DNA from: Limosilactobacillus reuteri subsp. reuteri
Lineage (GTDB): Bacteria > Bacillota > Bacilli > Lactobacillales > Lactobacillaceae
Reading direction: 5' to 3'
Length of the DNA stretch: 64,000 nt
Assembly (NCBI RefSeq): GCF_000016825.1
Contig: NC_009513.1
Coordinates: 955,001-1,019,000 of the forward strand
Part shown: one piece after another, positions 1 to 64,000 of the stretch
Layout: the number at the start of each line of letters is the position of its first letter
Numbering within the stretch: the stretch's first letter is position 1
Translations under genes and position numbers: made by a program
Notes under the pieces: generated by a model
What the model was told of the DNA's origin: nothing
The model's input: the letters and a program-made list of their open reading frames with translations, nothing else
The model's database searches: none

Positions 1-527
1 TCAACGAAATCGCCGTATTTTTCATTAACTGCCTTAATGATCTCTTCTTGGTGTTCCGGTTCATATTTGATTGTCATTGCAATTGGATTGCTTGTTAAGT
101 TAGTCGCGGTTAGGATTTGATCATCGCGCAACTTGTTCGGTAAGAATTCAGGTAAATCATTACTAGCTTGATTAGCCCATACATGATGTTTATTTTCAAC
201 GGTAATTGTTTTAATTCCTAGTTCTTTCCGGTGGGCTAGGAGATCAAGGGCTAGCTCTCGTGTTAATTCAACATCATATTCTTTATCCCAGTGTTCATGT
301 GGTATATGCGTTAGGGCCCCATTAAAGTTTACCATCGGGGTTTTAATCCCAATTTCATCGTAAATATGTTTGGCAATTCGGTAAGGACGACCGGTAATAA
401 TGCTGACAATATGTCCATCCCGGGCAAGGGCACGTAAAGTTATAATTGTCTCGTTTGTTAATTTCGATTGATTATTTAATGTTGTGCCATCAAGATCAAG
501 CGCAATCAAGTGTTGATCCATTACCAT
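1..527 (-). CDS. HAD-superfamily (Cof-type) sugar phosphatase, N-terminal part
   Basis: Partial gene running off the left edge; about 175 codons of its N-terminal part are visible. The protein opens with the HAD motif I (DLDGTT, nucleophile Asp and acid/base Asp) followed by motif II around ITGRP, then a cap-domain-like stretch, as in Cof/YidA-type phosphatases of about 270 residues that dephosphorylate sugar phosphates or FMN-type substrates in the cytosol. The start at 527 has a purine-rich GGAAAGAG upstream; an in-frame ATG at 521 is equally possible. It is divergent from rsmF. The substrate cannot be told from the sequence. Confidence 0.85.
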   Translation of the reverse strand, partial: MVMDQHLIALDLDGTTLNNQSKLTNETIITLRALARDGHIVSIITGRPYRIAKHIYDEIGIKTPMVNFNGALTHIPHEHWDKEYDVELTRELALDLLAHRKELGIKTITVENKHHVWANQASNDLPEFLPNKLRDDQILTATNLTSNPIAMTIKYEPEHQEEIIKAVNEKYGDFV

Positions 528-665
528 TTCACTTCTCTTTCCATAAAAAATTCAATTATAATATTGTAAACAAAAACTTAACGCTTTGCCAAGTATTTTG
601 ACTTAAAAAGACTAAAAAATACGTTACAATAAAGATATTACGATAAAGAGGAGCGAGAAATTAAC

Positions 666-2033
666 GTGCAATTACCAAATGAATTTGTCACGAAATACAA
701 AAAACTAATGGGAGCAGAGGCCGATGAGTTTTTATCAGCACTTGCCCAGTCAAGTTATAGTGGTTTTCGCGAGAATCCATTAAAGAACGGACAGCCGGTT
801 GCAACAATTGAAAAAGCCACGGAGAAAGTACCGTATGTGCCGACAGGATATTATGGTCAAGTGAATGGAAAATCATTAGACCATGTTACTGGATGGGTAT
901 ATAGTCAAGAGCCGTCAGCAATGTTTGTAGGCGAAGTGGTTAATCCCCAAGCTGGAGAACGTGTGCTAGACTTGTGTGCAGCTCCCGGAGGCAAAACAAC
1001 CCACCTCATCGCTAAAATGAACAACCAGGGACTATTAGTTGCTAATGAAATTTTCCCTAAACGGGCGAAGATTTTGGCGGAAAACTTGGAACGATGGGGC
1101 GCAAAAAATGCAGTTGTCACTAGTGAAAGTCCCGCAGATTTAGAAAAACAATTTCCCCAATATTTTGACCGGATTCTTGTTGATGCACCTTGTTCTGGAG
1201 AAGGAATGTTTAGAAAAGAGCCGGCCGGAATTGAATATTGGTCACCAGAATACCCTGCTGAGTGTGCTAACCGTCAGCAAAAGATCCTCGCATCCGCAAT
1301 GAAAATGCTAAAGCCAGGAGGAACATTAGTATATTCAACCTGTACTTTTGCACCAGAAGAGGATGAACAAAATATCTCATGGCTGCTCAATAGCTATCCA
1401 GACTTGAAACTTATTCCAATTGAAAAGGCGTCCGGGATGGATGATGGCCGTCCGGAATGGGCTGATGGCAATGAAGAATTGAAAAAGACAGTTCGACTAT
1501 TCCCACACCATCTCAAGGGGGAAGGACACTTCATTGCTAAGTTAGTAAATGGTGAACCTAAGACAATAGATAAAAAGCGCAAAAAGAAGAATAAGCGGAA
1601 AAAGCAATCGATTGTTAAACCGGACAAAGAACAGGTCAAACTCTTTAACCAGTTTGCTACAAGCGTTTTTCCAGACTATCAACCACACCAATTGATTTTA
1701 TTTGGTGACCAGCTCTATGATTTGCCATTAGAAGAAGACAAGATCGAGGGGCTAAATGTACTCCGACCTGGACTTCACCTCGGCACTTTTAAGAAAAATC
1801 GATTTGAACCAGCGTTGGCATGGGCTCTTGCCAGCTTACCACAGGAGGCAAACCGGGTCATTGAACTAAGCCAGGAACAGTGGCACCAATATGTCCATGG
1901 GGATGTAATCAATATTGATGCTGACCTTCCGAATGGTTGGTATTTATTAGTATGCGAGGAACATACTGCTGGTTTTGGAAAGTTGGTCGGTAAAACAATC
2001 AAAAACTTTTATCCCAAGGGGTTACGTTTTTAA
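666..2033 (+). CDS. rsmF: 16S rRNA m5C methyltransferase, RsmF-like (NOL1/NOP2/Sun)
   Basis: SAM-dependent methyltransferase that makes 5-methylcytosine in ribosomal RNA. The 455-residue product has the NOL1/NOP2/Sun layout: N-terminal substrate-binding part, SAM-binding CAAPGGKT near residue 104, catalytic DAPCSGEG with Cys about 176, second catalytic Cys in YSTCTF about 226, then a Lys-rich linker (about 295-320) and a C-terminal PUA-like domain typical of the RsmF/YebU group. GTG start with GAGGAGCGAG upstream. It is followed by an SPFH gene with a 15-bp gap and a strong RBS, so the two may be co-transcribed. Function is firm at family level; the modified base position is inferred. Confidence 0.9.
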   Translation: MQLPNEFVTKYKKLMGAEADEFLSALAQSSYSGFRENPLKNGQPVATIEKATEKVPYVPTGYYGQVNGKSLDHVTGWVYSQEPSAMFVGEVVNPQAGERVLDLCAAPGGKTTHLIAKMNNQGLLVANEIFPKRAKILAENLERWGAKNAVVTSESPADLEKQFPQYFDRILVDAPCSGEGMFRKEPAGIEYWSPEYPAECANRQQKILASAMKMLKPGGTLVYSTCTFAPEEDEQNISWLLNSYPDLKLIPIEKASGMDDGRPEWADGNEELKKTVRLFPHHLKGEGHFIAKLVNGEPKTIDKKRKKKNKRKKQSIVKPDKEQVKLFNQFATSVFPDYQPHQLILFGDQLYDLPLEEDKIEGLNVLRPGLHLGTFKKNRFEPALAWALASLPQEANRVIELSQEQWHQYVHGDVINIDADLPNGWYLLVCEEHTAGFGKLVGKTIKNFYPKGLRF

Positions 2034-2051
2034 ATTAGGAGGATTATCGAG

Positions 2052-2918
2052 ATGAAGGAAAAAGCAGCCTTTTACGTTAACGGCTATCTCGGGTTACTCG
2101 GGGCGATTATTATCGGTTTAATTAGTTTGTGGCTGATGTTTGTTGGTTTTACGCGTAATTTTCTGGTGATTCTGACAATTGGAATTATTTTATTCTTGAT
2201 TGTGATTCTTTTTAGTACATCATTGACAATTATTCAGCCAAATGAAGCCAAAGTTTTAACTTTTTTTGGTAATTATATTGGAACCATTCGTGATGCAGGC
2301 TTATTTATGACGGTACCATTTACAAACAAGGAGACTGTTTCTCTGCGTGTTTGCAATTTTAATAGTCAGATTTTAAAGGTCAATGATTCAAAGGGTAATC
2401 CAGTCGAAATTGCGGCCGTTATTGTTTACAAAGTTGTCGATACCGCAAAAGCACTCTTTTCGGTTGATGATTATGAGCAATTTGTTCAAATTCAAAGTGA
2501 GTCTGCGGTTCGTCATGTTGCTAGTGAATATCCATATGATAGTTTTGAAGATCAAGATGCAATTACCCTTCGCGGGAATCCAACCGAAGTATCAGAACGT
2601 TTAACTGCTGAACTGCAAGAACGGTTAAATGTCGCGGGGGTCAAAATTATCGAAACACGGTTAACGCACTTAGCCTACGCAACTGAAATAGCGAGTGCCA
2701 TGCTGCAAAAACAACAGTCATCGGCAATCCTATCAGCGCGCAAGATAATCGTTGAGGGTGCTGTTTCAATTACTGAAGAAGCGATTGAACGACTAAGCAA
2801 GGAAGCCAACCTTGATTTAACAGATGAGCAACGTTTGCAAATCATCAATAACATTATGGTAGCAATTATTAGTGAGCGGGGAACACAACCAGTAATAAAT
2901 ACAGGGACACAAGGATAA
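2052..2918 (+). CDS. SPFH/Band 7 domain membrane protein
   Basis: 288-residue stomatin/prohibitin-type protein. Two hydrophobic segments lie in the first 60 residues (about 12-34 and 36-57), followed by an SPFH domain beginning around the PNEAKVLTFFGNYIGT stretch and a helical, Gln/Ala-rich region around 200-270 expected to oligomerise. Such proteins form membrane-bound ring assemblies and recruit proteases or organise lipid domains. RBS TAGGAGG just upstream of the ATG. Its stop codon is directly followed by the ATG of the LytS-like kinase (TAA then ATG with no gap), implying translational coupling. No partner peptidase gene (NfeD type) is next to it. Confidence 0.85.
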   Translation: MKEKAAFYVNGYLGLLGAIIIGLISLWLMFVGFTRNFLVILTIGIILFLIVILFSTSLTIIQPNEAKVLTFFGNYIGTIRDAGLFMTVPFTNKETVSLRVCNFNSQILKVNDSKGNPVEIAAVIVYKVVDTAKALFSVDDYEQFVQIQSESAVRHVASEYPYDSFEDQDAITLRGNPTEVSERLTAELQERLNVAGVKIIETRLTHLAYATEIASAMLQKQQSSAILSARKIIVEGAVSITEEAIERLSKEANLDLTDEQRLQIINNIMVAIISERGTQPVINTGTQG

Positions 2919-4682
2919 ATGATATATTTAACAATTTTGATGGCAGAGCGGGTTGGTTTAATTATTATTCTAGCATTTTTGCTAGTTAGTGTGCCCTTAT
3001 TCCGCCGCCTGTTATTTAATCAAACCATTAGTGCCAAAATTCAACTAACGATTCTTTTTTCTATTTTTGCTATTATGGCTAATATGACCGGAATAGAGAT
3101 TGACGCAAATAACCAGTTGCATAACAAAATCATTCTTACGGCCATTTCAACAAATGACTCGATTGTTAATGCCCGAATTTTAGGTGTTTCAGTTGCTGGG
3201 ATTATTGGTGGGCCATGGGTTGGTAGTTTAGTAGGATTGGTAGCAGGAGTCCATCGGATTATTCAAGGTGCGCCCCTGCAAGGTTGGTTTTATGTGCCTA
3301 GTTCAGTTTTGATTGGTGCGCTTTCTGGTTTTTTGTATCATGATCGAAAAAGTTATTTTAAGGTAATGACGCCGTGGCATGGCTTTATTGTTGGAATTTT
3401 GATGGAAAGTATTCAAATGCTTTTTATCTTGCTATTCAGTCCAACGGGATGGGCTTTAGTTAAATATATTGCCTTGCCAATGATCTTGGTTAATTCGCTA
3501 GGGACATCGATTTTCTTATCAATCATTTCAATGTACCTTCACCAAGAGGAAGAACTGCGCGCTATGCAAACTCATTCTGTCTTGCAATTAACAAATGAAA
3601 CCTTGCCTTATTTTCGTCAAGGATTAAATAAAAGCTCAGCGCAACAAGTAGTCAAAATTATTAAAAAATATACTAATTTTGATGCAGTGAGTATCACCGA
3701 TAGGCAACGAATACTGGCACATATTGGAGCTGGTGACGATCACCATATCCCAGGGAATAGACTAGAAACTTCTTTATCCAGTAATGTGATCAAAACGGGC
3801 CAAATAAAGATCGCAAATAACAGTAAAATGATTGGTTGTATCGATCCCAATTGTCCTTTAGAAGCAGCGATTGTTGCTCCTCTGCGAATTGGGAATGAAG
3901 TTATCGGCACGTTAAAAATGTATTATACTGATCAATGGCATTTAACACCGGTTGAAATTCAGCTAGCAATCGGTCTATGTGAGATTTTTGCTAACCAAAT
4001 TGCATTGGGTGAAGCAGAAGTACAGGCGCAATTAGTTCGAGATGCTAAGATAAAAGCCTTACAAGCCCAAATAAATCCGCATTTCTTTTTTAATGCTATT
4101 AATACGATTAGTGCAATTTTACGCCGGGATCAAGAGAAAGCGCGAGAACTTCTCCTTCAACTTAGTAATTATTTCCGGGCTAACTTAATTGGGGCCCGGG
4201 AGACCGAAATTACTTTGGGACAAGAGCGATCGCAAGTCGATGCATACCTTGAACTGGAACAAACTAGGTTTCCACAGAAATATAACATTACCTTTGATCA
4301 ACAAGTCGAAAATGATGTTTACCTGCCGCCATTTACAATTCAAGTATTAGTTGAAAATGCGCTTAAACATGCTTTCGGAGCACGTAAAGACCATAATAAT
4401 GTTCAAATAACAATAAAGCAGCTGGGAGCGCGGTTGGCAATTCAAGTAGCTGATAATGGAGAAGGGATTGCACCGGAACTTCTTCCTAAACTTGGGAAAG
4501 AACCATTGACATCTTCAAAGGGAAGTGGAAATGCGCTATATAATTTGAATCAGCGCTTAATTGGTCTATATGATGAGCGTAGTGCCCTTCAAATTACAAG
4601 CAGTAATAAGGGAACAAAAATTAAAATTTCTTTACCATATCACACTAAGGAAGGTGCAGACAATGAAAGTCTTAATCGTTGA
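2919..4682 (+). CDS. lytS: Sensor histidine kinase, LytS family
   Basis: 587-residue membrane sensor kinase. Residues 1-205 hold several hydrophobic segments of the 5TMR-LYT type; about 225-365 is a GAF-like sensor domain; the His_kinase phosphoacceptor motif QINPHFFFNAIN places the phosphorylated His at 388; the C-terminal HATPase_c domain carries the N box (ENALKHAF) and G boxes (DNGEGI, GSGNALYNL). LytS kinases sense membrane or pyruvate-related signals and phosphorylate LytR/LytT. It overlaps the downstream response regulator by 20 bases, so the pair is translationally coupled. In several Firmicutes this system activates lrgAB, which indeed follows here. Confidence 0.92.
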   Translation: MIYLTILMAERVGLIIILAFLLVSVPLFRRLLFNQTISAKIQLTILFSIFAIMANMTGIEIDANNQLHNKIILTAISTNDSIVNARILGVSVAGIIGGPWVGSLVGLVAGVHRIIQGAPLQGWFYVPSSVLIGALSGFLYHDRKSYFKVMTPWHGFIVGILMESIQMLFILLFSPTGWALVKYIALPMILVNSLGTSIFLSIISMYLHQEEELRAMQTHSVLQLTNETLPYFRQGLNKSSAQQVVKIIKKYTNFDAVSITDRQRILAHIGAGDDHHIPGNRLETSLSSNVIKTGQIKIANNSKMIGCIDPNCPLEAAIVAPLRIGNEVIGTLKMYYTDQWHLTPVEIQLAIGLCEIFANQIALGEAEVQAQLVRDAKIKALQAQINPHFFFNAINTISAILRRDQEKARELLLQLSNYFRANLIGARETEITLGQERSQVDAYLELEQTRFPQKYNITFDQQVENDVYLPPFTIQVLVENALKHAFGARKDHNNVQITIKQLGARLAIQVADNGEGIAPELLPKLGKEPLTSSKGSGNALYNLNQRLIGLYDERSALQITSSNKGTKIKISLPYHTKEGADNESLNR

Positions 4683-5394
4683 TGATGAACCGCTTGCTCG
4701 TGAAGAACTTCATTATCTAATTCAGGGAAATAGTGAAGTTACAGAAATACTTGAAGCAGATGGGATTTTTATGGCAGAGGAACAAGTAAAAAGTGAACAC
4801 CCAGATATGGTTTTCCTAGATATAAAGTTATCTGATGGAAATGGGATGGCATTAGCTGAAAAAATAAAATCATTTGATAATAGTCCTCATATTGTCTTTG
4901 CCACTGCTTATGATTCCTATGCGTTAGATGCCTTTGAAGCAGATGCAGTTGACTATATTTTGAAGCCATTTTCTGCTAAAAGGGTCAACGAAGCAATTAT
5001 GCGTGTCGCCAAATTAATTTCGCCAGAGGATGATGCTACCAAAGCTAAGAGGGAATTAAGGCAGAATCCCCGAATTTCAATTCAAAACGACGAGCGAACG
5101 ATCATTTTACAGAAAAAACAAATACTTTACGTACAGGCACAGCAAGGCTTTGTTTATATCTGGACTCTTAATAAGCATAAAATCATTAGTCGACAGACGC
5201 TCACTAATATTTATGACCAATTAAAATCTCCAGAATTTTTACAGATCCATCGTAGTTTTATTGTCAATTTGAATGGCGTAACAGAGCTTCAGCCTAGTTT
5301 CAATCATACTTATGAGCTGACATTAATTGATGGCAGTAAATTACCGGTAAGTCGTTCATATGTTAATACAACCAAAAAAGCATTAGGTTTATAA
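4663..5394 (+). CDS. lytR: LytTR-family response regulator
   Basis: Response regulator partner of LytS. The start is taken at 4663 (MKVLIVDDEP) because the receiver domain begins there and AAGG lies just upstream; a longer in-frame reading from 4561 lies wholly inside lytS and lacks domain homology. The 243-residue product has a receiver domain (acidic pair DD at 7-8, phospho-acceptor Asp about 53 in FLDIKL, Lys in YILKPF) and a C-terminal LytTR DNA-binding domain (RSFIVNLNGV). LytTR proteins bind paired direct repeats; such a pair lies 50-80 bases downstream of this gene, ahead of lrgA. A terminator follows. Confidence 0.92.
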   Translation: MKVLIVDDEPLAREELHYLIQGNSEVTEILEADGIFMAEEQVKSEHPDMVFLDIKLSDGNGMALAEKIKSFDNSPHIVFATAYDSYALDAFEADAVDYILKPFSAKRVNEAIMRVAKLISPEDDATKAKRELRQNPRISIQNDERTIILQKKQILYVQAQQGFVYIWTLNKHKIISRQTLTNIYDQLKSPEFLQIHRSFIVNLNGVTELQPSFNHTYELTLIDGSKLPVSRSYVNTTKKALGL

Positions 5395-5397
5395 AAA

Positions 5398-5437
5398 AGG
5401 ATTGGTGAATTGTTTATCTTTTCACCAATCTTTTTTT
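5398..5437 (+). terminator. Rho-independent terminator after lytSR
   Basis: Perfect 10-bp stem GATTGGTGAA / TTCACCAATC (5400-5409 with 5421-5430) followed by seven T residues. It ends the SPFH-lytS-lytR unit and separates it from lrgAB-ldh. Confidence 0.93.
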
Positions 5438-5444
5438 AGAGTAA

Positions 5445-5475
5445 GGCATTTTAAGTTAACTGGAGGGCATTTTAA
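5445..5475 (+). promoter_or_regulatory. Predicted LytR operator: two GGCATTTTAA direct repeats
   Basis: The 10-mer GGCATTTTAA occurs at 5445-5454 and again at 5466-5475, exactly 21 bases apart start to start, i.e. two helical turns. Paired direct repeats with this period are the usual target geometry of LytTR-domain regulators. It lies upstream of a possible -10 (TAAAAT, 5529-5534) for lrgA. The assignment to LytR is inferred from position and spacing. Confidence 0.65.
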
Positions 5476-5541
5476 CGCAAATTTAGGTTATTTAATAGTG
5501 AAAACGAATACAAATTGATAAAAATTAGTAAAATAGATTGT

Positions 5542-5580
5542 GATAAATGGTATTAACGTTAATGCCTAAACATATTTATC
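5542..5580 (+). promoter_or_regulatory. Nested palindrome in the lrgA leader
   Basis: GATAAAT (5542-5548) pairs with ATTTATC (5574-5580), enclosing the near-perfect 18-base palindrome GGTATTAACGTTAATGCC (5549-5566). It sits immediately upstream of the lrgA ribosome binding site AGGAGG (5587-5592), so it could be an operator or an RNA hairpin affecting translation. Function unknown. Confidence 0.45.
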
Positions 5581-5598
5581 ATGTTTAGGAGGATTATT

Positions 5599-6018
5599 AT
5601 GAAGAAAGAAGAAAAGAAAAAGGAAGCGCCCATTTTAGTTCAAATGGGAATCTTTGCTGCAATTTTATTCGTATCACAATTAATCTCTAATCTTTTTCCT
5701 AAGAGTTTCGTTGTTCCTACACCATTAATTGGAATGATTTTATTATATATTTTATTAGCTTGCCATATTGTTAAGTTGGAACAAGTTGAAAAGTTCGGAG
5801 ATTTCATGATTAGTTTAATTGCCTTTCTGTTTGTCCCATCAGGAATTCAACTTGCTGGGAGCCTTGGTTTAATGAAAAAAGAAGGGCTACAAGATGTAAT
5901 TGTTATTATTATTTCGACAATTATTTTATTAGCAGTAATTGCTTATGTTGGAGCATTCTTTATTGGGGTACATCATAAATTATTCAAGACTAACAAGGGG
6001 GAAACTGATAATGACTAA
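5599..6018 (+). CDS. lrgA: LrgA/CidA family membrane protein (pyruvate transport / holin-like)
   Basis: Small 139-residue membrane protein with four predicted hydrophobic segments, matching CidA/LrgA (holin-like) family length and the conserved PTPLIGMILLYILL stretch. The start is set at 5599, six bases after AGGAGG, not at the earlier ATG at 5581 that precedes the RBS. LrgA works with LrgB; the pair was first described as murein hydrolase regulators, and later work in Bacillus (PftAB) and Streptococcus supports a pyruvate uptake function. Stop codon overlaps the lrgB start by 8 bases. Lies behind a likely LytR operator. Confidence 0.9.
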   Translation: MKKEEKKKEAPILVQMGIFAAILFVSQLISNLFPKSFVVPTPLIGMILLYILLACHIVKLEQVEKFGDFMISLIAFLFVPSGIQLAGSLGLMKKEGLQDVIVIIISTIILLAVIAYVGAFFIGVHHKLFKTNKGETDND

Positions 6019-6751
6019 TGTATTTATTACCAATCTAGCGTTACCTTTTACCGGGGTATTCATTTCATTGCTGGTTTACTTAATTGGGATGTGGCTTTTC
6101 AAAATTAGTAATGGCTTCTTCCTTTTCACCCCATTGTTAGTAGGGATGGTATTAGGGATTGTAATTTTGGCAATCTGGGCCAAAGTCGCCAATTCAACTA
6201 CTGCTGCGGTTTACAAGAAATTTTACCAACCGGGTGGAAACTTAATTTTTTGGTTTTTGAATCCAGCAACAATGGCATTTGCGATTCCGCTCTATCGCCG
6301 GAATGATGTTTTTAAGAAATATTGGGTCGATGTAATTCTCACATTATTTGTGGGTGGATTCATTTCATTATTTTTGATTCAAGGAACAGCTAAATTATTT
6401 GCTCTTTCCCGTGTTTCAACCGCCGCTATGCTTCCTCAAGCAGCTACTACCGCTGTTGCGATGCCAATTGCAAAGGGAATCGGTGGTGATCCTGCGGTAA
6501 CAGCGATGGCATGTATCTTAAATGCAGTTATTATTTATGCCCTTGCCGAATTCCTGATTAAGGTCTTTAGACTAAAGAAAATTTCTAAGGTCGGAACTGG
6601 TCTTGGTCTTGGATCCGCTGGTCACACTGTTGGATCTGCTAAGGCGGTTCAACTAGGGTCAATTCAGGGAGCAATGGCCGCAGTGGCAGTTGTTATCGTT
6701 TCATTAGCAATGGACATTTTGGTTCCTATTTATGCTCATCTTTTTATGTAA
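6011..6751 (+). CDS. lrgB: LrgB family membrane protein
   Basis: 246-residue polytopic membrane protein of the LrgB/YohK family, partner of LrgA. The start at 6011 (MTNVFITN) has GGGG upstream within the end of lrgA and overlaps it by 8 bases, showing translational coupling; the longer reading from 5939 only adds residues in the lrgA overlap. Hydrophobic helices alternate through the protein, with the typical Ala/Gly-rich loop around TAAMLPQAATTAVAMPIA and the GLGSAGHTVGSAKA motif near the C-terminus. The ldh gene begins 27 bases downstream with its own RBS and no terminator between, so lrgA-lrgB-ldh probably form one transcript. Confidence 0.92.
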   Translation: MTNVFITNLALPFTGVFISLLVYLIGMWLFKISNGFFLFTPLLVGMVLGIVILAIWAKVANSTTAAVYKKFYQPGGNLIFWFLNPATMAFAIPLYRRNDVFKKYWVDVILTLFVGGFISLFLIQGTAKLFALSRVSTAAMLPQAATTAVAMPIAKGIGGDPAVTAMACILNAVIIYALAEFLIKVFRLKKISKVGTGLGLGSAGHTVGSAKAVQLGSIQGAMAAVAVVIVSLAMDILVPIYAHLFM

Positions 6752-6778
6752 ATTTTAATTAGGGAGAGAAAAAGAAGT

Positions 6779-7753
6779 ATGGCGACAGAAGAACATCAAA
6801 AGGTTGTTTTAATTGGTGATGGAGTTGTGGGGTCCGCTTATGCTTTTAGCGTGATCCAGCAAGGTTTAGCTGAGGAATTAGTTATTATAAATAAGAGTAA
6901 TGAGCGAAGCGTTGGGGATGCACTAGATTTGGAAGACGCAACGCCATTTACTGCCCCAGTAAAGGTCAAGGCTGGTAGCTATCAAGATTGTAAAGATGCT
7001 GATATTATTACTATTTGTGCAGGCGCTGCGCAAAAGCCAGGTGAAACACGGCTTAAATTAGTTGAACGCAACTTAAAGATTATGAAGGAAATCGTTCAAG
7101 AAGTAGTTAATACCGGATTTAATGGGATCTTCTTAATTGCTGCCAACCCAGTCGATATCTTGACATATGCTGTTCAAAAAATTTCTGGCTTTCCAGCACA
7201 TAAAGTTATCGGATCGGGAACTTCTCTTGATTCAGCGCGCTTAAGAGTAGCGATTGGTAAAAAGCTGGCTATTGATCCCCGCGATGTTCATGTTGATATG
7301 TTAGCGGAGCATGGAGATTCAGAATTTGCTGCTTATTCTTGTGGGACAATCGGTGGAACGCCTTTAATGGATTATGTTTTAGCTAATGGACTAACAAAGC
7401 AAGAACTGTTAAAACTAGAAGAAGAAGTACGTAATAAGGCGTATGAGATTATTAATCGAAAAGGCGCAACATATTATGGAGTAGCGACTGCTTTGGCAAG
7501 AATAACGAAAGCAATTTTATATGACCAAAATACAGTATTACCCGTGAGTGCATATTTAGATGGTGAATATGGAGAAAAGGATATTTACCTCGGGACACCG
7601 GCTGTAATTGATAAAGACGGTATTCAAAAAGTAGTAGAATTACCATTAGATTCACGTGAACAAGAGGCTTTAATTAATTCAGCATCAGTTTTGCGTGAAA
7701 CGACAGCAAATGGGATGACTAAAGCGGGGCTGTTGAACTATCTTTGGAAATAA
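6779..7753 (+). CDS. ldh: L-lactate dehydrogenase
   Basis: 324-residue NAD-dependent L-lactate dehydrogenase interconverting pyruvate and lactate in the cytosol. Visible features are the Rossmann glycine motif GDGVVGSAYA near residue 13, the NAD/substrate loop ending in KPGETR, and the catalytic His in LAEHGDSE about residue 180. RBS AGGGAGAG precedes the ATG. Being placed behind lrgAB rather than alone links it to pyruvate movement across the membrane and, by inference, to LytSR control. A strong terminator follows. Confidence 0.95.
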   Translation: MATEEHQKVVLIGDGVVGSAYAFSVIQQGLAEELVIINKSNERSVGDALDLEDATPFTAPVKVKAGSYQDCKDADIITICAGAAQKPGETRLKLVERNLKIMKEIVQEVVNTGFNGIFLIAANPVDILTYAVQKISGFPAHKVIGSGTSLDSARLRVAIGKKLAIDPRDVHVDMLAEHGDSEFAAYSCGTIGGTPLMDYVLANGLTKQELLKLEEEVRNKAYEIINRKGATYYGVATALARITKAILYDQNTVLPVSAYLDGEYGEKDIYLGTPAVIDKDGIQKVVELPLDSREQEALINSASVLRETTANGMTKAGLLNYLWK

Positions 7754-7756
7754 ATA

Positions 7757-7806
7757 AAATGACTAAGATTGAGGAGTGATGTTTTCCTCAGTCTTAGTCA
7801 TTTTTG
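7757..7806. terminator. Bidirectional terminator between ldh and fructokinase
   Basis: Long stem AATGACTAAGATTGAGGA with TCCTCAGTCTTAGTCATT (one mismatch) and T-rich flanks on both strands, placed between two convergent genes. Confidence 0.92.
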
Positions 7807-7808
7807 TG

Positions 7809-8688
7809 TTATTTATCTTTTTCAATTAAGTGTTTAGCCAATGCAAAATTACCAAGAGTAGCTGAGCCATTTCCTGGAACAGAAGGGTTGACAATATATT
7901 CATCGAGCGATCCAACTGGAAGATAATCGTTCCATAACATTGCAAATTGCTTCCGAACCCGTTCAAGAAAGGCTGGGCGCGAAACACTTCCACCAAAGAT
8001 AATTTTTTGTGGCCGCAAAATGGCAGTTACCTGAACCGCCGCTTGTGCAACATAATATGCCATGATGTCCCAAACAGGGTGATTATCAGGAACATCTTCG
8101 CCACTAATACCGAGCCGCGCCTTGAAAGTTGGTCCAGCTACCAATCCTTCCAAACAATCATGGTGGTAAGGGCAGATACCAGTAAAACTTAGATCAGCTG
8201 GGTGGCGTTGTAAGCGAACGTGGCCCATTTCAGGGGTACTAATTCCCCCCAATAAAGCGACCATCTTGAATTGCCCCAGCACCCACGCCAGTTCCAAGGG
8301 TATAGTAAACCAAGGCCGGATTATCATACTTATCTTTTAAATTGACATATTCACCGTAAACCGAACCATTGACGTCTGTTGTCCAGTAGACTGGAATATT
8401 GAGGGCGTCAGTCATTGTGCCAACAAAATTGCAATTTTGCCACTTAACTTTAGGAGTATCAGTAATGTAACCGTACTTTGCACTAGCCGGATTAGTATCA
8501 ATTGGTCCAAAACTGGCAATTGACAGTGCAGTCAGTTCAGGGTACTGCTTAAAAAATTCAATTGAAGCCCCTAAAGTTTCTTCGGGGGTAGTTGTAGGGA
8601 TGATTTTTTTATCAATTTCATTAAAATTTTCGTCACCGACAGCACAGACAAACTTAGTACCGCCAGCTTCAATACTTCCTAATAACAT
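7809..8688 (-). pseudogene. scrK: ROK-family fructokinase, frameshifted
   Basis: Two adjacent frames together encode one ROK fructokinase of about 292 residues: the N-terminal part (GSIEAGGTKFVCAVGD, ATP-binding) reads from 8688 and stops at 8239, and the C-terminal part (GGISTPEMGHVRLQRH with the metal-binding His/Cys cluster HHDCLEG) continues in another frame to 7809. The break is at a run of six C on the plus strand (8245-8250); with five, the reading IGGISTPEMGH is restored. ROK fructokinases phosphorylate fructose using ATP. The start 8688 follows GAGG, preferred over 8703. This could be a real inactivation, a phase-variable tract or a sequencing error. Confidence 0.85.
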
Positions 8689-8710
8689 AATCAAAAACCT
8701 CATTTAATTA

Positions 8711-8726
8711 AAGTGAACGTTTATCA
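8711..8726. promoter_or_regulatory. LacI-type operator copy 1
   Basis: Imperfect 16-base palindrome centred on AACGTT (AAGTGAACGTTTATCA), lying between the fructokinase -10 and its start codon. It belongs to a set of four similar sites around the LacI-family gene at 8810-9829. Confidence 0.6.
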
Positions 8727-8744
8727 ATCTGATAACCATGTTTG

Positions 8745-8773
8745 AGTATAAACCTTAGAAAACGGTATCACAA
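8745..8773 (-). promoter_or_regulatory. Promoter of the fructokinase gene
   Basis: On the minus strand TTGTGA (8773-8768) and TATACT (8750-8745) are separated by 17 bases. It lies between two copies of the LacI-type operator, so repression by the neighbouring regulator is likely. Confidence 0.6.
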
Positions 8774-8795
8774 GCACAATTACTCACTTTTTACT

Positions 8796-8811
8796 TATAA
8801 AACGTTTCACT
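8796..8811. promoter_or_regulatory. LacI-type operator copy 2
   Basis: Sixteen bases centred on AAACGTTT (TATAAAACGTTTCACT), overlapping the stop codon of the LacI-family gene and upstream of the fructokinase promoter. Confidence 0.5.
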
Positions 8812-9829
8812 AATTCAAATTAATTTCTGAACTTTCGCGCCAAGTGGCTTTGGCGGGCAAATTAATATGAATAGGGATTTCATTTGGATTATTCAGACAG
8901 TGAACTAGTCTTTGAACTGCTATTTTACCCATTGAAAGACTTGCTGGATTGATCGATGAAAGGGACGGAACTAAATATTCAGCAATATCCGAATCATTAT
9001 AGCTAATAATTTGAAGGTCTTGGGGAACTTTAAGCTGATGTTGCTTAAGGGCTCGATATGCGCCGATAGTTAGTTGGTCACTAGCTATTAAGGCGGCCTG
9101 AAAATTATCTTTCAAAAGAGTATTCATGCTATCAAAGCCATCTTTAGGAGTCCACCCATTAAGGGTAATCAATGGAGAAATATTATGAAGTTTTGTCCAC
9201 ATCAAATAGGCCCTAGCTCGAATATCTTGATATGAGTCTGTCGTTTCGCCATTATTATTCATGGGATGAATATTTCCACCGATAAAGGCGATTTTATTAA
9301 GTCCATTTTCTAGTAATTGATCAAGAACGATCTGAGTAGCTTCAAAATACGAATTACGGATAATATCGTAAGCGGGGAGATAGCGATAATCGTCAATTAA
9401 AACGATATGGGGATTGTTTTTAGCTAAATTAGCGTAGAATTCTTGCGTAAAAACTCCGGCAACAATTACGCCATCATATTTTTGCGCGTCAGTAAATTGA
9501 AAGGCTTTATTGGGAAAACGAACAAAAGCTTTGATTTGAATATTTTGCTTGGAAGCTTCTTGAATAATTCCATCATGGACTTGAATGAAATAAGGGTCAT
9601 GAGCTTCTGTCTCGAGCGAATGAGTTGTAAGTACTAGAATTGAACGAGGAGTTATCGGCGGAGTAACGGCCCTATTTAGATGGGGATGGTAATTATACTT
9701 TGCTGCTACTTCTTTAATTCGTGCTCTTGTTTGTTTACTTACTGAAAAAGATGAATCATTGCTTAAGACACGTGAAACGCTGGCAGGAGATACACCAGCC
9801 TCACGTGCTATTTTTCTGATACCAGTCAT
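8810..9829 (-). CDS. LacI/GalR-family transcriptional repressor of the alpha-galactoside locus
   Basis: 339-residue regulator. N-terminal helix-turn-helix of LacI type (IREVAREAGVS-like IRKIAREAGVSPASVSRVLS), then a periplasmic-binding-protein-like sugar-sensing domain up to the C-terminus, with typical DGVIVAG and LIASDQLTIGAYRAL stretches. RBS AAAGGAGG upstream. It is divergent from the alpha-galactosidase and in line with the broken fructokinase, so it probably represses both and responds to an alpha-galactoside or its product. One operator copy sits inside its own promoter region (TTGACT at 9892-9887), suggesting autoregulation. Effector identity is not deducible. Confidence 0.9.
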   Translation of the reverse strand: MTGIRKIAREAGVSPASVSRVLSNDSSFSVSKQTRARIKEVAAKYNYHPHLNRAVTPPITPRSILVLTTHSLETEAHDPYFIQVHDGIIQEASKQNIQIKAFVRFPNKAFQFTDAQKYDGVIVAGVFTQEFYANLAKNNPHIVLIDDYRYLPAYDIIRNSYFEATQIVLDQLLENGLNKIAFIGGNIHPMNNNGETTDSYQDIRARAYLMWTKLHNISPLITLNGWTPKDGFDSMNTLLKDNFQAALIASDQLTIGAYRALKQHQLKVPQDLQIISYNDSDIAEYLVPSLSSINPASLSMGKIAVQRLVHCLNNPNEIPIHINLPAKATWRESSEINLN

Positions 9830-9871
9830 AGGGAAACCTCCTTTTAATCAATTTCTAGCATAACATATTTT

Positions 9872-9887
9872 TAGTAAACGTTTAGTA
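9872..9887. promoter_or_regulatory. LacI-type operator copy 3 (lacI promoter)
   Basis: TAGTAAACGTTTAGTA, a palindrome with one mismatched pair, lying between candidate -35 TTGACT and -10 TATGTT elements of the LacI-family gene on the minus strand. Confidence 0.65.
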
Positions 9888-9923
9888 GTCAATGGTGATG
9901 GTAAATTACTGTTATACCAATAA

Positions 9924-9937
9924 TGAAAGCGCTTGAC
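9924..9937. promoter_or_regulatory. Catabolite-responsive element (cre)
   Basis: TGAAAGCGCTTGAC closely follows the CcpA target consensus TGNAARCGNWWNCA and overlaps the -35 region of the alpha-galactosidase promoter, consistent with carbon catabolite repression. Confidence 0.7.
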
Positions 9938-9961
9938 GAAAAATAACTAAACGTTTATTAT
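9934..9961 (+). promoter_or_regulatory. Promoter of the alpha-galactosidase gene
   Basis: TTGACG (9934-9939) and TATTAT (9956-9961) with a 16-base spacer. The -35 overlaps the cre site and the spacer holds operator copy 4. Confidence 0.65.
9945..9960. promoter_or_regulatory. LacI-type operator copy 4 (alpha-galactosidase promoter)
   Basis: AACTAAACGTTTATTA, palindrome centred on AAACGTTT, filling the space between -35 and -10 of the alpha-galactosidase promoter, where bound repressor would block RNA polymerase. Confidence 0.7.
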
Positions 9962-9992
9962 AGAATCGATTTCAAGAAAGGGGCCACAACGA

Positions 9993-12182
9993 ATGATTAC
10001 ATTTGATGAACAGCAACGTGTTTTTCACTTAAAAAATAAAGAAATTTCCTATTTATTTTCAGTAGAAGAGGGAAATATCCTCAGTCACCTTTATTTTGGA
10101 CCGGCAATTCGCAACTACCATGGTGAACGTCGATATCCACGAGTTGATCGTGGATTTTCAGGGAACCTTCCTGGGTCGATGGACCGAACTTACTCTAAAG
10201 ATGATTTGTTGCAGGAGTATTCAGGAAACAATACCGGAGACTATCGCGTGCCTGCGATTATTATCAAAACAGAAAATGGTTCACGACTGACTGATTTCCG
10301 TTACAAGTCTTATAAGATTTTACCGGGGAAGCCCAAACTAGCTGGGTTACCTGCATCTTATGTTAAAAGTGATAAAGAAGCAGAAACGTTGGAAGTTATT
10401 TTGGTTGATGAAACAATTGGTGCGCAACTTATTCTTTCGTACACTATCTATAACGAACGGCCGGTTATTACAAGGAATGCGCGGTTAGTAAACACAAGCA
10501 ATCAAGAATTACGAATTGAAAAGATTGCCTCAATGCAACTAGATTTAACTAAACATGATTATGACGTTATCTCCGTTCCAGGCCAGTATGCCCTTGAACG
10601 ACAACCTGAACGGCAAGAATTACGTCGGGGAATAACAGAATTTTCTAGCCGTCGAAATTCTAGTTCTCATCATATGAACCCGTTTGTGGCCTTGGTTGAT
10701 AAGAATACCGATGAATTTCAAGGAAACGCTTTGGGAGTGCTCCTTGTTTACTCTGGTAATCACCAGTTTACCTTGGAAAAAGATCAGATTGACCAGATTC
10801 GCTTAATAACCGGAATTAATGATTATGACTTTGAATGGGTTCTTGAACCGGGAAAAGATTTTCAGACACCGGAAGCAATCATGGGCTTTAGTCAGCAGGG
10901 CCTAAATGGGATGTCACAAGTATTCCACAAGTTATTACGGGACCGGGTTGCTCGCGGTAAGTATCAATATGCAGACCGCCCAATTGTTATTAATAATTGG
11001 GAAGCGACCTTCTTTGACTTTGATGATAAGAAGTTAGACCAAATTATTGATGAAGCAAAGCCATTGGGAATTGAAATGTTTGTTCTTGATGACGGCTGGT
11101 TTGGCCACCGGAATGATGATAATTCATCGCTTGGTGATTGGTTTGTTAACCAGGATAAGCTTACTGGTGGATTAAAGCGGGTAGCAGACCGGACCCACGA
11201 GCATGGCATGAAATTCGGCCTCTGGTTTGAGCCAGAAATGATTTCAGTCGATTCTAAGTTATATAAGGAACATCCAGACTATGCCTTACATGAACCGAAC
11301 CGTGGCATGACACTTTCTCGTAATCAATTAGTACTAGACTTTAGCCGTAAAGAAGTCGTTGATAATATTTACAATCAAATGTGCTTAATTTTAGATAAGG
11401 TGCTGCTTGACTATATTAAATGGGACTTCAACCGTAATCTTACTGAAGTCTTCTCTAGCGCAGCGGATGCAGACCATCAAGGAGAAATTAGCCACCGTTA
11501 TGTTTTAGGTTTATATGACTTAATGGAGCGGTTAGTTACCCGTTATCCTAATATTTTGTTTGAAGGCTGCTCTGGCGGTGGTGGCCGCTTTGATGCTGGT
11601 ATTCTTTACTACATGCCGCAAAGTTGGCCATCAGATGATACAGACGCGGTCGAACGGTTAAAGATCCAATACGGAACATCTTTAACTTATCCAATCTCAT
11701 CTATGACGGCGCATGTATCAGTTTCACCTAACCAGCAAACTGGTCGTTCTACTAGTTTTAAGATGCGGGGCGATGTTGCCATGAGCGGGGTCTTTGGCTA
11801 TGAACTTGACTTAGCAGATTTGACTGAAGAGGATCGGCAAATGGTAAAGGAACAGATCAAGTTCTACAAGGCTCACCGCCACTTAATTCAATATGGTGCC
11901 TTTATTCGCTTAGAAAGTCCTTTTGATAGCAATACAGTCGCTTGGGAATTTGTCAGTCCTGATAAGTCAGAAGCGCTGCTATTTATGTTTAAGCAGTTGC
12001 ATACTAACCGTTTTGAAATTAATAATACCAAGATGGCGGGACTTGATCCAACAATTGATTATCATGATGAGATGACCGATAAGACTTATGGTGGGGATGA
12101 ATTGATGAATGTCGGTTTGTTCCGTGACCCGACTCATACGGGGGACTTCATTTCCGAAGTGCATTACTTTAAAGGTGAATAG
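9993..12182 (+). CDS. melA: Alpha-galactosidase, GH36 family
   Basis: 729-residue cytosolic GH36 enzyme that releases galactose from raffinose, stachyose and melibiose. It has the N-terminal beta-sandwich, a (beta/alpha)8 barrel and a C-terminal beta domain. Catalytic features are KWDFNRN with nucleophile Asp478, the acid/base in PSDDTD (about Asp548), and the Gly-rich ECSGGGGRFD sugar-binding loop. Length matches lactobacillar MelA/AgaA. RBS AAAGGGGCC upstream. Expression should be under the divergent LacI-type repressor and CcpA. No transporter gene is adjacent, so substrate uptake must be encoded elsewhere. Confidence 0.95.
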   Translation: MITFDEQQRVFHLKNKEISYLFSVEEGNILSHLYFGPAIRNYHGERRYPRVDRGFSGNLPGSMDRTYSKDDLLQEYSGNNTGDYRVPAIIIKTENGSRLTDFRYKSYKILPGKPKLAGLPASYVKSDKEAETLEVILVDETIGAQLILSYTIYNERPVITRNARLVNTSNQELRIEKIASMQLDLTKHDYDVISVPGQYALERQPERQELRRGITEFSSRRNSSSHHMNPFVALVDKNTDEFQGNALGVLLVYSGNHQFTLEKDQIDQIRLITGINDYDFEWVLEPGKDFQTPEAIMGFSQQGLNGMSQVFHKLLRDRVARGKYQYADRPIVINNWEATFFDFDDKKLDQIIDEAKPLGIEMFVLDDGWFGHRNDDNSSLGDWFVNQDKLTGGLKRVADRTHEHGMKFGLWFEPEMISVDSKLYKEHPDYALHEPNRGMTLSRNQLVLDFSRKEVVDNIYNQMCLILDKVLLDYIKWDFNRNLTEVFSSAADADHQGEISHRYVLGLYDLMERLVTRYPNILFEGCSGGGGRFDAGILYYMPQSWPSDDTDAVERLKIQYGTSLTYPISSMTAHVSVSPNQQTGRSTSFKMRGDVAMSGVFGYELDLADLTEEDRQMVKEQIKFYKAHRHLIQYGAFIRLESPFDSNTVAWEFVSPDKSEALLFMFKQLHTNRFEINNTKMAGLDPTIDYHDEMTDKTYGGDELMNVGLFRDPTHTGDFISEVHYFKGE

Positions 12183-12187
12183 TTTAA

Positions 12188-12230
12188 AATGAGGCTGAGA
12201 GAAAACTTTTGTTTTCTCTCAGCCTCAACT
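12188..12230 (+). terminator. Terminator hairpin after alpha-galactosidase
   Basis: Perfect 16-bp stem GAGGCTGAGAGAAAAC / GTTTTCTCTCAGCCTC (12191-12206 with 12211-12226). The T tract is weak, but the stem is long and directly follows the stop. Confidence 0.75.
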
Positions 12231-12257
12231 ACTTTTATGAACAATAAGCAAGATAAC

Positions 12258-12368
12258 GTGGAAAATAACCACAAGGCTCGAGTCTAAGTACGAACGATAA
12301 TCAGCCCGTGCCGTGCTAATCATCGTCCTAGCTTAGCCAACCGCCTTGTCGAGGAGGTTATTTCCCAC
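12258..12368. repeat. 111-bp imperfect inverted repeat element
   Basis: Ends GTGGAAAATAACC (12258-12270) and GGTTATTTCCCAC (12356-12368) pair with one mismatch; inside, ACAAGGC pairs with GCCTTGT, CTAAG with CTTAG and ACGAT with ATCGT, giving a long interrupted hairpin. Its right end extends over the last codons of the YagU-like gene. It is not similar to the 151-bp repeats at 35078 and 45500. Could be a small palindromic mobile element or a 3-prime RNA structure. Confidence 0.6.
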
Positions 12369-12858
12369 TCTCTTCTTTACTCTTTATCAATGCATCAATC
12401 GTCCACATCCAAATTGCATGTCCTAAAAATTCAGAAACATGTTCTTCAAGTGGTTGATCTTTTGCAGCAGGCACTGTTCCCATTAATGGCATTAACTTGA
12501 GGTGGAAGAAATCCCAAACAGCAATCCCGAATGGTACTCCATCACCTTTTTTGATCCACGGTGCCAACTGTCCGCCAATACTATAGAGAACTCCAAAACC
12601 AGCTGAGAAACTAAAGTGAACAACATAGCTTACCCATGGCAACTGTTGGCCGGAATAAGTATAAGTAGCGTGTGTGATCTGTGCCGGAACGCCAAATTGT
12701 TCAAGCATTTTTTGTGGTGGATTTGTTTGATCTCGCTCTGGTGTCCGTGGTGGGAGAATATTTTCCCAACCAAGTTTAACAAGACCAGCAACCAGACCAG
12801 CAGTTATACCCACTGTAATTGATTTGCCCCAATTAATTTTATTCACTTCAATCACCAT
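12358..12858 (-). CDS. YagU-like (DUF1440) membrane protein
   Basis: 166-residue protein resembling the YagU/DUF1440 family. An N-terminal hydrophobic helix (about 9-30, ITVGITAGLVAGLVKLG) precedes the conserved WENILPPRTPERDQTNPP segment; further hydrophobic stretches follow near 75-95 and 108-125, and WTIDALIKSK ends the protein. E. coli YagU is an inner-membrane protein linked to acid resistance; the role here is not known. The last codons lie in a palindromic element. It stands just downstream of the mevalonate operon on the same strand, with a gap of 60 bases from fni. Confidence 0.75.
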   Translation of the reverse strand: MVIEVNKINWGKSITVGITAGLVAGLVKLGWENILPPRTPERDQTNPPQKMLEQFGVPAQITHATYTYSGQQLPWVSYVVHFSFSAGFGVLYSIGGQLAPWIKKGDGVPFGIAVWDFFHLKLMPLMGTVPAAKDQPLEEHVSEFLGHAIWMWTIDALIKSKEESGK

Positions 12859-12918
12859 CCAAACCTTTAGTTATTAAATCAATTGTATCAATCTTAATAG
12901 GAATTTCAATTATTTAGG

Positions 12919-13965
12919 TTAGCGTAAGTGTCGCTGACGAGCATATGATAGTAAGTCTGTTCCTAAAACATATTCAACACGTGAAAGCACGGTAAATGAT
13001 GAGCAACCAAGGAGCGCGAGCAAGCGTTTGACAATCACTTGCCATTCACCGAGCGTTTGGTCTAATGCTTCATAGCCTTCATTTTGAAGAATATTGAGGA
13101 AGTAACCAGCAACACCAACTGCCCGAGCGCCTAATACACCAGCCTTGATAACATCGAGGGGAGAAGTAATTCCGCCAGAGGCAATAATTTCAGTTTTACC
13201 ACGCCGAATTGAATGAGCTTCCAGTAGTGACTCGGGAGTTGTTTGTCCCCAGTCCAATAAACTCTCAAAATTAATATCATGGTTACGCCGATTCTCAATC
13301 GCCGCAAAGTTTGTCCCGCCACGTCCACTAACATTGATGAGGTGAACATCATGGGTTTGCAGTTTGGCGATCGTCGTTTTGCTCATTCCAAAGCCAACCT
13401 CTTTTACAATAACCGGGACTTCGAGCTCACTGACAAGATACTGGATATTATCTAACCAGTTAAAATCACGATCACCCTCAGGCATAATTAATTCTTGGGC
13501 CGCATTGATATGCAGTTCAAGGGCATTTGCTTTCAGAAGGGAAATAGCATTTATCGCTTGGTCAAGACTGGCATTTGCACTTAAATTTGCAAAAATAATG
13601 CCATCTGGATTTTCTTCGCGGATTATCTCAAAAGACGAAAAGGATTGAGGGTCTTTTGAAATAATACTGAGAGATCCCGTTGCCATTGCCAAATGGTGTT
13701 TATGGGCTAATTGAGCAAGTTGCCGGTTGATTTTAAGGGCTTGATCACTTCCGCCAGTCATTGCTTCAATATAAAAAGGACATTCAATTTCTAAATTATC
13801 AGCTAATTGGACATGCAAATCAACATCATCCGTCGTCATTTCAGGTAAGCTATCATGAATTAGACGCACTTGATCAAAATAATGGTGTTGATGAACCTGG
13901 TCATAATATTTGGCAGCTAATGAAAGGTGTTCGTTTTTTCGTTGGGCATGACGTGATTCCATCAT
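12919..13965 (-). CDS. fni: Type 2 isopentenyl-diphosphate delta-isomerase
   Basis: 348-residue FMN- and NADPH-dependent isomerase converting isopentenyl diphosphate to dimethylallyl diphosphate, the last step before prenyl chain synthesis. Features: N-terminal RKNEHLSLA, IEAMTGGS substrate loop, NISGRGGTN-like INVSGRGGTNFAAIE FMN/phosphate segment, and the TIM-barrel ASGGIxxPLDxIKA motif (ASGGITSPLDVIKAG). Last gene of the mvk-mvaD-mvaK2-fni operon, 15 bases after mvaK2, with a GGAGG ribosome binding site. Confidence 0.95.
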   Translation of the reverse strand: MMESRHAQRKNEHLSLAAKYYDQVHQHHYFDQVRLIHDSLPEMTTDDVDLHVQLADNLEIECPFYIEAMTGGSDQALKINRQLAQLAHKHHLAMATGSLSIISKDPQSFSSFEIIREENPDGIIFANLSANASLDQAINAISLLKANALELHINAAQELIMPEGDRDFNWLDNIQYLVSELEVPVIVKEVGFGMSKTTIAKLQTHDVHLINVSGRGGTNFAAIENRRNHDINFESLLDWGQTTPESLLEAHSIRRGKTEIIASGGITSPLDVIKAGVLGARAVGVAGYFLNILQNEGYEALDQTLGEWQVIVKRLLALLGCSSFTVLSRVEYVLGTDLLSYARQRHLR

Positions 13966-13980
13966 GGAGCCTCCTTTGAT

Positions 13981-15108
13981 CTACTTGTGAATGTAAGAAA
14001 GATGGTGCTTAACAGATTTCTTGAAACTTTTTGCGTTATCGATAAAGTGTACGGATAAAGGAAGTTGTTCGATATGATTTTTGGCCCAACTCTTTAAGAC
14101 ATTCCCAAAGTTAGAGTTGCTATCAATAGCGACGATCCCACAATCACCGCCACCGGCACCAGATGTCTTAGCGGCGCCACCAAAAGATTCAGCGATTTGG
14201 CAAAGCTTAGATAATGATTCGGTTTCGATGTTTACCCCTGAATTAGTGCCCAGTTGTTTTAAGAGGTCACGGTTATAACGGATTTCATTTTTAATTGCTT
14301 CAAGATCTTGACGATGAAAACCATCAACCATTCGTTGGATACACGATTTACTTTTTTCAAGAAAATGATGATATTCGGTTTGGCGACGGGCTTTAAAAAG
14401 AGAAATTTTATCAACAAGTTGGGAAGTTGATGCTGGTTTACCAGTCCAGCCAATTAAAAGCTCTAAGTTTTTAGGAGCGGTTAGAGACTCAATATTAAGA
14501 TCAGGCCAAGGTAAGTCAATGATTGTCTTTAGGTCAAGGTACTTACGTTGTTGGGCAAGCCACTGCCGATCAAATGAATGGTAGGAAATCCAACCACCGT
14601 ATACAGAAGCGGCAACATCCCCCAACGAACCATTTCCTTGAACTTCAAAATGGGCAATTGCAGCTAATTTAAAGATTTGATCTTTGTTAACGGGCAAATT
14701 ATAGAACCGACAAAGGGCCTTAACAGTTGCTACAGTAACAGCCGCAGAGGAACCAAGGCCATATTTTCGACCATTAGCACTGTCTAATTGACTGTCAATA
14801 TGGATATTAAATATTCGTAAGTCGCGACTAAAAGTACGAGCATATTCTTCTGTAACCCTAATAGCAGAAAGAATGTAAGAAAAAGGATTGTCACGCTTAT
14901 CAACTACCATTTGGTCTCCTAAACGTCGCCAAGATAGTTGATCGTTATTATACTGGCGACTAATAATTTGGCCAACTTCTTGCACGCTTTCCTCAATCGT
15001 ACAGGTAACAAACTGATCCAATGCAACTAAAATTGCAGGATAACCATTTTCAACAACAGCATATTCACCGGCAATATATAATTTACCGGGAGCTTTTTCA
15101 GTAATCAA
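13981..15108 (-). CDS. mvaK2: Phosphomevalonate kinase
   Basis: 375-residue GHMP-superfamily kinase phosphorylating 5-phosphomevalonate to 5-diphosphomevalonate with ATP. Motif 1 APGKLYIAGEYAVVENGYPA at the N-terminus, motif 2 (GLGSSAAVTVATVKAL, Gly/Ser-rich ATP loop, about 118-133) and motif 3 KTSGAGGGDCG near residue 318. Third gene in the mevalonate operon, with 27 bases to mvaD. Length matches Gram-positive orthologues. Confidence 0.94.
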   Translation of the reverse strand: MITEKAPGKLYIAGEYAVVENGYPAILVALDQFVTCTIEESVQEVGQIISRQYNNDQLSWRRLGDQMVVDKRDNPFSYILSAIRVTEEYARTFSRDLRIFNIHIDSQLDSANGRKYGLGSSAAVTVATVKALCRFYNLPVNKDQIFKLAAIAHFEVQGNGSLGDVAASVYGGWISYHSFDRQWLAQQRKYLDLKTIIDLPWPDLNIESLTAPKNLELLIGWTGKPASTSQLVDKISLFKARRQTEYHHFLEKSKSCIQRMVDGFHRQDLEAIKNEIRYNRDLLKQLGTNSGVNIETESLSKLCQIAESFGGAAKTSGAGGGDCGIVAIDSNSNFGNVLKSWAKNHIEQLPLSVHFIDNAKSFKKSVKHHLSYIHK

Positions 15109-15135
15109 AATTTAAAGTCCCCTTATCATTAAATT

Positions 15136-16107
15136 TTATTCATTCCAAATCTTTATTCCAGGTCCCGGTTGTGAAACCACCAACCGTTCTGGGCCAACGA
15201 TATTGCTTAATTCTTCAACAATTTTATTCCGGTTCCCTCGGTCGTAAATCACTTTAACGTTCGGACCAGCATCCATCGTATAATAGCAGTTTACTCCCTG
15301 GTTGCGCAAGTCTTCCACTGCTTTAATGATGGTTAGCGTTTCACCATTAAAGTAGGTAAAACCGGGGTCAGCTGAAAAGGTAAGTGCGTGCATCCGAAGG
15401 GCATTTTCTTCAGCAATATGGCCGATTTGGTCAATATCTTTTGCTTTGATAGCTTTCTTTATAGCAACCATATCATTCGCTACCACTTGGCGCCAAGCAT
15501 CATAGTAGGGTGAAGTTTCAACACTGGACTGCATTCCAGATCGACTCGAAACTTTTTTCTTTTTTGTATCAACTAAGACTGCTAACATCTCGATTGGAAA
15601 ATCAACATTTTCTAAAACTGGTTGTGCAAAGGACGAGTCATCGTCAGTTCCTTTTTGCCATTCAACCAGTCCACCATAAATAGACCTAGTTGCCGAACCG
15701 GATCCACGACGGGCAAGTCTTGATAGGTCACGGCTTGAGAGGTTTAATCCGGCCGCTACACTGGCTGCTCCTGCTAAGGCAGCAAAGGCGGAAGCTGAAG
15801 AAGCAAGGCCAGCAGCAGTTGGAACATGATTAATTGAGTCTACCCGTGCGAAAGATTTTATCCCACTTAGTTGACGAACAATATCTAAAACATGAGCTAC
15901 TTTTTGGGCCTCTTTCTTACTAAGGATATGTTGATCGATGGCAACTAAGTCTGAAGTAAGATGGTTATCAAAATTTACGGTAGTTGTGGTGTAAAATTCA
16001 TTAAGTGTAAGGGAGAGACTGTCAGTTTGTGGAATGATTAAATCTTGATCCTTCTTTCCCCAATATTTAACAAGCGCAATGTTAGTATGTGCTTTTGCAG
16101 TTGCCAT
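15136..16107 (-). CDS. mvaD: Diphosphomevalonate decarboxylase
   Basis: 323-residue GHMP-fold enzyme that phosphorylates and decarboxylates diphosphomevalonate to isopentenyl diphosphate. Shows the N-terminal NIALVKYWGKKD, the ATP loop PTAAGLASSASAFAALA (about 92-108), RRGSGSATRSIYGG with the catalytic-loop Ser/Arg, and TMDAGPNVKV near the C-terminus. Its ATG shares one base with the mvk stop codon (TAATG), indicating translational coupling. Confidence 0.95.
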   Translation of the reverse strand: MATAKAHTNIALVKYWGKKDQDLIIPQTDSLSLTLNEFYTTTTVNFDNHLTSDLVAIDQHILSKKEAQKVAHVLDIVRQLSGIKSFARVDSINHVPTAAGLASSASAFAALAGAASVAAGLNLSSRDLSRLARRGSGSATRSIYGGLVEWQKGTDDDSSFAQPVLENVDFPIEMLAVLVDTKKKKVSSRSGMQSSVETSPYYDAWRQVVANDMVAIKKAIKAKDIDQIGHIAEENALRMHALTFSADPGFTYFNGETLTIIKAVEDLRNQGVNCYYTMDAGPNVKVIYDRGNRNKIVEELSNIVGPERLVVSQPGPGIKIWNE

Positions 16108-17057
16108 TAGTTATTACCTCGCTTATCAAGTGGTTGGAGCCAAATATCATGCGCACCGTTCTCTTTTAGAATGCTTGCAAGGCGGCGAGCCCCCATAGCT
16201 GTTTGCATTAAAGCGATCATGCAACCGCCACGACCACCGCCAGTTAATTTAGCACCGAGAGCACCATTGTCACGTGCAACATGAATAAGGTGATCTAATG
16301 CCGGGTCTGACACGTTAAGAGCAGCTAAATCAGTTTGCGCAAAGTTAAGCGCGTCGCCTAATTTTACAATGTCATTTTGCGCAAGATAGCCTTTTGTTTG
16401 GTTTACTAATTCACCGAGGTGCTTAATATGTTCCTCAGCTTTTTCGTTGTTGTTTTTTAATTCATCTTTAACTGCTAAAATAGCTTCCTTAGTAGCACCC
16501 TTTTTTCCGGTATCAGCAATTACTAAAGAGGCATCAAGGTTCATTTCAATTGGTACCCCAATCCGCCCCTTAACATAAAAAAGCGGTTTATCTGAACTGA
16601 CAGTAGCAGCGTCTAAACCGGATGGACTACGATGTGTAATTTGTTCCTCAACATCTGCAAGCTGAAGCAATAATGTTCGATCAAGCGGTTCATCATAATA
16701 GTCAAAGAATGCCCGAATAATTGCAATCGCGCTGGCAGCAGACGACCCCATTCCTCGTTCTGCAGGTAATTGACTTTCAATTTTTAAGTCCCAACCAGTT
16801 TCTTGGTCATTAAACCTTGCAGATAAAGTGTCAATTAATTTTTTAATTCCAATCATGGAAGAAGGTAAATTTTCTAAACTACCATGATAATAACGGCTTT
16901 TAATAATTCGCTGGTTATCTTGGCGACTGCTGAGCGTAACTGATAATTGAACGCTTGGCAATGGTAAGGCTATTGCCGGTTGACCGTATACTACGCTATG
17001 TTCTCCCATTAAAATGATTTTCGCATGGCTAGTACCAATCCCTTGTTGTTTCACCAT
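16107..17057 (-). CDS. mvk: Mevalonate kinase
   Basis: 316-residue GHMP kinase, first enzyme of the lower mevalonate pathway, forming 5-phosphomevalonate. Motifs: KIILMGEHSVVYGQPAIA (motif 1), ERGMGSSAASAIAIIRA (ATP loop, about 101-117), and KLTGGGRGGCMIAL (motif 3). First gene of a four-gene operon that yields IPP/DMAPP for undecaprenyl phosphate and menaquinone-type prenyl chains. An extended -10 promoter lies 35-45 bases upstream. Confidence 0.95.
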   Translation of the reverse strand: MVKQQGIGTSHAKIILMGEHSVVYGQPAIALPLPSVQLSVTLSSRQDNQRIIKSRYYHGSLENLPSSMIGIKKLIDTLSARFNDQETGWDLKIESQLPAERGMGSSAASAIAIIRAFFDYYDEPLDRTLLLQLADVEEQITHRSPSGLDAATVSSDKPLFYVKGRIGVPIEMNLDASLVIADTGKKGATKEAILAVKDELKNNNEKAEEHIKHLGELVNQTKGYLAQNDIVKLGDALNFAQTDLAALNVSDPALDHLIHVARDNGALGAKLTGGGRGGCMIALMQTAMGARRLASILKENGAHDIWLQPLDKRGNN

Positions 17058-17091
17058 CGTAACCTACTTTCTACATAAAAATTCAAACTTA

Positions 17092-17100
17092 ATCATAGCA
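17092..17100 (-). promoter_or_regulatory. Extended -10 promoter of the mevalonate operon
   Basis: On the minus strand TGCTATGAT gives an extended -10 (TG-N-TATGAT) about 35 bases before the mvk start. No good -35 is seen at 17 bases. Confidence 0.45.
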
Positions 17101-17272
17101 TAAAACAGTGATTCTAGCTAAAAACGATTGTGGATGTTACCAAATCTAAACATTTTAGCACAAAGAAAGGCCGATTCGTGTAAAAATGAGAAATTTATAG
17201 TAGAATGGTGTATCATTTAGTTTAGAATAATTAGTAACTTATATAATAACTTCGGAGAAATATGGTGATAGT

Positions 17273-20137
17273 GTGACACAGCGTAGTAGTCAGCGCACAA
17301 AAAAGCGTGACAAGAAAGCGCCAATCTACTCAGTTGTTGATTTAGAAACGACCGGAACGAATGTTAATCATGGTGATCGAATCATTCAAATCGGTTGTGT
17401 TCTCGTTCAAGATGGCGAAATCATAAATCACTTTGAAACAAAAATAAATCCACGAGAGAAAATTCCTCGTTCAATTGTTCAATTAACAGGAATTGAAGAT
17501 AAAGACGTACGAAAAGCACCTTTATTTGAGGATATTGCTGGAACTATTTATAGCTTGCTGGCGGAAACGACCTTTGTGGCTCACAATGTTAATTTTGACT
17601 TTCCTTTTCTAAATGCAGAATTAGAGCGAGCTGGATATCCTTCATTGTCAATTCCAGCAATCGATACTGTGACCCTTAGTCAGATTCTTCTTCCTACTGC
17701 AAAGAGTTTCCGTTTACGAGACTTAACTAGTTCGTTGCACATTGAGCATGATCACCCTCATAGTGCAGTATCAGACGCTGAGGCAACAGCAGACTTACTT
17801 AATGACTTGCTAAAACGAGTTCAAGAATTACCAACGCTTACGCTTGAAAAGATTACTCAGTTGAAGCTCAACTTACCTCAACAAACAGCTGGGGTTTTTG
17901 ATGCTGAGTTACAGCGTCGACGTAAATCGCCCCAGCCATTAAGTGAAGAGCTGTATGTCTCGCACGGAATTGTTCTTCATAAATCGCGGCCAATCACTGC
18001 TAATAGTCAGCGGGAAAAGCATAAATATCCTTCAACTAAAAAGGCAAAGGAAAAGCTATACGGAGATACGTTGAGACTGCGGCCTGTTCAAGCAAAAATG
18101 ATGAACAGCATTTACAATAATTATACTCATGATGAACCCAAAAATATGATTGTTGAGGCTGGAACTGGAGTAGGGAAGACATTGGGCTACCTTTTTCCGC
18201 TAAGTTATGTTGCATATCCCGATAAGAAGATTGTCGTCAGCACAGCAACCAATATCCTCCAGCAACAAATTATTGATACATCAATCGCGCAACTAAACAA
18301 GGTGTTGCCTTTTAAAATGAATAGTGTGATTATCAAGGGAAACGCTCATTATATTGATATTGCACGTTTTGTTCATTCCTTAAGCGTAATTGAAGATTCG
18401 AAGCTCGTTCAGTTATTAAAAGCTAAAATTTTAGTATGGCTGCTTTCGACGCAAAGTGGGGACCTTGATGAACTTAATTTAAATTCTCAGCAGTCGCCAT
18501 ACTTTACTGAAATTCGTCATCAGGGTATTCGGAGCTTGAATCCAGTAAATGCCTTTTACCATGATGATTTTCTCGTTCGGCGGGAAAAACGGCTTCATCA
18601 AGCTGATATTATTATTACGAATCATGCGTATTTGGTTGCTCATGCCCAGGAATTAGGGGATGGAACTCGTCGCCCATACTTAGTAATCGATGAAGCTCAG
18701 CACTTAAGCGAAAGTATCTTAAAACGGTCCCGGCGAACATTTAATTTTCAAAAATTACGTACGGCCGTTCATGTAATGTCTGGGTTAGTTAATAATGGTA
18801 ATGACCGAAATTTAACCGATATTTTCGCTGAACAGGCACTAGGCAGTTATAATGTTGAATTGCTTCGTGGCGATCTCAATGCAGTAGAAGAAGCAGTTGA
18901 CCTTTTCCAACAAGCCCTTTACCGTCAATACATGGCAAGTGCCACTAGTAATCCCGACAATGAATTAATTGAACAACCATTGCGAAATGATCAGGTGATG
19001 TCTCTCTTAGATATTAGTGGACCCGTGATGATGAAGCTAGAGCAAGCATTAAGCAGTGTGCAGCTTCATTTTTCTGCCCTCAGTCATCTGTTTAGCAGTC
19101 AGCCAGACCGGTGGTTGTTAAGTGATCGTTACCTTATGAGCCAATTTCAGAGTCAGCTTGCAAAATTAATTGAGGCCGATCAGACATTAAATGAATTTAA
19201 CGAAACGCTTCAACAACAAGGAGAGGCTGCTGCTTTTTGGATTACTATTCGCCAATCAAGTGAACAAAGTGCCTTACAGCTTAGTGGGGGGCTATTGGAA
19301 GCAACCCATTACCTCACAAAGAATGTTTATCCATATTTTGCTCAACCATTATTTGTGGGAGCGACATTGTTTACATCGCCACGATCGCCGTATCTTTACC
19401 ACCAATTAGATTTAGAGCGCAATAATACTTTAACGCGTCGATTCGCATCTCCATACAATTACAAACAGAATGCTAAATTATTGATTGCAGAAGATGCCCC
19501 AGTACCGAGCGCGCAAAATAACAGTGATTACATTAAATACCTCAGTGACACGATTTACCAATTAACGAAGAATGCTGATTATCAGACAATGATTTTATTC
19601 AACTCATTGGTGATGATTGAGCAGATATATAGCCAACTTCGTGAAACGGATCTATTTGATCAGCGAGATATTTTAGCCCAAGGAATTACGGGTAATCGTG
19701 ATAAAATCTTAAAACAGTTTAGTGGTGGAAAAAATTCGATCCTTCTTGGTGCTTCTAGTTTTTGGGAAGGGATAGATTTACCAGAGTCCGCTCTTGAACT
19801 CTTAATTATTACGCGCTTACCGTTCGATTCGCCTGATGAAATAATGAATCGTGCTCATAATAAGTTACTTCAGCAGCAGGGGAAAAATCCGTTCTATCAT
19901 TCAGAATTGCCAAAAGCAACGATGCGGTTACGTCAGGGGATTGGACGATTATTACGGACAGAAGATGATCATGGGGTGGCAGTAGTTCTTGATCCACGAC
20001 TACAGACAAGACGGTATGGGAAGACGATTTTGAGTAGTCTGCCCACTGATTTACCGGTTAATAGCAAAAAAACTGCTGACTTGATTTCAATTACTCAGAA
20101 GTTTTTACGAAATGGTAAAGAGGACAAAGTTAATTAA
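17273..20137 (+). CDS. dinG: DinG-type ATP-dependent helicase with N-terminal DnaQ-like exonuclease
   Basis: 954-residue fusion. Residues about 18-180 are a DEDDh 3-prime exonuclease (VVDLETTGT, HNVNFDFPFL, HSAVSDAEATADL); from about 255 follows an XPD/DinG-like SF2 helicase with Walker A EAGTGVGKT (about 300), DEAQH box (about 474) and motifs ASSFWEGIDLP and RQGIGRLLR at the C-terminus. It is the Firmicute DinG architecture, which lacks the four-Cys iron-sulphur cluster of E. coli DinG. GTG start with a distant GGAG (about 15 bases away), so the exact start is less certain. Heads the dinG-ypmB-dnaD block known from Bacillus. Confidence 0.92.
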   Translation: MTQRSSQRTKKRDKKAPIYSVVDLETTGTNVNHGDRIIQIGCVLVQDGEIINHFETKINPREKIPRSIVQLTGIEDKDVRKAPLFEDIAGTIYSLLAETTFVAHNVNFDFPFLNAELERAGYPSLSIPAIDTVTLSQILLPTAKSFRLRDLTSSLHIEHDHPHSAVSDAEATADLLNDLLKRVQELPTLTLEKITQLKLNLPQQTAGVFDAELQRRRKSPQPLSEELYVSHGIVLHKSRPITANSQREKHKYPSTKKAKEKLYGDTLRLRPVQAKMMNSIYNNYTHDEPKNMIVEAGTGVGKTLGYLFPLSYVAYPDKKIVVSTATNILQQQIIDTSIAQLNKVLPFKMNSVIIKGNAHYIDIARFVHSLSVIEDSKLVQLLKAKILVWLLSTQSGDLDELNLNSQQSPYFTEIRHQGIRSLNPVNAFYHDDFLVRREKRLHQADIIITNHAYLVAHAQELGDGTRRPYLVIDEAQHLSESILKRSRRTFNFQKLRTAVHVMSGLVNNGNDRNLTDIFAEQALGSYNVELLRGDLNAVEEAVDLFQQALYRQYMASATSNPDNELIEQPLRNDQVMSLLDISGPVMMKLEQALSSVQLHFSALSHLFSSQPDRWLLSDRYLMSQFQSQLAKLIEADQTLNEFNETLQQQGEAAAFWITIRQSSEQSALQLSGGLLEATHYLTKNVYPYFAQPLFVGATLFTSPRSPYLYHQLDLERNNTLTRRFASPYNYKQNAKLLIAEDAPVPSAQNNSDYIKYLSDTIYQLTKNADYQTMILFNSLVMIEQIYSQLRETDLFDQRDILAQGITGNRDKILKQFSGGKNSILLGASSFWEGIDLPESALELLIITRLPFDSPDEIMNRAHNKLLQQQGKNPFYHSELPKATMRLRQGIGRLLRTEDDHGVAVVLDPRLQTRRYGKTILSSLPTDLPVNSKKTADLISITQKFLRNGKEDKVN

Positions 20138-20165
20138 ACTTTATCAACTTTTAATTACCGATTTC

Positions 20166-20174
20166 TGGTATAAT
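20166..20174 (+). promoter_or_regulatory. Extended -10 promoter before the ypmB-like gene
   Basis: TGGTATAAT is a perfect extended -10, 57 bases upstream of the start codon of the following gene and downstream of the dinG stop. Confidence 0.6.
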
Positions 20175-20230
20175 CAAAAACGATTGTCATATAAGAATCT
20201 AAAAAACTAAAGAGATAAGAGGGAAAAGAT

Positions 20231-20749
20231 ATGCAAAGTCGACGTGAAGTTCAACGTGAACAAAGTCGCGGTTCCTCAATGCGGACAATTCGTAACCTTT
20301 TGATTGCGATTTTACTAATCTTGTTAATAGTGTGGAGTGTTTTTGCAGTTAGCAATCAGCCACGAAATTCAGCGCGACGACAGACGATTTCACTTGCTGA
20401 AAAATATGCTCATCTTCAATCTCCTGACCAATTTTATATTTATAATCGAGAGAATACTTACTATACGATTAGTGGCAAGAATCAGCAAAACCAACCGATC
20501 CTGGTTATGGTTCCCCAACACGGTGGCAAGATCAGAGTTCTAAAACAATCAAGTGGGATTACTGCTGCGAGAGTACGAGCGATGACAAAATCAAATCGTG
20601 ATCCGCGAGAAATTTTAAAAGTTGCTCCCGGGATATTTAATGACAAGATTGTCTGGGAAGTAACATATCGTAATCAAAAAGGGAATCTCTGCTACGATCT
20701 GATTAATTTTAAGACTGGACAATATGTTCAAAATATTAATAATCTTTAA
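20231..20749 (+). CDS. YpmB/TseB-like membrane-anchored protein (DUF5590)
   Basis: 172-residue protein with a short basic cytoplasmic tail, one transmembrane helix (about 25-40, LLIAILLILLIVWSVFAV) and an extracytoplasmic domain with two PepSY-like halves. In B. subtilis YpmB/TseB sits in the same dinG neighbourhood and modulates class A/B PBP (PBP2A) activity in cell-wall elongation. The RBS GAGATAAGAGGGAAAAG precedes the ATG. Function here is inferred from family and synteny. Confidence 0.75.
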   Translation: MQSRREVQREQSRGSSMRTIRNLLIAILLILLIVWSVFAVSNQPRNSARRQTISLAEKYAHLQSPDQFYIYNRENTYYTISGKNQQNQPILVMVPQHGGKIRVLKQSSGITAARVRAMTKSNRDPREILKVAPGIFNDKIVWEVTYRNQKGNLCYDLINFKTGQYVQNINNL

Positions 20750-20766
20750 TAAAAGCTGAAACTAAT

Positions 20767-20797
20767 AGAGGCTGGGATTACTCAGTCTCTTTACTTT
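20767..20797 (+). terminator. Probable terminator after the ypmB-like gene
   Basis: AGAGGCTGGG (20767-20776) pairs with CTCAGTCTCT (20781-20790) including two G-U pairs, followed by a T-rich run. Confidence 0.55.
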
Positions 20798-20832
20798 TGC
20801 AAAAATATTTTGTTAAGAGAGGGGCTGATTAA

Positions 20833-21537
20833 ATGACAGATGCAAGCCTTTTACAGCATTACTTGCAGGCGGGAGAAACAAATATAAGCAACTTATTGCT
20901 CCATCATTATAAAGAACTGGGGATGACAACTTCTCAATTTGTCTTATATCTTCAGTTTAAATCTTACCAAGATCGGGGAATAATGAATCCGGATGTTCGC
21001 ACAATTGCAAAGAACTTAGGAACAAAAGAGCGGCAGGTGTTTGAACAGCTTCACCAGATGATGACAAACCATCTTGTTGAGCAGAAGATGCGAAAAATGG
21101 AAGACGGCAAAGAAGATGCAATATATGATTTTTCGCTCCTTATCAACAAATTAGCATTGCTCAATGAGAATGACCAAGAGGCAGCGGTTAAGGTTGAAAA
21201 TACTAATAGTCGGGTTGAGACATTTAATCAGCTAGAGGCCGAATTTGGCCGGCCCCTCTCATCAATGGAATTGCAAATTGTTAATGACTGGCTGGATAAA
21301 GATAATTATTCGGCAATAATGATTAAACTTGCTTTACGGCAGGCAGTAATGAATAGTGCGTTAAATCTTCAATATATGGACCGAATTCTACAAAGCTGGG
21401 ATCGTCAGGACTTACGAACAGAAAGAGATATCAATGAGCATGAAAAGAGGTTTGAACAGCGAAAAGAGGCTGGACAAAAACCAGAAAAGAAGACATTGAA
21501 AAAGCCTAAAATACCGATTTATAAATTAGGCGAATAA
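20833..21537 (+). CDS. dnaD: DnaD-domain replication initiation protein
   Basis: 234-residue DnaD family primosomal protein. The N-terminal winged-helix domain (about 1-100, with FVLYLQFKSYQ and DVRTIAKNLGTKERQVFEQL) is followed by the C-terminal DnaB_2/DnaD-like domain (about 125-200; EAEFGRPLSSMELQIVNDWL and the YMDRILQSW motif). DnaD works with DnaB and DnaI to load the replicative helicase at oriC and restart sites. Good RBS AAGAGAGGGGC. In Bacillus it lies between asnS and nth; neither is present here. Confidence 0.92.
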   Translation: MTDASLLQHYLQAGETNISNLLLHHYKELGMTTSQFVLYLQFKSYQDRGIMNPDVRTIAKNLGTKERQVFEQLHQMMTNHLVEQKMRKMEDGKEDAIYDFSLLINKLALLNENDQEAAVKVENTNSRVETFNQLEAEFGRPLSSMELQIVNDWLDKDNYSAIMIKLALRQAVMNSALNLQYMDRILQSWDRQDLRTERDINEHEKRFEQRKEAGQKPEKKTLKKPKIPIYKLGE

Positions 21538-21559
21538 AATTAAATAAAGGGTGGTTGAC

Positions 21560-22477
21560 ATGGAAAAATCTTCTTCTCAAGTAATGAAGGGAATTATATG
21601 GGCAGCGGTTGCCTCTGCTATGTGGGGAATATCCGGAACCGTTTTGCAACTTATCTCACAAAATTTAGCAATTCCTGCTACGTGGATGCTCTCAATGCGG
21701 ACTTTTTCAGCAGGAGTGATTTTATTAGTAATTAGTGTATTTTTATATGGAAAAAAGATTTTTAACGTATTTAAGACACGAGCAACAGCTATTTCAGTTA
21801 TTAGTTATGCTATTTTAGGATTGATGGCAAACCTGCTTACGTTCTATTATGCTATTCAAACAGGAAATGCCTCAGCAGCAACAATTCTTCAGTATCTTTC
21901 CCCACTTTTTATTGTGTTAGGTGGAATTGTTTTTATGCATCGTCGTCCGTTCAGGAGTGACATTATTGCGTTTGTTGTTGCTTTGATTGGGGTAGCATTA
22001 TGTATCACGCGTGGTAACTTTACTCAATTAGCTTTACCATTTGTATCCCTTCTCTGGGGGTTGGGATCTGGAATTACAGCTGCGTTCTATGTTGTTCTTC
22101 CACAACGAGCTGCTGATGAGAATCCGCCAATTGTTGTCCTCGGCTGGGGGACGATGATTGCCGGAGTCTTATTTAACCTCTACCGGCCATTCTGGGTCAA
22201 TCCACCACATATTACTACCACATTAGTAGCATCAGTTGCGACAGTGGTATTATTCGGAACGATTTTACCATTTGGAATTTTGCTTCATGCAACTAGGTAT
22301 GCCCCTTCTGATGTAGTTAGTATCATGGATGCCGTTCAACCAATTACAACTTCGATTTTAAGTGTAATCTTCTTTAAATTGAACTTGAATTGGGCAGAAA
22401 TTTTAGGAATTATTTTAGTAATTATTGCCGTCTATATTCTACAAAATGGTCGGCGAAAACATACAATTCATTATTAA
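21560..22477 (+). CDS. EamA/DMT-superfamily transporter
   Basis: 305-residue integral membrane protein with about ten transmembrane helices and two EamA repeats (first AAVASAMWGISGTVLQLIS, second LLWGLGSGITAAFYVVLP). DMT-family carriers export amino acids or other small metabolites; the substrate is unknown. The ATG at 21560 follows AAGGGTGG and is preferred over an upstream GTG at 21551 that lies in the RBS. It takes the place normally held by nth between dnaD and the pbp1A-recU pair in Bacillus. Confidence 0.88.
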   Translation: MEKSSSQVMKGIIWAAVASAMWGISGTVLQLISQNLAIPATWMLSMRTFSAGVILLVISVFLYGKKIFNVFKTRATAISVISYAILGLMANLLTFYYAIQTGNASAATILQYLSPLFIVLGGIVFMHRRPFRSDIIAFVVALIGVALCITRGNFTQLALPFVSLLWGLGSGITAAFYVVLPQRAADENPPIVVLGWGTMIAGVLFNLYRPFWVNPPHITTTLVASVATVVLFGTILPFGILLHATRYAPSDVVSIMDAVQPITTSILSVIFFKLNLNWAEILGIILVIIAVYILQNGRRKHTIHY

Positions 22478-22483
22478 AAAGTT

Positions 22484-22532
22484 GATAATAAAAAGGATTG
22501 CGGAGAAAAATTCCACAATCCTTTTTATTATC
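22484..22532. terminator. Bidirectional terminator between EamA gene and pbp1A
   Basis: GATAATAAAAAGGATTG-x-GGA pairs with TTCC-x-CAATCCTTTTTATTATC; A/T runs in the arms give T tracts in both directions, fitting the convergent genes on either side. Confidence 0.9.
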
Positions 22533-22553
22533 TTCAATTTTTAAAAGATCTTA

Positions 22554-24818
22554 TCATGGGTTGGCTGTGCTAGGTTGCGTAGCAGGGGCAAGGCTAGAAC
22601 TTGAGCTTTGTGCGGGTGCAGATGAACTTGAACTAGCCGGAGCACTACTTGATGAAGATTCAGTTGGGGCATTGTTTCGTTCTTCTGTACGACTTTCGCT
22701 GCTACTATTTGAAACAGAACTGGAAGAAGATGAAGACGATGATGATTCGCTTGAGCTAGAAGTGGAACTGCTATCACGATCATCCGATGTATCTTCAGTA
22801 TAATCGAATGCCCATTTTGAATCACGAATTACAAGCTGACGTTTACCTTTAACTCGAACAGCTTCAACAGTGTCTGGCATCGTCCAATCAGATGCGTGAT
22901 TTTGGCTGTCAAGGTATTGCATTAAGTCCTTGTAAAGTAATTGCGCTGACTTTACATATTGTTCTGAAATACTGCCACCAGGTTCGAGTGGGTGGTCATA
23001 ACCAGTCCAAACTGCAATTGAGTAATTCTTAGTATAACCGGCCATCCAGGAATCCATTACGCCAGACTGGCTAGAATTTCCCGGGTAGTTTGTCGTCCCT
23101 GTCTTACCAGCTTGGTTAACACCGTCAAGTCGAGCGTCAGTTGCGCTTCCTTGTGAGTCTGTGAAAACTCCTTTAAGCATATCAGTGATCATGTAGGCAG
23201 TAGCCTTATTCATTGCGCGTTTACCTTTAGGATTGAATTGTTTTGCTGCACCATCTTGAGTAGTAATCGAGCTAATGTAGTAAGGCTTGTAGTAAGTACC
23301 ACCATTAGCAAAGGCCGCATATGCAGCAGAAACTTGAAGTGGAGAGATATACAAAGCAATCCCGTTTTGTAAAGTATATGGTTGTTTTTGCGAAATTCCT
23401 AATCCATCAAGGAAAGAAGTAGCACGCTTAATCCCAACGGCTTGCAATGCGCGAATAGCAGGAACATTCCGTGATTGAACTAAAGCCTCACGCATTGTCA
23501 TATTGCCCTTGTACTTTTTATCAAAATCATGAAGGACAGTATTGGTACCAGGAAAGACAAACCGCGTATCAGCAATTGATTTGAAAGTTGGCCATTGCAA
23601 GTATTCGATAGCCGGACCATAATCCATTAATGGCTTTGCGGTTGACCCAGAACTACGGTTACTTTGCACAGCCCGGTTAAGGCCATACACAACATTTCCT
23701 GTGTGACGGCCACCAAGCATGGCAATGATTTGCCCGTTATGGGGATCGGTAACAGCAACTCCGGCTTGCATCTTGTCATTTTGGAACTGAACGTTTTTGT
23801 TTGCAGCGTCGTAAAGATGTTGTTGCGCATCAAGGTCAAGATTGGTATGAACCTTTAACCCATCACTATAAGGATTGTATCCTTGTGCTTGTAAATCAGC
23901 AAGAACCTGTTTTACATAAGGGTCAACAACCTTAGAATCGACAGCAGTTCCACTTCCTGAAATATTACCGTGATCAGGATCTAAACCAGCAGTAACGCTT
24001 TCACTTGCTGCTTGGTTAGCCTGGGATTGGGTAATGTAATTGCTGCGAACCATCGCATTCAATACTTCATTTCGCCGTTGCGTTGCATACTTTGTGTTGC
24101 TTACAAGTGGATTATAGTAAGTAGGAGATTGTGGCATTCCGGCGAGAAGGGCTAATTGGGAAAGATCAAGATCGTTTAAATCTTTACCGTAGTAGTACTG
24201 AGCTGCGGTTTGCATTCCATAAATTCCATTGCCCATGTAAACCTTGTTGATGTAAAAATCAAGAATCTGACTCTTGCTAAAATGCTGCTCAACATTAATA
24301 GCAAGCCAAGCTTCTTGGGCTTTTCGTTTTAATGTTCGATCAGAGGCCGCTGTTGAGAAAACGGATAATTTAACTAACTGTTGAGTCAGCGTACTTCCCC
24401 CCTGCATCCCGGCTGAACGACCAAAAACATTAGAAGTGGCTGCTCCAAGAATTCGAATTGTATCAACACCATGGTGCTTGTAGAAGCGGCGATCCTCAAT
24501 TGAAACAACAGCATTTTTTAACTGCTTTGGAATTTGATTATCCTTGGCATATTCTCGTTTCTGTGCTCCTAAACGAGAAATTACTCGATTTTGATCATCG
24601 TAAATAGTCGTAATACTCTGACTTGTTAAGTCGCTTCTACTAATCTTAGGAGCGCTTGAGGCATAGTAGAAAAATAAAGCTGCAGATGCCACCATTAATA
24701 GAACGACGATTCCTGCTACCCATAGCAAGATTTTCTTTATTAAGCCGCCAACATTGCGCTGTTGATTGTCATTGTTATTATGACGCTCACTACGCGTTGA
24801 CTGATTATCATTTGACAT
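22554..24818 (-). CDS. pbp1A: Class A penicillin-binding protein 1A
   Basis: 754-residue bifunctional peptidoglycan synthase. An N-terminal cytoplasmic tail rich in Asn/Arg, one transmembrane anchor (about 31-51), a GT51 glycosyltransferase domain (EDRRFYKHHGVD with catalytic Glu, and GGSTLTQQLVKL) and a transpeptidase domain with active-site SSGSTAKPL-type SxxK (NRSSGSTAKP), SRN-type (VQSRNVPA) and KTG (AGKTGTTNYPG) motifs. The C-terminal about 70 residues are almost pure Ser with Ala/Gln/Pro, a low-complexity extracellular tail. Co-transcribed with recU (11-base gap), the same pairing as ponA-recU in Bacillus. Confidence 0.95.
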   Translation of the reverse strand: MSNDNQSTRSERHNNNDNQQRNVGGLIKKILLWVAGIVVLLMVASAALFFYYASSAPKISRSDLTSQSITTIYDDQNRVISRLGAQKREYAKDNQIPKQLKNAVVSIEDRRFYKHHGVDTIRILGAATSNVFGRSAGMQGGSTLTQQLVKLSVFSTAASDRTLKRKAQEAWLAINVEQHFSKSQILDFYINKVYMGNGIYGMQTAAQYYYGKDLNDLDLSQLALLAGMPQSPTYYNPLVSNTKYATQRRNEVLNAMVRSNYITQSQANQAASESVTAGLDPDHGNISGSGTAVDSKVVDPYVKQVLADLQAQGYNPYSDGLKVHTNLDLDAQQHLYDAANKNVQFQNDKMQAGVAVTDPHNGQIIAMLGGRHTGNVVYGLNRAVQSNRSSGSTAKPLMDYGPAIEYLQWPTFKSIADTRFVFPGTNTVLHDFDKKYKGNMTMREALVQSRNVPAIRALQAVGIKRATSFLDGLGISQKQPYTLQNGIALYISPLQVSAAYAAFANGGTYYKPYYISSITTQDGAAKQFNPKGKRAMNKATAYMITDMLKGVFTDSQGSATDARLDGVNQAGKTGTTNYPGNSSQSGVMDSWMAGYTKNYSIAVWTGYDHPLEPGGSISEQYVKSAQLLYKDLMQYLDSQNHASDWTMPDTVEAVRVKGKRQLVIRDSKWAFDYTEDTSDDRDSSSTSSSSESSSSSSSSSSVSNSSSESRTEERNNAPTESSSSSAPASSSSSAPAQSSSSSLAPATQPSTANP

Positions 24819-24829
24819 AGTAAACTCCT

Positions 24830-25444
24830 TTACGCTTTTGCAGCAATTATTTTATCAACTGCGTTTAAATATGGTAAACGCGGATTGAGTTGATAATGAA
24901 TTTGATAGCCTTCTTTAGCGATATCAGTTCGCAAAATTGATTTACGGCCGCCGTTTTGCTGTTGGTCCCAATATTTAAATAGGTTGGAAGCGGGAAGCAG
25001 GTATAGCAGGTCAAGCTCCGTAAATTTAATGAAAGCAAAACAAATTCCCCCCTGTGCTACACATTCACGCATATGCTGAATTTGGTGGGGATGAAAGTTC
25101 TTTAATGGAAAAGAATTTTTATTACGTGTTTCTTTAGCATCAAAATCAATGTAATATCCACGGTACACCCCATTGTAATCAGTAGTTGATGGACGTCGAA
25201 AATATGCTTCTTTAATAACAGCCGCACTCCGCTTGGGGTAATCAACTTTTACAAGCTGAATAGGGGTAGGCTTTTTATGAATAACAGCAATGTGGCGAGC
25301 TAAATAGTACTGATTACTATGATTGATCTCATCCTCTAACGACATCCCACGTTTAGCATAAATAGATTGATGTGGTGTCGGTAATTCATTATGTGTATTA
25401 TAGTGTTGTACAGGTTGCTGACCATTGGGATAGTGAATGGTCAC
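24830..25444 (-). CDS. recU: Holliday junction resolvase RecU
   Basis: 204-residue structure-specific endonuclease that cuts Holliday junctions during recombination and chromosome segregation. Shows [17 protein letters not shown], the catalytic DFDAKET segment (Asp/Glu/Lys metal site) and [10 protein letters not shown]. The GTG at 25444 is chosen over the longer frame to 25492 because an extended -10 promoter (TGGTATAAT, 25480-25472) lies inside that extension and AGGAG precedes the GTG; the resulting length matches B. subtilis RecU. Confidence 0.93.
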
Positions 25445-25471
25445 GGCGATCACTCTCCTAACTAGAGATTT

Positions 25472-25480
25472 ATTATACCA
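25472..25480 (-). promoter_or_regulatory. Extended -10 promoter of recU-pbp1A
   Basis: Minus-strand TGGTATAAT, a perfect extended -10, 28 bases upstream of the recU GTG start. It overlaps the longer reading frame and so decides the start. Confidence 0.7.
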
Positions 25481-25510
25481 GACTAGTTGCATAATGATTG
25501 ATACAAGATG

Positions 25511-25540
25511 ATTACAAGTTTAAGTTAAGAGGCTTTATAC
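25511..25540 (+). promoter_or_regulatory. Possible promoter of the ypsA-like gene
   Basis: TTACAA (25511-25516) and TATACC (25535-25540) separated by 18 bases, 23 bases before the start codon. Confidence 0.4.
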
Positions 25541-25562
25541 CTGTTTATTTAGGGAGGATTTT

Positions 25563-26135
25563 ATGAAGAGAGTGTGGGTTACTGGTTATCGAAGTTACGA
25601 ACTAAATATATTTAAGGATAATGATCCCAAAGTTCAAGTAATAAAAGAGGTTCTTAAAAATTATTTAAGGGCCCAATTGGAATTAAATGATGATGAATTC
25701 TGGGTAATAACTGGCCCACAAATGGGAACGGAAAGATGGGGACTCGAAGCTGCCTTAGAACTCCAAGCTGATTTTCCGCAATTAAAAACGGCTTTAATGT
25801 TTCCCTTTGCAGAATTTGGTAAGCAATGGAATGAAAATAACCAGTTAAAGCTGACGAGTATTACTCAGCAAGTTGATTTTTTTGCTAATGTTTCAGATAA
25901 ACCTTATCAATCCCCGCAACAATTGAGAAATTATCAGCAGTTTATGCTTACACATACTGATGAAGCTTTTCTTCTTTACGACCCAGAGTATCAAGGAAAA
26001 ACTAAGTATGATTATGAGATAATTCAAAAATATAAAGAAGAAAGTGAATATTCAATGACTTTTGTTGATTTTGATGAACTTCAAGAAGAGGCAGAAGAAT
26101 GGGCTGAGCGTCAAAGGGAAAAAGATGAATTTTAA
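25563..26135 (+). CDS. ypsA: YpsA-like DUF1273 (SLOG superfamily) protein
   Basis: 190-residue cytosolic protein of the DUF1273/YpsA family, with a Rossmann-like SLOG fold: MKRVWVTGYRSYEL at the N-terminus, VITGPQMGTERWGLEAALEL nucleotide-binding-like loop (about 47-66) and FLLYDPEYQGKTKY near 138. In B. subtilis and S. aureus YpsA influences cell division together with its neighbour GpsB. RBS GGGAGG just upstream. Conserved order ypsA-gpsB-rnpB is kept here. Confidence 0.9.
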   Translation: MKRVWVTGYRSYELNIFKDNDPKVQVIKEVLKNYLRAQLELNDDEFWVITGPQMGTERWGLEAALELQADFPQLKTALMFPFAEFGKQWNENNQLKLTSITQQVDFFANVSDKPYQSPQQLRNYQQFMLTHTDEAFLLYDPEYQGKTKYDYEIIQKYKEESEYSMTFVDFDELQEEAEEWAERQREKDEF

Positions 26136-26137
26136 CC

Positions 26138-26165
26138 TTGCATTTTTTCTTTGATTTGGTATTAT
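26138..26165 (+). promoter_or_regulatory. Promoter of gpsB
   Basis: TTGCAT (26138-26143) and TATTAT (26160-26165) with a 16-base spacer; the -10 is extended (TGGTATTAT). Confidence 0.65.
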
Positions 26166-26206
26166 AGTTATTGGACTACGCAAACTAAACAATTGAGGTG
26201 TTTAAG

Positions 26207-26569
26207 TTGGATAACATAAAATTTACTCCACAAGATATTTTGCATAAGCAATTTAAGGAGAGAAATATTGGCAAAGGCTACGATGAAGCGGATGTTGATG
26301 CTTTCTTAGATGATGTTATTAAAGACTACGACACCTATAATAAAGAACTTGAACGTTTAAATGATGAAAATGAACGTTTGAGAGCAAAGGTTGATGAATT
26401 AAATCGCCAAGTAGAAGTTGGTTCATCTATGAGTAACCAAACTGCTTCCCGTCAACCTGTATCGAGCGCTACGAATATGGATATTTTAAAGCGTCTATCT
26501 AATCTAGAACGTCGCGTATTTGGTTCACAATTAGATGGTAACGATAATAATGACTCACATTTGCTTTAG
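26207..26569 (+). CDS. gpsB: Cell division regulator GpsB
   Basis: 120-residue DivIVA-family adaptor. N-terminal DivIVA-like domain (FTPQDILHKQFKERNIGKGY and DVDAFLDDVIKDYD, about 6-45), central coiled coil (about 48-72) and a C-terminal helical trimerisation segment (DILKRLSNLERRVFG). GpsB links class A PBPs to the division machinery. A TTG start at 26207 is proposed: GAGGTG (26195-26200) sits six bases before it, whereas the GTG at 26198 lies in that RBS. pbp1A, a usual GpsB client, lies in the same block. Confidence 0.92.
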   Translation: MDNIKFTPQDILHKQFKERNIGKGYDEADVDAFLDDVIKDYDTYNKELERLNDENERLRAKVDELNRQVEVGSSMSNQTASRQPVSSATNMDILKRLSNLERRVFGSQLDGNDNNDSHLL

Positions 26570-26591
26570 TGCGTGTCGAATAGTTTATTAA

Positions 26592-26987
26592 TAATTTTGC
26601 AAGTTTTGGGTAATTGAGCACAGCTTATGTTGTGTTAGGAAGGTCCATGCTCGCACAGGCTGCGATGCCTGTAGTGTTTGTGCTCGCTGAAAAAATAAGG
26701 CGGGGCACCATTTTATGGTGACGGCGGAAAAACGGACTAAGGTTTTAACTATGTCTTAGTATTCCTGAAAAGTGCCACAGTGACGATACAATATTGGAAA
26801 CGATATTGGTGGAACGCGGTAAACCCCTCAAGCGGTAAACCCAAACTACGGTAGGGGAGCTTTGGATAGCAAATTGAAGTGATTCCAGGGGAGAGTATTT
26901 CGATACTCTGAGATAGATGATTACCTCGATATAATTATGCCTGATAATTATATTACGACAAAACATGGCCTACAGATACTTGCATAC
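26592..26987 (+). ncRNA. rnpB: RNase P RNA, type B
   Basis: Catalytic RNA of RNase P, which matures tRNA 5-prime ends. Recognised by the conserved blocks GGTCCATGCTCGCAC (near 26641), the P7-P11 segment AAAGTGCCACAGTGACGA (about 26769), GTGGAACGCGGTAAACCCC (about 26810), GATAGATGATTACC, and the 3-prime ACAAAACATGGCCTACAGA. P1 is TGCAAGT (26598-26604) with ACTTGCA (26978-26984). The layout matches the Bacillus type B RNA. Exact ends are estimated from P1. A UUCG-loop terminator follows. Confidence 0.95.
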
Positions 26988-26991
26988 AGGC

Positions 26992-27015
26992 ACCCGAGTT
27001 CGCTCGGGTTTTTTT
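26992..27015 (+). terminator. Terminator of rnpB
   Basis: ACCCGAG / CTCGGGT stem around a stable TTCG loop (26992-26998 with 27003-27009) followed by a run of T. Confidence 0.95.
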
Positions 27016-27280
27016 ATTTTAAAAATCAGAGTATGGTTTTATTGGTTCTTTTTTGTAGAATGCGTTAATAATTACTCGCTTGAAGTAAAAAAGTTAAATG
27101 GTGATAAATTAAATTTTAGAAGTTTAAGATAGATATCACTTAAAATAGCAATAAAATATAAATAATCATTTCATTTTACTGCAAGCGCGCCTATAATGTT
27201 AATGGAGTAAAAAATGAGTTATTTGTGAGTTAACTTATCTCTCGATTAATAAAAATATCAGATAATAAAGTTAGGGAATT
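27016..27280. other. AT-rich spacer between rnpB and nrdI
   Basis: No gene is seen. TATAAT at 27192-27197 may be the -10 of nrdI, about 80 bases before its start; no convincing -35 accompanies it. Confidence 0.4.
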
Positions 27281-27757
27281 ATGGATAATAAGAGAATAAA
27301 AATTGTATATATGTCGTTTTCTGGGAATGTACGATCATTTACCCATCGGCTTCAAGAATACGCAACACAACAGCATCATTTAAATAATGAAAATCCTTTA
27401 ATCGATTTATTGGAGATTTCAGAGGAGACACTTCCGACCGAAAGCGATAGTAAATTTTTTGTTTTACTACCAACATATATGATCGGTGGAAGTAGATTCA
27501 CACCGACGTTAACAGAAATCTTAACAACACCAATGCACGATTATTTGGAAAGTTATGATAATGTTAAACGTTGTGCAGGAATAATTGGCAGCGGGAACTT
27601 AACCTTAGGGAAGATGTATGTAATAACTGCCAAGACATACGCTAAGGAATACGGTTTGCCTTTATTGGATGCATTTGAATCTCGTGGCACCACCCGGGAT
27701 ATTGAACGCATTTACAAAATATTAACTGATAAAGCAAATGAGGATTCATTAATGTAG
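27281..27757 (+). CDS. nrdI: NrdI-like flavodoxin (ribonucleotide reductase assembly)
   Basis: 158-residue flavoprotein of the NrdI family, which delivers the oxidant for dimanganese-tyrosyl radical assembly in class Ib ribonucleotide reductase NrdF. Seen: N-terminal beta strand and FMN loop YMSFSGNVRSFTHRL, the conserved LLPTYMIGG stretch and GIIGSGNLTLGKMYVITAKTYA. nrdE, nrdF and nrdH are not in this window, so the gene stands alone between rnpB and ypsC. RBS TTAGGGAA upstream, terminator downstream. Confidence 0.85.
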   Translation: MDNKRIKIVYMSFSGNVRSFTHRLQEYATQQHHLNNENPLIDLLEISEETLPTESDSKFFVLLPTYMIGGSRFTPTLTEILTTPMHDYLESYDNVKRCAGIIGSGNLTLGKMYVITAKTYAKEYGLPLLDAFESRGTTRDIERIYKILTDKANEDSLM

Positions 27758-27783
27758 TTAGGTTAAAGTCAACTACCATTCAT

Positions 27784-27829
27784 AAACAAAAGAGATTGCA
27801 AATTTTTCGTTTTGCAATCTCTTTTGTTT
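27784..27829 (+). terminator. Terminator after nrdI
   Basis: AACAAAAGAGATTGCAAA pairs with TTTTGCAATCTCTTTTGTT, flanked by T on the right. Confidence 0.93.
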
Positions 27830-27907
27830 CTTCTTGCAGCTTCTTTTCATTTTGAAGCAACATAAGGTAAAATAACTAATAGGAATAAGTCTAAAGGAGA
27901 GTTTAAT

Positions 27908-29104
27908 GTGCAAACATATCAGTTAATTGCTACTGCTGCTGCAGGTATTGAAGCATTAGTAGGAAAAGAACTAAGAGACCTTGGCTATGAAGTCAAAGTA
28001 GAAAATGGTCGGGTGCGTTTTCAAGGGACAATGAAGGATGTTATTCGGACTAATCTCTGGCTACGGACAGCAGACCGAGTAAAGATTGTTGTGGGTGAAT
28101 TCGATGCTCGGTCTTTTGAAGAATTGTTTGATCGTACTGAAAACATCGCATGGGAAGATTTTTTGCCAATTGATGCGAATTTCCCAGTAGAAGGAAAAAG
28201 TCATAACTCACAATTGCATAATGTGCCAAGTGTTCAAGCAATCACTAAAAAGGCGATTGTTCAACGTCTCAGTAATGCATACCATCGGCGGACTCGTTTA
28301 GCCGAAACTGGTGCCACTTACCCGTTAGAAGTAGCGATTAATAAAGACCATGTTCTTCTTACGTTAGATACTAGTGGAGAGGGGCTTTTTAAGCGTGGAT
28401 ATCGTAAAAATAAAGGTGGAGCACCGTTGAAGGAAAATATGGCAGCCGCCTTGGTGATGCTGGCTCACTGGTTTCCAGATAATCCATTTGTCGATCCTGT
28501 ATGCGGTTCGGGAACGATTCCAATCGAAGCCGCATTATACGGTCATAATATTGCGCCGGGCATCAACCGTTCATTTATTAGTGAACAATGGGTTAACTTA
28601 GTTCCAGATGGTTTATCTGATGAAGTTCGGGATGAAGCCGATTCCTTAGCAAATTATGATATCGAATTAGATATCCACGGATATGATATTGACCAAAACA
28701 TGATTGATATTTCTCAAGAAAATTCTCGTGCGGCAGGTTTAACTCATGATATTACGTTTAAGCAATTAGCCGTAAAAGACTGGCAAACAAGCGAAGTTAA
28801 TGGAGTTATCGTTGCTAACCCGCCATATGGTGAACGGCTAAGTGATAAGAAATCAGTTCACGAACTTTACCGGCAGATGGGTGAGTTATATCGTCCATTA
28901 ACCACATGGAGTAAATATATTTTGACGGCTGATATGGAATTTGAAAAGTATTATGGAGCACCCGCTACCAAGCGTCGTAAACTTTATAACGGTGCTTTAC
29001 GAACAGATCTCTACCAATATTGGGGTAAAAAAGATCGCTCCAAGCCCTTAAATAGCAAGGGTTTCAACGAAAATGCTGTTTTAAAAACGTCAAAAGGGGG
29101 ATAA
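27908..29104 (+). CDS. ypsC: THUMP-domain 23S rRNA m2G methyltransferase, YpsC/RlmL-like
   Basis: 398-residue RNA methyltransferase. N-terminal ferredoxin-like and THUMP domains (about 1-160) bind RNA; the C-terminal class I SAM fold has FVDPVCGSGTIPIEAAL (motif I, about 196-212), DIDQNMI and the catalytic NPPYGERL (motif IV, about 303), typical of N2-methylguanine formation. Corresponds to the N-terminal half of E. coli RlmL. GTG start after AAAGGAGAG. Sits downstream of rnpB as in Bacillus. Confidence 0.92.
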   Translation: MQTYQLIATAAAGIEALVGKELRDLGYEVKVENGRVRFQGTMKDVIRTNLWLRTADRVKIVVGEFDARSFEELFDRTENIAWEDFLPIDANFPVEGKSHNSQLHNVPSVQAITKKAIVQRLSNAYHRRTRLAETGATYPLEVAINKDHVLLTLDTSGEGLFKRGYRKNKGGAPLKENMAAALVMLAHWFPDNPFVDPVCGSGTIPIEAALYGHNIAPGINRSFISEQWVNLVPDGLSDEVRDEADSLANYDIELDIHGYDIDQNMIDISQENSRAAGLTHDITFKQLAVKDWQTSEVNGVIVANPPYGERLSDKKSVHELYRQMGELYRPLTTWSKYILTADMEFEKYYGAPATKRRKLYNGALRTDLYQYWGKKDRSKPLNSKGFNENAVLKTSKGG

Positions 29105-29127
29105 AAGGGGGAAATTCTCCCAATAAT

Positions 29128-29173
29128 AAAAGCCTTAGTAGGAGTTACATTGTAACGACCGCTAAGGCTTTTT
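29128..29173 (+). terminator. Terminator after ypsC
   Basis: AAAAGCCTTAG (29128-29138) with CTAAGGCTTTTT (29162-29173) plus an inner GTTACA/TGTAAC hairpin. Confidence 0.85.
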
Positions 29174-29237
29174 CTCTGTTTGGTGGCTGATAGAACACGT
29201 GGATGATATAATTAAGACGATATGCTGTTTTCTAAAA

Positions 29238-29633
29238 TCACTCTATTTTGTGGAGGGCCTGATTTGCTAAATTATGTGCTCCACGATTTTGACTTTCAGG
29301 AATCCACTGGGTAACAACCGTTGGAAAGTGTTGGAGGAGAGGATTTAGTGCTGCTAATTCTTTTTGGTAATGTTTTGTATAATTTTTGCCGATTGCGTCA
29401 CTTAAGATACGACTATCAGTATAAAATAGGATTGTTTCATTATTGCTAAAGTGATCAATTAAATATTTAAATCCAAAGTGAGCTGCAGCAAATTCGCCAT
29501 GGTGATTATCCATTTTTTCCTTATCTACTGGAATTGCAAGCTGAATTTGCTTATGATTGGCAATTATTATTATTCCCAAACCAGTAGGGCCCAGGTTTCC
29601 TTTTGTTGCAGCATCTGTAAAGATTTTGATCAT
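29238..29633 (-). CDS. RNase HI-like protein (RVT_3 type)
   Basis: 131-residue RNase H-fold protein. Three catalytic carboxylates are in place: Asp7 (IFTDAATKGN), Glu about 47 (HHGEFAA) and Asp about 73 (FYTDSRI). The fourth position, Asp in E. coli RNase HI (xCDELA), reads AHNLA here, a His variant seen in RVT_3-type families. Expected to cut RNA in RNA-DNA hybrids, but activity is uncertain. The ATG at 29633 follows AGAGGT; the longer frame to 29789 only adds non-homologous residues overlapping the divergent gene. Confidence 0.8.
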   Translation of the reverse strand: MIKIFTDAATKGNLGPTGLGIIIIANHKQIQLAIPVDKEKMDNHHGEFAAAHFGFKYLIDHFSNNETILFYTDSRILSDAIGKNYTKHYQKELAALNPLLQHFPTVVTQWIPESQNRGAHNLANQALHKIE

Positions 29634-29672
29634 AAAAACTACCTCTTTTCTGAAAGGATGACATTTATAATT

Positions 29673-30065
29673 ATGGAAGAAGAAACTCGTTATTTTTACC
29701 AACCAGACCTTACGGGGACAATTATTAGCTGGTGTTGGACTTTTCTCTTCTTTATTGCCGGTCTCGTAATTTGGCTTGAAATTACTCATTTTCAGTGGCT
29801 CAGCGCGCTCTTTTTTGCAGTTTTTGTAATCCTTGCCTTATTAGAATGGCGGCGACGAACCGTAGTAATCACTCCGACTAAAATGGTGTTTAATCGCTTG
29901 TTACAAAAACAGTACCTCGTTATCCCCATCTCTGATATTCGTCAGCCAGAGTTTACCAAGCATACGGTGACAATTACTGTGAATGGAGAGGTAATGAGTT
30001 TTACCTTTACCACCAAAGCAATTGCACGTTTGAAATTGGCATTGAAACAACAGGGGGTTCAATAA
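29673..30065 (+). CDS. EbsA-like small membrane protein
   Basis: 130-residue protein with a short N-terminus (MEEETRYFYQPDLTGTIISW), two closely spaced transmembrane helices (about 15-35 and 40-60) and a C-terminal beta-rich PH-like domain (RRRTVVITPTKMVFNRLLQKQYLVIPISDI). It resembles EbsA-type proteins of lactobacilli and enterococci, sometimes labelled pore-forming; the function is not established. AAAGGATG lies upstream; ATG 29658 is an alternative start in the same frame. It is followed immediately by lspA. Confidence 0.65.
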   Translation: MEEETRYFYQPDLTGTIISWCWTFLFFIAGLVIWLEITHFQWLSALFFAVFVILALLEWRRRTVVITPTKMVFNRLLQKQYLVIPISDIRQPEFTKHTVTITVNGEVMSFTFTTKAIARLKLALKQQGVQ

Positions 30066-30512
30066 TTGTTACTAGGGATCGCTATTGTAATTATTTTAAT
30101 TTTAACAATTTGTGACCAATTATTAAAATCTTGGGTTGCTTCTTCAATTGTTCTTGGTGGTAGTAAGCAGTTGATTCCTGGTATTATTGAGTTAACTAAT
30201 TTACGAAATTCAGGGGCTGCTTGGAGCATTTTTGAAGGGCAACAAACTTTTTTTACCATTATAACTATTGTTGCGATTATTGTAATTGGTTACTTTATCT
30301 GGCAGTACCGTAAAAATATTCCTATGCTAATTGGCTTATCATTGATTATGGCAGGAACAATTGGCAACTTTATCGATCGGTTAAGACAAGGGTATGTTGT
30401 GGACATGTTTGAAACAACATTTATTAATTTTCCAATTTTTAACATTGCGGATATGTGCTTAACAATTGGCGTAATCTGGCTAATAATTTGCATCTTAAAG
30501 GAGAAAGACTAA
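30066..30512 (+). CDS. lspA: Lipoprotein signal peptidase (signal peptidase II)
   Basis: 148-residue four-helix membrane aspartyl protease that removes signal peptides from diacylated prolipoproteins. Conserved Asp/Asn blocks: ICDQLLKSW, NLRNSGAAWSIFEG, GNFIDRLRQGYVVDM (first catalytic Asp) and FPIFNIADMCLTIG (second catalytic Asp). Starts at a TTG directly after the previous stop codon, with CAGGGGGT as RBS. rluD begins three bases after its stop codon, so the two are coupled. Confidence 0.95.
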   Translation: MLLGIAIVIILILTICDQLLKSWVASSIVLGGSKQLIPGIIELTNLRNSGAAWSIFEGQQTFFTIITIVAIIVIGYFIWQYRKNIPMLIGLSLIMAGTIGNFIDRLRQGYVVDMFETTFINFPIFNIADMCLTIGVIWLIICILKEKD

Positions 30513-30515
30513 CAA

Positions 30516-31427
30516 ATGTCTGAAGAATTAGAATTAACAATTGATGGTGAGATGGTGGGAAGGATTGATAAGCAGCTTGGTCATCACTTTGATCAATTTT
30601 CCCGATCACAAATTCAACATTGGATAGAAGATGGTCACGTCCTTGTTAATGGCAAGCAGGTAAAGCCTAAATATAAGTTGCTTGTAGGTGACCACGTCCA
30701 AATAATTCCAGAAGAACCACAAAAAATTGATTTAGCACCTGAGGATATTCCTCTTGATATTGTATATGAAGATGATGATGTTATTGTCGTTAATAAACCG
30801 CAGGGGATGGTCGTGCATCCAGCACCAGGTCATCCAGATCATACGCTTGTGAATGCTCTTTTATATCATTCACCACTATCAACTATTAACGGAGAATTTC
30901 GGCCAGGAATTGTTCATCGGATTGATAAGGATACCTCAGGACTATTGATGGTAGCCAAAAATGATATGGCGCACCGTTCTTTGACAGCTCAATTAAAGGC
31001 AAAAACTAATAAACGAGAATATGTTGCGCTTGTGCATGGAGTTATAAAAGAAGATAAAGGAACAATTGATGCTCCATTGGGTCGCTCATTAAAAGACCGT
31101 AAGAAACAGGCAGTTGTAGTTGATGGACGTCATGCGGTAACCCATTTTAATGTGTTAGAACGGTTTAAGAATTATACCTTAGTTGCTTGTCAGCTAGAAA
31201 CGGGACGAACCCATCAGATTCGCGTTCATATGAAATATATTGGTCATCCACTGGCAGGAGATCCGTTGTATGGGCCTCGAAAAACACTCGCTGGCAATGG
31301 CCAATATTTACATGCTCGTTTGTTGGGCTTTAAACACCCCCGAACAGGTAAAGAAATGGTTTTTACGGCTCCATTACCAGCTTATTTTGTAAAAATGCTT
31401 GAACATTTACGCAAGACCGACCAATAA
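30516..31427 (+). CDS. rluD: RluD-family 23S rRNA pseudouridine synthase
   Basis: 303-residue enzyme that isomerises uridines to pseudouridine in 23S rRNA. N-terminal S4 domain (about 15-80, SRSQIQHWIEDGHVLVNGKQVKPKYKL), catalytic HRIDKDTSGL with Asp about 138, and the GRTHQIRVHM motif near 238. The lspA-rluD order matches Bacillus lspA-ylyB, where the pyrimidine operon follows; here a degenerate carAB pair follows instead. Confidence 0.93.
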   Translation: MSEELELTIDGEMVGRIDKQLGHHFDQFSRSQIQHWIEDGHVLVNGKQVKPKYKLLVGDHVQIIPEEPQKIDLAPEDIPLDIVYEDDDVIVVNKPQGMVVHPAPGHPDHTLVNALLYHSPLSTINGEFRPGIVHRIDKDTSGLLMVAKNDMAHRSLTAQLKAKTNKREYVALVHGVIKEDKGTIDAPLGRSLKDRKKQAVVVDGRHAVTHFNVLERFKNYTLVACQLETGRTHQIRVHMKYIGHPLAGDPLYGPRKTLAGNGQYLHARLLGFKHPRTGKEMVFTAPLPAYFVKMLEHLRKTDQ

Positions 31428-31503
31428 AATTATTGTGTTTAATTTGGAGAACGTTCATAATAATATTGATCAATTATTAACAAAGTTTTAGGAGAGTGGG
31501 ACA

Positions 31504-32589
31504 GTGACAGCACGATACCTAATATTTGAAGATGGCTCAATTTTCGCTGGCGAAGGTTTTGGTTCACCAGCTGTTACTTTTGGTGAGGTTGTTTTTAATA
31601 CCAGTATGACTGGTTATCAAGAAATCATCACTAATCAGGTTTACAATAACCAAATTGTCGTTTTTACCCAGCCAAATATTGGGAGTTACGGCATTCAACG
31701 TAATATTTATGAATCCATTGTACCGACAATTAAAGGAATTATTGTTCGTTCCCTTGCTGATGCTGGAACTAATGATAACGGACGCCAATTGACTCTTGAT
31801 AAATACCTTCAACAAATGAACATTCCGGGAATCACTAATATTGATACACGGGCAGTAGTTCATAAATTAAGAAAAGCTGGAAAACCATTAAAAGGAAGCA
31901 TTGTTCCAGTTCCGGATGATCACGCTTTTGACCAGCTTCATGCGACTGTTTTAACGAACCAGCAAGTTGCTCAAGTCTCTACTTCTAAACCATATCCTAA
32001 TCCCGGAATTGGGCTAAGCGTTGTTGTGATTGACTTTGGATTAAAGAATGGAATATTGCGGGAATTGAGTCGACGAAAATGTAATATTACTGTCTTACCA
32101 TATACTGCAACGGCTGAAGAAATATTACGATTAGATCCTGATGGGGTTGTACTTTCAAGCGGTCCAGGGAATCCCAATAATGTTCGTAAGTCAGTCCTGG
32201 AAATGATTCGTACTGTCCAAACTAAAGTACCAATGTTTGCTATTGGATTGGGCCATGAATTATTTGGAATCGCCAATGGGGCGGATGTCCAGCAAATTCC
32301 AGTTGAACACCATGGCATGAACCATCCAATTCATGAAATCATTACTGACCACATTGTTTATGCAACCCAGGCAGAAGGCTATCTGATTAATCGTAATTCA
32401 GTTGACCGCTCCCAGCTTTTTATTACGTATGTTGATATGCTTGATAATAGTGTTCAAGGGCTTCGTCATCGTCGTTATCCGGCGTTTTCAGTTCAATTCT
32501 TCCCTGATGGTGCACCGGGCCCTGATGAAACTGATGGCTTATTTGATGAATTCGTCGATACAATGAATAGGAGGGGGGATCGTCATTGA
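31504..32589 (+). CDS. Carbamoyl-phosphate synthase small-subunit paralogue lacking the catalytic triad
   Basis: 361 residues, the usual CarA length, with both domains recognisable: N-terminal small domain (ARYLIFEDGSIFAGEGFG, MTGYQEI) and a C-terminal class I glutamine amidotransferase fold (VVIDFGLKNGILREL, VVLSSGPGNP). The catalytic residues are gone. The nucleophile motif GICLGHQ reads AIGLGHE with Gly248 in place of Cys (GGA codon, 32245-32247); SVQYHPEA reads SVQFFPDG, so His is Phe333 and Glu is Asp335; SQNHGY reads TQAEGY. It cannot hydrolyse glutamine by the known mechanism. GTG start after GGAGAGTGGG. It overlaps the carB-like gene. The frame is open, so selection for some other role is plausible. 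Confidence 0.9.
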   Translation: MTARYLIFEDGSIFAGEGFGSPAVTFGEVVFNTSMTGYQEIITNQVYNNQIVVFTQPNIGSYGIQRNIYESIVPTIKGIIVRSLADAGTNDNGRQLTLDKYLQQMNIPGITNIDTRAVVHKLRKAGKPLKGSIVPVPDDHAFDQLHATVLTNQQVAQVSTSKPYPNPGIGLSVVVIDFGLKNGILRELSRRKCNITVLPYTATAEEILRLDPDGVVLSSGPGNPNNVRKSVLEMIRTVQTKVPMFAIGLGHELFGIANGADVQQIPVEHHGMNHPIHEIITDHIVYATQAEGYLINRNSVDRSQLFITYVDMLDNSVQGLRHRRYPAFSVQFFPDGAPGPDETDGLFDEFVDTMNRRGDRH

Positions 32590-35063
32590 TGGAAAAGTTG
32601 AAATCTGTATTAATTATTGGAGCGGGAGCCAACGATGTTCAGCATGGAGATGAGCTCGACTCTGCTATTTACCAGGTCTCACGCGTTTTTAAACAAATGA
32701 AGATAAAGACTATCTTGGCAGACGATAACCCATTTTCGGTAAGCTTAGAAAACGTTGATCACGGTTGCATTGTCCCATTAAAAGTCGAGAGCCTAGTAGA
32801 TATTATTAATAAGTTTCATCCAGATGCAATCTTGCCTACTTTAGGTAATCGTCGAGCTTTTGAGCTTACCCAAGAATTGCTAGAAAAAGGAATTATTCGT
32901 AAAGAAAATATTCAACTGCTAGGGGTTCCTGAAGCAACTATTCGTCAAATTAATAGTGCTGTTTTGCTTGAACGAACGCTTCGACAAATGGAAGCACCAG
33001 TTAAGAAAATCGTAACGGTTAATAATTATCAGGATGCTTTGGATGAGGCAACTAAACTAGGGTATCCAGTTATTATCAGGTCAGTATTACCTAAGAGTAG
33101 CAGTACGCGTAAAATTGTGCATGATCGAAGTGAATTGGCAGATGCAGTAAAGGTTTGCTTGAGCCAGTCGCGGGCAGAACAAGTAGTAGTTCAGCAAAGT
33201 CTTGCCGGCTATAAGGAAATTGAAGTCGTCGTTCAACGTGATAGTTCTGGAACAATGATGATGTTGTCAATGATTGAGGATATGGACCCAATCGGTATCC
33301 ATGCTGGTGATTCAATTGCCTTCAATCCTGTCCAGACACTTCGCGATCGACAGATTCAGGATATTCGAGATACGGCTTTTGCTATTACCCGCAAATTAAG
33401 AATTGTCGGCACGAACCATATTCAGTTTGCCCTTGATACAAACAGTGATCGTTTTTATGTCATTAAGAGCAGTCCATACTTTGATCGAATTACAGCGTTT
33501 GTATCGCAGTCGACTGGTTATCCAATTGCCCAAGTAACAGCACAATTATATGCAGGAAAGCATCTGCGGGACATTGATCTTGGTGAAAATTATGTTCATC
33601 ATGCGGCTCTTATCGAACCAACAATGGATCATATTGCTGCACGGGTTCCAATATGGGGATTCAACGATTTACCAAAAGCTAGTCGTTTACTTGGAACAGA
33701 AAAGCGGTCGGTGGGGACGGTTTTTGGTATCGGCCGAAGTACTATTGAAGCACTTTTTAAAGCTATTGAATCCCGTTATCACGAGCCAGCTGACTTTCAT
33801 CTTGCCGCTCAAAAGCAATTGACTGATGACCAATTAATCGCCAAAATTGTCCACCCCGAAGCAGGCCGACTTTTTGTATTAATTGAAGCAATGCAGAGAG
33901 GGTACTCAGTTAATGAATTAGCAGAGATGACAAAGATTGATCCGTTTTATTTTGAACAGATTAATAAAATGCGGTTGTTGATTCGTGAAATTGCTGATCA
34001 TCCAAATAAAGAGCCGGTTTTGCAAAAAGCTAAGAGTTACGGCTTGAGTAACCAGCTTATTGCAAGACTGTGGAATACTACCCCTGAACAAGTTTATCAG
34101 ATGAGTATAGACCACCAATTATTGACAAAGTATAAAGAAATCGAACCATCAGCTGGGGAGTTTGATCAGCATACTAATAGTTTTTACTCTGCTTACGAAG
34201 AAGAAAATGAAATTAGTCGAACTTCTCAACCAAGCGCTCTGGTGATTGGGACAGGGGGCTTACGATTAGGATTAAGTAATTCCGGTGATTACTTTGTTGC
34301 TATGATGTTAAAAGAACTTCATAATGAAGGCTTTAATAATGTTGTGGTAAATTCAAACCCTAGTTCCGTCACTTTTGATCCAGAGTTAGCTGAAAAACGT
34401 TATGTTGAACCGGCAACAATTGAAAATATCTTGCAAATATTACGGATAGAGCAACCCCAGTATTTGTTTATTCCCACTAGTTATGATAAGTTACTAAAAT
34501 CGTTGCAGAATTATGATCTGGATGTAAAAATTGTTATAATTCCAGATGAATTGCCAACTACTGCTGCTAGTAGCGATAGGCAACGTTACTCCTTCAATTA
34601 TGTCTATGATGGCAATTATGCTTATCCATTAGGAACAATGACTGATCTTTTTTCACCAATTGCGTTAAACTATCAATCCACCGCTTTACGCTACCCGGCT
34701 GATCTTCCTTCATCAACTTACCAAAATCTTAATGACCAGGCTAGTATTGCTGTATTAAAGATGGAACAGCCAGGGTTATACCAAGTGATTTTTGAAGAGA
34801 ATGATGGTGAATTTAATTTAATGAAAGTTCAACCATTATCATTACCAGAAGTATCCTTTTTATCAAAAGCACTTCATATTAGCTTACCAGGAATTTTTAC
34901 TCAATTATTCACTGGTAAATTCGATAAAATGCTGGAGCCCAAACCGGTATCAGGGATTGTTAATTATCGTGCAACTTTCCCATTTAAGGCATTGCGAGTT
35001 AAGGGTGGAATCCCTGCCCGTAATCGAGTCATTGGTGCGCAGATGCAATTTTTAGGAGAATAA
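32589..35063 (+). CDS. Degenerate carbamoyl-phosphate synthase large-subunit paralogue
   Basis: 824 residues instead of about 1060. The first half keeps the CarB order (pre-ATP-grasp, ATP-grasp with QQSLAGYKEIEV and DPIGIHAGDSIAFNPVQTL), but the Mg-ATP motif EVNPRVSRSSA reads KSSPYFDRITA, so the metal-binding Glu and Asn are Lys293 and Ser295, and GGQTALN is replaced by TLGNRRAFE. The oligomerisation region follows, then a second pre-ATP-grasp domain (VIGTGGLRLGLSNSGDY). The second ATP-grasp is mostly missing, with only a tail-like FPF...RVIGAQMQFLGE, and there is no MGS-like allosteric domain. Carbamoyl phosphate synthesis is very unlikely. ATG at 32589 (TTG at 32586 is possible), overlapping the carA-like stop. 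Confidence 0.88.
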   Translation: MEKLKSVLIIGAGANDVQHGDELDSAIYQVSRVFKQMKIKTILADDNPFSVSLENVDHGCIVPLKVESLVDIINKFHPDAILPTLGNRRAFELTQELLEKGIIRKENIQLLGVPEATIRQINSAVLLERTLRQMEAPVKKIVTVNNYQDALDEATKLGYPVIIRSVLPKSSSTRKIVHDRSELADAVKVCLSQSRAEQVVVQQSLAGYKEIEVVVQRDSSGTMMMLSMIEDMDPIGIHAGDSIAFNPVQTLRDRQIQDIRDTAFAITRKLRIVGTNHIQFALDTNSDRFYVIKSSPYFDRITAFVSQSTGYPIAQVTAQLYAGKHLRDIDLGENYVHHAALIEPTMDHIAARVPIWGFNDLPKASRLLGTEKRSVGTVFGIGRSTIEALFKAIESRYHEPADFHLAAQKQLTDDQLIAKIVHPEAGRLFVLIEAMQRGYSVNELAEMTKIDPFYFEQINKMRLLIREIADHPNKEPVLQKAKSYGLSNQLIARLWNTTPEQVYQMSIDHQLLTKYKEIEPSAGEFDQHTNSFYSAYEEENEISRTSQPSALVIGTGGLRLGLSNSGDYFVAMMLKELHNEGFNNVVVNSNPSSVTFDPELAEKRYVEPATIENILQILRIEQPQYLFIPTSYDKLLKSLQNYDLDVKIVIIPDELPTTAASSDRQRYSFNYVYDGNYAYPLGTMTDLFSPIALNYQSTALRYPADLPSSTYQNLNDQASIAVLKMEQPGLYQVIFEENDGEFNLMKVQPLSLPEVSFLSKALHISLPGIFTQLFTGKFDKMLEPKPVSGIVNYRATFPFKALRVKGGIPARNRVIGAQMQFLGE

Positions 35064-35077
35064 TTTAGAGATATAAA

Positions 35078-35228
35078 GGGAGCGAGACAGAAGTCACTTG
35101 TGACTTCGTTTTCGAGCCCCCGCAAGCAACAATAGGCCTCTAACGTTCGGTTTTGCCGGACGTTAGAGGCCATTGTTGTACTGCGTATTTGCTTTTTATG
35201 AAAGTAACTTAACTTATGTCACAGTCCC
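35078..35228 (+). repeat. 151-bp structured palindromic repeat, copy A
   Basis: Starts GGGAGCGAGACAG and ends TGTCACAGTCCC; the two ends form an imperfect terminal inverted repeat of about 19 bases. Inside are an AAGTCAC/GTGACTT hairpin and a central stem GGCCTCTAACGT (35135-35146) with ACGTTAGAGGCC (35160-35171), extended by AACAAT/ATTGTT. A T run follows the right end, so it may also terminate transcription between the convergent carB-like and rqcH genes. A second copy on the other strand is at 45500-45651. Confidence 0.85.
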
Positions 35229-35231
35229 TTT

Positions 35232-36914
35232 TTAGTTAGAAAGTTTATGCGGTGTTACATAAAGTGTTTTCTGACCTGTAAAAATAACAAAGCCAGGTTT
35301 AGCTCCGTTTGGCTTATGAAGTCGCTTGACAGGAAGATAATCAACGGGCACATTATCTGAATCGCGACCTTTAGAGAAGTATGCTGCTAACTGTGCGGCT
35401 TCTAGAATCGTATCTTCAGATGGGTTTGTTGAGCGGATTACCACGTGGGAACCTGGGATATCTTTAACATGTAACCAAATTTCATTTTTATTAGCAATTT
35501 TAAAGCTAAGACGGTCATTTTGCAGGTTGTTTTTACCTACTAAAACCGTAGTGCCATCACTAGTATGGAATTCTTCTGGAGCACTTACCTTAACTTTTCG
35601 TTGCTTTTTCCCGCTTTTCTTCTTTTTAATATAACCCTGTTCTTGCAGTTCCAGTTTGATCTCTTGAATATCAGCGGGAGCAGCTAATTTAATCTGGTTT
35701 TCAATGTTTTCAAAGTATTTGATTTCATCATTTGTCAGTTTTAGCTGTTCCTTTACATACTCAACAGAGGTTTTGAGCTTATTATACTTAGTAAAGTACT
35801 TTTGGGCGTTGCGCGATGGTGATAATTCTGGAGCAAGCTTGATTTTTAGTGGCTTATTATCATCATAAAAGTTAGGAAGTTCGATTTCTTTCATTCCTGG
35901 AGTTAATTTACTAAGATAGGTAGTAAGGATCTCACCACAAATTCGGTACTGATCTGCAGTTGCTGCATCTTGTAATTGTTGTTGCAGTTTTTTTACTTTT
36001 CGCCGATCTTTTTTTAGCTCATTCTTCAATACCTTTAACACTTGCCCAGCTAATTCTTTGGAACGATCTTGCTCTGCTTTATTAGCATAGAAGGCATCGA
36101 GAAGGGCAGAGAGGGAGTCGAAATGTTGCAACTCACCATCAATATTTAATGGAGGGAACACAGCAAATTGAGTTTTTCCATTAGAGTGGGTGATTAATAC
36201 TGGCTCTGGATTTTCAAAGTGCTTAAGAAAGTGCTGATAGGTAGCTGGTAAATTATCACTTTGCAGTAATTCTGCAGCTAATTCCCGTGCGGAGTCTTTG
36301 CCAAATCCTTGATAATGCTCCTGTAACTGATGACTTAATTCTACTGTGTCATCGGTTTGTCTTACAAGATCAGAGTAGACCTGGTTTGGCAAGTAAGGGT
36401 TAACTTTATCTTGCTTTGGTGGCATGACAAAGGTAGCACCAGGTAATAACAGGCGAACCCGATTTTGATCTGAGCCAACATGCTTAATGGTGTCAATGAT
36501 TTTACCCGTCTTGAGATTAACGAGTGAAATATTACTATGCCGGGCCATAATCTCACTCACAAGAACTAATTGTTGACTATCTCCTAATTCATCACGAGTG
36601 TCAAAGGTAATTTTGATAATTCGATCATTATCAACTTGTTCAATTTTATTGACGATTGCACCTTCAAGGTATTTCCGCATTGTCATTGTAAAATTAGTTG
36701 GAACCGCCGGATTTTTGTATGGGATCTCAGTAATTTGGATTCGTGGGTATGTTGGATTAGCAGAAATGAGTAATGGGTAGTTGTGCCGGTGAGCACGGAT
36801 CGTAATGATTAATTCTGCAGGGTAAGGTTGACTAACTTTGGCTACCCGACCAGTAGTTAATTTTTGATCTAGCTCATGGACAATTGCATGAGTAAACAAG
36901 CCGTCAAAAGACAT
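35232..36914 (-). CDS. rqcH: Ribosome quality control protein RqcH (NFACT / FbpA family)
   Basis: 560-residue Rqc2/NEMF homologue; it recognises obstructed 50S subunits and adds C-terminal alanine tails. NFACT-N domain (MSFDGLFTHAIVHELDQKL..., about 1-265), helix-hairpin and long coiled coils (about 270-440; KNELKKDRRKVKKLQQQLQD) and the NFACT-R domain (about 450-545; FHTSDGTTVLVGKNNLQNDRLSFKIANKNEIWLHVKDIPGSHVVI). Older annotation calls it fibronectin-binding protein. Its 3-prime end abuts repeat copy A. Confidence 0.93.
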   Translation of the reverse strand: MSFDGLFTHAIVHELDQKLTTGRVAKVSQPYPAELIITIRAHRHNYPLLISANPTYPRIQITEIPYKNPAVPTNFTMTMRKYLEGAIVNKIEQVDNDRIIKITFDTRDELGDSQQLVLVSEIMARHSNISLVNLKTGKIIDTIKHVGSDQNRVRLLLPGATFVMPPKQDKVNPYLPNQVYSDLVRQTDDTVELSHQLQEHYQGFGKDSARELAAELLQSDNLPATYQHFLKHFENPEPVLITHSNGKTQFAVFPPLNIDGELQHFDSLSALLDAFYANKAEQDRSKELAGQVLKVLKNELKKDRRKVKKLQQQLQDAATADQYRICGEILTTYLSKLTPGMKEIELPNFYDDNKPLKIKLAPELSPSRNAQKYFTKYNKLKTSVEYVKEQLKLTNDEIKYFENIENQIKLAAPADIQEIKLELQEQGYIKKKKSGKKQRKVKVSAPEEFHTSDGTTVLVGKNNLQNDRLSFKIANKNEIWLHVKDIPGSHVVIRSTNPSEDTILEAAQLAAYFSKGRDSDNVPVDYLPVKRLHKPNGAKPGFVIFTGQKTLYVTPHKLSN

Positions 36915-37022
36915 TAGTGTAGCCTCCTAAATATTATAATTACAAACGAAAATAGCACTATTAATTATACAGTTTTACATCATTAATGAAAAGTAATGTT
37001 ACTTTAGTGGACATATTTTTAG

Positions 37023-37051
37023 TTGGTTTAGGGCCGTCAATGTGGTATGCT
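37023..37051 (+). promoter_or_regulatory. Promoter of degV
   Basis: TTGGTT (37023-37028), 17-base spacer, extended -10 TGGTATGCT (37043-37051). A long 5-prime leader of about 75 bases follows, including GCG-AAAAA-CGC. Confidence 0.5.
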
Positions 37052-37130
37052 TTTTGTATTATGTGGGTGAAATCCGCGTAAAAACGCAATTATTTTTAAT
37101 TATACAAATTTAGAACATGGAGTTGATAAG

Positions 37131-38009
37131 ATGAAAATTGCTGTTGTTACTGACAGCACTGCCTACCTTTCTCCTGAAGAGGCGGCGGCTAATAATATTC
37201 ATGTTGTCCCAATCCCAGTGACATTGGATGGTCAAACATACCGTGAAGGTGTTGATATTTCCACCAGTGATTTTTATGAAAAGATGGCAAATTCAAGCTC
37301 TTTTCCAACGACTTCCCAAACGCCAATCGGCCAATTGATGGAAGTCTACCAAGGATTAGCTGATGATGGGTATGATGCTGTGATTAGCATTCATTTAACA
37401 CGGGCTATTACAGGATATTTGGATACTGTTGAACAACTTGCTGAACAGATGAAAGATACAATCAAGATCGTGCCAATCGATTCCCACTTAACAGTTAAAA
37501 TGATGGGATACTTAGCCTTAGAAGCAGCTAAATTAGCTAGTGAAGGCGATGATTTAGATGACATTGTTAAAAAGGTAAAAGAATATCGTGACACCTTTAA
37601 TAATGTATTTGTGGTAGATGACTTGCAAAACCTTGTTCGTGGTGGTCGTTTATCAAACGCCTCTGCATTTGTAGGCTCAATTTTAAAAATCAAACCCCTC
37701 TTGACTATGCATACTCCAACGTATGCCATTGAAGCGTTTGAAAAGGTGCGGTCAATGAAAAAGGCTAAACTTCGCTGTGAGCAAATCTTTGACGAGGATA
37801 TTGCCAAACTTGACTATCCAGTTAAAGCAATGGTTATTCATGCCAATGTTCCAGAGGAAGGTCAAAAGTGGCTTGATAAACTTCAAGCGGATCATCCTGA
37901 TATTTCATTTGAGTTAAGTTACTTTGGTCCAGTAATTGGCTCCCACTTAGGACAAGGGGCCTTGGCCTTAGCATGGATGCAAGACACAGCAAAGAAGCCG
38001 TTAGCATGA
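37131..38009 (+). CDS. DegV family fatty-acid-binding protein
   Basis: 292-residue DegV protein (FakB-like), which binds a fatty acid and presents it to the kinase FakA. N-terminal DSTAYLSPEEA motif, TSQTPIGQL (fatty-acid carboxylate contacts), conserved DDLQNLVRGGRLS and C-terminal IGSHLGQGALALAW with the usual Gly/His. RBS GGAG upstream. Its stop codon overlaps the start of a small membrane protein gene (ATGA). Confidence 0.92.
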   Translation: MKIAVVTDSTAYLSPEEAAANNIHVVPIPVTLDGQTYREGVDISTSDFYEKMANSSSFPTTSQTPIGQLMEVYQGLADDGYDAVISIHLTRAITGYLDTVEQLAEQMKDTIKIVPIDSHLTVKMMGYLALEAAKLASEGDDLDDIVKKVKEYRDTFNNVFVVDDLQNLVRGGRLSNASAFVGSILKIKPLLTMHTPTYAIEAFEKVRSMKKAKLRCEQIFDEDIAKLDYPVKAMVIHANVPEEGQKWLDKLQADHPDISFELSYFGPVIGSHLGQGALALAWMQDTAKKPLA

Positions 38010-38650
38010 AAAAACAAACTTTAATTAAAACCCTTTTGGCAATTGCTGCGGGTATTTTGATGATATTAATATCATTTACTGGCTTTCAAACCATTTTACC
38101 GACCGGCGAGGCGTTTATGCCTTTAGCTGGCGTGATTGCAGTGGGGATAGCAGTTGCATTAGGAATTAATATTGCATTTATCGTGACGCTGGTTAGTGCC
38201 ATAATCATGATTGTCTTAGGAACTGCCGACTGGGTAATATTAGTCGATTTTATTGTTATTTTGATTGTGGTTGGCTTGATTTTACGCAAACAGGTTCCAT
38301 TATCTATTGATCTCAATCATTCACAATTATTATGGCTTGCTATTTTTACCGGCTTAGTTCAATTATTCTTTATCTCAATCTTTTATGGTCTAATTGGATT
38401 AGTCCTAACGGGGACGCCAACAGGTGGATTAACATTTGTTCAACTAATTATTCCTAACGCATTACTGACAGGATTATTGTATGGCTTCCTAGTAGCACCG
38501 ATCTCATTGATTTGTCGGTGGGTAGCGCGAAAAGCATTGCATATTGATAATAATCATCATAATGATTCAGGTAACTCTGCAGGCGATAAGCAGGGCGGTT
38601 CGATTATTGTCGACTTAAGAAGTGCTAAAAATAAAAAAGATGATAAGTAA
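38006..38650 (+). CDS. Uncharacterised multi-spanning membrane protein coupled to degV
   Basis: 214 residues with about six hydrophobic helices (roughly 8-28, 36-53, 55-78, 80-96, 109-134 and 146-172) and a charged, His/Asn/Lys-rich cytoplasmic tail ending in KNKKDDK. Family not recognised; the size resembles small substrate-binding membrane subunits, but no ECF signature is visible. The ATG at 38006 overlaps the degV stop by four bases, so the two proteins are made together and may share a function in lipid metabolism; this is an inference. Confidence 0.7.
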   Translation: MKKQTLIKTLLAIAAGILMILISFTGFQTILPTGEAFMPLAGVIAVGIAVALGINIAFIVTLVSAIIMIVLGTADWVILVDFIVILIVVGLILRKQVPLSIDLNHSQLLWLAIFTGLVQLFFISIFYGLIGLVLTGTPTGGLTFVQLIIPNALLTGLLYGFLVAPISLICRWVARKALHIDNNHHNDSGNSAGDKQGGSIIVDLRSAKNKKDDK

Positions 38651-38652
38651 GC

Positions 38653-38697
38653 AAAATGCCATGGAAAAAACATTCGTGTTTCTTCCATGGCATTTAC
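38653..38697. terminator. Hairpin terminator between convergent genes
   Basis: AAAATGCCATGGAA pairs with TTCCATGGCATTT over a 17-base loop; it separates the degV unit from the HD hydrolase on the other strand. Confidence 0.8.
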
Positions 38698-38713
38698 TAT
38701 TTCCATAAACAAT

Positions 38714-39373
38714 TTACATCTTTGCGTCCCATTCGGCATGAAACTCGTCAAGAAAATCGAGCATTACTTGTTGACGGTGATTTGCAATTTTCTTGGCAGT
38801 TTCAGTGTTCATCATGTCTTTTAGGTGTAAGAGCTTTTCATCAAAGTGATTAATGATAGTTTCATTTGCTAAATTACGATATTCTTCCCGGGACATATTA
38901 TGACGAGGCTTAATAGCTGGATCGTATATTTTTTCATGATGACCACCTCCATAATAGATTGCTCGGGTAATACCAATTGTGCCGATTGCATCTAACCAGT
39001 CGGCATCACGTACTATTTGTCCAATGATGGAGAGTTTGACTTCCTCTTTATCTAATGTATGAGCAAAAGAAATATTATTGATGACATCCATAATTATTTT
39101 GACTTGTTCATCACTAAAGTCATTTTGCTTTAAGTAATCAACTAATTCTTGTTTAGCTGCCTCAACGTTATCAACTAATTTCTCATCAATTGTATCGTGA
39201 AGGTAGGCCGCCACAATCGGCAAAAATGGGTCAACTTTTTCGCCCATAGCTAACCGTTTACTCATTTTTACTACGCGGTTAATATGGTCCATCCCATGAC
39301 CAGTCTTGTCCTGACCTAATTTTTGAATGGTGTACTCTTTAATGGCAGTTAATTGTTCTGCTTGTTTCATCAT
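38714..39373 (-). CDS. HD-domain phosphohydrolase
   Basis: 219-residue metal-dependent phosphohydrolase of the HD superfamily (YedJ/PncC-neighbour type). Metal ligands visible as GHGMDHINRVVKMS (first His), AAYLHDTIDEK (HD pair) and IGQIVRDADWLDAIG (last Asp). Substrate unknown; relatives cleave nucleotides or phosphates. RBS GAGG upstream. Stands alone between convergent and divergent neighbours. Confidence 0.85.
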   Translation of the reverse strand: MMKQAEQLTAIKEYTIQKLGQDKTGHGMDHINRVVKMSKRLAMGEKVDPFLPIVAAYLHDTIDEKLVDNVEAAKQELVDYLKQNDFSDEQVKIIMDVINNISFAHTLDKEEVKLSIIGQIVRDADWLDAIGTIGITRAIYYGGGHHEKIYDPAIKPRHNMSREEYRNLANETIINHFDEKLLHLKDMMNTETAKKIANHRQQVMLDFLDEFHAEWDAKM

Positions 39374-39468
39374 AAAACCTCTATTCTTGATTGGTTCTCT
39401 AATTATTAAATACTGAATCGCAATTCACGTCAACGTTTTGTAAAATAAGATGTGAGGAGTGGAATGAA

Positions 39469-40317
39469 ATGAACTTATTATTTTCAATTAACGACAAGTT
39501 TGTTACGCAATTAGCAACCGTTTTATTATCAATTAAACTAAATACGCAAGCACAAGAATTTAACGTATATGTCTTACAAAAGGACAAATTGAAACGAACT
39601 GATGACTTGGAAAGAGTTTGTAAGCAATTAGGAATGAACTATTTTCCGATCAAAGTTAATGATCAATTATTTAACAAAGCACCAGTTACAGACCGCTACC
39701 CGACAACAATTTATTATCGTTTACTAGCACACCGTCTTTTACCTCAAGATTTGCATAAGATTTTGTATTTAGATGCTGATGTATTGTGTATTAATGATCT
39801 TTCAAGTCTGTATGAGACTTCATTAGATGGATACCTATATGCTTCTGCCATCCATACAAACCTGACGAATACGACAGAGGTTATTAATAAGATTCGTCTG
39901 CAAAACTTTGATGCTGACGGGTACTATAATTCTGGTGTTCTCTTGATGAACCTTGATACTATCCGTAAAAAAGTAAAGGATACGGACATTTTTAACTACA
40001 TCCGTACCCATACACTTCTCCTACCTGATCAAGACGTCTTGAATGCCTTATATGGACGCTATATTAAGTCTGTCCCTGATCAGTTATATAATTTTGATAC
40101 TCGTAAAGGCGGTATTTACGAAACGATTTCCTTTGGTGAATGGACAACCGATTGGGTAATGCGTAATACTGTGATTCTCCATTATTGCGGGCGTGACAAG
40201 CCATGGCTACCAACTAAAAATAGTGGCCGTTACACTGCTTTATACAAAAACTACTTTCAAATGACTAATAAACTTATTAGTGCAGCACTATTACTTTCCC
40301 CAGAAGAAGTTAATTAA
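39469..40317 (+). CDS. Family 8 glycosyltransferase
   Basis: 282-residue GT8 enzyme of the GspA/lipopolysaccharide glucosyl- or galactosyltransferase type. Starts with the LLFSINDKFVTQLATVLLSIK nucleotide-sugar-binding region, has the metal-binding DxD as YLDADVLCIND (about 98-108), YYNSGVLLMNL, and ILHYCGRDKPW near the end with the conserved His. Probably adds a hexose to a surface glycan or protein. RBS GAGGAGTGG. Its last 27 bases overlap the convergent hydrolase gene. Confidence 0.9.
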   Translation: MNLLFSINDKFVTQLATVLLSIKLNTQAQEFNVYVLQKDKLKRTDDLERVCKQLGMNYFPIKVNDQLFNKAPVTDRYPTTIYYRLLAHRLLPQDLHKILYLDADVLCINDLSSLYETSLDGYLYASAIHTNLTNTTEVINKIRLQNFDADGYYNSGVLLMNLDTIRKKVKDTDIFNYIRTHTLLLPDQDVLNALYGRYIKSVPDQLYNFDTRKGGIYETISFGEWTTDWVMRNTVILHYCGRDKPWLPTKNSGRYTALYKNYFQMTNKLISAALLLSPEEVN

Positions 40318-41136
40318 GATTTTATTGACTTGGGGATTGTGATGAAGTAATTCATGTTTAGCATTTGGTCCGGTAATCTTAACTTCGCGGTATGAACGTG
40401 CGCGGTTATTAATAAGGTACTTGAGCGAAAGACAGGAAGCGTTTGAAACTTGGCTATCATTGCCATCTTTTAAGTCACCATAAATATTCAATAATTTAAT
40501 TTGTCGTGGGTAACGGTGACGTAACGGGAGTAGCTTTTGATAGGAATCATTCATTGCGGAAGGTTTTCCCGTCTTTTTATTCACTGTTAGATTAGCAGGC
40601 TCATTCCAGCCGATTGCACCATCAAAAGTTCCAGCCATCGCAACTTGTTTTTGAATTTGCGGAAGGTTATGGTTACCGGCATTAGCAAGGAGAAAATACA
40701 TAACTGCCATGTTTCCCATGGAGTGCGCTTCAATATTTACCTTTTTAAAATGATATTTAGCTTGCAGTTCTTCAAGAACGTTCTTAACCCATTGACCTTG
40801 TAATTCATAATTTGTGCTATGGTTGTCATTGAAATTGACCATCACGAGCGGATTGACAGCGTTATGAGGGATATCTCCTTTAAGAGTAACGGTTCCATCG
40901 CCAGCAACATCTGCGGTGATAACTGTTTTTGACACGCCTGCTTTCACAAATCCGTTTACCATATATTCTTCTGCATGAGCACCGCTTCCGTAACCATGGA
41001 AAAAGAGAGTGGGGGTAGTAGAGTGAATATATTTATTGGAAAGGTCTGCGTGAATTGGCTTTGCTGCTAGTCCATAAATAATTGTTAGAAAAAGTGCAGT
41101 AAATATTGTTAAAGTAAATTTAATAAATTTGGTCAT
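40291..41136 (-). CDS. Secreted alpha/beta hydrolase, DUF915 family
   Basis: 281-residue exported hydrolase. N-terminal signal-type helix (about 5-25) with cleavage likely near the AAKPIHA segment, then an alpha/beta-hydrolase fold: PTLFFHGYGSGAHAEEYMV (oxyanion region), the nucleophile elbow EAHSMGNMAVMYF with Ser about 141, and a C-terminal HELLHHNPQV with the catalytic His. DUF915 proteins are putative surface lipases/esterases of lactobacilli; substrate not known. Confidence 0.87.
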   Translation of the reverse strand: MTKFIKFTLTIFTALFLTIIYGLAAKPIHADLSNKYIHSTTPTLFFHGYGSGAHAEEYMVNGFVKAGVSKTVITADVAGDGTVTLKGDIPHNAVNPLVMVNFNDNHSTNYELQGQWVKNVLEELQAKYHFKKVNIEAHSMGNMAVMYFLLANAGNHNLPQIQKQVAMAGTFDGAIGWNEPANLTVNKKTGKPSAMNDSYQKLLPLRHRYPRQIKLLNIYGDLKDGNDSQVSNASCLSLKYLINNRARSYREVKITGPNAKHELLHHNPQVNKILINFFWGK

Positions 41137-41165
41137 ATAAAAACCTTCTTTTTCTTTTTAGTGCT

Positions 41166-41174
41166 ATCATAGCA
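41166..41174 (-). promoter_or_regulatory. Extended -10 promoter of the hydrolase gene
   Basis: Minus-strand TGCTATGAT (extended -10), the same form as that of the mevalonate operon. Confidence 0.45.
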
Positions 41175-41205
41175 TATTGAAGGGGTAACTTTTAATAGTT
41201 AACAG

Positions 41206-41235
41206 TTGTATTTAAAACGTAAAGTATGTTACAGT
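41206..41235 (+). promoter_or_regulatory. Promoter of the GNAT gene
   Basis: TTGTAT (41206-41211) and TACAGT (41230-41235) with an 18-base spacer, 60 bases upstream of the start codon. Confidence 0.5.
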
Positions 41236-41295
41236 ATTAGGGTTGTTTAACGAATAACACATCTAATTAATGTAATGAGAAGGGAAGGTAATACG

Positions 41296-41820
41296 ATGCA
41301 AATCAAACAAGCCAAAATGGATGATTTAAATCAAATTATGGAAATTCTGCGAGATGGTCGAAACCAATTAGCCGAACAAGGGATCGATCAATGGCAAGGA
41401 GATTACCCGAACGAAGAACATATCAAAGAAGATATTGAAAAAGGATTTGCATACCTTGTACAATCACAAGATGATGAAACTGTTGGTGCATTATCAATTG
41501 TTGAAGCACCAGATCACTCATATGATGAACTTAACGGTGATTGGTTAATTGACACTGATCGTTATGTTGTTATTCACCGTGTGGCAATTCACTCTAATCA
41601 TGCTGGAAAAGGATATGCCTCAGCATTATTCACTAGTGTAATTGATTACATTAAGAATAATCGGAAGGATATTAAGACTATTCGGATCGATACTCATGAA
41701 GACAACAAGATCATGCAACATTTGATCGACAAAAATGGCTTTACTAAAGTTGGTGAACTTCACGGGGTTTACCGTCCAGAAGAAAATTCATATGTTTACG
41801 CCTTATTAACAGGTAATTAA
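41296..41820 (+). CDS. GNAT family N-acetyltransferase
   Basis: 174-residue acetyl-CoA-dependent acetyltransferase. Acceptor side MQIKQAKMDDLNQIMEILRDGR at the N-terminus, then the acetyl-CoA motif A region VIHRVAIHSNHAGKGYASALF (about 93-115) and motif B DKNGFTKVGELHGVYR. Substrate unknown. The ATG at 41296 follows GGGAAGG. A group II intron ends only three bases beyond the stop codon, so its former terminator now lies 1.9 kb away. Confidence 0.88.
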   Translation: MQIKQAKMDDLNQIMEILRDGRNQLAEQGIDQWQGDYPNEEHIKEDIEKGFAYLVQSQDDETVGALSIVEAPDHSYDELNGDWLIDTDRYVVIHRVAIHSNHAGKGYASALFTSVIDYIKNNRKDIKTIRIDTHEDNKIMQHLIDKNGFTKVGELHGVYRPEENSYVYALLTGN

Positions 41821-41823
41821 ACA

Positions 41824-43733
41824 ATCGAGTAGGAGATAATTGATTAGTTCAATTATCGACCTCTCACACCACCGTACGTACGGTTCCGTATACGGCGGTT
41901 CGACAACTTAATCACTTTGAATTGACTGGAGCGTCTTGGACATATTCATAAGTCCGAGTTGTTCCAGTTTTCTATTTGTTAGAGAATAGCTCAAGGTCTT
42001 ACTGTGTGCAGTTCGCCAGTAGCCCTTGCGGGTACTAGCGAAGACGTATGCATCACGCTGGGACAGCCCCAGCTTCTGTAAGTTAGTTACCTTAGTTTTA
42101 AGCTTCTTCCATTGCTTCCAGATATACTGTCTTATTCGGGCCCTCAACCACTTGTCAAGGCGTTGAATAAAGTCAGTTAGTTTCCCAATTGAGTAGTACT
42201 GAAGCCATCCACGCATTTTTCGCTGAATTTCTTCAAACATTCTTGTCAGAGATATTCCACGATTACGTTTAGTTAATAACCTCAATGCTTTCTTTACTCG
42301 TTGTTGCGATTGTTTTGCTGGACGGGCGTAGGCTCCATTGTGGTCTACACCCAACGAAAAGCCAAGAAACTTTAACCGTAGCGGGCTACCGACTTTGGTT
42401 TTATCTGGGTTCACTTTAACTTTCAATCGCTTTTCAAGAAACTGGGTAATGCTTCGCATTACTCGTTCTCCGGCTCGTTGACTTTTAACATAAATGTTAC
42501 AATCATCCGCATAGCGCACAAAGTGGTGACCACGTCTAGTCAACTCTTTATCCAACTCATTTAGATAGATATTCGCCAGTATTGGTGACAATGGCCCTCC
42601 TTGTGGGGTTCCTTTTTCACTCTTAGCGAAAAGCCCATGGTCTAAGACTCCGCTAGTTAGAAACTTACGAATGAGCCTTAGTGTCCATGGGTCATCAATA
42701 TATTGTTGAAGATACTTAATCATCAAGTCATGATTAACATTATCAAAATAGGCTTTTAGGTCTAAGTCGACAACTCTTCGATAACCTTGATTATAAAGAT
42801 CTACTACTTTTGCAATAGCGTCGTGAGCCCCACGGTGAGGGCGGAAGCCAAAACTATTATCAGAGAAAACACGCTCAAAGATAGGTGTAAGAATTTGGGC
42901 CACAGCTTGTTGAACCATTCGGTCCACCACTGTTGGTATTCCGAGTTTTCTTACTCCACCATTAGGCTTCGGAATTTCTACCCGTTTGACTGGTGCTGGT
43001 TTATACTTGCCCTCACGCAAACTAGCGATCAATTCCGTCTTATTTTCTCTGAGATATGGCAGAAGGTCATTGACTGTCATATCGTCAATGCCTGCTGCCC
43101 CTTTATTTCTCTTAACTCGCAAATAAGCCTGATTAAGGTTATTGCGGTCCAAGACTAAGTCTTGGATAGTGACACTCATACCTTTACCTTCACCATAATC
43201 GGTACTACGCGCCCTTGTGTACTTTCGGTTTTCCAAACCTATCCTCGACAAGCGGTCAGCTTGTTGTTCTGTTTTCTGCGATTGTCGCACCTGATTACAC
43301 CTCCGATATAAGTTACAAGTTATTGTCGTTCAGTCCTTCATCTGATTACTCAGACTACTATGACCTCGGCTGACTTCTGGCTTACTCAACGCTACATCAC
43401 TGCACCGCTTGTTTCTGTGGAAATTAAACTTATTCCTCTTGTCGGAAACGTGTAGGCCAGATCTCCCCGGGTAAGGATATTAACTTTCGTACCATGTCAC
43501 CGGTAGCTTTACTGAAAGTAACTTCGAGTAGTGTTGGACTTTAACTTGTCATGCAGTCTTATCCAGTTAGTTCCAGCCTTATAGCTACTTCTTGTTCATC
43601 GGTGCAGTACTTTGCCTTAGACTTCCTTCAGATTCCACCTCACAGTGGACACCCTTGTCCTCAGCTCATGGTTCCGACTACTACGGCCCATAGCGGACTC
43701 TCACCGCCTAGCTAATACCCATGCCGGGCGCAC
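41824..43733 (-). mobile_element. Group II intron, bacterial class C
   Basis: About 1.91 kb retroelement on the minus strand. The 5-prime end is GTGCG at 43733; domains I-III and early IV occupy 43291-43733, the maturase is in domain IV, domain V is the 42-base hairpin 41901-41860 (GAACCGCCGTATACGG ... GGTGTGAGAGG), and domain VI ends TCGAT at 41828-41824. The 5-prime exon is the stem and short T tract of a rho-independent terminator, the insertion preference of class C introns. The 3-prime boundary is inferred from domain VI pairing and could shift by a few bases. Confidence 0.88.
41908..43290 (-). CDS. ltrA: Group II intron reverse transcriptase/maturase
   Basis: 460-residue intron-encoded protein. 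RT domain with fingers (KRNKGAAGIDDMTV), EIPKPNGGVRKLGIPTV, LDLKAYFDNVNHD, EKGTPQGGPLSPILANIYL and the intact active site FVRYADDCNIY; then the maturase X domain (RKMRGWLQYYSIG) and a basic C-terminus. There is no HNH endonuclease domain, as in class C introns, which prime from the replication fork or terminator hairpin. The frame and active site are intact, so the intron may be mobile. Confidence 0.95.
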   Translation of the reverse strand: MRQSQKTEQQADRLSRIGLENRKYTRARSTDYGEGKGMSVTIQDLVLDRNNLNQAYLRVKRNKGAAGIDDMTVNDLLPYLRENKTELIASLREGKYKPAPVKRVEIPKPNGGVRKLGIPTVVDRMVQQAVAQILTPIFERVFSDNSFGFRPHRGAHDAIAKVVDLYNQGYRRVVDLDLKAYFDNVNHDLMIKYLQQYIDDPWTLRLIRKFLTSGVLDHGLFAKSEKGTPQGGPLSPILANIYLNELDKELTRRGHHFVRYADDCNIYVKSQRAGERVMRSITQFLEKRLKVKVNPDKTKVGSPLRLKFLGFSLGVDHNGAYARPAKQSQQRVKKALRLLTKRNRGISLTRMFEEIQRKMRGWLQYYSIGKLTDFIQRLDKWLRARIRQYIWKQWKKLKTKVTNLQKLGLSQRDAYVFASTRKGYWRTAHSKTLSYSLTNRKLEQLGLMNMSKTLQSIQSD

Positions 43734-43734
43734 C

Positions 43735-43780
43735 TAAAATAGCGGGAGACTAGGGATTCCTAATCTCTCGCTATTCTTTT
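43735..43780. terminator. Bidirectional terminator used as intron target
   Basis: AATAGCGGGAGA (43738-43749) pairs with TCTCTCGCTATT (43764-43775), with T runs on both strands. It terminates the PFL gene; before intron insertion it would also have served the convergent GNAT gene. Confidence 0.85.
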
Positions 43781-43784
43781 AAAA

Positions 43785-45128
43785 TTAATTTTTGAAACTA
43801 TGAATTGGGGCGGGAATAAGTCCACCACGGTTAATCATCGCGGTACTTGCGACTTTATTGACTGCCATTACAGGGGCATATCCTAATAGCCCACCGAATT
43901 CAACCGTATCACCAACTTTTTTGCCGGGTGCGGGAATCACGCGGACAGCAGTGGTTTTATTATTAATCATCCCAATCGCCGCTTCATCAGCAATCATTGC
44001 GCTAATGGTTTCTTTTGGCGTGTCACCTGGAATTGCAATCATATCAAGACCAACGGAACAAACTGCAGTCATTGCTTCTAATTTAGAGATATTTAGCGTT
44101 CCAGCGTTAACTGCCTTAATCATGCCAGCATCTTCAGAGACGGGGATGAATGCGCCTGATAAACCACCAACATGACTGCAGGCCATAATGCCACCTTTTT
44201 TCACGGCATCGTTTAACATGGCTAGAGCAGCGGTGGTTCCATGAGTTCCAACCTGAGCTACGCCAATTTCCTCTAAAACTTCGGCAACGGAATCACCAGC
44301 GGCAGCAGTTGGTGCGAGAGAAAGGTCCACGATCCCAAATTGAACACCCAGTCTTTCCGCTCCAACAGTTCCTACTAATTGACCCATTCGTGTAACCTTA
44401 AAGGCAGTTTTCTTGATCGTTTCAGCAACGACGTCCATTGATTCACCTTTAACTTTTTCTAGAGCGGTTTTGATAACTCCAGGCCCTGAAACACCAACAT
44501 TTATTACTACATCTGGTTCACCAACACCATGAAATCCTCCCGCCATAAAGGGGTTATCTTCAACAGCATTACAAAAGATAACTAGTTTAGCATTTGTCAT
44601 CATATCAAGCTTTGAACCAGCGACGACTACTTCACCCATTTGTGCAACGGCATCCATATTGATCCCGCTACGAGTAGAGCCAACATTTACTGATGCACAA
44701 ACAAAATCAGTTTCTGCCAATGCTTCAGGGAGGGAAGCGATTAACGTGCGGTCACCAGTTTGGTATCCCTTTTGAACAAGGGCACTGTACCCACCGATAA
44801 AATCAATCCCTAATGTTTTGGCAGCTTTGTCTAAGGTTTTAGCATATTTAACATAGTCGTGGTCTTGAGAAGCAGCGGCAATGAGGGAAATAGGAGTAAC
44901 AGTTACTCGCTTGTTAGCAATCGGAATTCCATATTCGGCTTCAATTTGTTGGCCGACTTTAACAAGGTTCTTTGCTTTTGTCGTAATTTTGTCATAGATC
45001 TTTTGACATGCAACCGTACTATCACTATCGATACAATCAAGTAAAGAAATTCCCATCGTGATTGTCCGCACGTCGAGGTTTTCATTAGAAATCATGTGGC
45101 TGGTTTCATAAATTTGTTGTGAATTCAT
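43785..45128 (-). CDS. PFL-family protein (DUF711/UPF0210)
   Basis: 447-residue cytosolic protein of the DUF711/PFL family, structurally related to pyruvate formate-lyase-like barrels but without known catalytic role. Conserved stretches: [25 protein letters not shown] at the N-terminus, [33 protein letters not shown] and [30 protein letters not shown]. Co-transcribed with the upstream ACT-domain gene (24-base gap), an arrangement widely kept in Firmicutes. Confidence 0.88.
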
Positions 45129-45152
45129 TAAGGGATATTCCTCCTGTACATA

Positions 45153-45419
45153 TTAAAGATTATGCATGGCATCGTAAATTTTGGCATTTCTAAGGTTAAT
45201 TTCAACGCCAATCTCTTTACCGAGTTCTGTAAATTCATTAGTTAATTGATAACTATCAAGATTTTCAGGAATCATTACAGACATCATCATTACGAAATTG
45301 CCATCCATAATTGTTTGGGAAACATCTAGAATATTAATTTGTTTTTGGGCAAGGAGGGCACTTACCTTAGCGATAATTCCAACTTGGTCTTCACCTAGAA
45401 CAGATACAACAGCTTTCAT
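45153..45419 (-). CDS. ACT domain protein (UPF0237)
   Basis: 88-residue single ACT-domain protein (MKAVVSVLGEDQVGIIAKVSALLAQKQINILDVSQTIMDGNFVM...), related to the GcvR-type regulatory fold that binds amino acids. The start at 45419 follows AGAGGA; the longer frame to 45485 runs into the promoter. Encoded just upstream of the PFL gene in one transcript; it may act as the ligand-sensing partner, which is an inference. Confidence 0.88.
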   Translation of the reverse strand: MKAVVSVLGEDQVGIIAKVSALLAQKQINILDVSQTIMDGNFVMMMSVMIPENLDSYQLTNEFTELGKEIGVEINLRNAKIYDAMHNL

Positions 45420-45456
45420 TAAAGAATCCTCTCTTTTTTTTAATGATTTTAATTGT

Positions 45457-45485
45457 AGTATAATAATATGAACATTTCTAGACAA
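45457..45485 (-). promoter_or_regulatory. Promoter of the ACT-PFL operon
   Basis: Minus strand TTGTCT (45485-45480), 17-base spacer, TATACT (45462-45457). It lies inside the longer ACT reading frame and so supports the start at 45419. Confidence 0.65.
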
Positions 45486-45499
45486 TTTTAGCTAATAAA

Positions 45500-45651
45500 G
45501 GAGTTGTGACATAAGTTAGGTCACTTCCATAAAATACGAACAGCGCAGTACAACAATGGCCTTCAGCGTCCGGCAAAGTCGAACACTGAAGGCCTATTGT
45601 TGCTTGCGGGGGCTCGAAAACGAAGTCACGAGTGACTTCTGTCTCGCTCCC
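45500..45651 (-). repeat. 152-bp structured palindromic repeat, copy B
   Basis: Inverted copy of the element at 35078-35228, nearly identical outside the central stem. In element orientation the stem is GGCCTTCAGTGT with ACGCTGAAGGCC; relative to copy A three base pairs changed on both sides and one became G-U. It lies between the aldo-keto reductase and ACT genes, both on the minus strand, and is oriented with them. Confidence 0.85.
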
Positions 45652-45679
45652 TATAGTAAAAGATATGAAATTGGTTGGA

Positions 45680-46582
45680 TCAAAATGCGCCCGGCTTACC
45701 AATATAGTCATCTACACCGTCCGGATTTCCTGACCACTTGAACTTATCATACCAGATAGAATGCTTTTCTTGATCTAACTTGTCGATTTGCTTCATTTCA
45801 TCTGGTGATAGGGTAAAGTCAAAAATTTCTGCGTTCTCCTTCATACGTTGAGGATGAGTAGTCTTGGTAAGAACTATAAAGCCTTGCTGAATTTCCCAGC
45901 GAAGAATAACTTGGGCAGGACTCTTTTGATGCTCGTCAGCGATTTGCTTAATAACGTCATTGGAAAGAAGTCGACCATTACCTAGTGGCGACCAGGCTTC
46001 AAGCTGAATATCATTTTCTCGACAAAATTTTACAATCTTAGGCTGGTGAATCAGGGGATTGAATTCAATTTGATTAATTGCTGGTTTAATTTTTGCGTGA
46101 TCGAGCAAATCAGTCATTCGTTCAACATTAAAATTGCAGACGCCGATTGCTTTTGCTTGACCGTCCTTGTAAATATCTTCTAACGCGCGCCAGCTTTCAT
46201 TGTATTTATCATTAACTGGCCAATGAAGAAGGAGAAGGTCGACATAATTTGTTTGTAACTTTTTTAATTGCTCATTCACTGCTTGCCGAAGTTTATCATA
46301 ATCTCCTTGATCACCATTGAAAATTTTAGTGGTAAGAAAGATGCTATCACGTTTACGGCCAGTAGCCTTGAAACCATCTTGAATGCCTTGTCCGACGGCT
46401 GCTTCGTTACCATACTGTTTAGCAGTATCGATCAAAACATAATCATTCATAATAGCCTCTTTAACCATTTGCTGTGTTTCCGCAAGTGAGGCTTTCCAGA
46501 CTCCTAAGCCAAGTTGGGGGATGAGGTGACCGTTGTTTAATTTTATCTTTGGTTGTAGATTTTGATTCATTGGTTGATTCAT
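45680..46582 (-). CDS. Aldo/keto reductase
   Basis: 300-residue NADPH-dependent aldo/keto reductase (AKR5-like, 2,5-diketogluconate reductase type). Catalytic tetrad seen as Asp in VLIDTAKQYGNE (Asp and Tyr), Lys in FLTTKIFNGDQG and His in LLLLHWPVND; NADPH-binding end motif is IVLTKTTHPQRMKENAEIF. RBS AAAGGAGAA. Divergent LysR lies upstream on the same strand (47512-46628), so it may be regulated by it. Substrate not known. Confidence 0.9.
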   Translation of the reverse strand: MNQPMNQNLQPKIKLNNGHLIPQLGLGVWKASLAETQQMVKEAIMNDYVLIDTAKQYGNEAAVGQGIQDGFKATGRKRDSIFLTTKIFNGDQGDYDKLRQAVNEQLKKLQTNYVDLLLLHWPVNDKYNESWRALEDIYKDGQAKAIGVCNFNVERMTDLLDHAKIKPAINQIEFNPLIHQPKIVKFCRENDIQLEAWSPLGNGRLLSNDVIKQIADEHQKSPAQVILRWEIQQGFIVLTKTTHPQRMKENAEIFDFTLSPDEMKQIDKLDQEKHSIWYDKFKWSGNPDGVDDYIGKPGAF

Positions 46583-46627
46583 TTTAATTAAATTCTCCTT
46601 TCTAAATCAGTTATAACATTAAATACT

Positions 46628-47512
46628 TTAGGATCCTTGAATTTGCTCGTTAACAAACTGAAGAAACTTTTCGATTGCTGGAGATAAGATGGTATTTTTG
46701 CGCCAGGCAAGGACATCCCCTGTCGATTTGTTAGGCACAAGGGGAACAAAAACAAGGTCAGGATCATGAAAATTATTATAGACGCCCTTAATTGTCAAAC
46801 CATAGTAATTACTATTTCTTAAAAGGGAAACAGTATTTCCAGGTAAACTGGTTGTCGCACGGATATTTAAACGCGTTTGATCTAATTTTAAAATGTCACT
46901 AACTTCATCGCGAACAATACTACGGTGGGGAAGAATTAAGGGGATTTTGTAAAGATCTTCTTTAGTAATAGTAGAATGCTTGGCAAGTGGGGCCGATTTT
47001 TTCATCATTACTCCCCATTCTTCACGGACCGGTAATTCGAGAAAGTTATATTTAGCAGCTTCAACGGGTTCAAGGAGGCATACAAGGTCATTGAGCCCTT
47101 CATCTAGTTGTCGCCGAAGAACATCGCCATCCCCATCAGATAAATTAAAGACTACGTTTGGGTAGAGCTTTTGAAATTCAAAAATTAGTTTCGTTATATA
47201 AGGAGAGACACTCGAAACCGCTGAGCCGAGATTGATTTCTCCCGTTAATGCCTCTTCTTGTTGATGAAGGTCGTTTTCAGTTTGATCCAAGAGTTGTAGC
47301 ATGGTCGTTGCTCGCTGTTGAAATAAGATTCCAGCTTTTGTGAGCTGAAGACGTCGATTTTCTCGGTTAAATAACTTTATGTCTAATTCGGTTTCTAGGT
47401 CCATGATTTGTCGGGAAAGGGTAGGTTGCGTAATATGTAATTGTTCTGCAGCTTTAGTGATATTATTAGTTTGTGCAACAGTTAAAAAGTATTTTAATAC
47501 ACGTGTATCCAT
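46628..47512 (-). CDS. LysR-family transcriptional regulator
   Basis: 294-residue LysR regulator: N-terminal winged helix (RVLKYFLTVAQTNNITKAAEQLHITQPTLSRQIMDLE, about 3-37) and a two-lobed effector domain (ELPVREEWGVMMKKSAPLAK, IPLILPHRS). Divergent from a flavodoxin gene with only 42 bases between the start codons, and upstream of an aldo-keto reductase, both plausible targets linked to redox or stress. A CCATATGG palindrome overlaps its start codon. Confidence 0.9.
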   Translation of the reverse strand: MDTRVLKYFLTVAQTNNITKAAEQLHITQPTLSRQIMDLETELDIKLFNRENRRLQLTKAGILFQQRATTMLQLLDQTENDLHQQEEALTGEINLGSAVSSVSPYITKLIFEFQKLYPNVVFNLSDGDGDVLRRQLDEGLNDLVCLLEPVEAAKYNFLELPVREEWGVMMKKSAPLAKHSTITKEDLYKIPLILPHRSIVRDEVSDILKLDQTRLNIRATTSLPGNTVSLLRNSNYYGLTIKGVYNNFHDPDLVFVPLVPNKSTGDVLAWRKNTILSPAIEKFLQFVNEQIQGS

Positions 47513-47554
47513 ATGGTATCCCTCATTTTTATTTATATTAAGGAGTTATTAATA

Positions 47555-48031
47555 ATGGCAAAGCAAGCATTGATTTTATATTATTCGCAATTTGGAAATA
47601 CTGCTAGACTCGCTAGTAAGATTCATGAAGCAACTGGTGCCGATATTGTCAGAATTAAGGTTCCCGATGATACTTTCCCACTGGATATGGAAGAAACCGG
47701 AAAAATTTATCAGCAACAACTTAAGACGCATGACTTCCCTAAACTAGTGACTACCTTACCTGACTTATCGTATTATGACTTGATCTTAGTTGGTGGACCA
47801 GTCTGGAATGAGGAAGTTGCCTCACCGATTATTGCTTTGCTTCAACAGCTTCAAGAATTCACTGGTAAGATTGCGCCATTTAGTACAGGTTGGAGTGACA
47901 CTGGTGATTATCAAGAGGACTTTATCAACAATGCTGGTAAGCTAAATGTCACGTCTGGCTACCATATTCTTACTCATGGTAGTCCAGCTTTCAATGAAAA
48001 GTCATTATTTTCATGGCTGCGAAAATTATAA
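47555..48031 (+). CDS. Flavodoxin
   Basis: 158-residue FMN-binding electron carrier. FMN phosphate loop YYSQFGNTARLASKI near the N-terminus, LILVGGPVWNEEVASPI (isoalloxazine loop, about 88-104) and FSTGWSDTGDYQEDF (about 121). The ATG at 47555 follows AAGGAG; the frame upstream of it overlaps the LysR start region. Belongs to the long-loop-lacking flavodoxin_4-like type used in lactobacilli. Next to LysR and a cupin gene, suggesting a redox-response cluster. Confidence 0.87.
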   Translation: MAKQALILYYSQFGNTARLASKIHEATGADIVRIKVPDDTFPLDMEETGKIYQQQLKTHDFPKLVTTLPDLSYYDLILVGGPVWNEEVASPIIALLQQLQEFTGKIAPFSTGWSDTGDYQEDFINNAGKLNVTSGYHILTHGSPAFNEKSLFSWLRKL

Positions 48032-48125
48032 TTCATTTTTTGAATAACTCACCATTTATAATAAGCTTTTTACATTCTTAATGCTACAGTTTATTATTAA
48101 ACTAACAATTAATTGGAGGTTAGTA

Positions 48126-48545
48126 ATGATGGCTAAGAATGAACATGAAGTAAAAAATGACCTTTTTGGTTTCGGTGATAAGAATGTTGCGTTTGCAAAA
48201 TACTTTATTGGAACAAGTTATCTCAATGGGTTAGTATCTCCTGATGATAACATTGATGTAAATATTTCAAACGTTAATTTTGAGCCCGGTTGCCGTAACA
48301 ACTGGCATATTCACCATGATGGTTTCCAAATCTTATTAGTAACTGCAGGTGAAGGTTGGTACCAAGAAGAAGGTAAGCCAGCGCAATTGTTAAAACCCGG
48401 TGATGTTGTAGCAATTCATGAAGGTGTAAAGCACTGGCATGGAGCTACTAAGGATAGTTGATTCTCTCATGTTGCTATTACGAAGGGAACTAGCGAATGG
48501 TGCGAAGAAGTAGATGACGCTACTTACAACCGCCTTTCTGATTAG
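48126..48545 (+). pseudogene. Cupin-domain protein interrupted by an in-frame TGA
   Basis: The frame runs from 48126 to a TGA at 48459-48461 and continues without other stops to a TAG at 48543-48545, reading FSHVAITKGTSEWCEEVDDATYNRLSD after the stop. In related cupins the position reads Trp (KDSWFSHVAI), so a single TGG-to-TGA change is the simplest explanation. The intact part keeps the cupin metal motifs CRNNWHIHHDGFQILLV and the second His in HEGVKHWHG. A full protein would be 139 residues, of the carboxymuconolactone-decarboxylase-linked cupin type; the truncated one is 111 residues and lacks the final strand. RBS TTGGAGG. Confidence 0.8.
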
Positions 48546-48616
48546 TTAATTAGTCAGCCTTCTTTGTCCTCGTCCTCAACTTTGTTATACTAGGTAAAGT
48601 TTGAGGAGGAGATTAC

Positions 48617-49072
48617 ATGGAAAGCTGGCTTTTTTTAGCATTAGTATTATTAATTGCAATCTTTGGTCATAACTCATCATTGATTATTGCCACGGTAATA
48701 GTGATGGTCCTGAAACTGATCCCTTATACCGCCAAATGGTTGCCCTTGATACAACATAAGGGAATTAATTGGGGAGTGACAGTGATTTCAGTTGCGATCT
48801 TAATTCCAATTGCGACTGGTCAAATTGGCTTTAATGATTTATGGGCTGCTTTTAAGACCCCTGCTGGTTGGATTGCAGTCGGCATGGGCATTGCAGTTGC
48901 CATCTTATCAAAGTATGGAGTCAACCAGTTGGCAGCTGTTCCTCAAGTTACGGTTGCCTTAGTACTTGGAACGATTATTGGAGTGGTTGCGTTTAAGGGA
49001 ATTGCTGCCGGTCCAGTTATCGCGAGTGGGATGACATATTGTATTGTAACGCTATTGAATTTGCATTTTTAA
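48617..49072 (+). CDS. UPF0756 (DUF441) membrane protein
   Basis: 151-residue hydrophobic protein with four to five membrane helices, conserved Gly/Pro features ([58 protein letters not shown]). Family is widespread in Firmicutes with no assigned function. RBS GAGGAGG. Confidence 0.88.
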
Positions 49073-49077
49073 ATAGC

Positions 49078-49122
49078 AAAAAACCAAGCGAGGTCAAAAG
49101 GGATCCCACTTGGTTTTTATTT
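49078..49122. terminator. Terminator between UPF0756 and MFS genes
   Basis: AAAAAACCAAG pairs with CTTGGTTTTTAT around an interrupted inner stem, with T/A runs serving both convergent genes. Confidence 0.85.
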
Positions 49123-50510
49123 TATGCATTTTCTAATTGCGCTTGCGAAGAAATTTTATGGTATAGCTTAGTGCTAAGGTATAGCGAAGTTAATAGCAGG
49201 CATAAGCATAGAAGGAAGCCGGCTTGAATACCGAGGTGTGAGGACGGGTTGTGAACTAAGTGATTAACAATGCCAACAATTGAAACGATGAGGGCAGTTC
49301 CAAAGGCAGCCGCAATTTGTCGTAACGTATTAAAGGTAGCAACTGCATCAGGAACGATCTCATTAGGTAGCAATGATAGTGCTTGTGTTTGCAGAGGGAT
49401 TAACATTGTCACTAATCCAAACTGTCGAATTGTTTGGAAAAGGGTAATCATGAGGACAGAACTACGCGCACCGATTGCGGCTTGGCCAATTGTTCCGATG
49501 ATATCGATTATGAGACCAGTCCCAACAAGAATCTTAATTGGATAAATGTCATAGAAGTGGCCACTCGTTGTCGATAGTAAGCCCGTTACGATTGCCCCTG
49601 GAAGGACAGCAATGGCTGACACAACCGTACTTTTGCCCAAGACAATCTGTACTAACAGGGGAATCAAAATTGCATTACCGTACATTGTTGATGTAATTAG
49701 CATATTAATAATAGTGGCAAAGACAAATTGTTTGTGTGAGAAGATCCCAAAGTTGATTAACTGACGACTACTGTGACGTTGGTTAAGAAAGAACAGTAAG
49801 AGAAAGACTAAGCCGATAAGGACATACCCTGCAACATTAAATGAGAGTAAGTGATTGTTCGAAACATTTGATAAGCCCATCAATAGTGACCATAATCCGC
49901 CTGTGATTAAAATAAGAGCTAATGTATTAAAGCGGGGATGTTCATTATGGGGGATTTTAGGAAGTAAGAAGAATGAAAGTAGTAATGTAATTACTGCAAA
50001 AGGAATAATTAGTAGGAAAAGATATCGCCAAGAGAAAAAGTGCAATAGAAAACCAGAAATGGCAGGACCTAAGATGGGGGCACAATTAAAGGCAAGTCCA
50101 ATAATGCCCATAATTTGCCCTTTTTTACCCGGTTTTGCGTAACGAATTGCCAAAACATTTACTAGCGGCATCATCATTCCTGCACCCAGAGCTTGAATCA
50201 TCCGCGCAACCACAACTAGATTGAAGCTCCACGCAATCGCTCCGATAATGGTTCCTAAAAGAAAAATTCCAGAGAAAATAATAAAGAGATTTTTGAAGGG
50301 GAATCTTTTTATAAGAAATGAACTGACAGGAATCATTAGGGCGTTGACAAGCATATAACCGTTTGTCACCCATTGAACCTGGGCCTCGCTAATATGAAAG
50401 ACATTCATGAAGGTTGGGAGGGCAATGTTCATTAAGGTTGAACAGAGAAGACCGAAAAATGTACCAAATACCATGATTACTAATGCATGGCTAATGCGTT
50501 GATTTTTCAT
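49122..50510 (-). CDS. MFS multidrug exporter, DHA2 (EmrB/QacA) family
   Basis: 462-residue proton-driven exporter with 12-14 predicted helices. DHA2 features: WVTNGYMLVNALMIPVSSFLIKRFPFK (motif A region, helices 2-3), RMIQALGAGMMMPLVNVL (motif B) and GLAFNCAPILGPAISGFL (motif C). Substrate unknown. AAGGAG lies 14 bases before the ATG, a little far. Divergent from a CopY-type repressor, which could regulate it. Confidence 0.9.
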   Translation of the reverse strand: MKNQRISHALVIMVFGTFFGLLCSTLMNIALPTFMNVFHISEAQVQWVTNGYMLVNALMIPVSSFLIKRFPFKNLFIIFSGIFLLGTIIGAIAWSFNLVVVARMIQALGAGMMMPLVNVLAIRYAKPGKKGQIMGIIGLAFNCAPILGPAISGFLLHFFSWRYLFLLIIPFAVITLLLSFFLLPKIPHNEHPRFNTLALILITGGLWSLLMGLSNVSNNHLLSFNVAGYVLIGLVFLLLFFLNQRHSSRQLINFGIFSHKQFVFATIINMLITSTMYGNAILIPLLVQIVLGKSTVVSAIAVLPGAIVTGLLSTTSGHFYDIYPIKILVGTGLIIDIIGTIGQAAIGARSSVLMITLFQTIRQFGLVTMLIPLQTQALSLLPNEIVPDAVATFNTLRQIAAAFGTALIVSIVGIVNHLVHNPSSHLGIQAGFLLCLCLLLTSLYLSTKLYHKISSQAQLENA

Positions 50511-50593
50511 TAGTAGATATAGCGCTCCTTAAGATTAGTCAAACAGTATTGAGTTTACTAGCCAGATTATTAATGTCAATACACATTAGGAAT

Positions 50594-50621
50594 TTGCAAG
50601 TAAGTAAATTAATGATAAAAT
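50594..50621 (+). promoter_or_regulatory. Promoter of the copY gene
   Basis: TTGCAA (50594-50599), 16-base spacer, TAAAAT (50616-50621), with the cop box just downstream near the expected transcription start. Confidence 0.55.
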
Positions 50622-50637
50622 ATAGTTACGAAGAATT

Positions 50638-50647
50638 TACATGTGTA
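50638..50647. promoter_or_regulatory. cop box (CopY operator)
   Basis: TACATGTGTA exactly fits the TACAnnTGTA target of CopY/TcrY repressors and lies between promoter and start codon of the copY-type gene. Confidence 0.85.
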
Positions 50648-50664
50648 AACGCAGGAGGGATTAG

Positions 50665-51093
50665 ATGAATATTAATTTAGAAATAACTCCCGCTGAATGG
50701 CAAATTATGCGGGTGGTTTGGAGTCTAAGGCAAACGACCAGTAGCCAAATTATTGAAATTTTACAGAAAAAAGTTGACTGGAAACCGGCAACGATTAAGA
50801 CTTTACTTCGACGCCTGGTTGATAAAAAAGCCTTATCTGCCACTCGTCAAGGACGTGGATTTATCTACGAGCCCTTAGTTCCTGAACAGCAAACAATGGA
50901 CCAAGCGGCGGACAACTTGTTTAATAATATTTGTGAACGACACGTTGGAAGCACCCTTGAACATGTGATCAATAATGTAACCCTTAGTAAGGATGATATT
51001 GCTAAGTTACAAGAATTATTGGCAAGCAAAGCAACTAATTCACCGGACCACGTCAAATGTAACTGCATTCCTGATATGCAGATGAACTGCTAA
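50665..51093 (+). CDS. copY: CopY/TcrY-type copper-responsive repressor
   Basis: 142-residue MecI/BlaI-fold repressor. N-terminal winged helix (ITPAEWQIMRVVWSLRQTTSSQIIEIL, WKPATIKTLLRRLVDKKAL), dimerisation helices, and a C-terminal Cys motif CNCIPDMQMNC (CxC...C); CopY normally ends CxCxxxxCxC, so the cluster is slightly reduced. Zn-CopY binds DNA and copper releases it. RBS GGAGGG. No copper ATPase gene is adjacent. Confidence 0.9.
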   Translation: MNINLEITPAEWQIMRVVWSLRQTTSSQIIEILQKKVDWKPATIKTLLRRLVDKKALSATRQGRGFIYEPLVPEQQTMDQAADNLFNNICERHVGSTLEHVINNVTLSKDDIAKLQELLASKATNSPDHVKCNCIPDMQMNC

Positions 51094-51095
51094 TG

Positions 51096-51148
51096 AAAAG
51101 CTCCCCGCAACTAGGAAATCTTTCCTAAATTGCGGCGAGCCTTTTTTA
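51096..51148. terminator. Bidirectional terminator between copY and corC
   Basis: AAAAGCTC-CCGCAA-AGGAA pairs with TTCCT-TTGCGG-GAGC-TTTTTT (51096-51118 with 51121-51147); serves convergent genes. Confidence 0.93.
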
Positions 51149-51152
51149 GTCT

Positions 51153-52514
51153 CTATTTTTCTTTGTTTTGATCCTCATCAGCTGATGGCTTCTTCTTTCT
51201 AGGCTTAATGTAAACTACCTTGAATTTATTAACATAGGCATTCTTCAAATCAAGAGGTGTAAATGAGAAATTATCGACTCTAATTGGTTGGCCAACTTTT
51301 AAGTCATACTGCCGTTCAAGGAAGAATCCAGTTAAGGTTGTTACTTCAGAGTTATCAAATTGCTCGATGTTTGTATCAAAGTAACGTTCAAAATCATCTA
51401 ATGGCATCTTACCAGAAACTTCGAAAGTAGGATTACCCTTGCTATCAGGATCCTTCTTTTCAATCATGTCAGAGGTAGCATGATCGATTTCTTCGCCAAC
51501 TGTTCCGAATAATTCTTCATAAATGTCCTTATCAGTAATGATCCCAGAAGTACCACCGTATTCGTCTTGGACAACAACAATTGGCACTTGTTTTTTCATC
51601 ATCTCAGCAAGGACATTGGTGAGTTGTTCATTTTCGTAAACGATTGGAATTCGGCGCATGATTGTGCGAACTGATTGTTGCGGGTTGATTTGGTTTTGCC
51701 GCATAATATCATATGCAAAAATATAACCAAGAATGTGGTCCTTGTCATTATTAGCAACAACTGGGAAACGCGTGAATTTCTTTTCAAAATAAAGTTTGGC
51801 TGCATCTTCAATTGAAGCCGTAATATCAATAACCGCTAATTGTGTCCGATCAATCATAATATCCTCAGCAACTTTATCATTCATTTCAAAAGCTCGTTGC
51901 ATGAAGATAACGTCTTCCTTATCCATTTCCCCAGCTTTTTCTGATTGTTGGGATAAGGTCATAATTTCATTTTGTGAATACGTGTCTTCTTCTGGCTGAA
52001 CATTATATCCTAACATTTTCGTAATTGCCGCAGCGACTACCGCAAATAACCAAACGAAGGGATAAAAAACAGTATGGAAGAATTGTACCGGGTGAACAAT
52101 TGATAAGAGAATTGGTACCGGTCGATCAATCGCCATATTTTTCGGAACTAAATCAGTAAATACCGCATGGAAGAATGTAAAAATTAAAACACCGATAACT
52201 GGTGCAATCGCTTGAAGAACATCGTGCGGAATGATATTAATCTTTAGCAACAGATCTGTGATAAATTCATCACCTAACCAACCTAAAACTAAAGAAGTCA
52301 TCGTAACCCCGACTTGAGCTGTTGATAGGTACTCATTAAGATTTGCTACCATGTGTTCCGCGCGTTTGACTTTTCGCGTTTGCCGGAGCTCCTTTAACTC
52401 ACTAGGCCGCACTTTAACAACTGAATACTCCAGCAGTGTAAATAAAGCAGCTAACAGCAGAATTAAAATAATGATAATTAATTTAAACCAATATGAATCC
52501 CATAAACCATTCAT
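51153..52514 (-). CDS. CorC/HlyC family membrane protein with CBS domains
   Basis: 453-residue protein: DUF21 (CNNM) membrane domain with three to four helices (about 8-180), two CBS domains (about 215-340; DRTQLAVIDI, VVQDEYGGTSGIITDKDIYEELFGTVGEEID) and a C-terminal CorC/HlyC FAD-like domain ending around VRVDNFSFTPLDLKN. Relatives act in magnesium or cobalt efflux; older names call it haemolysin. A Lys-rich tail KPRKKKPSADEDQNKEK ends the protein. RBS is weak. Confidence 0.9.
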   Translation of the reverse strand: MNGLWDSYWFKLIIIILILLLAALFTLLEYSVVKVRPSELKELRQTRKVKRAEHMVANLNEYLSTAQVGVTMTSLVLGWLGDEFITDLLLKINIIPHDVLQAIAPVIGVLIFTFFHAVFTDLVPKNMAIDRPVPILLSIVHPVQFFHTVFYPFVWLFAVVAAAITKMLGYNVQPEEDTYSQNEIMTLSQQSEKAGEMDKEDVIFMQRAFEMNDKVAEDIMIDRTQLAVIDITASIEDAAKLYFEKKFTRFPVVANNDKDHILGYIFAYDIMRQNQINPQQSVRTIMRRIPIVYENEQLTNVLAEMMKKQVPIVVVQDEYGGTSGIITDKDIYEELFGTVGEEIDHATSDMIEKKDPDSKGNPTFEVSGKMPLDDFERYFDTNIEQFDNSEVTTLTGFFLERQYDLKVGQPIRVDNFSFTPLDLKNAYVNKFKVVYIKPRKKKPSADEDQNKEK

Positions 52515-52653
52515 CGTTTAAAAATTTCACCTAAACTTTCTTAAAAAATTTATCGACTACTATTGTATCAGTAAAATGTAGTGAAAGGGGAGTTTAATTA
52601 TTTTTTTATAAGTGAAAATGCTAAAATAAAGGAAAATAAGTAGGAGAAGACAT

Positions 52654-54390
52654 ATGACGACTAATGAAGAAGAAATCAAGAAGTCAGCACGTTTGCGCAA
52701 GATTATGCAAGTGATGCGAAAATATCATTTTGTTAGCAATTTTTACCATCAAACTAATCCACAAGCTATTTGTCAGGCACTGCAAGAACTGGGACCTACC
52801 TTTATTAAACTTGGCCAAATATTATCAACCCGTCCAGACCTTGTCTCCCCAGCGTACATTAAAGAACTACGCCACTTACAAGATCAAGTTAAAGCTGATA
52901 GTTTTGCGACTGTAGAGCAAACTTTTGAAGAAGAAACCGGGAAGAAAATTAATGAGGAATTTGCTAGCTTTGCGGAAAAACCATTTGCTTCTGCGTCGAT
53001 TGGGCAAGTTCACCATGCAACGCTTAAGGATGGGACACCAGTTGTTGTCAAAGTTCAACATCCAGAAGTCGGTAAGCTTGTTAATACTGACTTAGCCTTG
53101 TTAAGGAAAGCGGTGGTCTTATTTAAATATGTTCCGCAAGACATTGCAGTAGTTGATTTGGATAAAGTAATTGATGAACTCAGTACTTCATTATTAAGTG
53201 AGGTCAATACTCTTGAAGAAGCAAAAAATGGGGAAGAATTTTATACATTAAATAACGGTGACGGACCAATCTTAGTCCCTAAAGTATATATGAAGTATTG
53301 TGCTCCTAAGATTCTTGTTAATGAAGCGATGGAAGGAAAAAGCATTCGGTATCGGTTTAAGCAGCCGAATGATAATGATCAAGAGGCAATGACCGTTAAT
53401 CATGAAATTGCTACTACGCTCGTTAATAACTTTTTAAAACAAGTTTTTGTTGATCATTACTTTCATGCAGACCCGCATCCAGGAAATATATTAATTCACG
53501 AATTACGTCCGGATGAGTCAGCAAAGCAATACGCAACGACCAAACACCATGAAAAGACCATTTATAATACAACCATTAGTTATGATCAGCAGGAGGCATT
53601 ACCAAATTACCGGATCATCTACCTTGATTTTGGAATGATGGGAAGGTTAAGTCCAGCGATGGCAAATAGTATTGCGAACATCGTGATTACTATCAACACA
53701 AAGGATACGCGAAAAATTGGAAAAGCAGTTTTAAATGTTTGTAATCGAACTGGGGAAGTTGACGAAAATGCATTTTATAAAGAACTTGGTGCCTTTATTC
53801 AACCCTATTTTTCAACTGGCCTTGGCAATATTGATTTCGTGAAAATGCTGTACCAAATTGTTCAATTATGTAAGAAGAACCACCTTCAAATGCGGGGAGA
53901 GGTAACGATGCTAATTAAGGCATTTGGAACCCTTGAAAGCTCGGTTGCTAAACTTGATCCTGAAATATCAATGCTTGAGGTTGCCCAATCGTTTGGCCGG
54001 CGTTATTTAAAACGAAACTTTAATTGGCGTTCTGCCCTTGATAATAACCTAGTCAATTTTTTCCTTACTAGTAAAGCAATAGGGAAGATGCCGGAAAAAA
54101 TTAATGAGTTAATTGATACATTTGTCAGTGGGGATGCAAAGGTTGACTTACAGTATAAAAATGAGCAACGAGTGCTAAAGCAGATAGAACGGTTAATGAA
54201 CCGTTTTATGATTGCAATTATTTTAGCAGCAGTCATCTTAGGATCATCATTATTAGTCCAGGGAACACCAGCTGATTCGCATATCTATCGTTTAGGAGTA
54301 TCCGGCTATATTATTGCAATCATAATTATTATTCTTTTAGTTGTTACAGAGATTATCCATCGATGGCGAAATTGGCGAAGGAAACGATGA
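52654..54390 (+). CDS. AarF/ABC1/UbiB family atypical kinase
   Basis: 578-residue protein kinase-like ATPase. The N-terminal KxGQ motif (FIKLGQILSTRPDL, about 46-60), QEELRHLQDQV, ASIGQVHHATLKDG (Ala-rich P-loop), catalytic HADPHPGNILI (about 271) and DFGMMGRL (about 325) are present; two membrane helices end the protein (about 520-560). UbiB proteins support quinone biosynthesis or lipid transport. RBS GTAGGAGAAG. A YdcF gene follows after three bases. Confidence 0.92.
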   Translation: MTTNEEEIKKSARLRKIMQVMRKYHFVSNFYHQTNPQAICQALQELGPTFIKLGQILSTRPDLVSPAYIKELRHLQDQVKADSFATVEQTFEEETGKKINEEFASFAEKPFASASIGQVHHATLKDGTPVVVKVQHPEVGKLVNTDLALLRKAVVLFKYVPQDIAVVDLDKVIDELSTSLLSEVNTLEEAKNGEEFYTLNNGDGPILVPKVYMKYCAPKILVNEAMEGKSIRYRFKQPNDNDQEAMTVNHEIATTLVNNFLKQVFVDHYFHADPHPGNILIHELRPDESAKQYATTKHHEKTIYNTTISYDQQEALPNYRIIYLDFGMMGRLSPAMANSIANIVITINTKDTRKIGKAVLNVCNRTGEVDENAFYKELGAFIQPYFSTGLGNIDFVKMLYQIVQLCKKNHLQMRGEVTMLIKAFGTLESSVAKLDPEISMLEVAQSFGRRYLKRNFNWRSALDNNLVNFFLTSKAIGKMPEKINELIDTFVSGDAKVDLQYKNEQRVLKQIERLMNRFMIAIILAAVILGSSLLVQGTPADSHIYRLGVSGYIIAIIIIILLVVTEIIHRWRNWRRKR

Positions 54391-54393
54391 TTA

Positions 54394-55209
54394 ATGATAT
54401 ATTTAAACTTAGTTAATGAATTAATATGTGCGTTATGCTGGGGGATCACGATTAGGCTTATTTTGATCCGCCATTTAAATAGTGAAACCAAGGTGGCTAG
54501 ATTCAATACATTTGCGTTTGTTTTGATGGTGGTCAACTTGGTAGTAGTACTGCCTATTTTTGCTTTTTTGCTTAAAAATTTATCTATCCAATCAGTAAGT
54601 TGGCTAAGTTCATTAGTAGTAGCGACTATTGACGCTTTAAGTACGTTTAACTTAATTTTATTTTGTATTTTCAGTTGTTGTACCCGCCTGCAAAAATGTC
54701 CTACTACTGTTCAGGACTTTCTGGTTTTAGGGGCAGCTGTTAAACATGGCCAAGTCCCGCCAGTTTTAGCTACTCGCCTTGATAAAGCCATCAATTGTTG
54801 GAAAACTCATCAATCTGCAAAAATTATTGTTTCAGGGGGAATAGTACAGAAAGCAAAAGAATCTGAAGCAGAAGTCATGGCTGCTTACTTAATTGCTCAT
54901 GGAATCCCAGCAAGAAAAATAATTTGCGAGACCCAGGCACTCAATACATGGCAAAATTTGACCTTTGCTAGGCAACTTATTAAGCCACAAGAGACGATTG
55001 TAGTAGTAACTAGTGATTTTCATGTTCTTCGTGCGAGAGCTTATGCAAGGAAGATGGGGTTAAACTGGTCATTCATTAGTAGCAAGACGCCTTGGCGATA
55101 CTGTCCATTAACTTTTATTCGGGACTATCTCGGGATTATCCGTGACCATTGGTGGGTATTTTGCGGGAGCACGCTTCTTTTACTTTTAGTTGAATTTATT
55201 TTGAAATGA
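54394..55209 (+). CDS. YdcF/SanA family membrane protein (DUF218)
   Basis: 271 residues: four N-terminal hydrophobic segments (about 5-25, 30-55, 60-90), a DUF218 domain (about 105-230; DFLVLGAAVKHGQVPPVLATRLDKAINCW, KIIVSGG, SEAEVMAAYLIAHGIP, VVVTSDFHVLRARAYARKMG) and a C-terminal helix (about 250-270). E. coli relatives ElyC and SanA affect envelope biogenesis. Coupled to the AarF kinase, three bases downstream. Confidence 0.88.
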   Translation: MIYLNLVNELICALCWGITIRLILIRHLNSETKVARFNTFAFVLMVVNLVVVLPIFAFLLKNLSIQSVSWLSSLVVATIDALSTFNLILFCIFSCCTRLQKCPTTVQDFLVLGAAVKHGQVPPVLATRLDKAINCWKTHQSAKIIVSGGIVQKAKESEAEVMAAYLIAHGIPARKIICETQALNTWQNLTFARQLIKPQETIVVVTSDFHVLRARAYARKMGLNWSFISSKTPWRYCPLTFIRDYLGIIRDHWWVFCGSTLLLLLVEFILK

Positions 55210-55257
55210 AATATGAGCGAGACAGAAGGGGAAAACAACCTTCTCTCGCTCATATTC
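55209..55257. terminator. Hairpin between ydcF and VOC genes
   Basis: AATATGAGCGAGA-x-AGAAGG pairs with CCTTCT-CTCGCTCATATT around a short A-rich loop. The left arm shares GAGCGAGACAGAAG with the ends of the 151-bp repeats. Confidence 0.8.
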
Positions 55258-55260
55258 ACT

Positions 55261-55653
55261 TTATTTATTCTTATATACTGCAATTTCAATCAGATTATTA
55301 TCTGGATCATAAACGTAAAGCGAGGTCATTTCGCCTTCTGCCCCTTGTTTGACAATTGGTCCAGCAATTATATCAATATAATAACTATTAAGATGGTGAA
55401 CAATATCGTCAATACTGTCTCCGGCAACTAAACATAAGTCAGCAGAACCAATTGTCGGATTAGCTGCCTTTAGCGTAGTTGGTCGGTCAATTTTTTGTAA
55501 ACGGATTAACTGATGCCCACACCGCATTGTAATTAAGTCATCATTACTTTGTTCTTTAATTACCGGCATATCAAATACTTCGTGATAAAAGCGCATTGAT
55601 TGCTCTAAATCAGTTACAGTTAAAACAACGTGATCAATTCGTCGCATTTTCAT
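55261..55653 (-). CDS. VOC-family (glyoxalase/bleomycin resistance fold) protein
   Basis: 130-residue two-beta-alpha-beta-beta-beta-module protein: IDHVVLTVTDLEQSMRFYHEVFDMPV with metal His at the N-terminus, CGHQLIRLQK, DLCLVAGDSIDDIVHHL and SLYVYDPDNNLIEI with metal Glu at the end. Could be a glyoxalase-like or ring-cleaving enzyme; reaction not known. Upstream it is divergent from the fluC pair. Confidence 0.88.
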   Translation of the reverse strand: MKMRRIDHVVLTVTDLEQSMRFYHEVFDMPVIKEQSNDDLITMRCGHQLIRLQKIDRPTTLKAANPTIGSADLCLVAGDSIDDIVHHLNSYYIDIIAGPIVKQGAEGEMTSLYVYDPDNNLIEIAVYKNK

Positions 55654-55760
55654 TGTCTAAGTCTCCTTTAAATTTTTAAATCAATATCATTATACAAGTT
55701 TCTAAATTGAAATAGCAAAAGTTGTATAATGAAATGATTGCAGATCTAAGGAGACTTTTT

Positions 55761-56138
55761 ATGAATATAAAAACAATAATGAGCGTCGCGATTGGCGGCT
55801 TTCTCGGTGGAATTACCCGTTATGAACTTAGTGTCCTATTAGGCGACGACGGGATTTTATATGCTAACCTTATTGGCTCATTTTTGCTAGCATTTATAAC
55901 TTATTATTTTATTGAGCGGGGACTATTAGCAGCATGGCTAAATGCCGGGATAGGAACTGGCTTTATTGGCGCTTTTACGACATTTTCAAGTTTAGCCACA
56001 ACTATTGTTAAGCTTGAGAGCCAAGGTGTGCTTGCCAGCATCGGTTATTTTCTTGTGAGCTCTCTTGGCGGCTTGGCTTTGGCACTGCTCGGTTTTATGC
56101 TGGCACGAAAATACGGAGGTCCGCGGAAGAATGATTAA
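55761..56138 (+). CDS. crcB: Fluoride channel FluC/CrcB subunit 1
   Basis: 125-residue four-helix membrane protein exporting fluoride. Family signatures: GGFLGGITRYELS near the N-terminus, YANLIGSFLLAFI, and GFIGAFTTFSSLATT (the Phe/Thr track and central Na site). ATG at 55761 follows AAGGAGAC. Paired with crcB2; such two-gene sets are expected to assemble as heterodimers. No crcB fluoride riboswitch was recognised upstream. Confidence 0.92.
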   Translation: MNIKTIMSVAIGGFLGGITRYELSVLLGDDGILYANLIGSFLLAFITYYFIERGLLAAWLNAGIGTGFIGAFTTFSSLATTIVKLESQGVLASIGYFLVSSLGGLALALLGFMLARKYGGPRKND

Positions 56139-56469
56139 TGTAGGTCTTGGAGCAGCAATTGGGGCTGTGATCCGTTATGTTATTACAAGCTGGTGGAAAA
56201 AGTTAAGAATTGATTGGCCCCTAGCAACTCTATTTATTAATATCACCGGTAGTTTTTTATTAGGCATTCTTACCAACAATTTTGCTAGTAATTCATCGAT
56301 CATGCTATTATTTGGGATTGGCTTATTAGGAGGTTATACTACTTTTTCGACTTTCAATGTTGAGCTAATTTCAATGATGGATGAAAAGCGATGGGGAATG
56401 TTCGCTCTTTATTTCGGCTTAAGTTATCTTGGTGGAGTTATTGCCGCGATCTGTGGAATGATGATATGA
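56131..56469 (+). CDS. crcB2: Fluoride channel FluC/CrcB subunit 2
   Basis: 112-residue FluC homologue with the same signatures (GAAIGAVIRYVIT, LFINITGSFLLGIL, LLGGYTTFSTFNVE). Overlaps subunit 1 by eight bases, RBS GGAGG inside that gene. A UvrA-like gene follows after 15 bases and is probably on the same transcript. Confidence 0.92.
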   Translation: MINVGLGAAIGAVIRYVITSWWKKLRIDWPLATLFINITGSFLLGILTNNFASNSSIMLLFGIGLLGGYTTFSTFNVELISMMDEKRWGMFALYFGLSYLGGVIAAICGMMI

Positions 56470-56484
56470 AAGGAGTAAAAGATA

Positions 56485-58998
56485 GTGACAGAAACCATAC
56501 TACCAACACAAATTGAAGTAAAAGGTGGAAGAGTCCACAACCTTAAGAACATTGATATCAATATCCCGCTACATAAATTTGTCGCAATTTCGGGATTATC
56601 TGGTTCTGGGAAAAGCTCATTAGCAATGGGAATTTTATATGAAGAGGGATCTCGTCGGTACTTAGAAGCGCTTTCTACTTACACACGACGGCGGATAAAG
56701 TTAGGCGCTCAAGCCGATGTTACAAGTGTTAAACATATTCCTTCAGCACTAGCATTGAAGCAACGTCCCGCAATTCCGTCTGAACGAGCAACTGTTGGAA
56801 CAATGAGTGAGATGTTGAATGTAATTAGGCTGATCTTTTCGCGGCTTGGCGAACCGGTCTGTCCAAATGGGCATCGTTTAAAACCAAGTCTTGAAATTGC
56901 AGAGGTAATGAGTAAGAGCGGCGATGAGATGGGACAATTAACCTGTCCTAGTTGCGGCACAAAGTTTTATGCCTATGGAGCAGAAGACTTTGCATTCAAT
57001 TCTGACGGAGCCTGCTTACGATGTCATGGAACAGGAAAAGTTCGTGAACTGGATGAAAGTAAACTTATTGGGGATGAAAATCTTAGTTTAGCTGATGGGG
57101 CAGTTGCTTCATGGCATTTGCCCGGACGAAACTTTATGCCGAGTGTTGCTGAACAGGCAGGTGTTCGGATCCATGTTCCATATAAAGATTTAACCCCTAA
57201 AGAAAAAGATTTTGTTTTAAATGGTCCCCAAAAGAAGTTTAAGATGGACTTCCGCTCTGGAACAGGCCGCGTTTTTCATGACTTTAATGCTTTATACGAG
57301 AATGCTCATGAAGCGGTATTAGCATCTGCCAAAAGCAGTAAGAGCGAGCGGGCACAAAAACGAATTAGCGAATTTTTCCATTATTCAACGTGCCCAGTTT
57401 GCCATGGGACACGATTAAAGCCAGAATTATTAAAACAATTAGCTGGTGGTTTAAATATTGCACAAGTTAGTGACCTTACGCTTGGAGAGTTGAGCAAGTG
57501 GAAGCATGATGTATTAGCTGCTCTTCCTTCAGATATGAAAAAGATGGCGACCTCATTGTTTAAGGAATTTGATGATAATTTACGACCATTACTGGAATTA
57601 GGCCTTGATTATTTAACTTTATCGCGAAATGGGAATACGTTATCGACAGGTGAACTACAACGTATTCAGCTTGCAAGAACTCTTCGAACCCAAACAACTG
57701 GTGTCTTATATATTCTAGATGAACCTTCCATCGGCTTACATCCTGACAATATTACGGGTCTCTTAAATGTATTTAAAGAATTAGTGGCCCAAGGTAATTC
57801 ATTAGTAGTTGTTGATCACAATGTTGATATTATCAAAGAAGCAGATTGGATTATTGAAATCGGCCCGGGTTCTGGAGAAAAAGGTGGAGAAATTCTTACG
57901 GAGGGAACACCATCGCAAATCGCTGACAACCCTCGGTCTAAGATTGGTCCTTATTTAAATTGGACAGCAGTATTAAAAAGTCGCCCCATAGCAAACGAAC
58001 CAGCTAGTCAGGAGATCACCTTTGAAGTAAAAGATTATTACAACCTTAAAGACGTCCAGGGAGAGATTCCAGTTAATCGGCTGACTGCTATCACTGGTTT
58101 TTCGGGTGCTGGTAAAACTAGTCTAATCCTTGATAGTTTAGTTCCCGCTATTCATGCTCAAGCAAGTGGGACTAAATTACCTTCACAAGTTAGCAAATTA
58201 TTAAGTCCGTTAAAGGAAGTAGTGAGTGTTGATGCAGCGCCAATCGGTAAAACTAACCGGTCAACAGTCGCAACTTATACCAGTATTATGGATAATCTGC
58301 GGAAGTTATTTGCAGCCCAGCCCTTAGCCAAAGAGGAACACTATACACCTTCTTACTTTTCTTATAATAATAAGCAGGGAGCATGTCCAACGTGTGGGGG
58401 CGCGGGGGTCGTAACTCTTGATATTCAATTCTTGCCAGATATGCAACAGACTTGTCCAACATGTGGGGGAAGTCGATACAATAAAGAAGTTCAAAAAGTT
58501 AAGTGGCAGGGATATTCAATTGTTGATCTCTTAAAATTAGATGTTCGGGCAGCGATGAGTGTATTTAAGGAAGTGCCGAAAGTTGCTCGTGAACTTCAAT
58601 TATTAGATGAGGTGGGCTTAGGGTACCTGCACTTAGGCGAAAGTACGCCTAGTCTTTCTGGTGGTGAGGCGCAACGCTTAAAACTTGTTAAACACCTTAA
58701 TCATAATCAAAGCGAAACGTTATTTGTATTTGATGAACCGACAATTGGCTTGCATCCCCTTGATGTTAAAACCCTTTTAGCAGTAATGCAGCAATTACTT
58801 GATCGGGGAGCGACAATTATTACTATTACTCATGACCTAAATTTGATTATTAACGCAGATTATATGCTTGATATGGGTCCGCGTGGTGGCAGTAGTGGTG
58901 GAAAAATTGTGGCTCAGGGAAATCCGTTAGCCCTTATTCAAAAACCAGAAAGTTTAACCAGCAAGTATTTGGCAGAATATTGGTCAAGATTTAATTAA
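56485..58998 (+). CDS. UvrA-like ABC ATPase (short paralogue)
   Basis: 837-residue excinuclease-A family protein, shorter than true UvrA (about 940). Two ABC ATPase halves: Walker A SGLSGSGKSSLAMG (about 35) and TGFSGAGKTSLILD (about 535), signatures SLSGGEAQRLKLVKH and STGELQRIQLART, with Walker B ILDEPSIGLHP and VFDEPTIGLHP. Zinc modules CPNGH...CPSCGTKF...CLRCHGTGK and CPTCGGAGV...CPTCGGSRY are kept. Such paralogues (UvrA2-like) are linked to drug self-resistance or repair; the specific role is unknown. GTG start after AAAGGAG. Confidence 0.9.
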   Translation: MTETILPTQIEVKGGRVHNLKNIDINIPLHKFVAISGLSGSGKSSLAMGILYEEGSRRYLEALSTYTRRRIKLGAQADVTSVKHIPSALALKQRPAIPSERATVGTMSEMLNVIRLIFSRLGEPVCPNGHRLKPSLEIAEVMSKSGDEMGQLTCPSCGTKFYAYGAEDFAFNSDGACLRCHGTGKVRELDESKLIGDENLSLADGAVASWHLPGRNFMPSVAEQAGVRIHVPYKDLTPKEKDFVLNGPQKKFKMDFRSGTGRVFHDFNALYENAHEAVLASAKSSKSERAQKRISEFFHYSTCPVCHGTRLKPELLKQLAGGLNIAQVSDLTLGELSKWKHDVLAALPSDMKKMATSLFKEFDDNLRPLLELGLDYLTLSRNGNTLSTGELQRIQLARTLRTQTTGVLYILDEPSIGLHPDNITGLLNVFKELVAQGNSLVVVDHNVDIIKEADWIIEIGPGSGEKGGEILTEGTPSQIADNPRSKIGPYLNWTAVLKSRPIANEPASQEITFEVKDYYNLKDVQGEIPVNRLTAITGFSGAGKTSLILDSLVPAIHAQASGTKLPSQVSKLLSPLKEVVSVDAAPIGKTNRSTVATYTSIMDNLRKLFAAQPLAKEEHYTPSYFSYNNKQGACPTCGGAGVVTLDIQFLPDMQQTCPTCGGSRYNKEVQKVKWQGYSIVDLLKLDVRAAMSVFKEVPKVARELQLLDEVGLGYLHLGESTPSLSGGEAQRLKLVKHLNHNQSETLFVFDEPTIGLHPLDVKTLLAVMQQLLDRGATIITITHDLNLIINADYMLDMGPRGGSSGGKIVAQGNPLALIQKPESLTSKYLAEYWSRFN

Positions 58999-59002
58999 AG
59001 GT

Positions 59003-59050
59003 AAAGGCTCCAAACATTCGGATTTCCCGGACGTTTGAAGCCTTGTTTTT
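59003..59050 (+). terminator. Terminator after the UvrA-like gene
   Basis: AAGGCTCCAAAC pairs with GTTTGAAGCCTT (one mismatch) around TTCGG...CCGGA, followed by GTTTTT. Confidence 0.9.
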
Positions 59051-59061
59051 AATCAAGTTAA

Positions 59062-59754
59062 TTATTTTGTTGCTGCTTTTTCTTCATGGTTTTGCCAGAT
59101 TTTGCGAACGAGTAAATAACAGCCAATTAGAATTAAAATAGCGATTGCGACACCGATCAGTCGTCTAATATTACCCTTGAAAATAGCATCCCCACCAAAG
59201 GCATAGAGAAATGAAGTCGGAGCCATGCCCACGGTTACCATCGCCAAGTAGTGTTTCCGACTAACATTTAAGCGGGCACCAGCGTAGTTTACAAGTACAC
59301 TAGGGATAACCGGAATCATAAAACCGATGGTAAGTGCAATTAACGGATGCTTTTGTTGCAAGAGGTAATGAAGGATTTTGTTTTTCTTTACCCGTTTGGA
59401 GAGGTTGATTTTACGAATTATACTCATTACAGTAGAATTTCCTAAAATATTTCCAACCCAATTAATCAGAAAACCAACAACTGGCCCATAACATAACCCA
59501 GCAAAGATACAAACAACGGAATTAGACATTCCCGGAATCGCATTTAGGATACCGATTAAAGCTATAAGAAGAAAGATGTCTGTAAACCCATGACTTCTAA
59601 TCATATGGAGAAGTTTAGCCTTATTATGAGCATTAAAATCTAGCAACAGATTAATTTCTGGCTTATATGTTCGATAAATGAAGTAGAGAACGATGACAGC
59701 AAGGATAATGGCGCCAACGATCAGCCACGTTTTATTTAATTTACGCTCTTTCAT
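59062..59754 (-). CDS. TVP38/TMEM64 family membrane protein
   Basis: 230-residue VTT-domain (DedA-related) membrane protein with about six helices and the conserved GFTDIFLLIALIGILNAIPGMSNSVVCIFAGLCYGPVVG region and PVIPSVLVNYAGARLNVSRKHYL. These proteins act as lipid scramblases or flippase-like transporters. It begins two bases after the end of the DUF2075 gene, with a GGAGG RBS inside that gene, so the two are coupled. Confidence 0.87.
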   Translation of the reverse strand: MKERKLNKTWLIVGAIILAVIVLYFIYRTYKPEINLLLDFNAHNKAKLLHMIRSHGFTDIFLLIALIGILNAIPGMSNSVVCIFAGLCYGPVVGFLINWVGNILGNSTVMSIIRKINLSKRVKKNKILHYLLQQKHPLIALTIGFMIPVIPSVLVNYAGARLNVSRKHYLAMVTVGMAPTSFLYAFGGDAIFKGNIRRLIGVAIAILILIGCYLLVRKIWQNHEEKAATK

Positions 59755-59756
59755 AA

Positions 59757-61007
59757 TTATTTTTCCTCCTTTGGTAGCGTAAACCCAGCCTTTTTAAAAA
59801 GGGAGGTAAGAGAATGTCGTAAAAGCGGATCATGAGCGTAAAGATAAGTTCCATATACACCACGCTTGAATAAAACGTTCAAAGAATTCATAATCATTCT
59901 TTTTTCTAAACTCTTAATTTCAGCTGGATCAGTTAGGTCAGCACGTTTTTTGAATGCTTCAACATCTGTATAACGATCTAAATTTACTTGAAGTTGGTTT
60001 GTTTGAGGCGTTTGGCTAATTGGCGGACCGATAATAATGCCGGTGTAATTTAAGTCAAACCCTTGGCAGGTATAGATTGAGCCAACTTCATCAATGGTTT
60101 GAGGCAATTCTGCCCAAGGGGTAACTGTATAGTTATATTGATCCCAGGGCATTTTAAATCTGCCTTCCTCAATGTAGTGTTTACCACCATCGAGTGTTGA
60201 TGGATATCCAGATGTTGAAAGAATGCGGGAAAGTCCTACTTCTTTATTACGTTGAACAATTGCTTTCCTCATTTCCTCAGCATCACTGTAAATGCGAAAA
60301 TCATAATGATCACGGGCGGATGCTGGTAACGCGGTTAATTTATAGTTAGTAAATTCATTAAACCACTTAACTAAGTCATCGCTCGCATTCATGCGAAACA
60401 TGTGGGTCAAATGGTAATCTTTATGGGGATATTGGTTCGTAATTGCCTGAAGTCGTTCAGGGGTCCAGAGACTTTTCATCCGTAAAACTTGGTATTGATC
60501 AAAGACAATTATGACAACTTTAGCGCGTTTAATGATCTCGACAAGCTGATTATCATGGTAAAAATTATTATAATGATCGGGTTTGGATAATAAAAGATGA
60601 GCTTCATCGATAACAGCAACATCAATGGTTTGCTGTTGCTTATCCAATTGATTAATTAATGAGGTTGGCCGCGCAAAGTCCTTTTTATATAACTCTTTTA
60701 TTGGTCCGGCAATCTCTTTATAGACTTTCAGAATTTCTGGATGGTTAACAAGAAAATAATTATTAGTATGATAAAGAACGGAATTTTGTTGTGTCCGCGC
60801 TTCTTTTTGAATGCGAACGAATAATTGTGATAAGATTACGCTTTTTCCGGTACCTGCATCCCCGTAGACTGTATATATCGCAGGATGATTTTGTGTTAGA
60901 TGGTGTTTAGTAAATGAAATAATGTCATTGACGAGTTGTTCTTGCTCTGTCGTTAATTTTTTAAATGGTGAAATTTTGTTAGTTGCAGCGTTGTCTATAT
61001 TTTTCAT
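59757..61007 (-). CDS. DUF2075 ATPase
   Basis: 416-residue P-loop protein of the DUF2075 family, related to SF1 helicases and Schlafen-type AAA proteins. Walker A VYGDAGTGKSVILS (about 46-58), Walker B VAVIDEAHLLL (about 130), sensor-like IIVFDQYQVLR, HMFRMNASDDLVKWFN and a late EVGSIYTCQGFDLNYTGIIIG motif like SF1 motif V/VI. Usually fused to a GIY-YIG nuclease; no nuclease domain is visible here. Cytosolic; nucleic-acid role likely but unproven. Confidence 0.82.
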   Translation of the reverse strand: MKNIDNAATNKISPFKKLTTEQEQLVNDIISFTKHHLTQNHPAIYTVYGDAGTGKSVILSQLFVRIQKEARTQQNSVLYHTNNYFLVNHPEILKVYKEIAGPIKELYKKDFARPTSLINQLDKQQQTIDVAVIDEAHLLLSKPDHYNNFYHDNQLVEIIKRAKVVIIVFDQYQVLRMKSLWTPERLQAITNQYPHKDYHLTHMFRMNASDDLVKWFNEFTNYKLTALPASARDHYDFRIYSDAEEMRKAIVQRNKEVGLSRILSTSGYPSTLDGGKHYIEEGRFKMPWDQYNYTVTPWAELPQTIDEVGSIYTCQGFDLNYTGIIIGPPISQTPQTNQLQVNLDRYTDVEAFKKRADLTDPAEIKSLEKRMIMNSLNVLFKRGVYGTYLYAHDPLLRHSLTSLFKKAGFTLPKEEK

Positions 61008-61076
61008 AACTATTTCCTTTTTAACGAATTACTCTATTTAATGGTATCGAAATGCATGAATTTCGTCAATTTGAAC

Positions 61077-61095
61077 TTGAGAGTAATTTACTCAA
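61077..61095. promoter_or_regulatory. Inverted repeat overlapping the dxs -35
   Basis: TTGAGAGTAATTTACTCAA, arms TTGA-GTAA and TTACTCAA with a two-base insertion, overlaps the candidate -35 (61087-61092). Possible repressor site. Confidence 0.4.
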
Positions 61096-61116
61096 TGCTT
61101 TAGAAAGTGTTAGAAT
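61087..61116 (+). promoter_or_regulatory. Possible promoter of dxs
   Basis: TTTACT (61087-61092), 18-base spacer, TAGAAT (61111-61116), about 58 bases before the start codon. Confidence 0.4.
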
Positions 61117-61174
61117 AATAAGAGCAATAAGTATTACTAATTATTAAATGTAAAATCAAGAAGGAGTGGAATAG

Positions 61175-62950
61175 ATGAATCTGCATCCTGATTACCTCTT
61201 AAATGAAGTTAATGAACCAAGCGATATTAAGGACATGTCACTTGACGAATTAAAACAATTAGCAACAGAAATGCGTCAACTTGTTCTTGAACGCGACGCA
61301 AAAATCGGTGGACACGTGGGCCCTAACCTTGGCGTAATGGAGCTAACGATTGCTTTTCACTATGTCTTTGATTCGCCCCACGATAAAGTTATTTGGGATG
61401 TTTCACACCAGAGTTATGCCCATAAAATGCTGACAGGCCGGAAATTAAGTTTTCTCGATCCTGATCATTATGAAGATATTACTGGATTTACGTCACCAGA
61501 AGAAAGCGCTCATGACTTTTTTGAGATCGGTCATACTTCAACGTCAATCTCCCTTGCAGTGGGGATGGCTCAAGCGCGTGATTTGATGAAGCCGCAATCA
61601 CATAATAACGTTATGGCAGTAATTGGGGATGGATCCTTAAGTGGCGGATTAGCTTTTGAAGGATTAAACAATGCTGCTAAGCTTAATTCTAACTTGATTA
61701 TTCTCGTTAATGATAATCAAATGTCAATTGATGAGAACCAGGGTGGTTTATACAAAGGGCTAAAAGAACTCCGAGATACTAACGGTGAATCTCCCAATAA
61801 TATTTTTAAGTTTATGGGTCTCGATTACAAGTACGTTGCAGACGGCAATGACTTGCAGACGATGATCGACACTTTTAAGGAAATCAAGGATATTGACCAT
61901 CCAATCGTCCTTCATGTTAACACCTTAAAAGGGAAGGGTTATGAGCCTGCTGTTGAAGAAAAGATGAAGTATCATTGGCGCACTCCATTTGACCTAAAGA
62001 CTGGTGAAGATAAGGTTAAAGCAAGTGGAGAATCGTATAGCGATGCTGTCCTTGCTGAATTAGATAAGCAAATTGCAGCGGATAAGCCAGTTGTTGCTAT
62101 TAATGCTGGAATTCCTGGTGCGTTTGATCTTGGTAAATTTAAGGCTAAGCACCCGGATCGTTATTATGATGTTGGGATTGCTGAACAGGATTCAATTACG
62201 ACTGCGGTTGCAATGGCGCAAGCAGGTGCACGCCCTGTTGTGTTTCAAAATAGTACTTTCCTTCAACGAGCATATGATCAATTGATTCATGATATGGCAT
62301 TAAATGATGCTCCGGTTGTAATGATTGTGCGAGGCGGGTCAATTTCAGAAAGTTCTGCTACTCATCAAGGAACATTTGATATTTCAATGATTAGTGATTT
62401 GCCAAACATTGAATATTTAGCACCAACAAACGTCGAAGAAATGATTTCGATGTTACGGTGGGCAATTAATCAAACTGATGAACCAGTAGTAATTCGTCAA
62501 CCAGAAAAGCCCCTTCTTCATGGAACACCAACACAAGATGACTACAGTACGATCAAGTACGATATTGCTCATCGCGGAAGTGAAGTTGCAATCATGGCAG
62601 TTGGTGACTTCTGGGAACTTGGTGAAAAGGTAAGAAAGGAACTTCAAGACAAGCTTAATATTGATGCTACATTGATCAATCCAAAGTCGGTAACTGGAAT
62701 CGATTCTGATGTCCTTCACCACCTAGCAGAAAATCACGATGTAGTTGTTACACTAGAGGATGGGGTCCTTAGTGGGGGCTTCGGGGAAACAATTGCTCGT
62801 TACTATGGGCCAAAGGGAATGAAAGTTTTGAACTTTGGAGCACCACGGGAATTTGCGGATAATGTTCCTACCGAAGTACTATATGAATGGTATCACTTAA
62901 CCCCTAAACAAATTGTGGATGATATTGAGCAGGTTATCCATTCACTATAA
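61175..62950 (+). CDS. dxs: 1-deoxy-D-xylulose-5-phosphate synthase-like thiamine-dependent enzyme
   Basis: 591-residue TPP enzyme that would join pyruvate and glyceraldehyde 3-phosphate to DXP. N-terminal DVSHQSYAHKMLTGRK and GHTSTSISLAVGMA (catalytic and TPP His), the TPP/Mg motif GDGSLSGGLAFEGLNNAAKL (about 150-170), a transketolase-like pyrimidine domain (VGIAEQDSITTAVAMA) and a C-terminal transketolase domain. Slightly shorter than classic DXS (about 620). Since the window has a full mevalonate operon, DXP would serve thiamine or pyridoxal synthesis, or the enzyme may do another transketolase-like reaction. RBS AAGGAGTGG. Confidence 0.85.
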   Translation: MNLHPDYLLNEVNEPSDIKDMSLDELKQLATEMRQLVLERDAKIGGHVGPNLGVMELTIAFHYVFDSPHDKVIWDVSHQSYAHKMLTGRKLSFLDPDHYEDITGFTSPEESAHDFFEIGHTSTSISLAVGMAQARDLMKPQSHNNVMAVIGDGSLSGGLAFEGLNNAAKLNSNLIILVNDNQMSIDENQGGLYKGLKELRDTNGESPNNIFKFMGLDYKYVADGNDLQTMIDTFKEIKDIDHPIVLHVNTLKGKGYEPAVEEKMKYHWRTPFDLKTGEDKVKASGESYSDAVLAELDKQIAADKPVVAINAGIPGAFDLGKFKAKHPDRYYDVGIAEQDSITTAVAMAQAGARPVVFQNSTFLQRAYDQLIHDMALNDAPVVMIVRGGSISESSATHQGTFDISMISDLPNIEYLAPTNVEEMISMLRWAINQTDEPVVIRQPEKPLLHGTPTQDDYSTIKYDIAHRGSEVAIMAVGDFWELGEKVRKELQDKLNIDATLINPKSVTGIDSDVLHHLAENHDVVVTLEDGVLSGGFGETIARYYGPKGMKVLNFGAPREFADNVPTEVLYEWYHLTPKQIVDDIEQVIHSL

Positions 62951-62958
62951 GTTAACAG

Positions 62959-63003
62959 AGCTATCATCGCAGGTAAGGATTACTTGTAGATGATAGCTTT
63001 TTT
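62959..63003 (+). terminator. Terminator after dxs
   Basis: AGCTATCATC pairs with GATGATAGCT, enclosing CAGGTAA/TTACTTG, followed by six T. Confidence 0.93.
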
Positions 63004-63076
63004 CGATTTAAAAAATGCGAATTGCTTCTTTTTACGTATATATATTAAAGAGTATATAAAAGAGGAGCGAGATAAT

Positions 63077-63895
63077 ATGAACCATTTAAACCACCTTCAT
63101 GTATTGCGAAACACTTGCTTAGTAGGCTTAACGACAGCGTCAACGATCCTTTCGCTGTCGTTAAATATTCCACCAGTTTTAGCTGCAACTCAAGAGCCAA
63201 TTACGCATCCCGTATCTAACACAAATAATCAGAAAGAACGTGTCCAAATCAAACGTGTAATTTATTTTCATCTCTTAAATGAAGTTAAAAAAGTGGAACA
63301 AGTGTCTTATGCTCACCGTGAAGTACCGAATGATTCAACCAAAAAGGCAAATTGGATTATTGAACCTTTTGAAGAAGTTAATATCCCTGAGCAAGCTGGT
63401 TTTAGACCATCAATGGATAAGATTCCAACTGTTACAGAAATAGAAGATCTATCGCAATTAAAAAATACGATAAATGTTTATTATCAGCCCCTCAATAAAG
63501 ATGAAGGGCCAAAAAAGGACAGCAAAGAGAATACGTTAGCAGAAAAGACTAGGGGTGAGCAAGTAAAGGAGAATAAAAAAGAGGAAAAACAAGATTCGCA
63601 GGATAATTACCCCGTGGTAGAAGATCTGGGGGATGATAATCAGGTCACGGAAAATTATGGGGAGGTAAATAATACAAGAAAGCAGCAAAATTTGCATCAA
63701 CGGGTAACAGGGATTAATAATCGACTAAATCGTTCACATCGGGACTCACGTAAAAACGATAACTCTGACCAACAAATACTTCCACAGACGGGAAATGAGA
63801 CCGATAATTTAACGACTTTTCTTGGTTTGGGGATAACGGTAATGGTCGCGGGGATGAGTCTTTTTTCGTTAAAGAAAGCGCACAAAAATAAATAA
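63077..63895 (+). CDS. LPXTG-anchored cell surface protein
   Basis: 272-residue precursor of a sortase substrate. The N-terminal signal peptide (hydrophobic core LVGLTTASTILSLSLNIPPV, cleavage after VLAA), a soluble domain (about 37-145), a highly charged Lys/Glu/Asp-rich stalk (about 145-215), then LPQTGNETD, a membrane helix (TTFLGLGITVMVAGMSLFSL) and a KKAHKNK tail. No known adhesin domain recognised. ATG at 63077 follows AGAGGAGCGAG; the upstream in-frame extension runs back into the dxs terminator. Confidence 0.88.
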   Translation: MNHLNHLHVLRNTCLVGLTTASTILSLSLNIPPVLAATQEPITHPVSNTNNQKERVQIKRVIYFHLLNEVKKVEQVSYAHREVPNDSTKKANWIIEPFEEVNIPEQAGFRPSMDKIPTVTEIEDLSQLKNTINVYYQPLNKDEGPKKDSKENTLAEKTRGEQVKENKKEEKQDSQDNYPVVEDLGDDNQVTENYGEVNNTRKQQNLHQRVTGINNRLNRSHRDSRKNDNSDQQILPQTGNETDNLTTFLGLGITVMVAGMSLFSLKKAHKNK

Positions 63896-63919
63896 AACAA
63901 AAAAACTTGATAAAAGGAC

Positions 63920-63948
63920 TTGCATTTTTAATTTTCTAATAGTATTCT
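63920..63948 (+). promoter_or_regulatory. Promoter of the gene at the right edge
   Basis: TTGCAT (63920-63925), 17-base spacer, TATTCT (63943-63948). Confidence 0.6.
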
Positions 63949-63981
63949 AATGTTATTGAAAAACGAATGGAGGAAACTAAA

Positions 63982-64000
63982 ATGCAAATTTACAATAAAT
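63982..64000 (+). CDS. Start of an unidentified gene, cut by the window edge
   Basis: ATG at 63982 with GGAGG at 63969-63973 and a promoter upstream; only MQIYNK is visible, too little to identify. Confidence 0.55.

Follow-up and report, generated by a model that had tools for sequence, protein, structure and literature searches.

Paralogues of CarA and CarB in Lactobacillaceae: a pair derived from carbamoyl-phosphate synthase that is probably a non-catalytic sensor or regulator

Organisation of the psA-psB locus

The window, a stretch of 64,000 nucleotides from Limosilactobacillus reuteri subsp. reuteri (contig NC_009513.1, positions 955,001 to 1,019,000), contains two adjoining genes, designated psA and psB, which encode paralogues of CarA and CarB. 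The pair is best read as a double pseudoenzyme derived from carbamoyl-phosphate synthase (CPS) that serves as a ligand-binding regulator (probability roughly 0.6), with a scaffold as a rival. Judged from the sequence, its non-catalytic nature is well supported, and a role as non-catalytic sensor or regulator is probable because the pair stays intact even in species without a working CPS. The locus comprises the following features.

30066–31427, + strand: lspA and an RluA/RluD-family pseudouridine synthase gene, directly 5' of psA (conserved neighbours)
31490–31496, + strand: Shine-Dalgarno-like AGGAGAG for psA (sequence)
31504–32589, + strand: psA, CarA paralogue of 361 aa, GTG start, with Gly248 for the catalytic Cys and Phe333 for the catalytic His
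32569–32578, + strand: strong Shine-Dalgarno-like AGGAGGGGGG for psB, within psA and followed by TGATG (sequence)
32589–35063, + strand: psB, CarB paralogue of 824 aa, ATG start, one-base overlap with the psA stop
32601–32945, + strand: psB pre-ATP-grasp domain 1, residues 5–119 (Pfam PF25596)
32976–33569, + strand: psB degenerate ATP-grasp 1, residues 130–327 (Pfam PF02786, residue tallies, low dN)
33843–34073, + strand: psB oligomerisation domain, residues 419–495 (Pfam PF02787)
34218–34457, + strand: psB second pre-ATP-grasp domain, residues ~544–623 (phmmer match to E. coli CarB 4–83)
34554–35060, + strand: psB ATP-grasp 2 remnant, residues ~656–824
35135–35171, + strand: terminator-like hairpin of 17 pairs, 3' of psB (consensus match)
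35232–36914, – strand: fbpA/rqcH-like gene on the other side of psB (NCBIfam best match EfbA)

The ATG of psB at 32589 falls within the TGA stop of psA (32587–32589), giving a TGATG stop-start overlap, and across carriers the two genes overlap or almost abut. The lspA and RluA/RluD-family genes are possibly in one operon with psA-psB. The hairpin consensus gave 9 matches in the stretch, with 6.3 expected. The fbpA/rqcH-like gene scored 703 bits against EfbA, under the cut-off of 1025, and lies at most 400 bases from psB in 14 of 27 loci of other genera.

Loss of the catalytic residues

In psA, the catalytic C269 is replaced by Gly in 78 of 78 homologues, the catalytic His353 is His in none of the 78 and Phe in 69, and Q273E is found in 77. 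These tallies, and the corresponding ones for psB, used rows chosen by best BLAST match (80 psB, 78 psA), leaving out identical copies, one locus with psB in three pieces (L077), one with no psB (L078), and the psA rows of L020 (contig end) and L073 (where psA is present). Further fixed sites specific to the dead pair were found by residue tallies; for these, and for those of retained residues, psA rows were chosen by the motif GLGHE, so C269G and Q273E are circular there. Some psB comparisons covered subsets, 41 rows in one and 35 in another. The reading made from the sequence alone had concerned psB; that its CarA partner is dead as well (C269 to G, H353 to F) is an additional observation. 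NCBIfam sequence models of the small subunit are blind to this: psA scored 351 bits against TIGR01368 (cut-off 307) and 420 bits against NF009475 (cut-off 221). Since psA passes a CPS small-subunit model, species with only the pair could be miscredited with carbamoyl-phosphate synthesis.

In psB, most of what the sequence-only reading had described was borne out. The 824-residue frame (about 1060 residues in CarB) is intact and overlaps the carA-like gene by one base, both pre-ATP-grasp halves are kept (Pfam counts two PF25596 stretches), the E-x-N position reads K293-S294-S295, and the GGQTALN stretch has become GNRRAFE. At E. coli CarB R129, G175, G176, E299, N301 and R303, which we take to be metal and ATP residues of ATP-grasp 1, the window psB has A124, S170, S171, K293, S295 and Y297. 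At the metal-binding E299, 78 of the 80 homologues have Lys and the other 2 have Arg; further swaps in this domain are H277 for N283 and R174 for G179. The claim that ATP-grasp 2 is largely absent needs correction. About 100 residues with the ATP-binding part are deleted, all eight positions examined within E. coli CarB 675–722 being gaps in 80 of 80 psB rows; about 170 residues remain, and their C-terminal profile matches E. coli CarB 756–877 (E 1.7e-8). The MGS domain is indeed gone: Pfam listed none in psB, and the alignment has gaps at MGS positions 948 and 1026 in all 80 rows and at 1040 in 79 of 80. In E. coli, this domain is the allosteric binding place of UMP, IMP and ornithine. With it gone, the pair is unlikely to sense nucleotides or ornithine in the classical way, although a remodelled site may respond to glutamine, bicarbonate or another ligand.

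Structure prediction nevertheless gave CPS folds for both proteins with high confidence. In a Foldseek comparison with known structures, the predicted psB model had the overall fold of the CPS large subunit and could be aligned up to E. coli CarB residue 923. Human CPS1 has retained its two ATP-grasp sites and produces carbamoyl phosphate. Compared with that ammonia-dependent enzyme, whose glutaminase domain is inactive (PDB 5dot/5dou), psB is without any intact ATP-grasp site. Compared with E. coli CarA-CarB (PDB 1jdb, 1a9x, 1bxr), psA-psB is without catalytic residues at all three centres, and psB is the shorter protein, with no MGS domain and ATP-grasp 2 partly missing.

That the pair is an active CPS despite its unusual residues is hardly credible. 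The psA scores above the small-subunit cut-offs would fit it, as would E210, H238, Q279 and R300, which are retained in the window psB and in most homologues. However, the pair lacks the glutaminase Cys, the metal Glu and glycine loop of ATP-grasp 1, the MGS domain and part of ATP-grasp 2, and psB reached neither large-subunit cut-off (502 bits against 1027 for TIGR01369; 489 against 599 for NF003671).

Selection and origin

Omega was 0.026–0.076 for psB and 0.009–0.040 for psA in the 7 of 14 relatives with a defined whole-gene dS. The dN of the dead pair was lower than that of live CarA/CarB in all three close relatives tested for both, and psA dN was lower than psB dN in 14 of 14 comparisons. 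Among five regions of psB, ATP-grasp 1 ranked lowest or joint lowest in dN in 10 of 14 comparisons; live CarB showed the same pattern in 2 of 3 pairs, ATP-grasp 1 being its slowest domain, so the low value does not set the dead copy apart. Strong purifying selection thus accompanies the loss of the catalytic residues and the predicted CPS folds, and the proposal that the pair is non-catalytic stands.

Between genera psB evolves fast, with a stem branch of 1.49 and tips up to 1.63. This counts against our preferred reading, because a tightly ligand-bound sensor need not evolve so. In the CarA tree, 36 psA rows lie on one side of a branch (SH-aLRT 100), beside Enterococcus CarA (SH-aLRT 85); in the CarB tree, 27 psB rows do likewise (SH-aLRT 100) and fall among Lactobacillaceae CarB (SH-aLRT 97) on a long stem. 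The order rluD-pyrR-psA-psB occupies the place of the Enterococcus pyr operon, which is longer.

The longer operon at the same place might suggest that psA-psB is a decaying, functionless relic of an old pyr operon, as might the absence of the pair from half of the sampled genera and the broken copies in two genomes (G009 and G330). We give this next to no credence, as frames are intact in almost all carriers seen, frequent breakage was not seen, and omega is not near 1 and, in the pairs tested, does not exceed that of live CarAB. A pseudogene is ruled out by the intact frames together with the low omega.

Distribution and retention of the pair

The pair was found in 173 of 301 sampled Lactobacillaceae genomes, representing 20 of 40 genera; an order-wide sample contained no carrier outside the Lactobacillaceae. 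Carriers were counted at E ≤1.6e-15, plus four genomes (G053, G174, G197, G270) by frames of 824–827 aa; two genomes that were both 76% complete (G217, G299) were entered as non-carriers. In the genus of the window, 48 of 50 genomes have an open frame of the psB type with 817 aa or more, which excludes chance. In one exception (G015) psB is cut by a contig end, and in the other (G009) it is split into three ORFs, in an assembly where canonical carB is broken too. This conservation, whose absence would have told against the sequence-only reading, shows that psA-psB is a family-wide module and not a local oddity or decaying gene.

Canonical CarB was found in 136 of the 173 carriers and was undetected in 37 at a threshold of E 1e-60, beyond which a divergent CarB could escape (the weakest among the matches listed was 6.6e-71). 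One genome (G076) was scored as without CarB and without psB despite one CarB-like match (7.6e-130). In 13 of the 37 carriers without CarB there was also no match to a PF02729 carbamoyltransferase. Retention of psA-psB is therefore independent of live CPS and of carbamoyltransferases. The 13 carriers weaken the idea of a carbamoyl-phosphate sensor.

Pseudoenzymes usually adjoin a live relative that they regulate, and a regulator of the true enzyme had been proposed. The 136 carriers with canonical CarB would allow psA-psB to be a regulator or extra subunit of genuine CPS, but the 37 carriers without it contradict this as a general role, and in the window genome a PyrR leader lies just upstream of canonical carA and none at psAB. 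We consider such a role very unlikely.

There is a small chance that the pair is a new, non-CPS catalyst, whose rebuilt pockets (Lys293 and the near-invariant Glu252 of psA) would react without ATP or with another cofactor. The replacement residues are themselves constant, ATP-grasp 1 is the slow domain of psB, and the pair is kept where CPS and carbamoyltransferases were not found. However, neither the triad Cys and His nor the metal Glu and glycine loop survive, and constant residues fit binding as well as catalysis.

By analogy, the pair might be a ligand-free structural scaffold holding another protein or RNA, which we regard as rather improbable. In some bacteria an inactive dihydroorotase, PyrC', holds aspartate transcarbamoylase, and psA-psB would similarly be a dead pyrimidine-pathway enzyme retained for assembly or regulation. 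The complete folds of the predicted models and the independence from CPS agree with this, as does the slower evolution of psA, which an interface subunit may show. On the other hand, the former pockets carry fixed replacements that a pure scaffold would not need, and aspartate transcarbamoylase is not a general client, given the 13 carriers without a PF02729 match. Unlike PyrC', which has a live partner enzyme, psAB persists where neither CPS nor these carbamoyltransferases were found.

Association with PyrR

Outside the genus of the window, psA is immediately preceded by a PyrR gene in 25 of 27 loci; within the genus, PyrR is beside psA in none of 22. In three loci (L059–L061), PyrR is 8.5 kb from psA. 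In the window genome, none of the four matches to the RF00515 leader is near psAB (986–990 kb); one, at 106764–106890, is just upstream of canonical carA. Rfam gave no match with E up to 1 in the window between 29100 and 32700. In another genome (G092), an RF00515 match (E 2.4e-4) precedes pyrR-psA-psB.

PyrR was also present in 14 of 18 genomes without CPS and without psB, with a strong match in 10. In view of this control set, a functional tie of psAB to PyrR by co-occurrence is unsupported beyond the neighbourhood. As PyrR is common without psAB and absent beside psA in the window's genus, the link is perhaps a mere inherited neighbourhood. PyrR leaders at 30 loci (L180–L209) of a 38-genome set were inspected by eye: a uracil-permease-like ORF lies downstream of 13; another 13 are followed by a 146-aa protein type, usually with an NCS1-type permease after it; and the remaining four precede an NCS1-type permease alone, a 414-aa ORF, a pyrE-like and a pyrB-like gene; the NCBIfam check covered four of these downstream ORFs. 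Retention of PyrR is thus explicable without psAB.

For the ligand-binding regulator that we prefer, the psA and psB chains would still form a complex of the CarA-CarB kind. The former site 1, without its ATP and metal residues, would bind a small ligand without chemistry; its fixed set combines the new K293, H277, Y297 and R174 with the old E210, H238 and R300. The remodelled glutamine pocket (G248, E252, F333) would likewise bind a small ligand without chemistry. Ligand occupancy would then alter the contact of the complex with a partner. Pyrimidine control is the most plausible setting, because the PyrR gene is directly upstream of psA in most carrier genera examined other than that of the window.

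PyrR2 of Lactiplantibacillus plantarum mediates the response of the pyr operon to inorganic carbon, according to the excerpts of PMC3582564, in which psA-psB is not mentioned. A point of similarity is found in one genome (G296), whose pyr operon is of the L. plantarum type and includes a PyrR: there psA is immediately preceded by a second PyrR. A speculative and rather doubtful version of the sensor would be one of inorganic carbon (bicarbonate/CO2), or of the balance of bicarbonate to glutamine, in which psA-psB is the missing partner of PyrR2 that tunes pyrimidine genes to CO2. The former carboxyphosphate site has retained H238 and R300, and a fixed Lys has taken the place of the metal Glu; this would be appropriate for an anion bound without ATP. 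The window's genus no longer has PyrR next to psA-psB; there the module would have switched partners, e.g. to the single PyrR retained elsewhere in the genome.

A literature search of titles and abstracts gave no match on this pair, though an earlier mention of a second L. plantarum pyrAaAb pair is possible; the parts of PMC7911632, PMC4521753 and PMC5218481 that were available contain nothing on it.

Conclusions

In psA-psB, a whole two-subunit, three-site enzyme has apparently been emptied of its chemistry, yet it persists in half of the genera sampled. Constraint on the dead pair equals or exceeds that on the live enzyme in the three close pairs tested. The pair thus offers a natural test of roles of the CPS scaffold besides catalysis, and is a candidate for CO2 or nitrogen sensing in the pyrimidine control of lactobacilli.

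Anatomy of the psA-psB pair

Features of the window
26602-26977, plus strand: bacterial class B RNase P RNA gene (RF00011, 315 bits)
31504-32589, plus strand: psA, the CarA paralogue
32589-35063, plus strand: psB, the CarB paralogue
41824-43649, minus strand: group II intron (Rfam RF02001 and RF01998 at one end, RF00029 at the other) around a 460-aa ORF at 41908-43290

The psB frame is unbroken over 824 residues and its ATG shares one base with the TGA of psA, confirming the intact, overlapping frame described in the sequence-only reading. A strong ribosome-binding-like sequence precedes each gene. Pfam domains were the CPSase small chain and GATase in psA and, in psB, two pre-ATP-grasp stretches, ATP-grasp 1 and the oligomerisation domain. 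Against the curated cut-offs for carbamoyl-phosphate synthetase (CPS), psA scored above that of the small subunit and psB, with 502 bits, far below that of the large subunit (1027). The window genome (one contig, 2.0 Mb) also carries canonical CarA (a 380-codon frame) and CarB (1065 aa) at approximately 102-107 kb.

Loss of catalytic residues

Residues were tallied in E. coli numbering over 80 non-identical psB rows, one from the window and 79 from other loci, and, for C269, Q273 and H353, over 78 psA rows. E299, the metal-binding residue of ATP-grasp 1, had become K in 78 psB rows and R in the other 2, a loss noted earlier for the window. R129 was retained in 1 and N301 in 9 of the 80 rows, and R303 was Y in 71; canonical CarB retained E299, N301 and R303 in 72 of 72 rows. 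The MGS domain had been reported missing, and positions 948 and 1026 were indeed gapped in all 80 rows and 1040 in 79. ATP-grasp 2 had been called largely absent: all 8 positions checked between 675 and 722 were gapped in every row, but a shortened ATP-grasp 2 remains at psB residues 632-824 (profile match to E. coli CarB 756-877, E 1.7e-8). In psA, C269 was G in 78 of 78 rows and Q273 was E in 77, while no row kept H353, which was F in 69.

Other positions are kept: E215 and H243 in 82 of 84 psB rows, R306 in 78 and Q285 in 71. Replacements fixed in at least 88% of pseudo rows were R174, H277, K293 and Y297 of psB and G248, E252, A287 and F333 of psA (window numbering), in a tally with many rows from one genus and with psA rows selected by the motif GLGHE, which makes C269G and Q273E circular there.

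Distribution, also in genomes where no CPS was found

In the window's genus, 48 of 50 genomes had a psB-type reading frame of 817 aa or more. In one exception (G015, 78% complete) psB is cut by a contig end; in the other (G009) it is spread over three ORFs, and the canonical carB is likewise broken. The G009 locus (L077; assembly 94% complete, 5% contamination) has a whole psA frame beside the split psB, which may be assembly error or real decay.

Among 301 Lactobacillaceae genomes, 173 carried psB, in 20 of 40 genera including Limosilactobacillus, Secundilactobacillus, Levilactobacillus, Furfurilactobacillus and Weissella (C-terminal profile, E ≤1.6e-15, counted by hand, together with four genus-g5 genomes that had E 1e-13 to 5e-12 and 824-827-aa frames). 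The other genera gave only weak matches (17 genera, 7e-6 to 2e-14), presumably canonical CarB, or none (3 genera). In an order-wide sample of 198 genomes, Lactobacillaceae included, no psB was found outside the family at E 1e-12; the 12 genomes matching there did so weakly (best 5e-15), and their frames of 1020-1071 aa identify them as full-length CarB. In the trees, 36 psA rows and 27 psB rows each lay on one side of a single branch (SH-aLRT 100 for both).

The C-terminal half of canonical CarB was found in 246 of the 301 family genomes (E 1e-60). The remaining 55 comprise 37 with psB and 18 counted with neither, one of which (G076) has a CarB-like match of no assigned type. Two of the 37 are poorer assemblies with stops in psB (one in G208, two in G330). 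The presence of psB in these 37 genomes contradicts the proposal that the pair regulates the true enzyme, at least as a general role. PF02729 (aspartate, ornithine and related carbamoyltransferases) matched in 25 of 38 genomes (the 37 and the window genome), with no match in 13 of the 37; the pair is thus kept where neither CPS nor such a carbamoyl-phosphate consumer was found.

Selection

The window was compared with 14 relatives, whole-gene dS being defined for seven. Omega (dN/dS) in these seven was 0.009-0.040 for psA and 0.045, 0.076, 0.034, 0.043 and 0.040 for psB, plus 0.026 and 0.038 at saturated dS. Live and degenerate genes were compared in three genome pairs only.

dN to the window genome (live CarA; live CarB; psA; psB)
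G036: 0.015; 0.015; 0.006; 0.008
G037: 0.014; 0.014; 0.004; 0.008
G007: 0.134; 0.109; 0.034; 0.067

psB was divided into five regions. Its degenerate ATP-grasp 1 showed the smallest dN, alone or in a tie, in 10 of the 14 comparisons, and the largest dN fell in the C-terminus in 11. Since live CarB likewise evolves most slowly in ATP-grasp 1 in 2 of 3 pairs, the low dN of this domain in psB may be partly inherited. At greater distances psB diverges rapidly (stem branch 1.49, tips up to 1.63 in the tree).

Gene neighbourhood and PyrR

Outside the window's genus the gene order is rluD-pyrR-psA-psB, usually with lspA ahead of rluD, and in 14 of 27 loci fbpA/rqcH lies no more than 400 bases beyond psB. 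PyrR, LspA and the RluA family scored above NCBIfam cut-offs (PyrR in the L086 copy); the last gene matched FbpA/EfbA best, under cut-off. A formate--tetrahydrofolate ligase-like gene, recognised by motif, directly precedes lspA in many of these loci (L079, L080, L081, L082, L086, L093, L094, L104, L105, L106, L110); the L086 copy, the only one checked, matches NF010030, and the window genome has a similar 553-aa ORF near 156 kb. In one Enterococcus genome, pyrR, three ORFs (fitting uracil permease, pyrB and pyrC by size only), carA, carB and five more ORFs lie between rluD and fbpA.

Of loci longer than 9 kb, 25 of the 27 from other genera have PyrR immediately before psA, versus 0 of 22 from the window's own genus. 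Genome G296 has, at a different place, an operon that by eye resembles pyrR-B-C-Aa-Ab-D-F-E; its second PyrR, beside psA, would from this layout be PyrR2 of L. plantarum. A table in PMC7911632 lists lp_1782 as pyrR2 and lp_2704 as pyrR1. In the window genome the live pyrimidine genes are dispersed over approximately 87, 102-107 and 148-153 kb (L211, L078, L212). Its single PyrR match, at 87 kb, adjoins transposase-like ORFs and groups with pyr-operon PyrRs; canonical carAB stands by itself behind a PyrR leader of its own, and pyrB-C-D-F-E-like ORFs (named by eye) lie at another place, also with a leader. The window pair has no such leader.

PyrR was present in every one of the 37 carriers without CPS and in the window genome, and also in 14 of the 18 counted without psB and CPS, 10 being strong matches. 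Leaders at 30 loci of these 38 carriers were mostly ahead of uptake genes (by eye, four ORFs checked). Those at L183, L186, L192, L194-L199, L201, L202, L208 (genus g15) and L205 precede a 146-aa protein, usually followed by an NCS1-type permease; the L192 copy had no NCBIfam match, and by eye the protein resembles a nucleoside deoxyribosyltransferase. In species that lack CPS, these leaders may reflect a broader PyrR regulon. PyrR without the pair, leaders before uptake genes and the leaderless window pair count against a PyrR role. In genome G092 (L213, 4447-5082), pyrR-psA-psB is closely preceded by a PyrR RNA element (E 2.4e-4), so the pair may be PyrR-controlled in some genera.

Interpretation

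Anatomy, catalytic-residue loss, predicted folds, selection and distribution favour, with a probability of roughly 60%, a complex that binds a ligand without catalysis and serves as a regulator or scaffold. psA and psB would assemble as a heterodimer that would bind a ligand and act on a partner in regulation. An inorganic-carbon sensor is the boldest testable form of this reading and an improbable one. A literature search, covering few subscription papers and not the PyrR2 paper, returned no paper that treats the pair in its title, abstract or consulted passages. Pseudoenzymes as such are known; as far as we have seen, it is new for a complete CPS heterodimer to be emptied at each of its three sites and to persist where no live relative is found.
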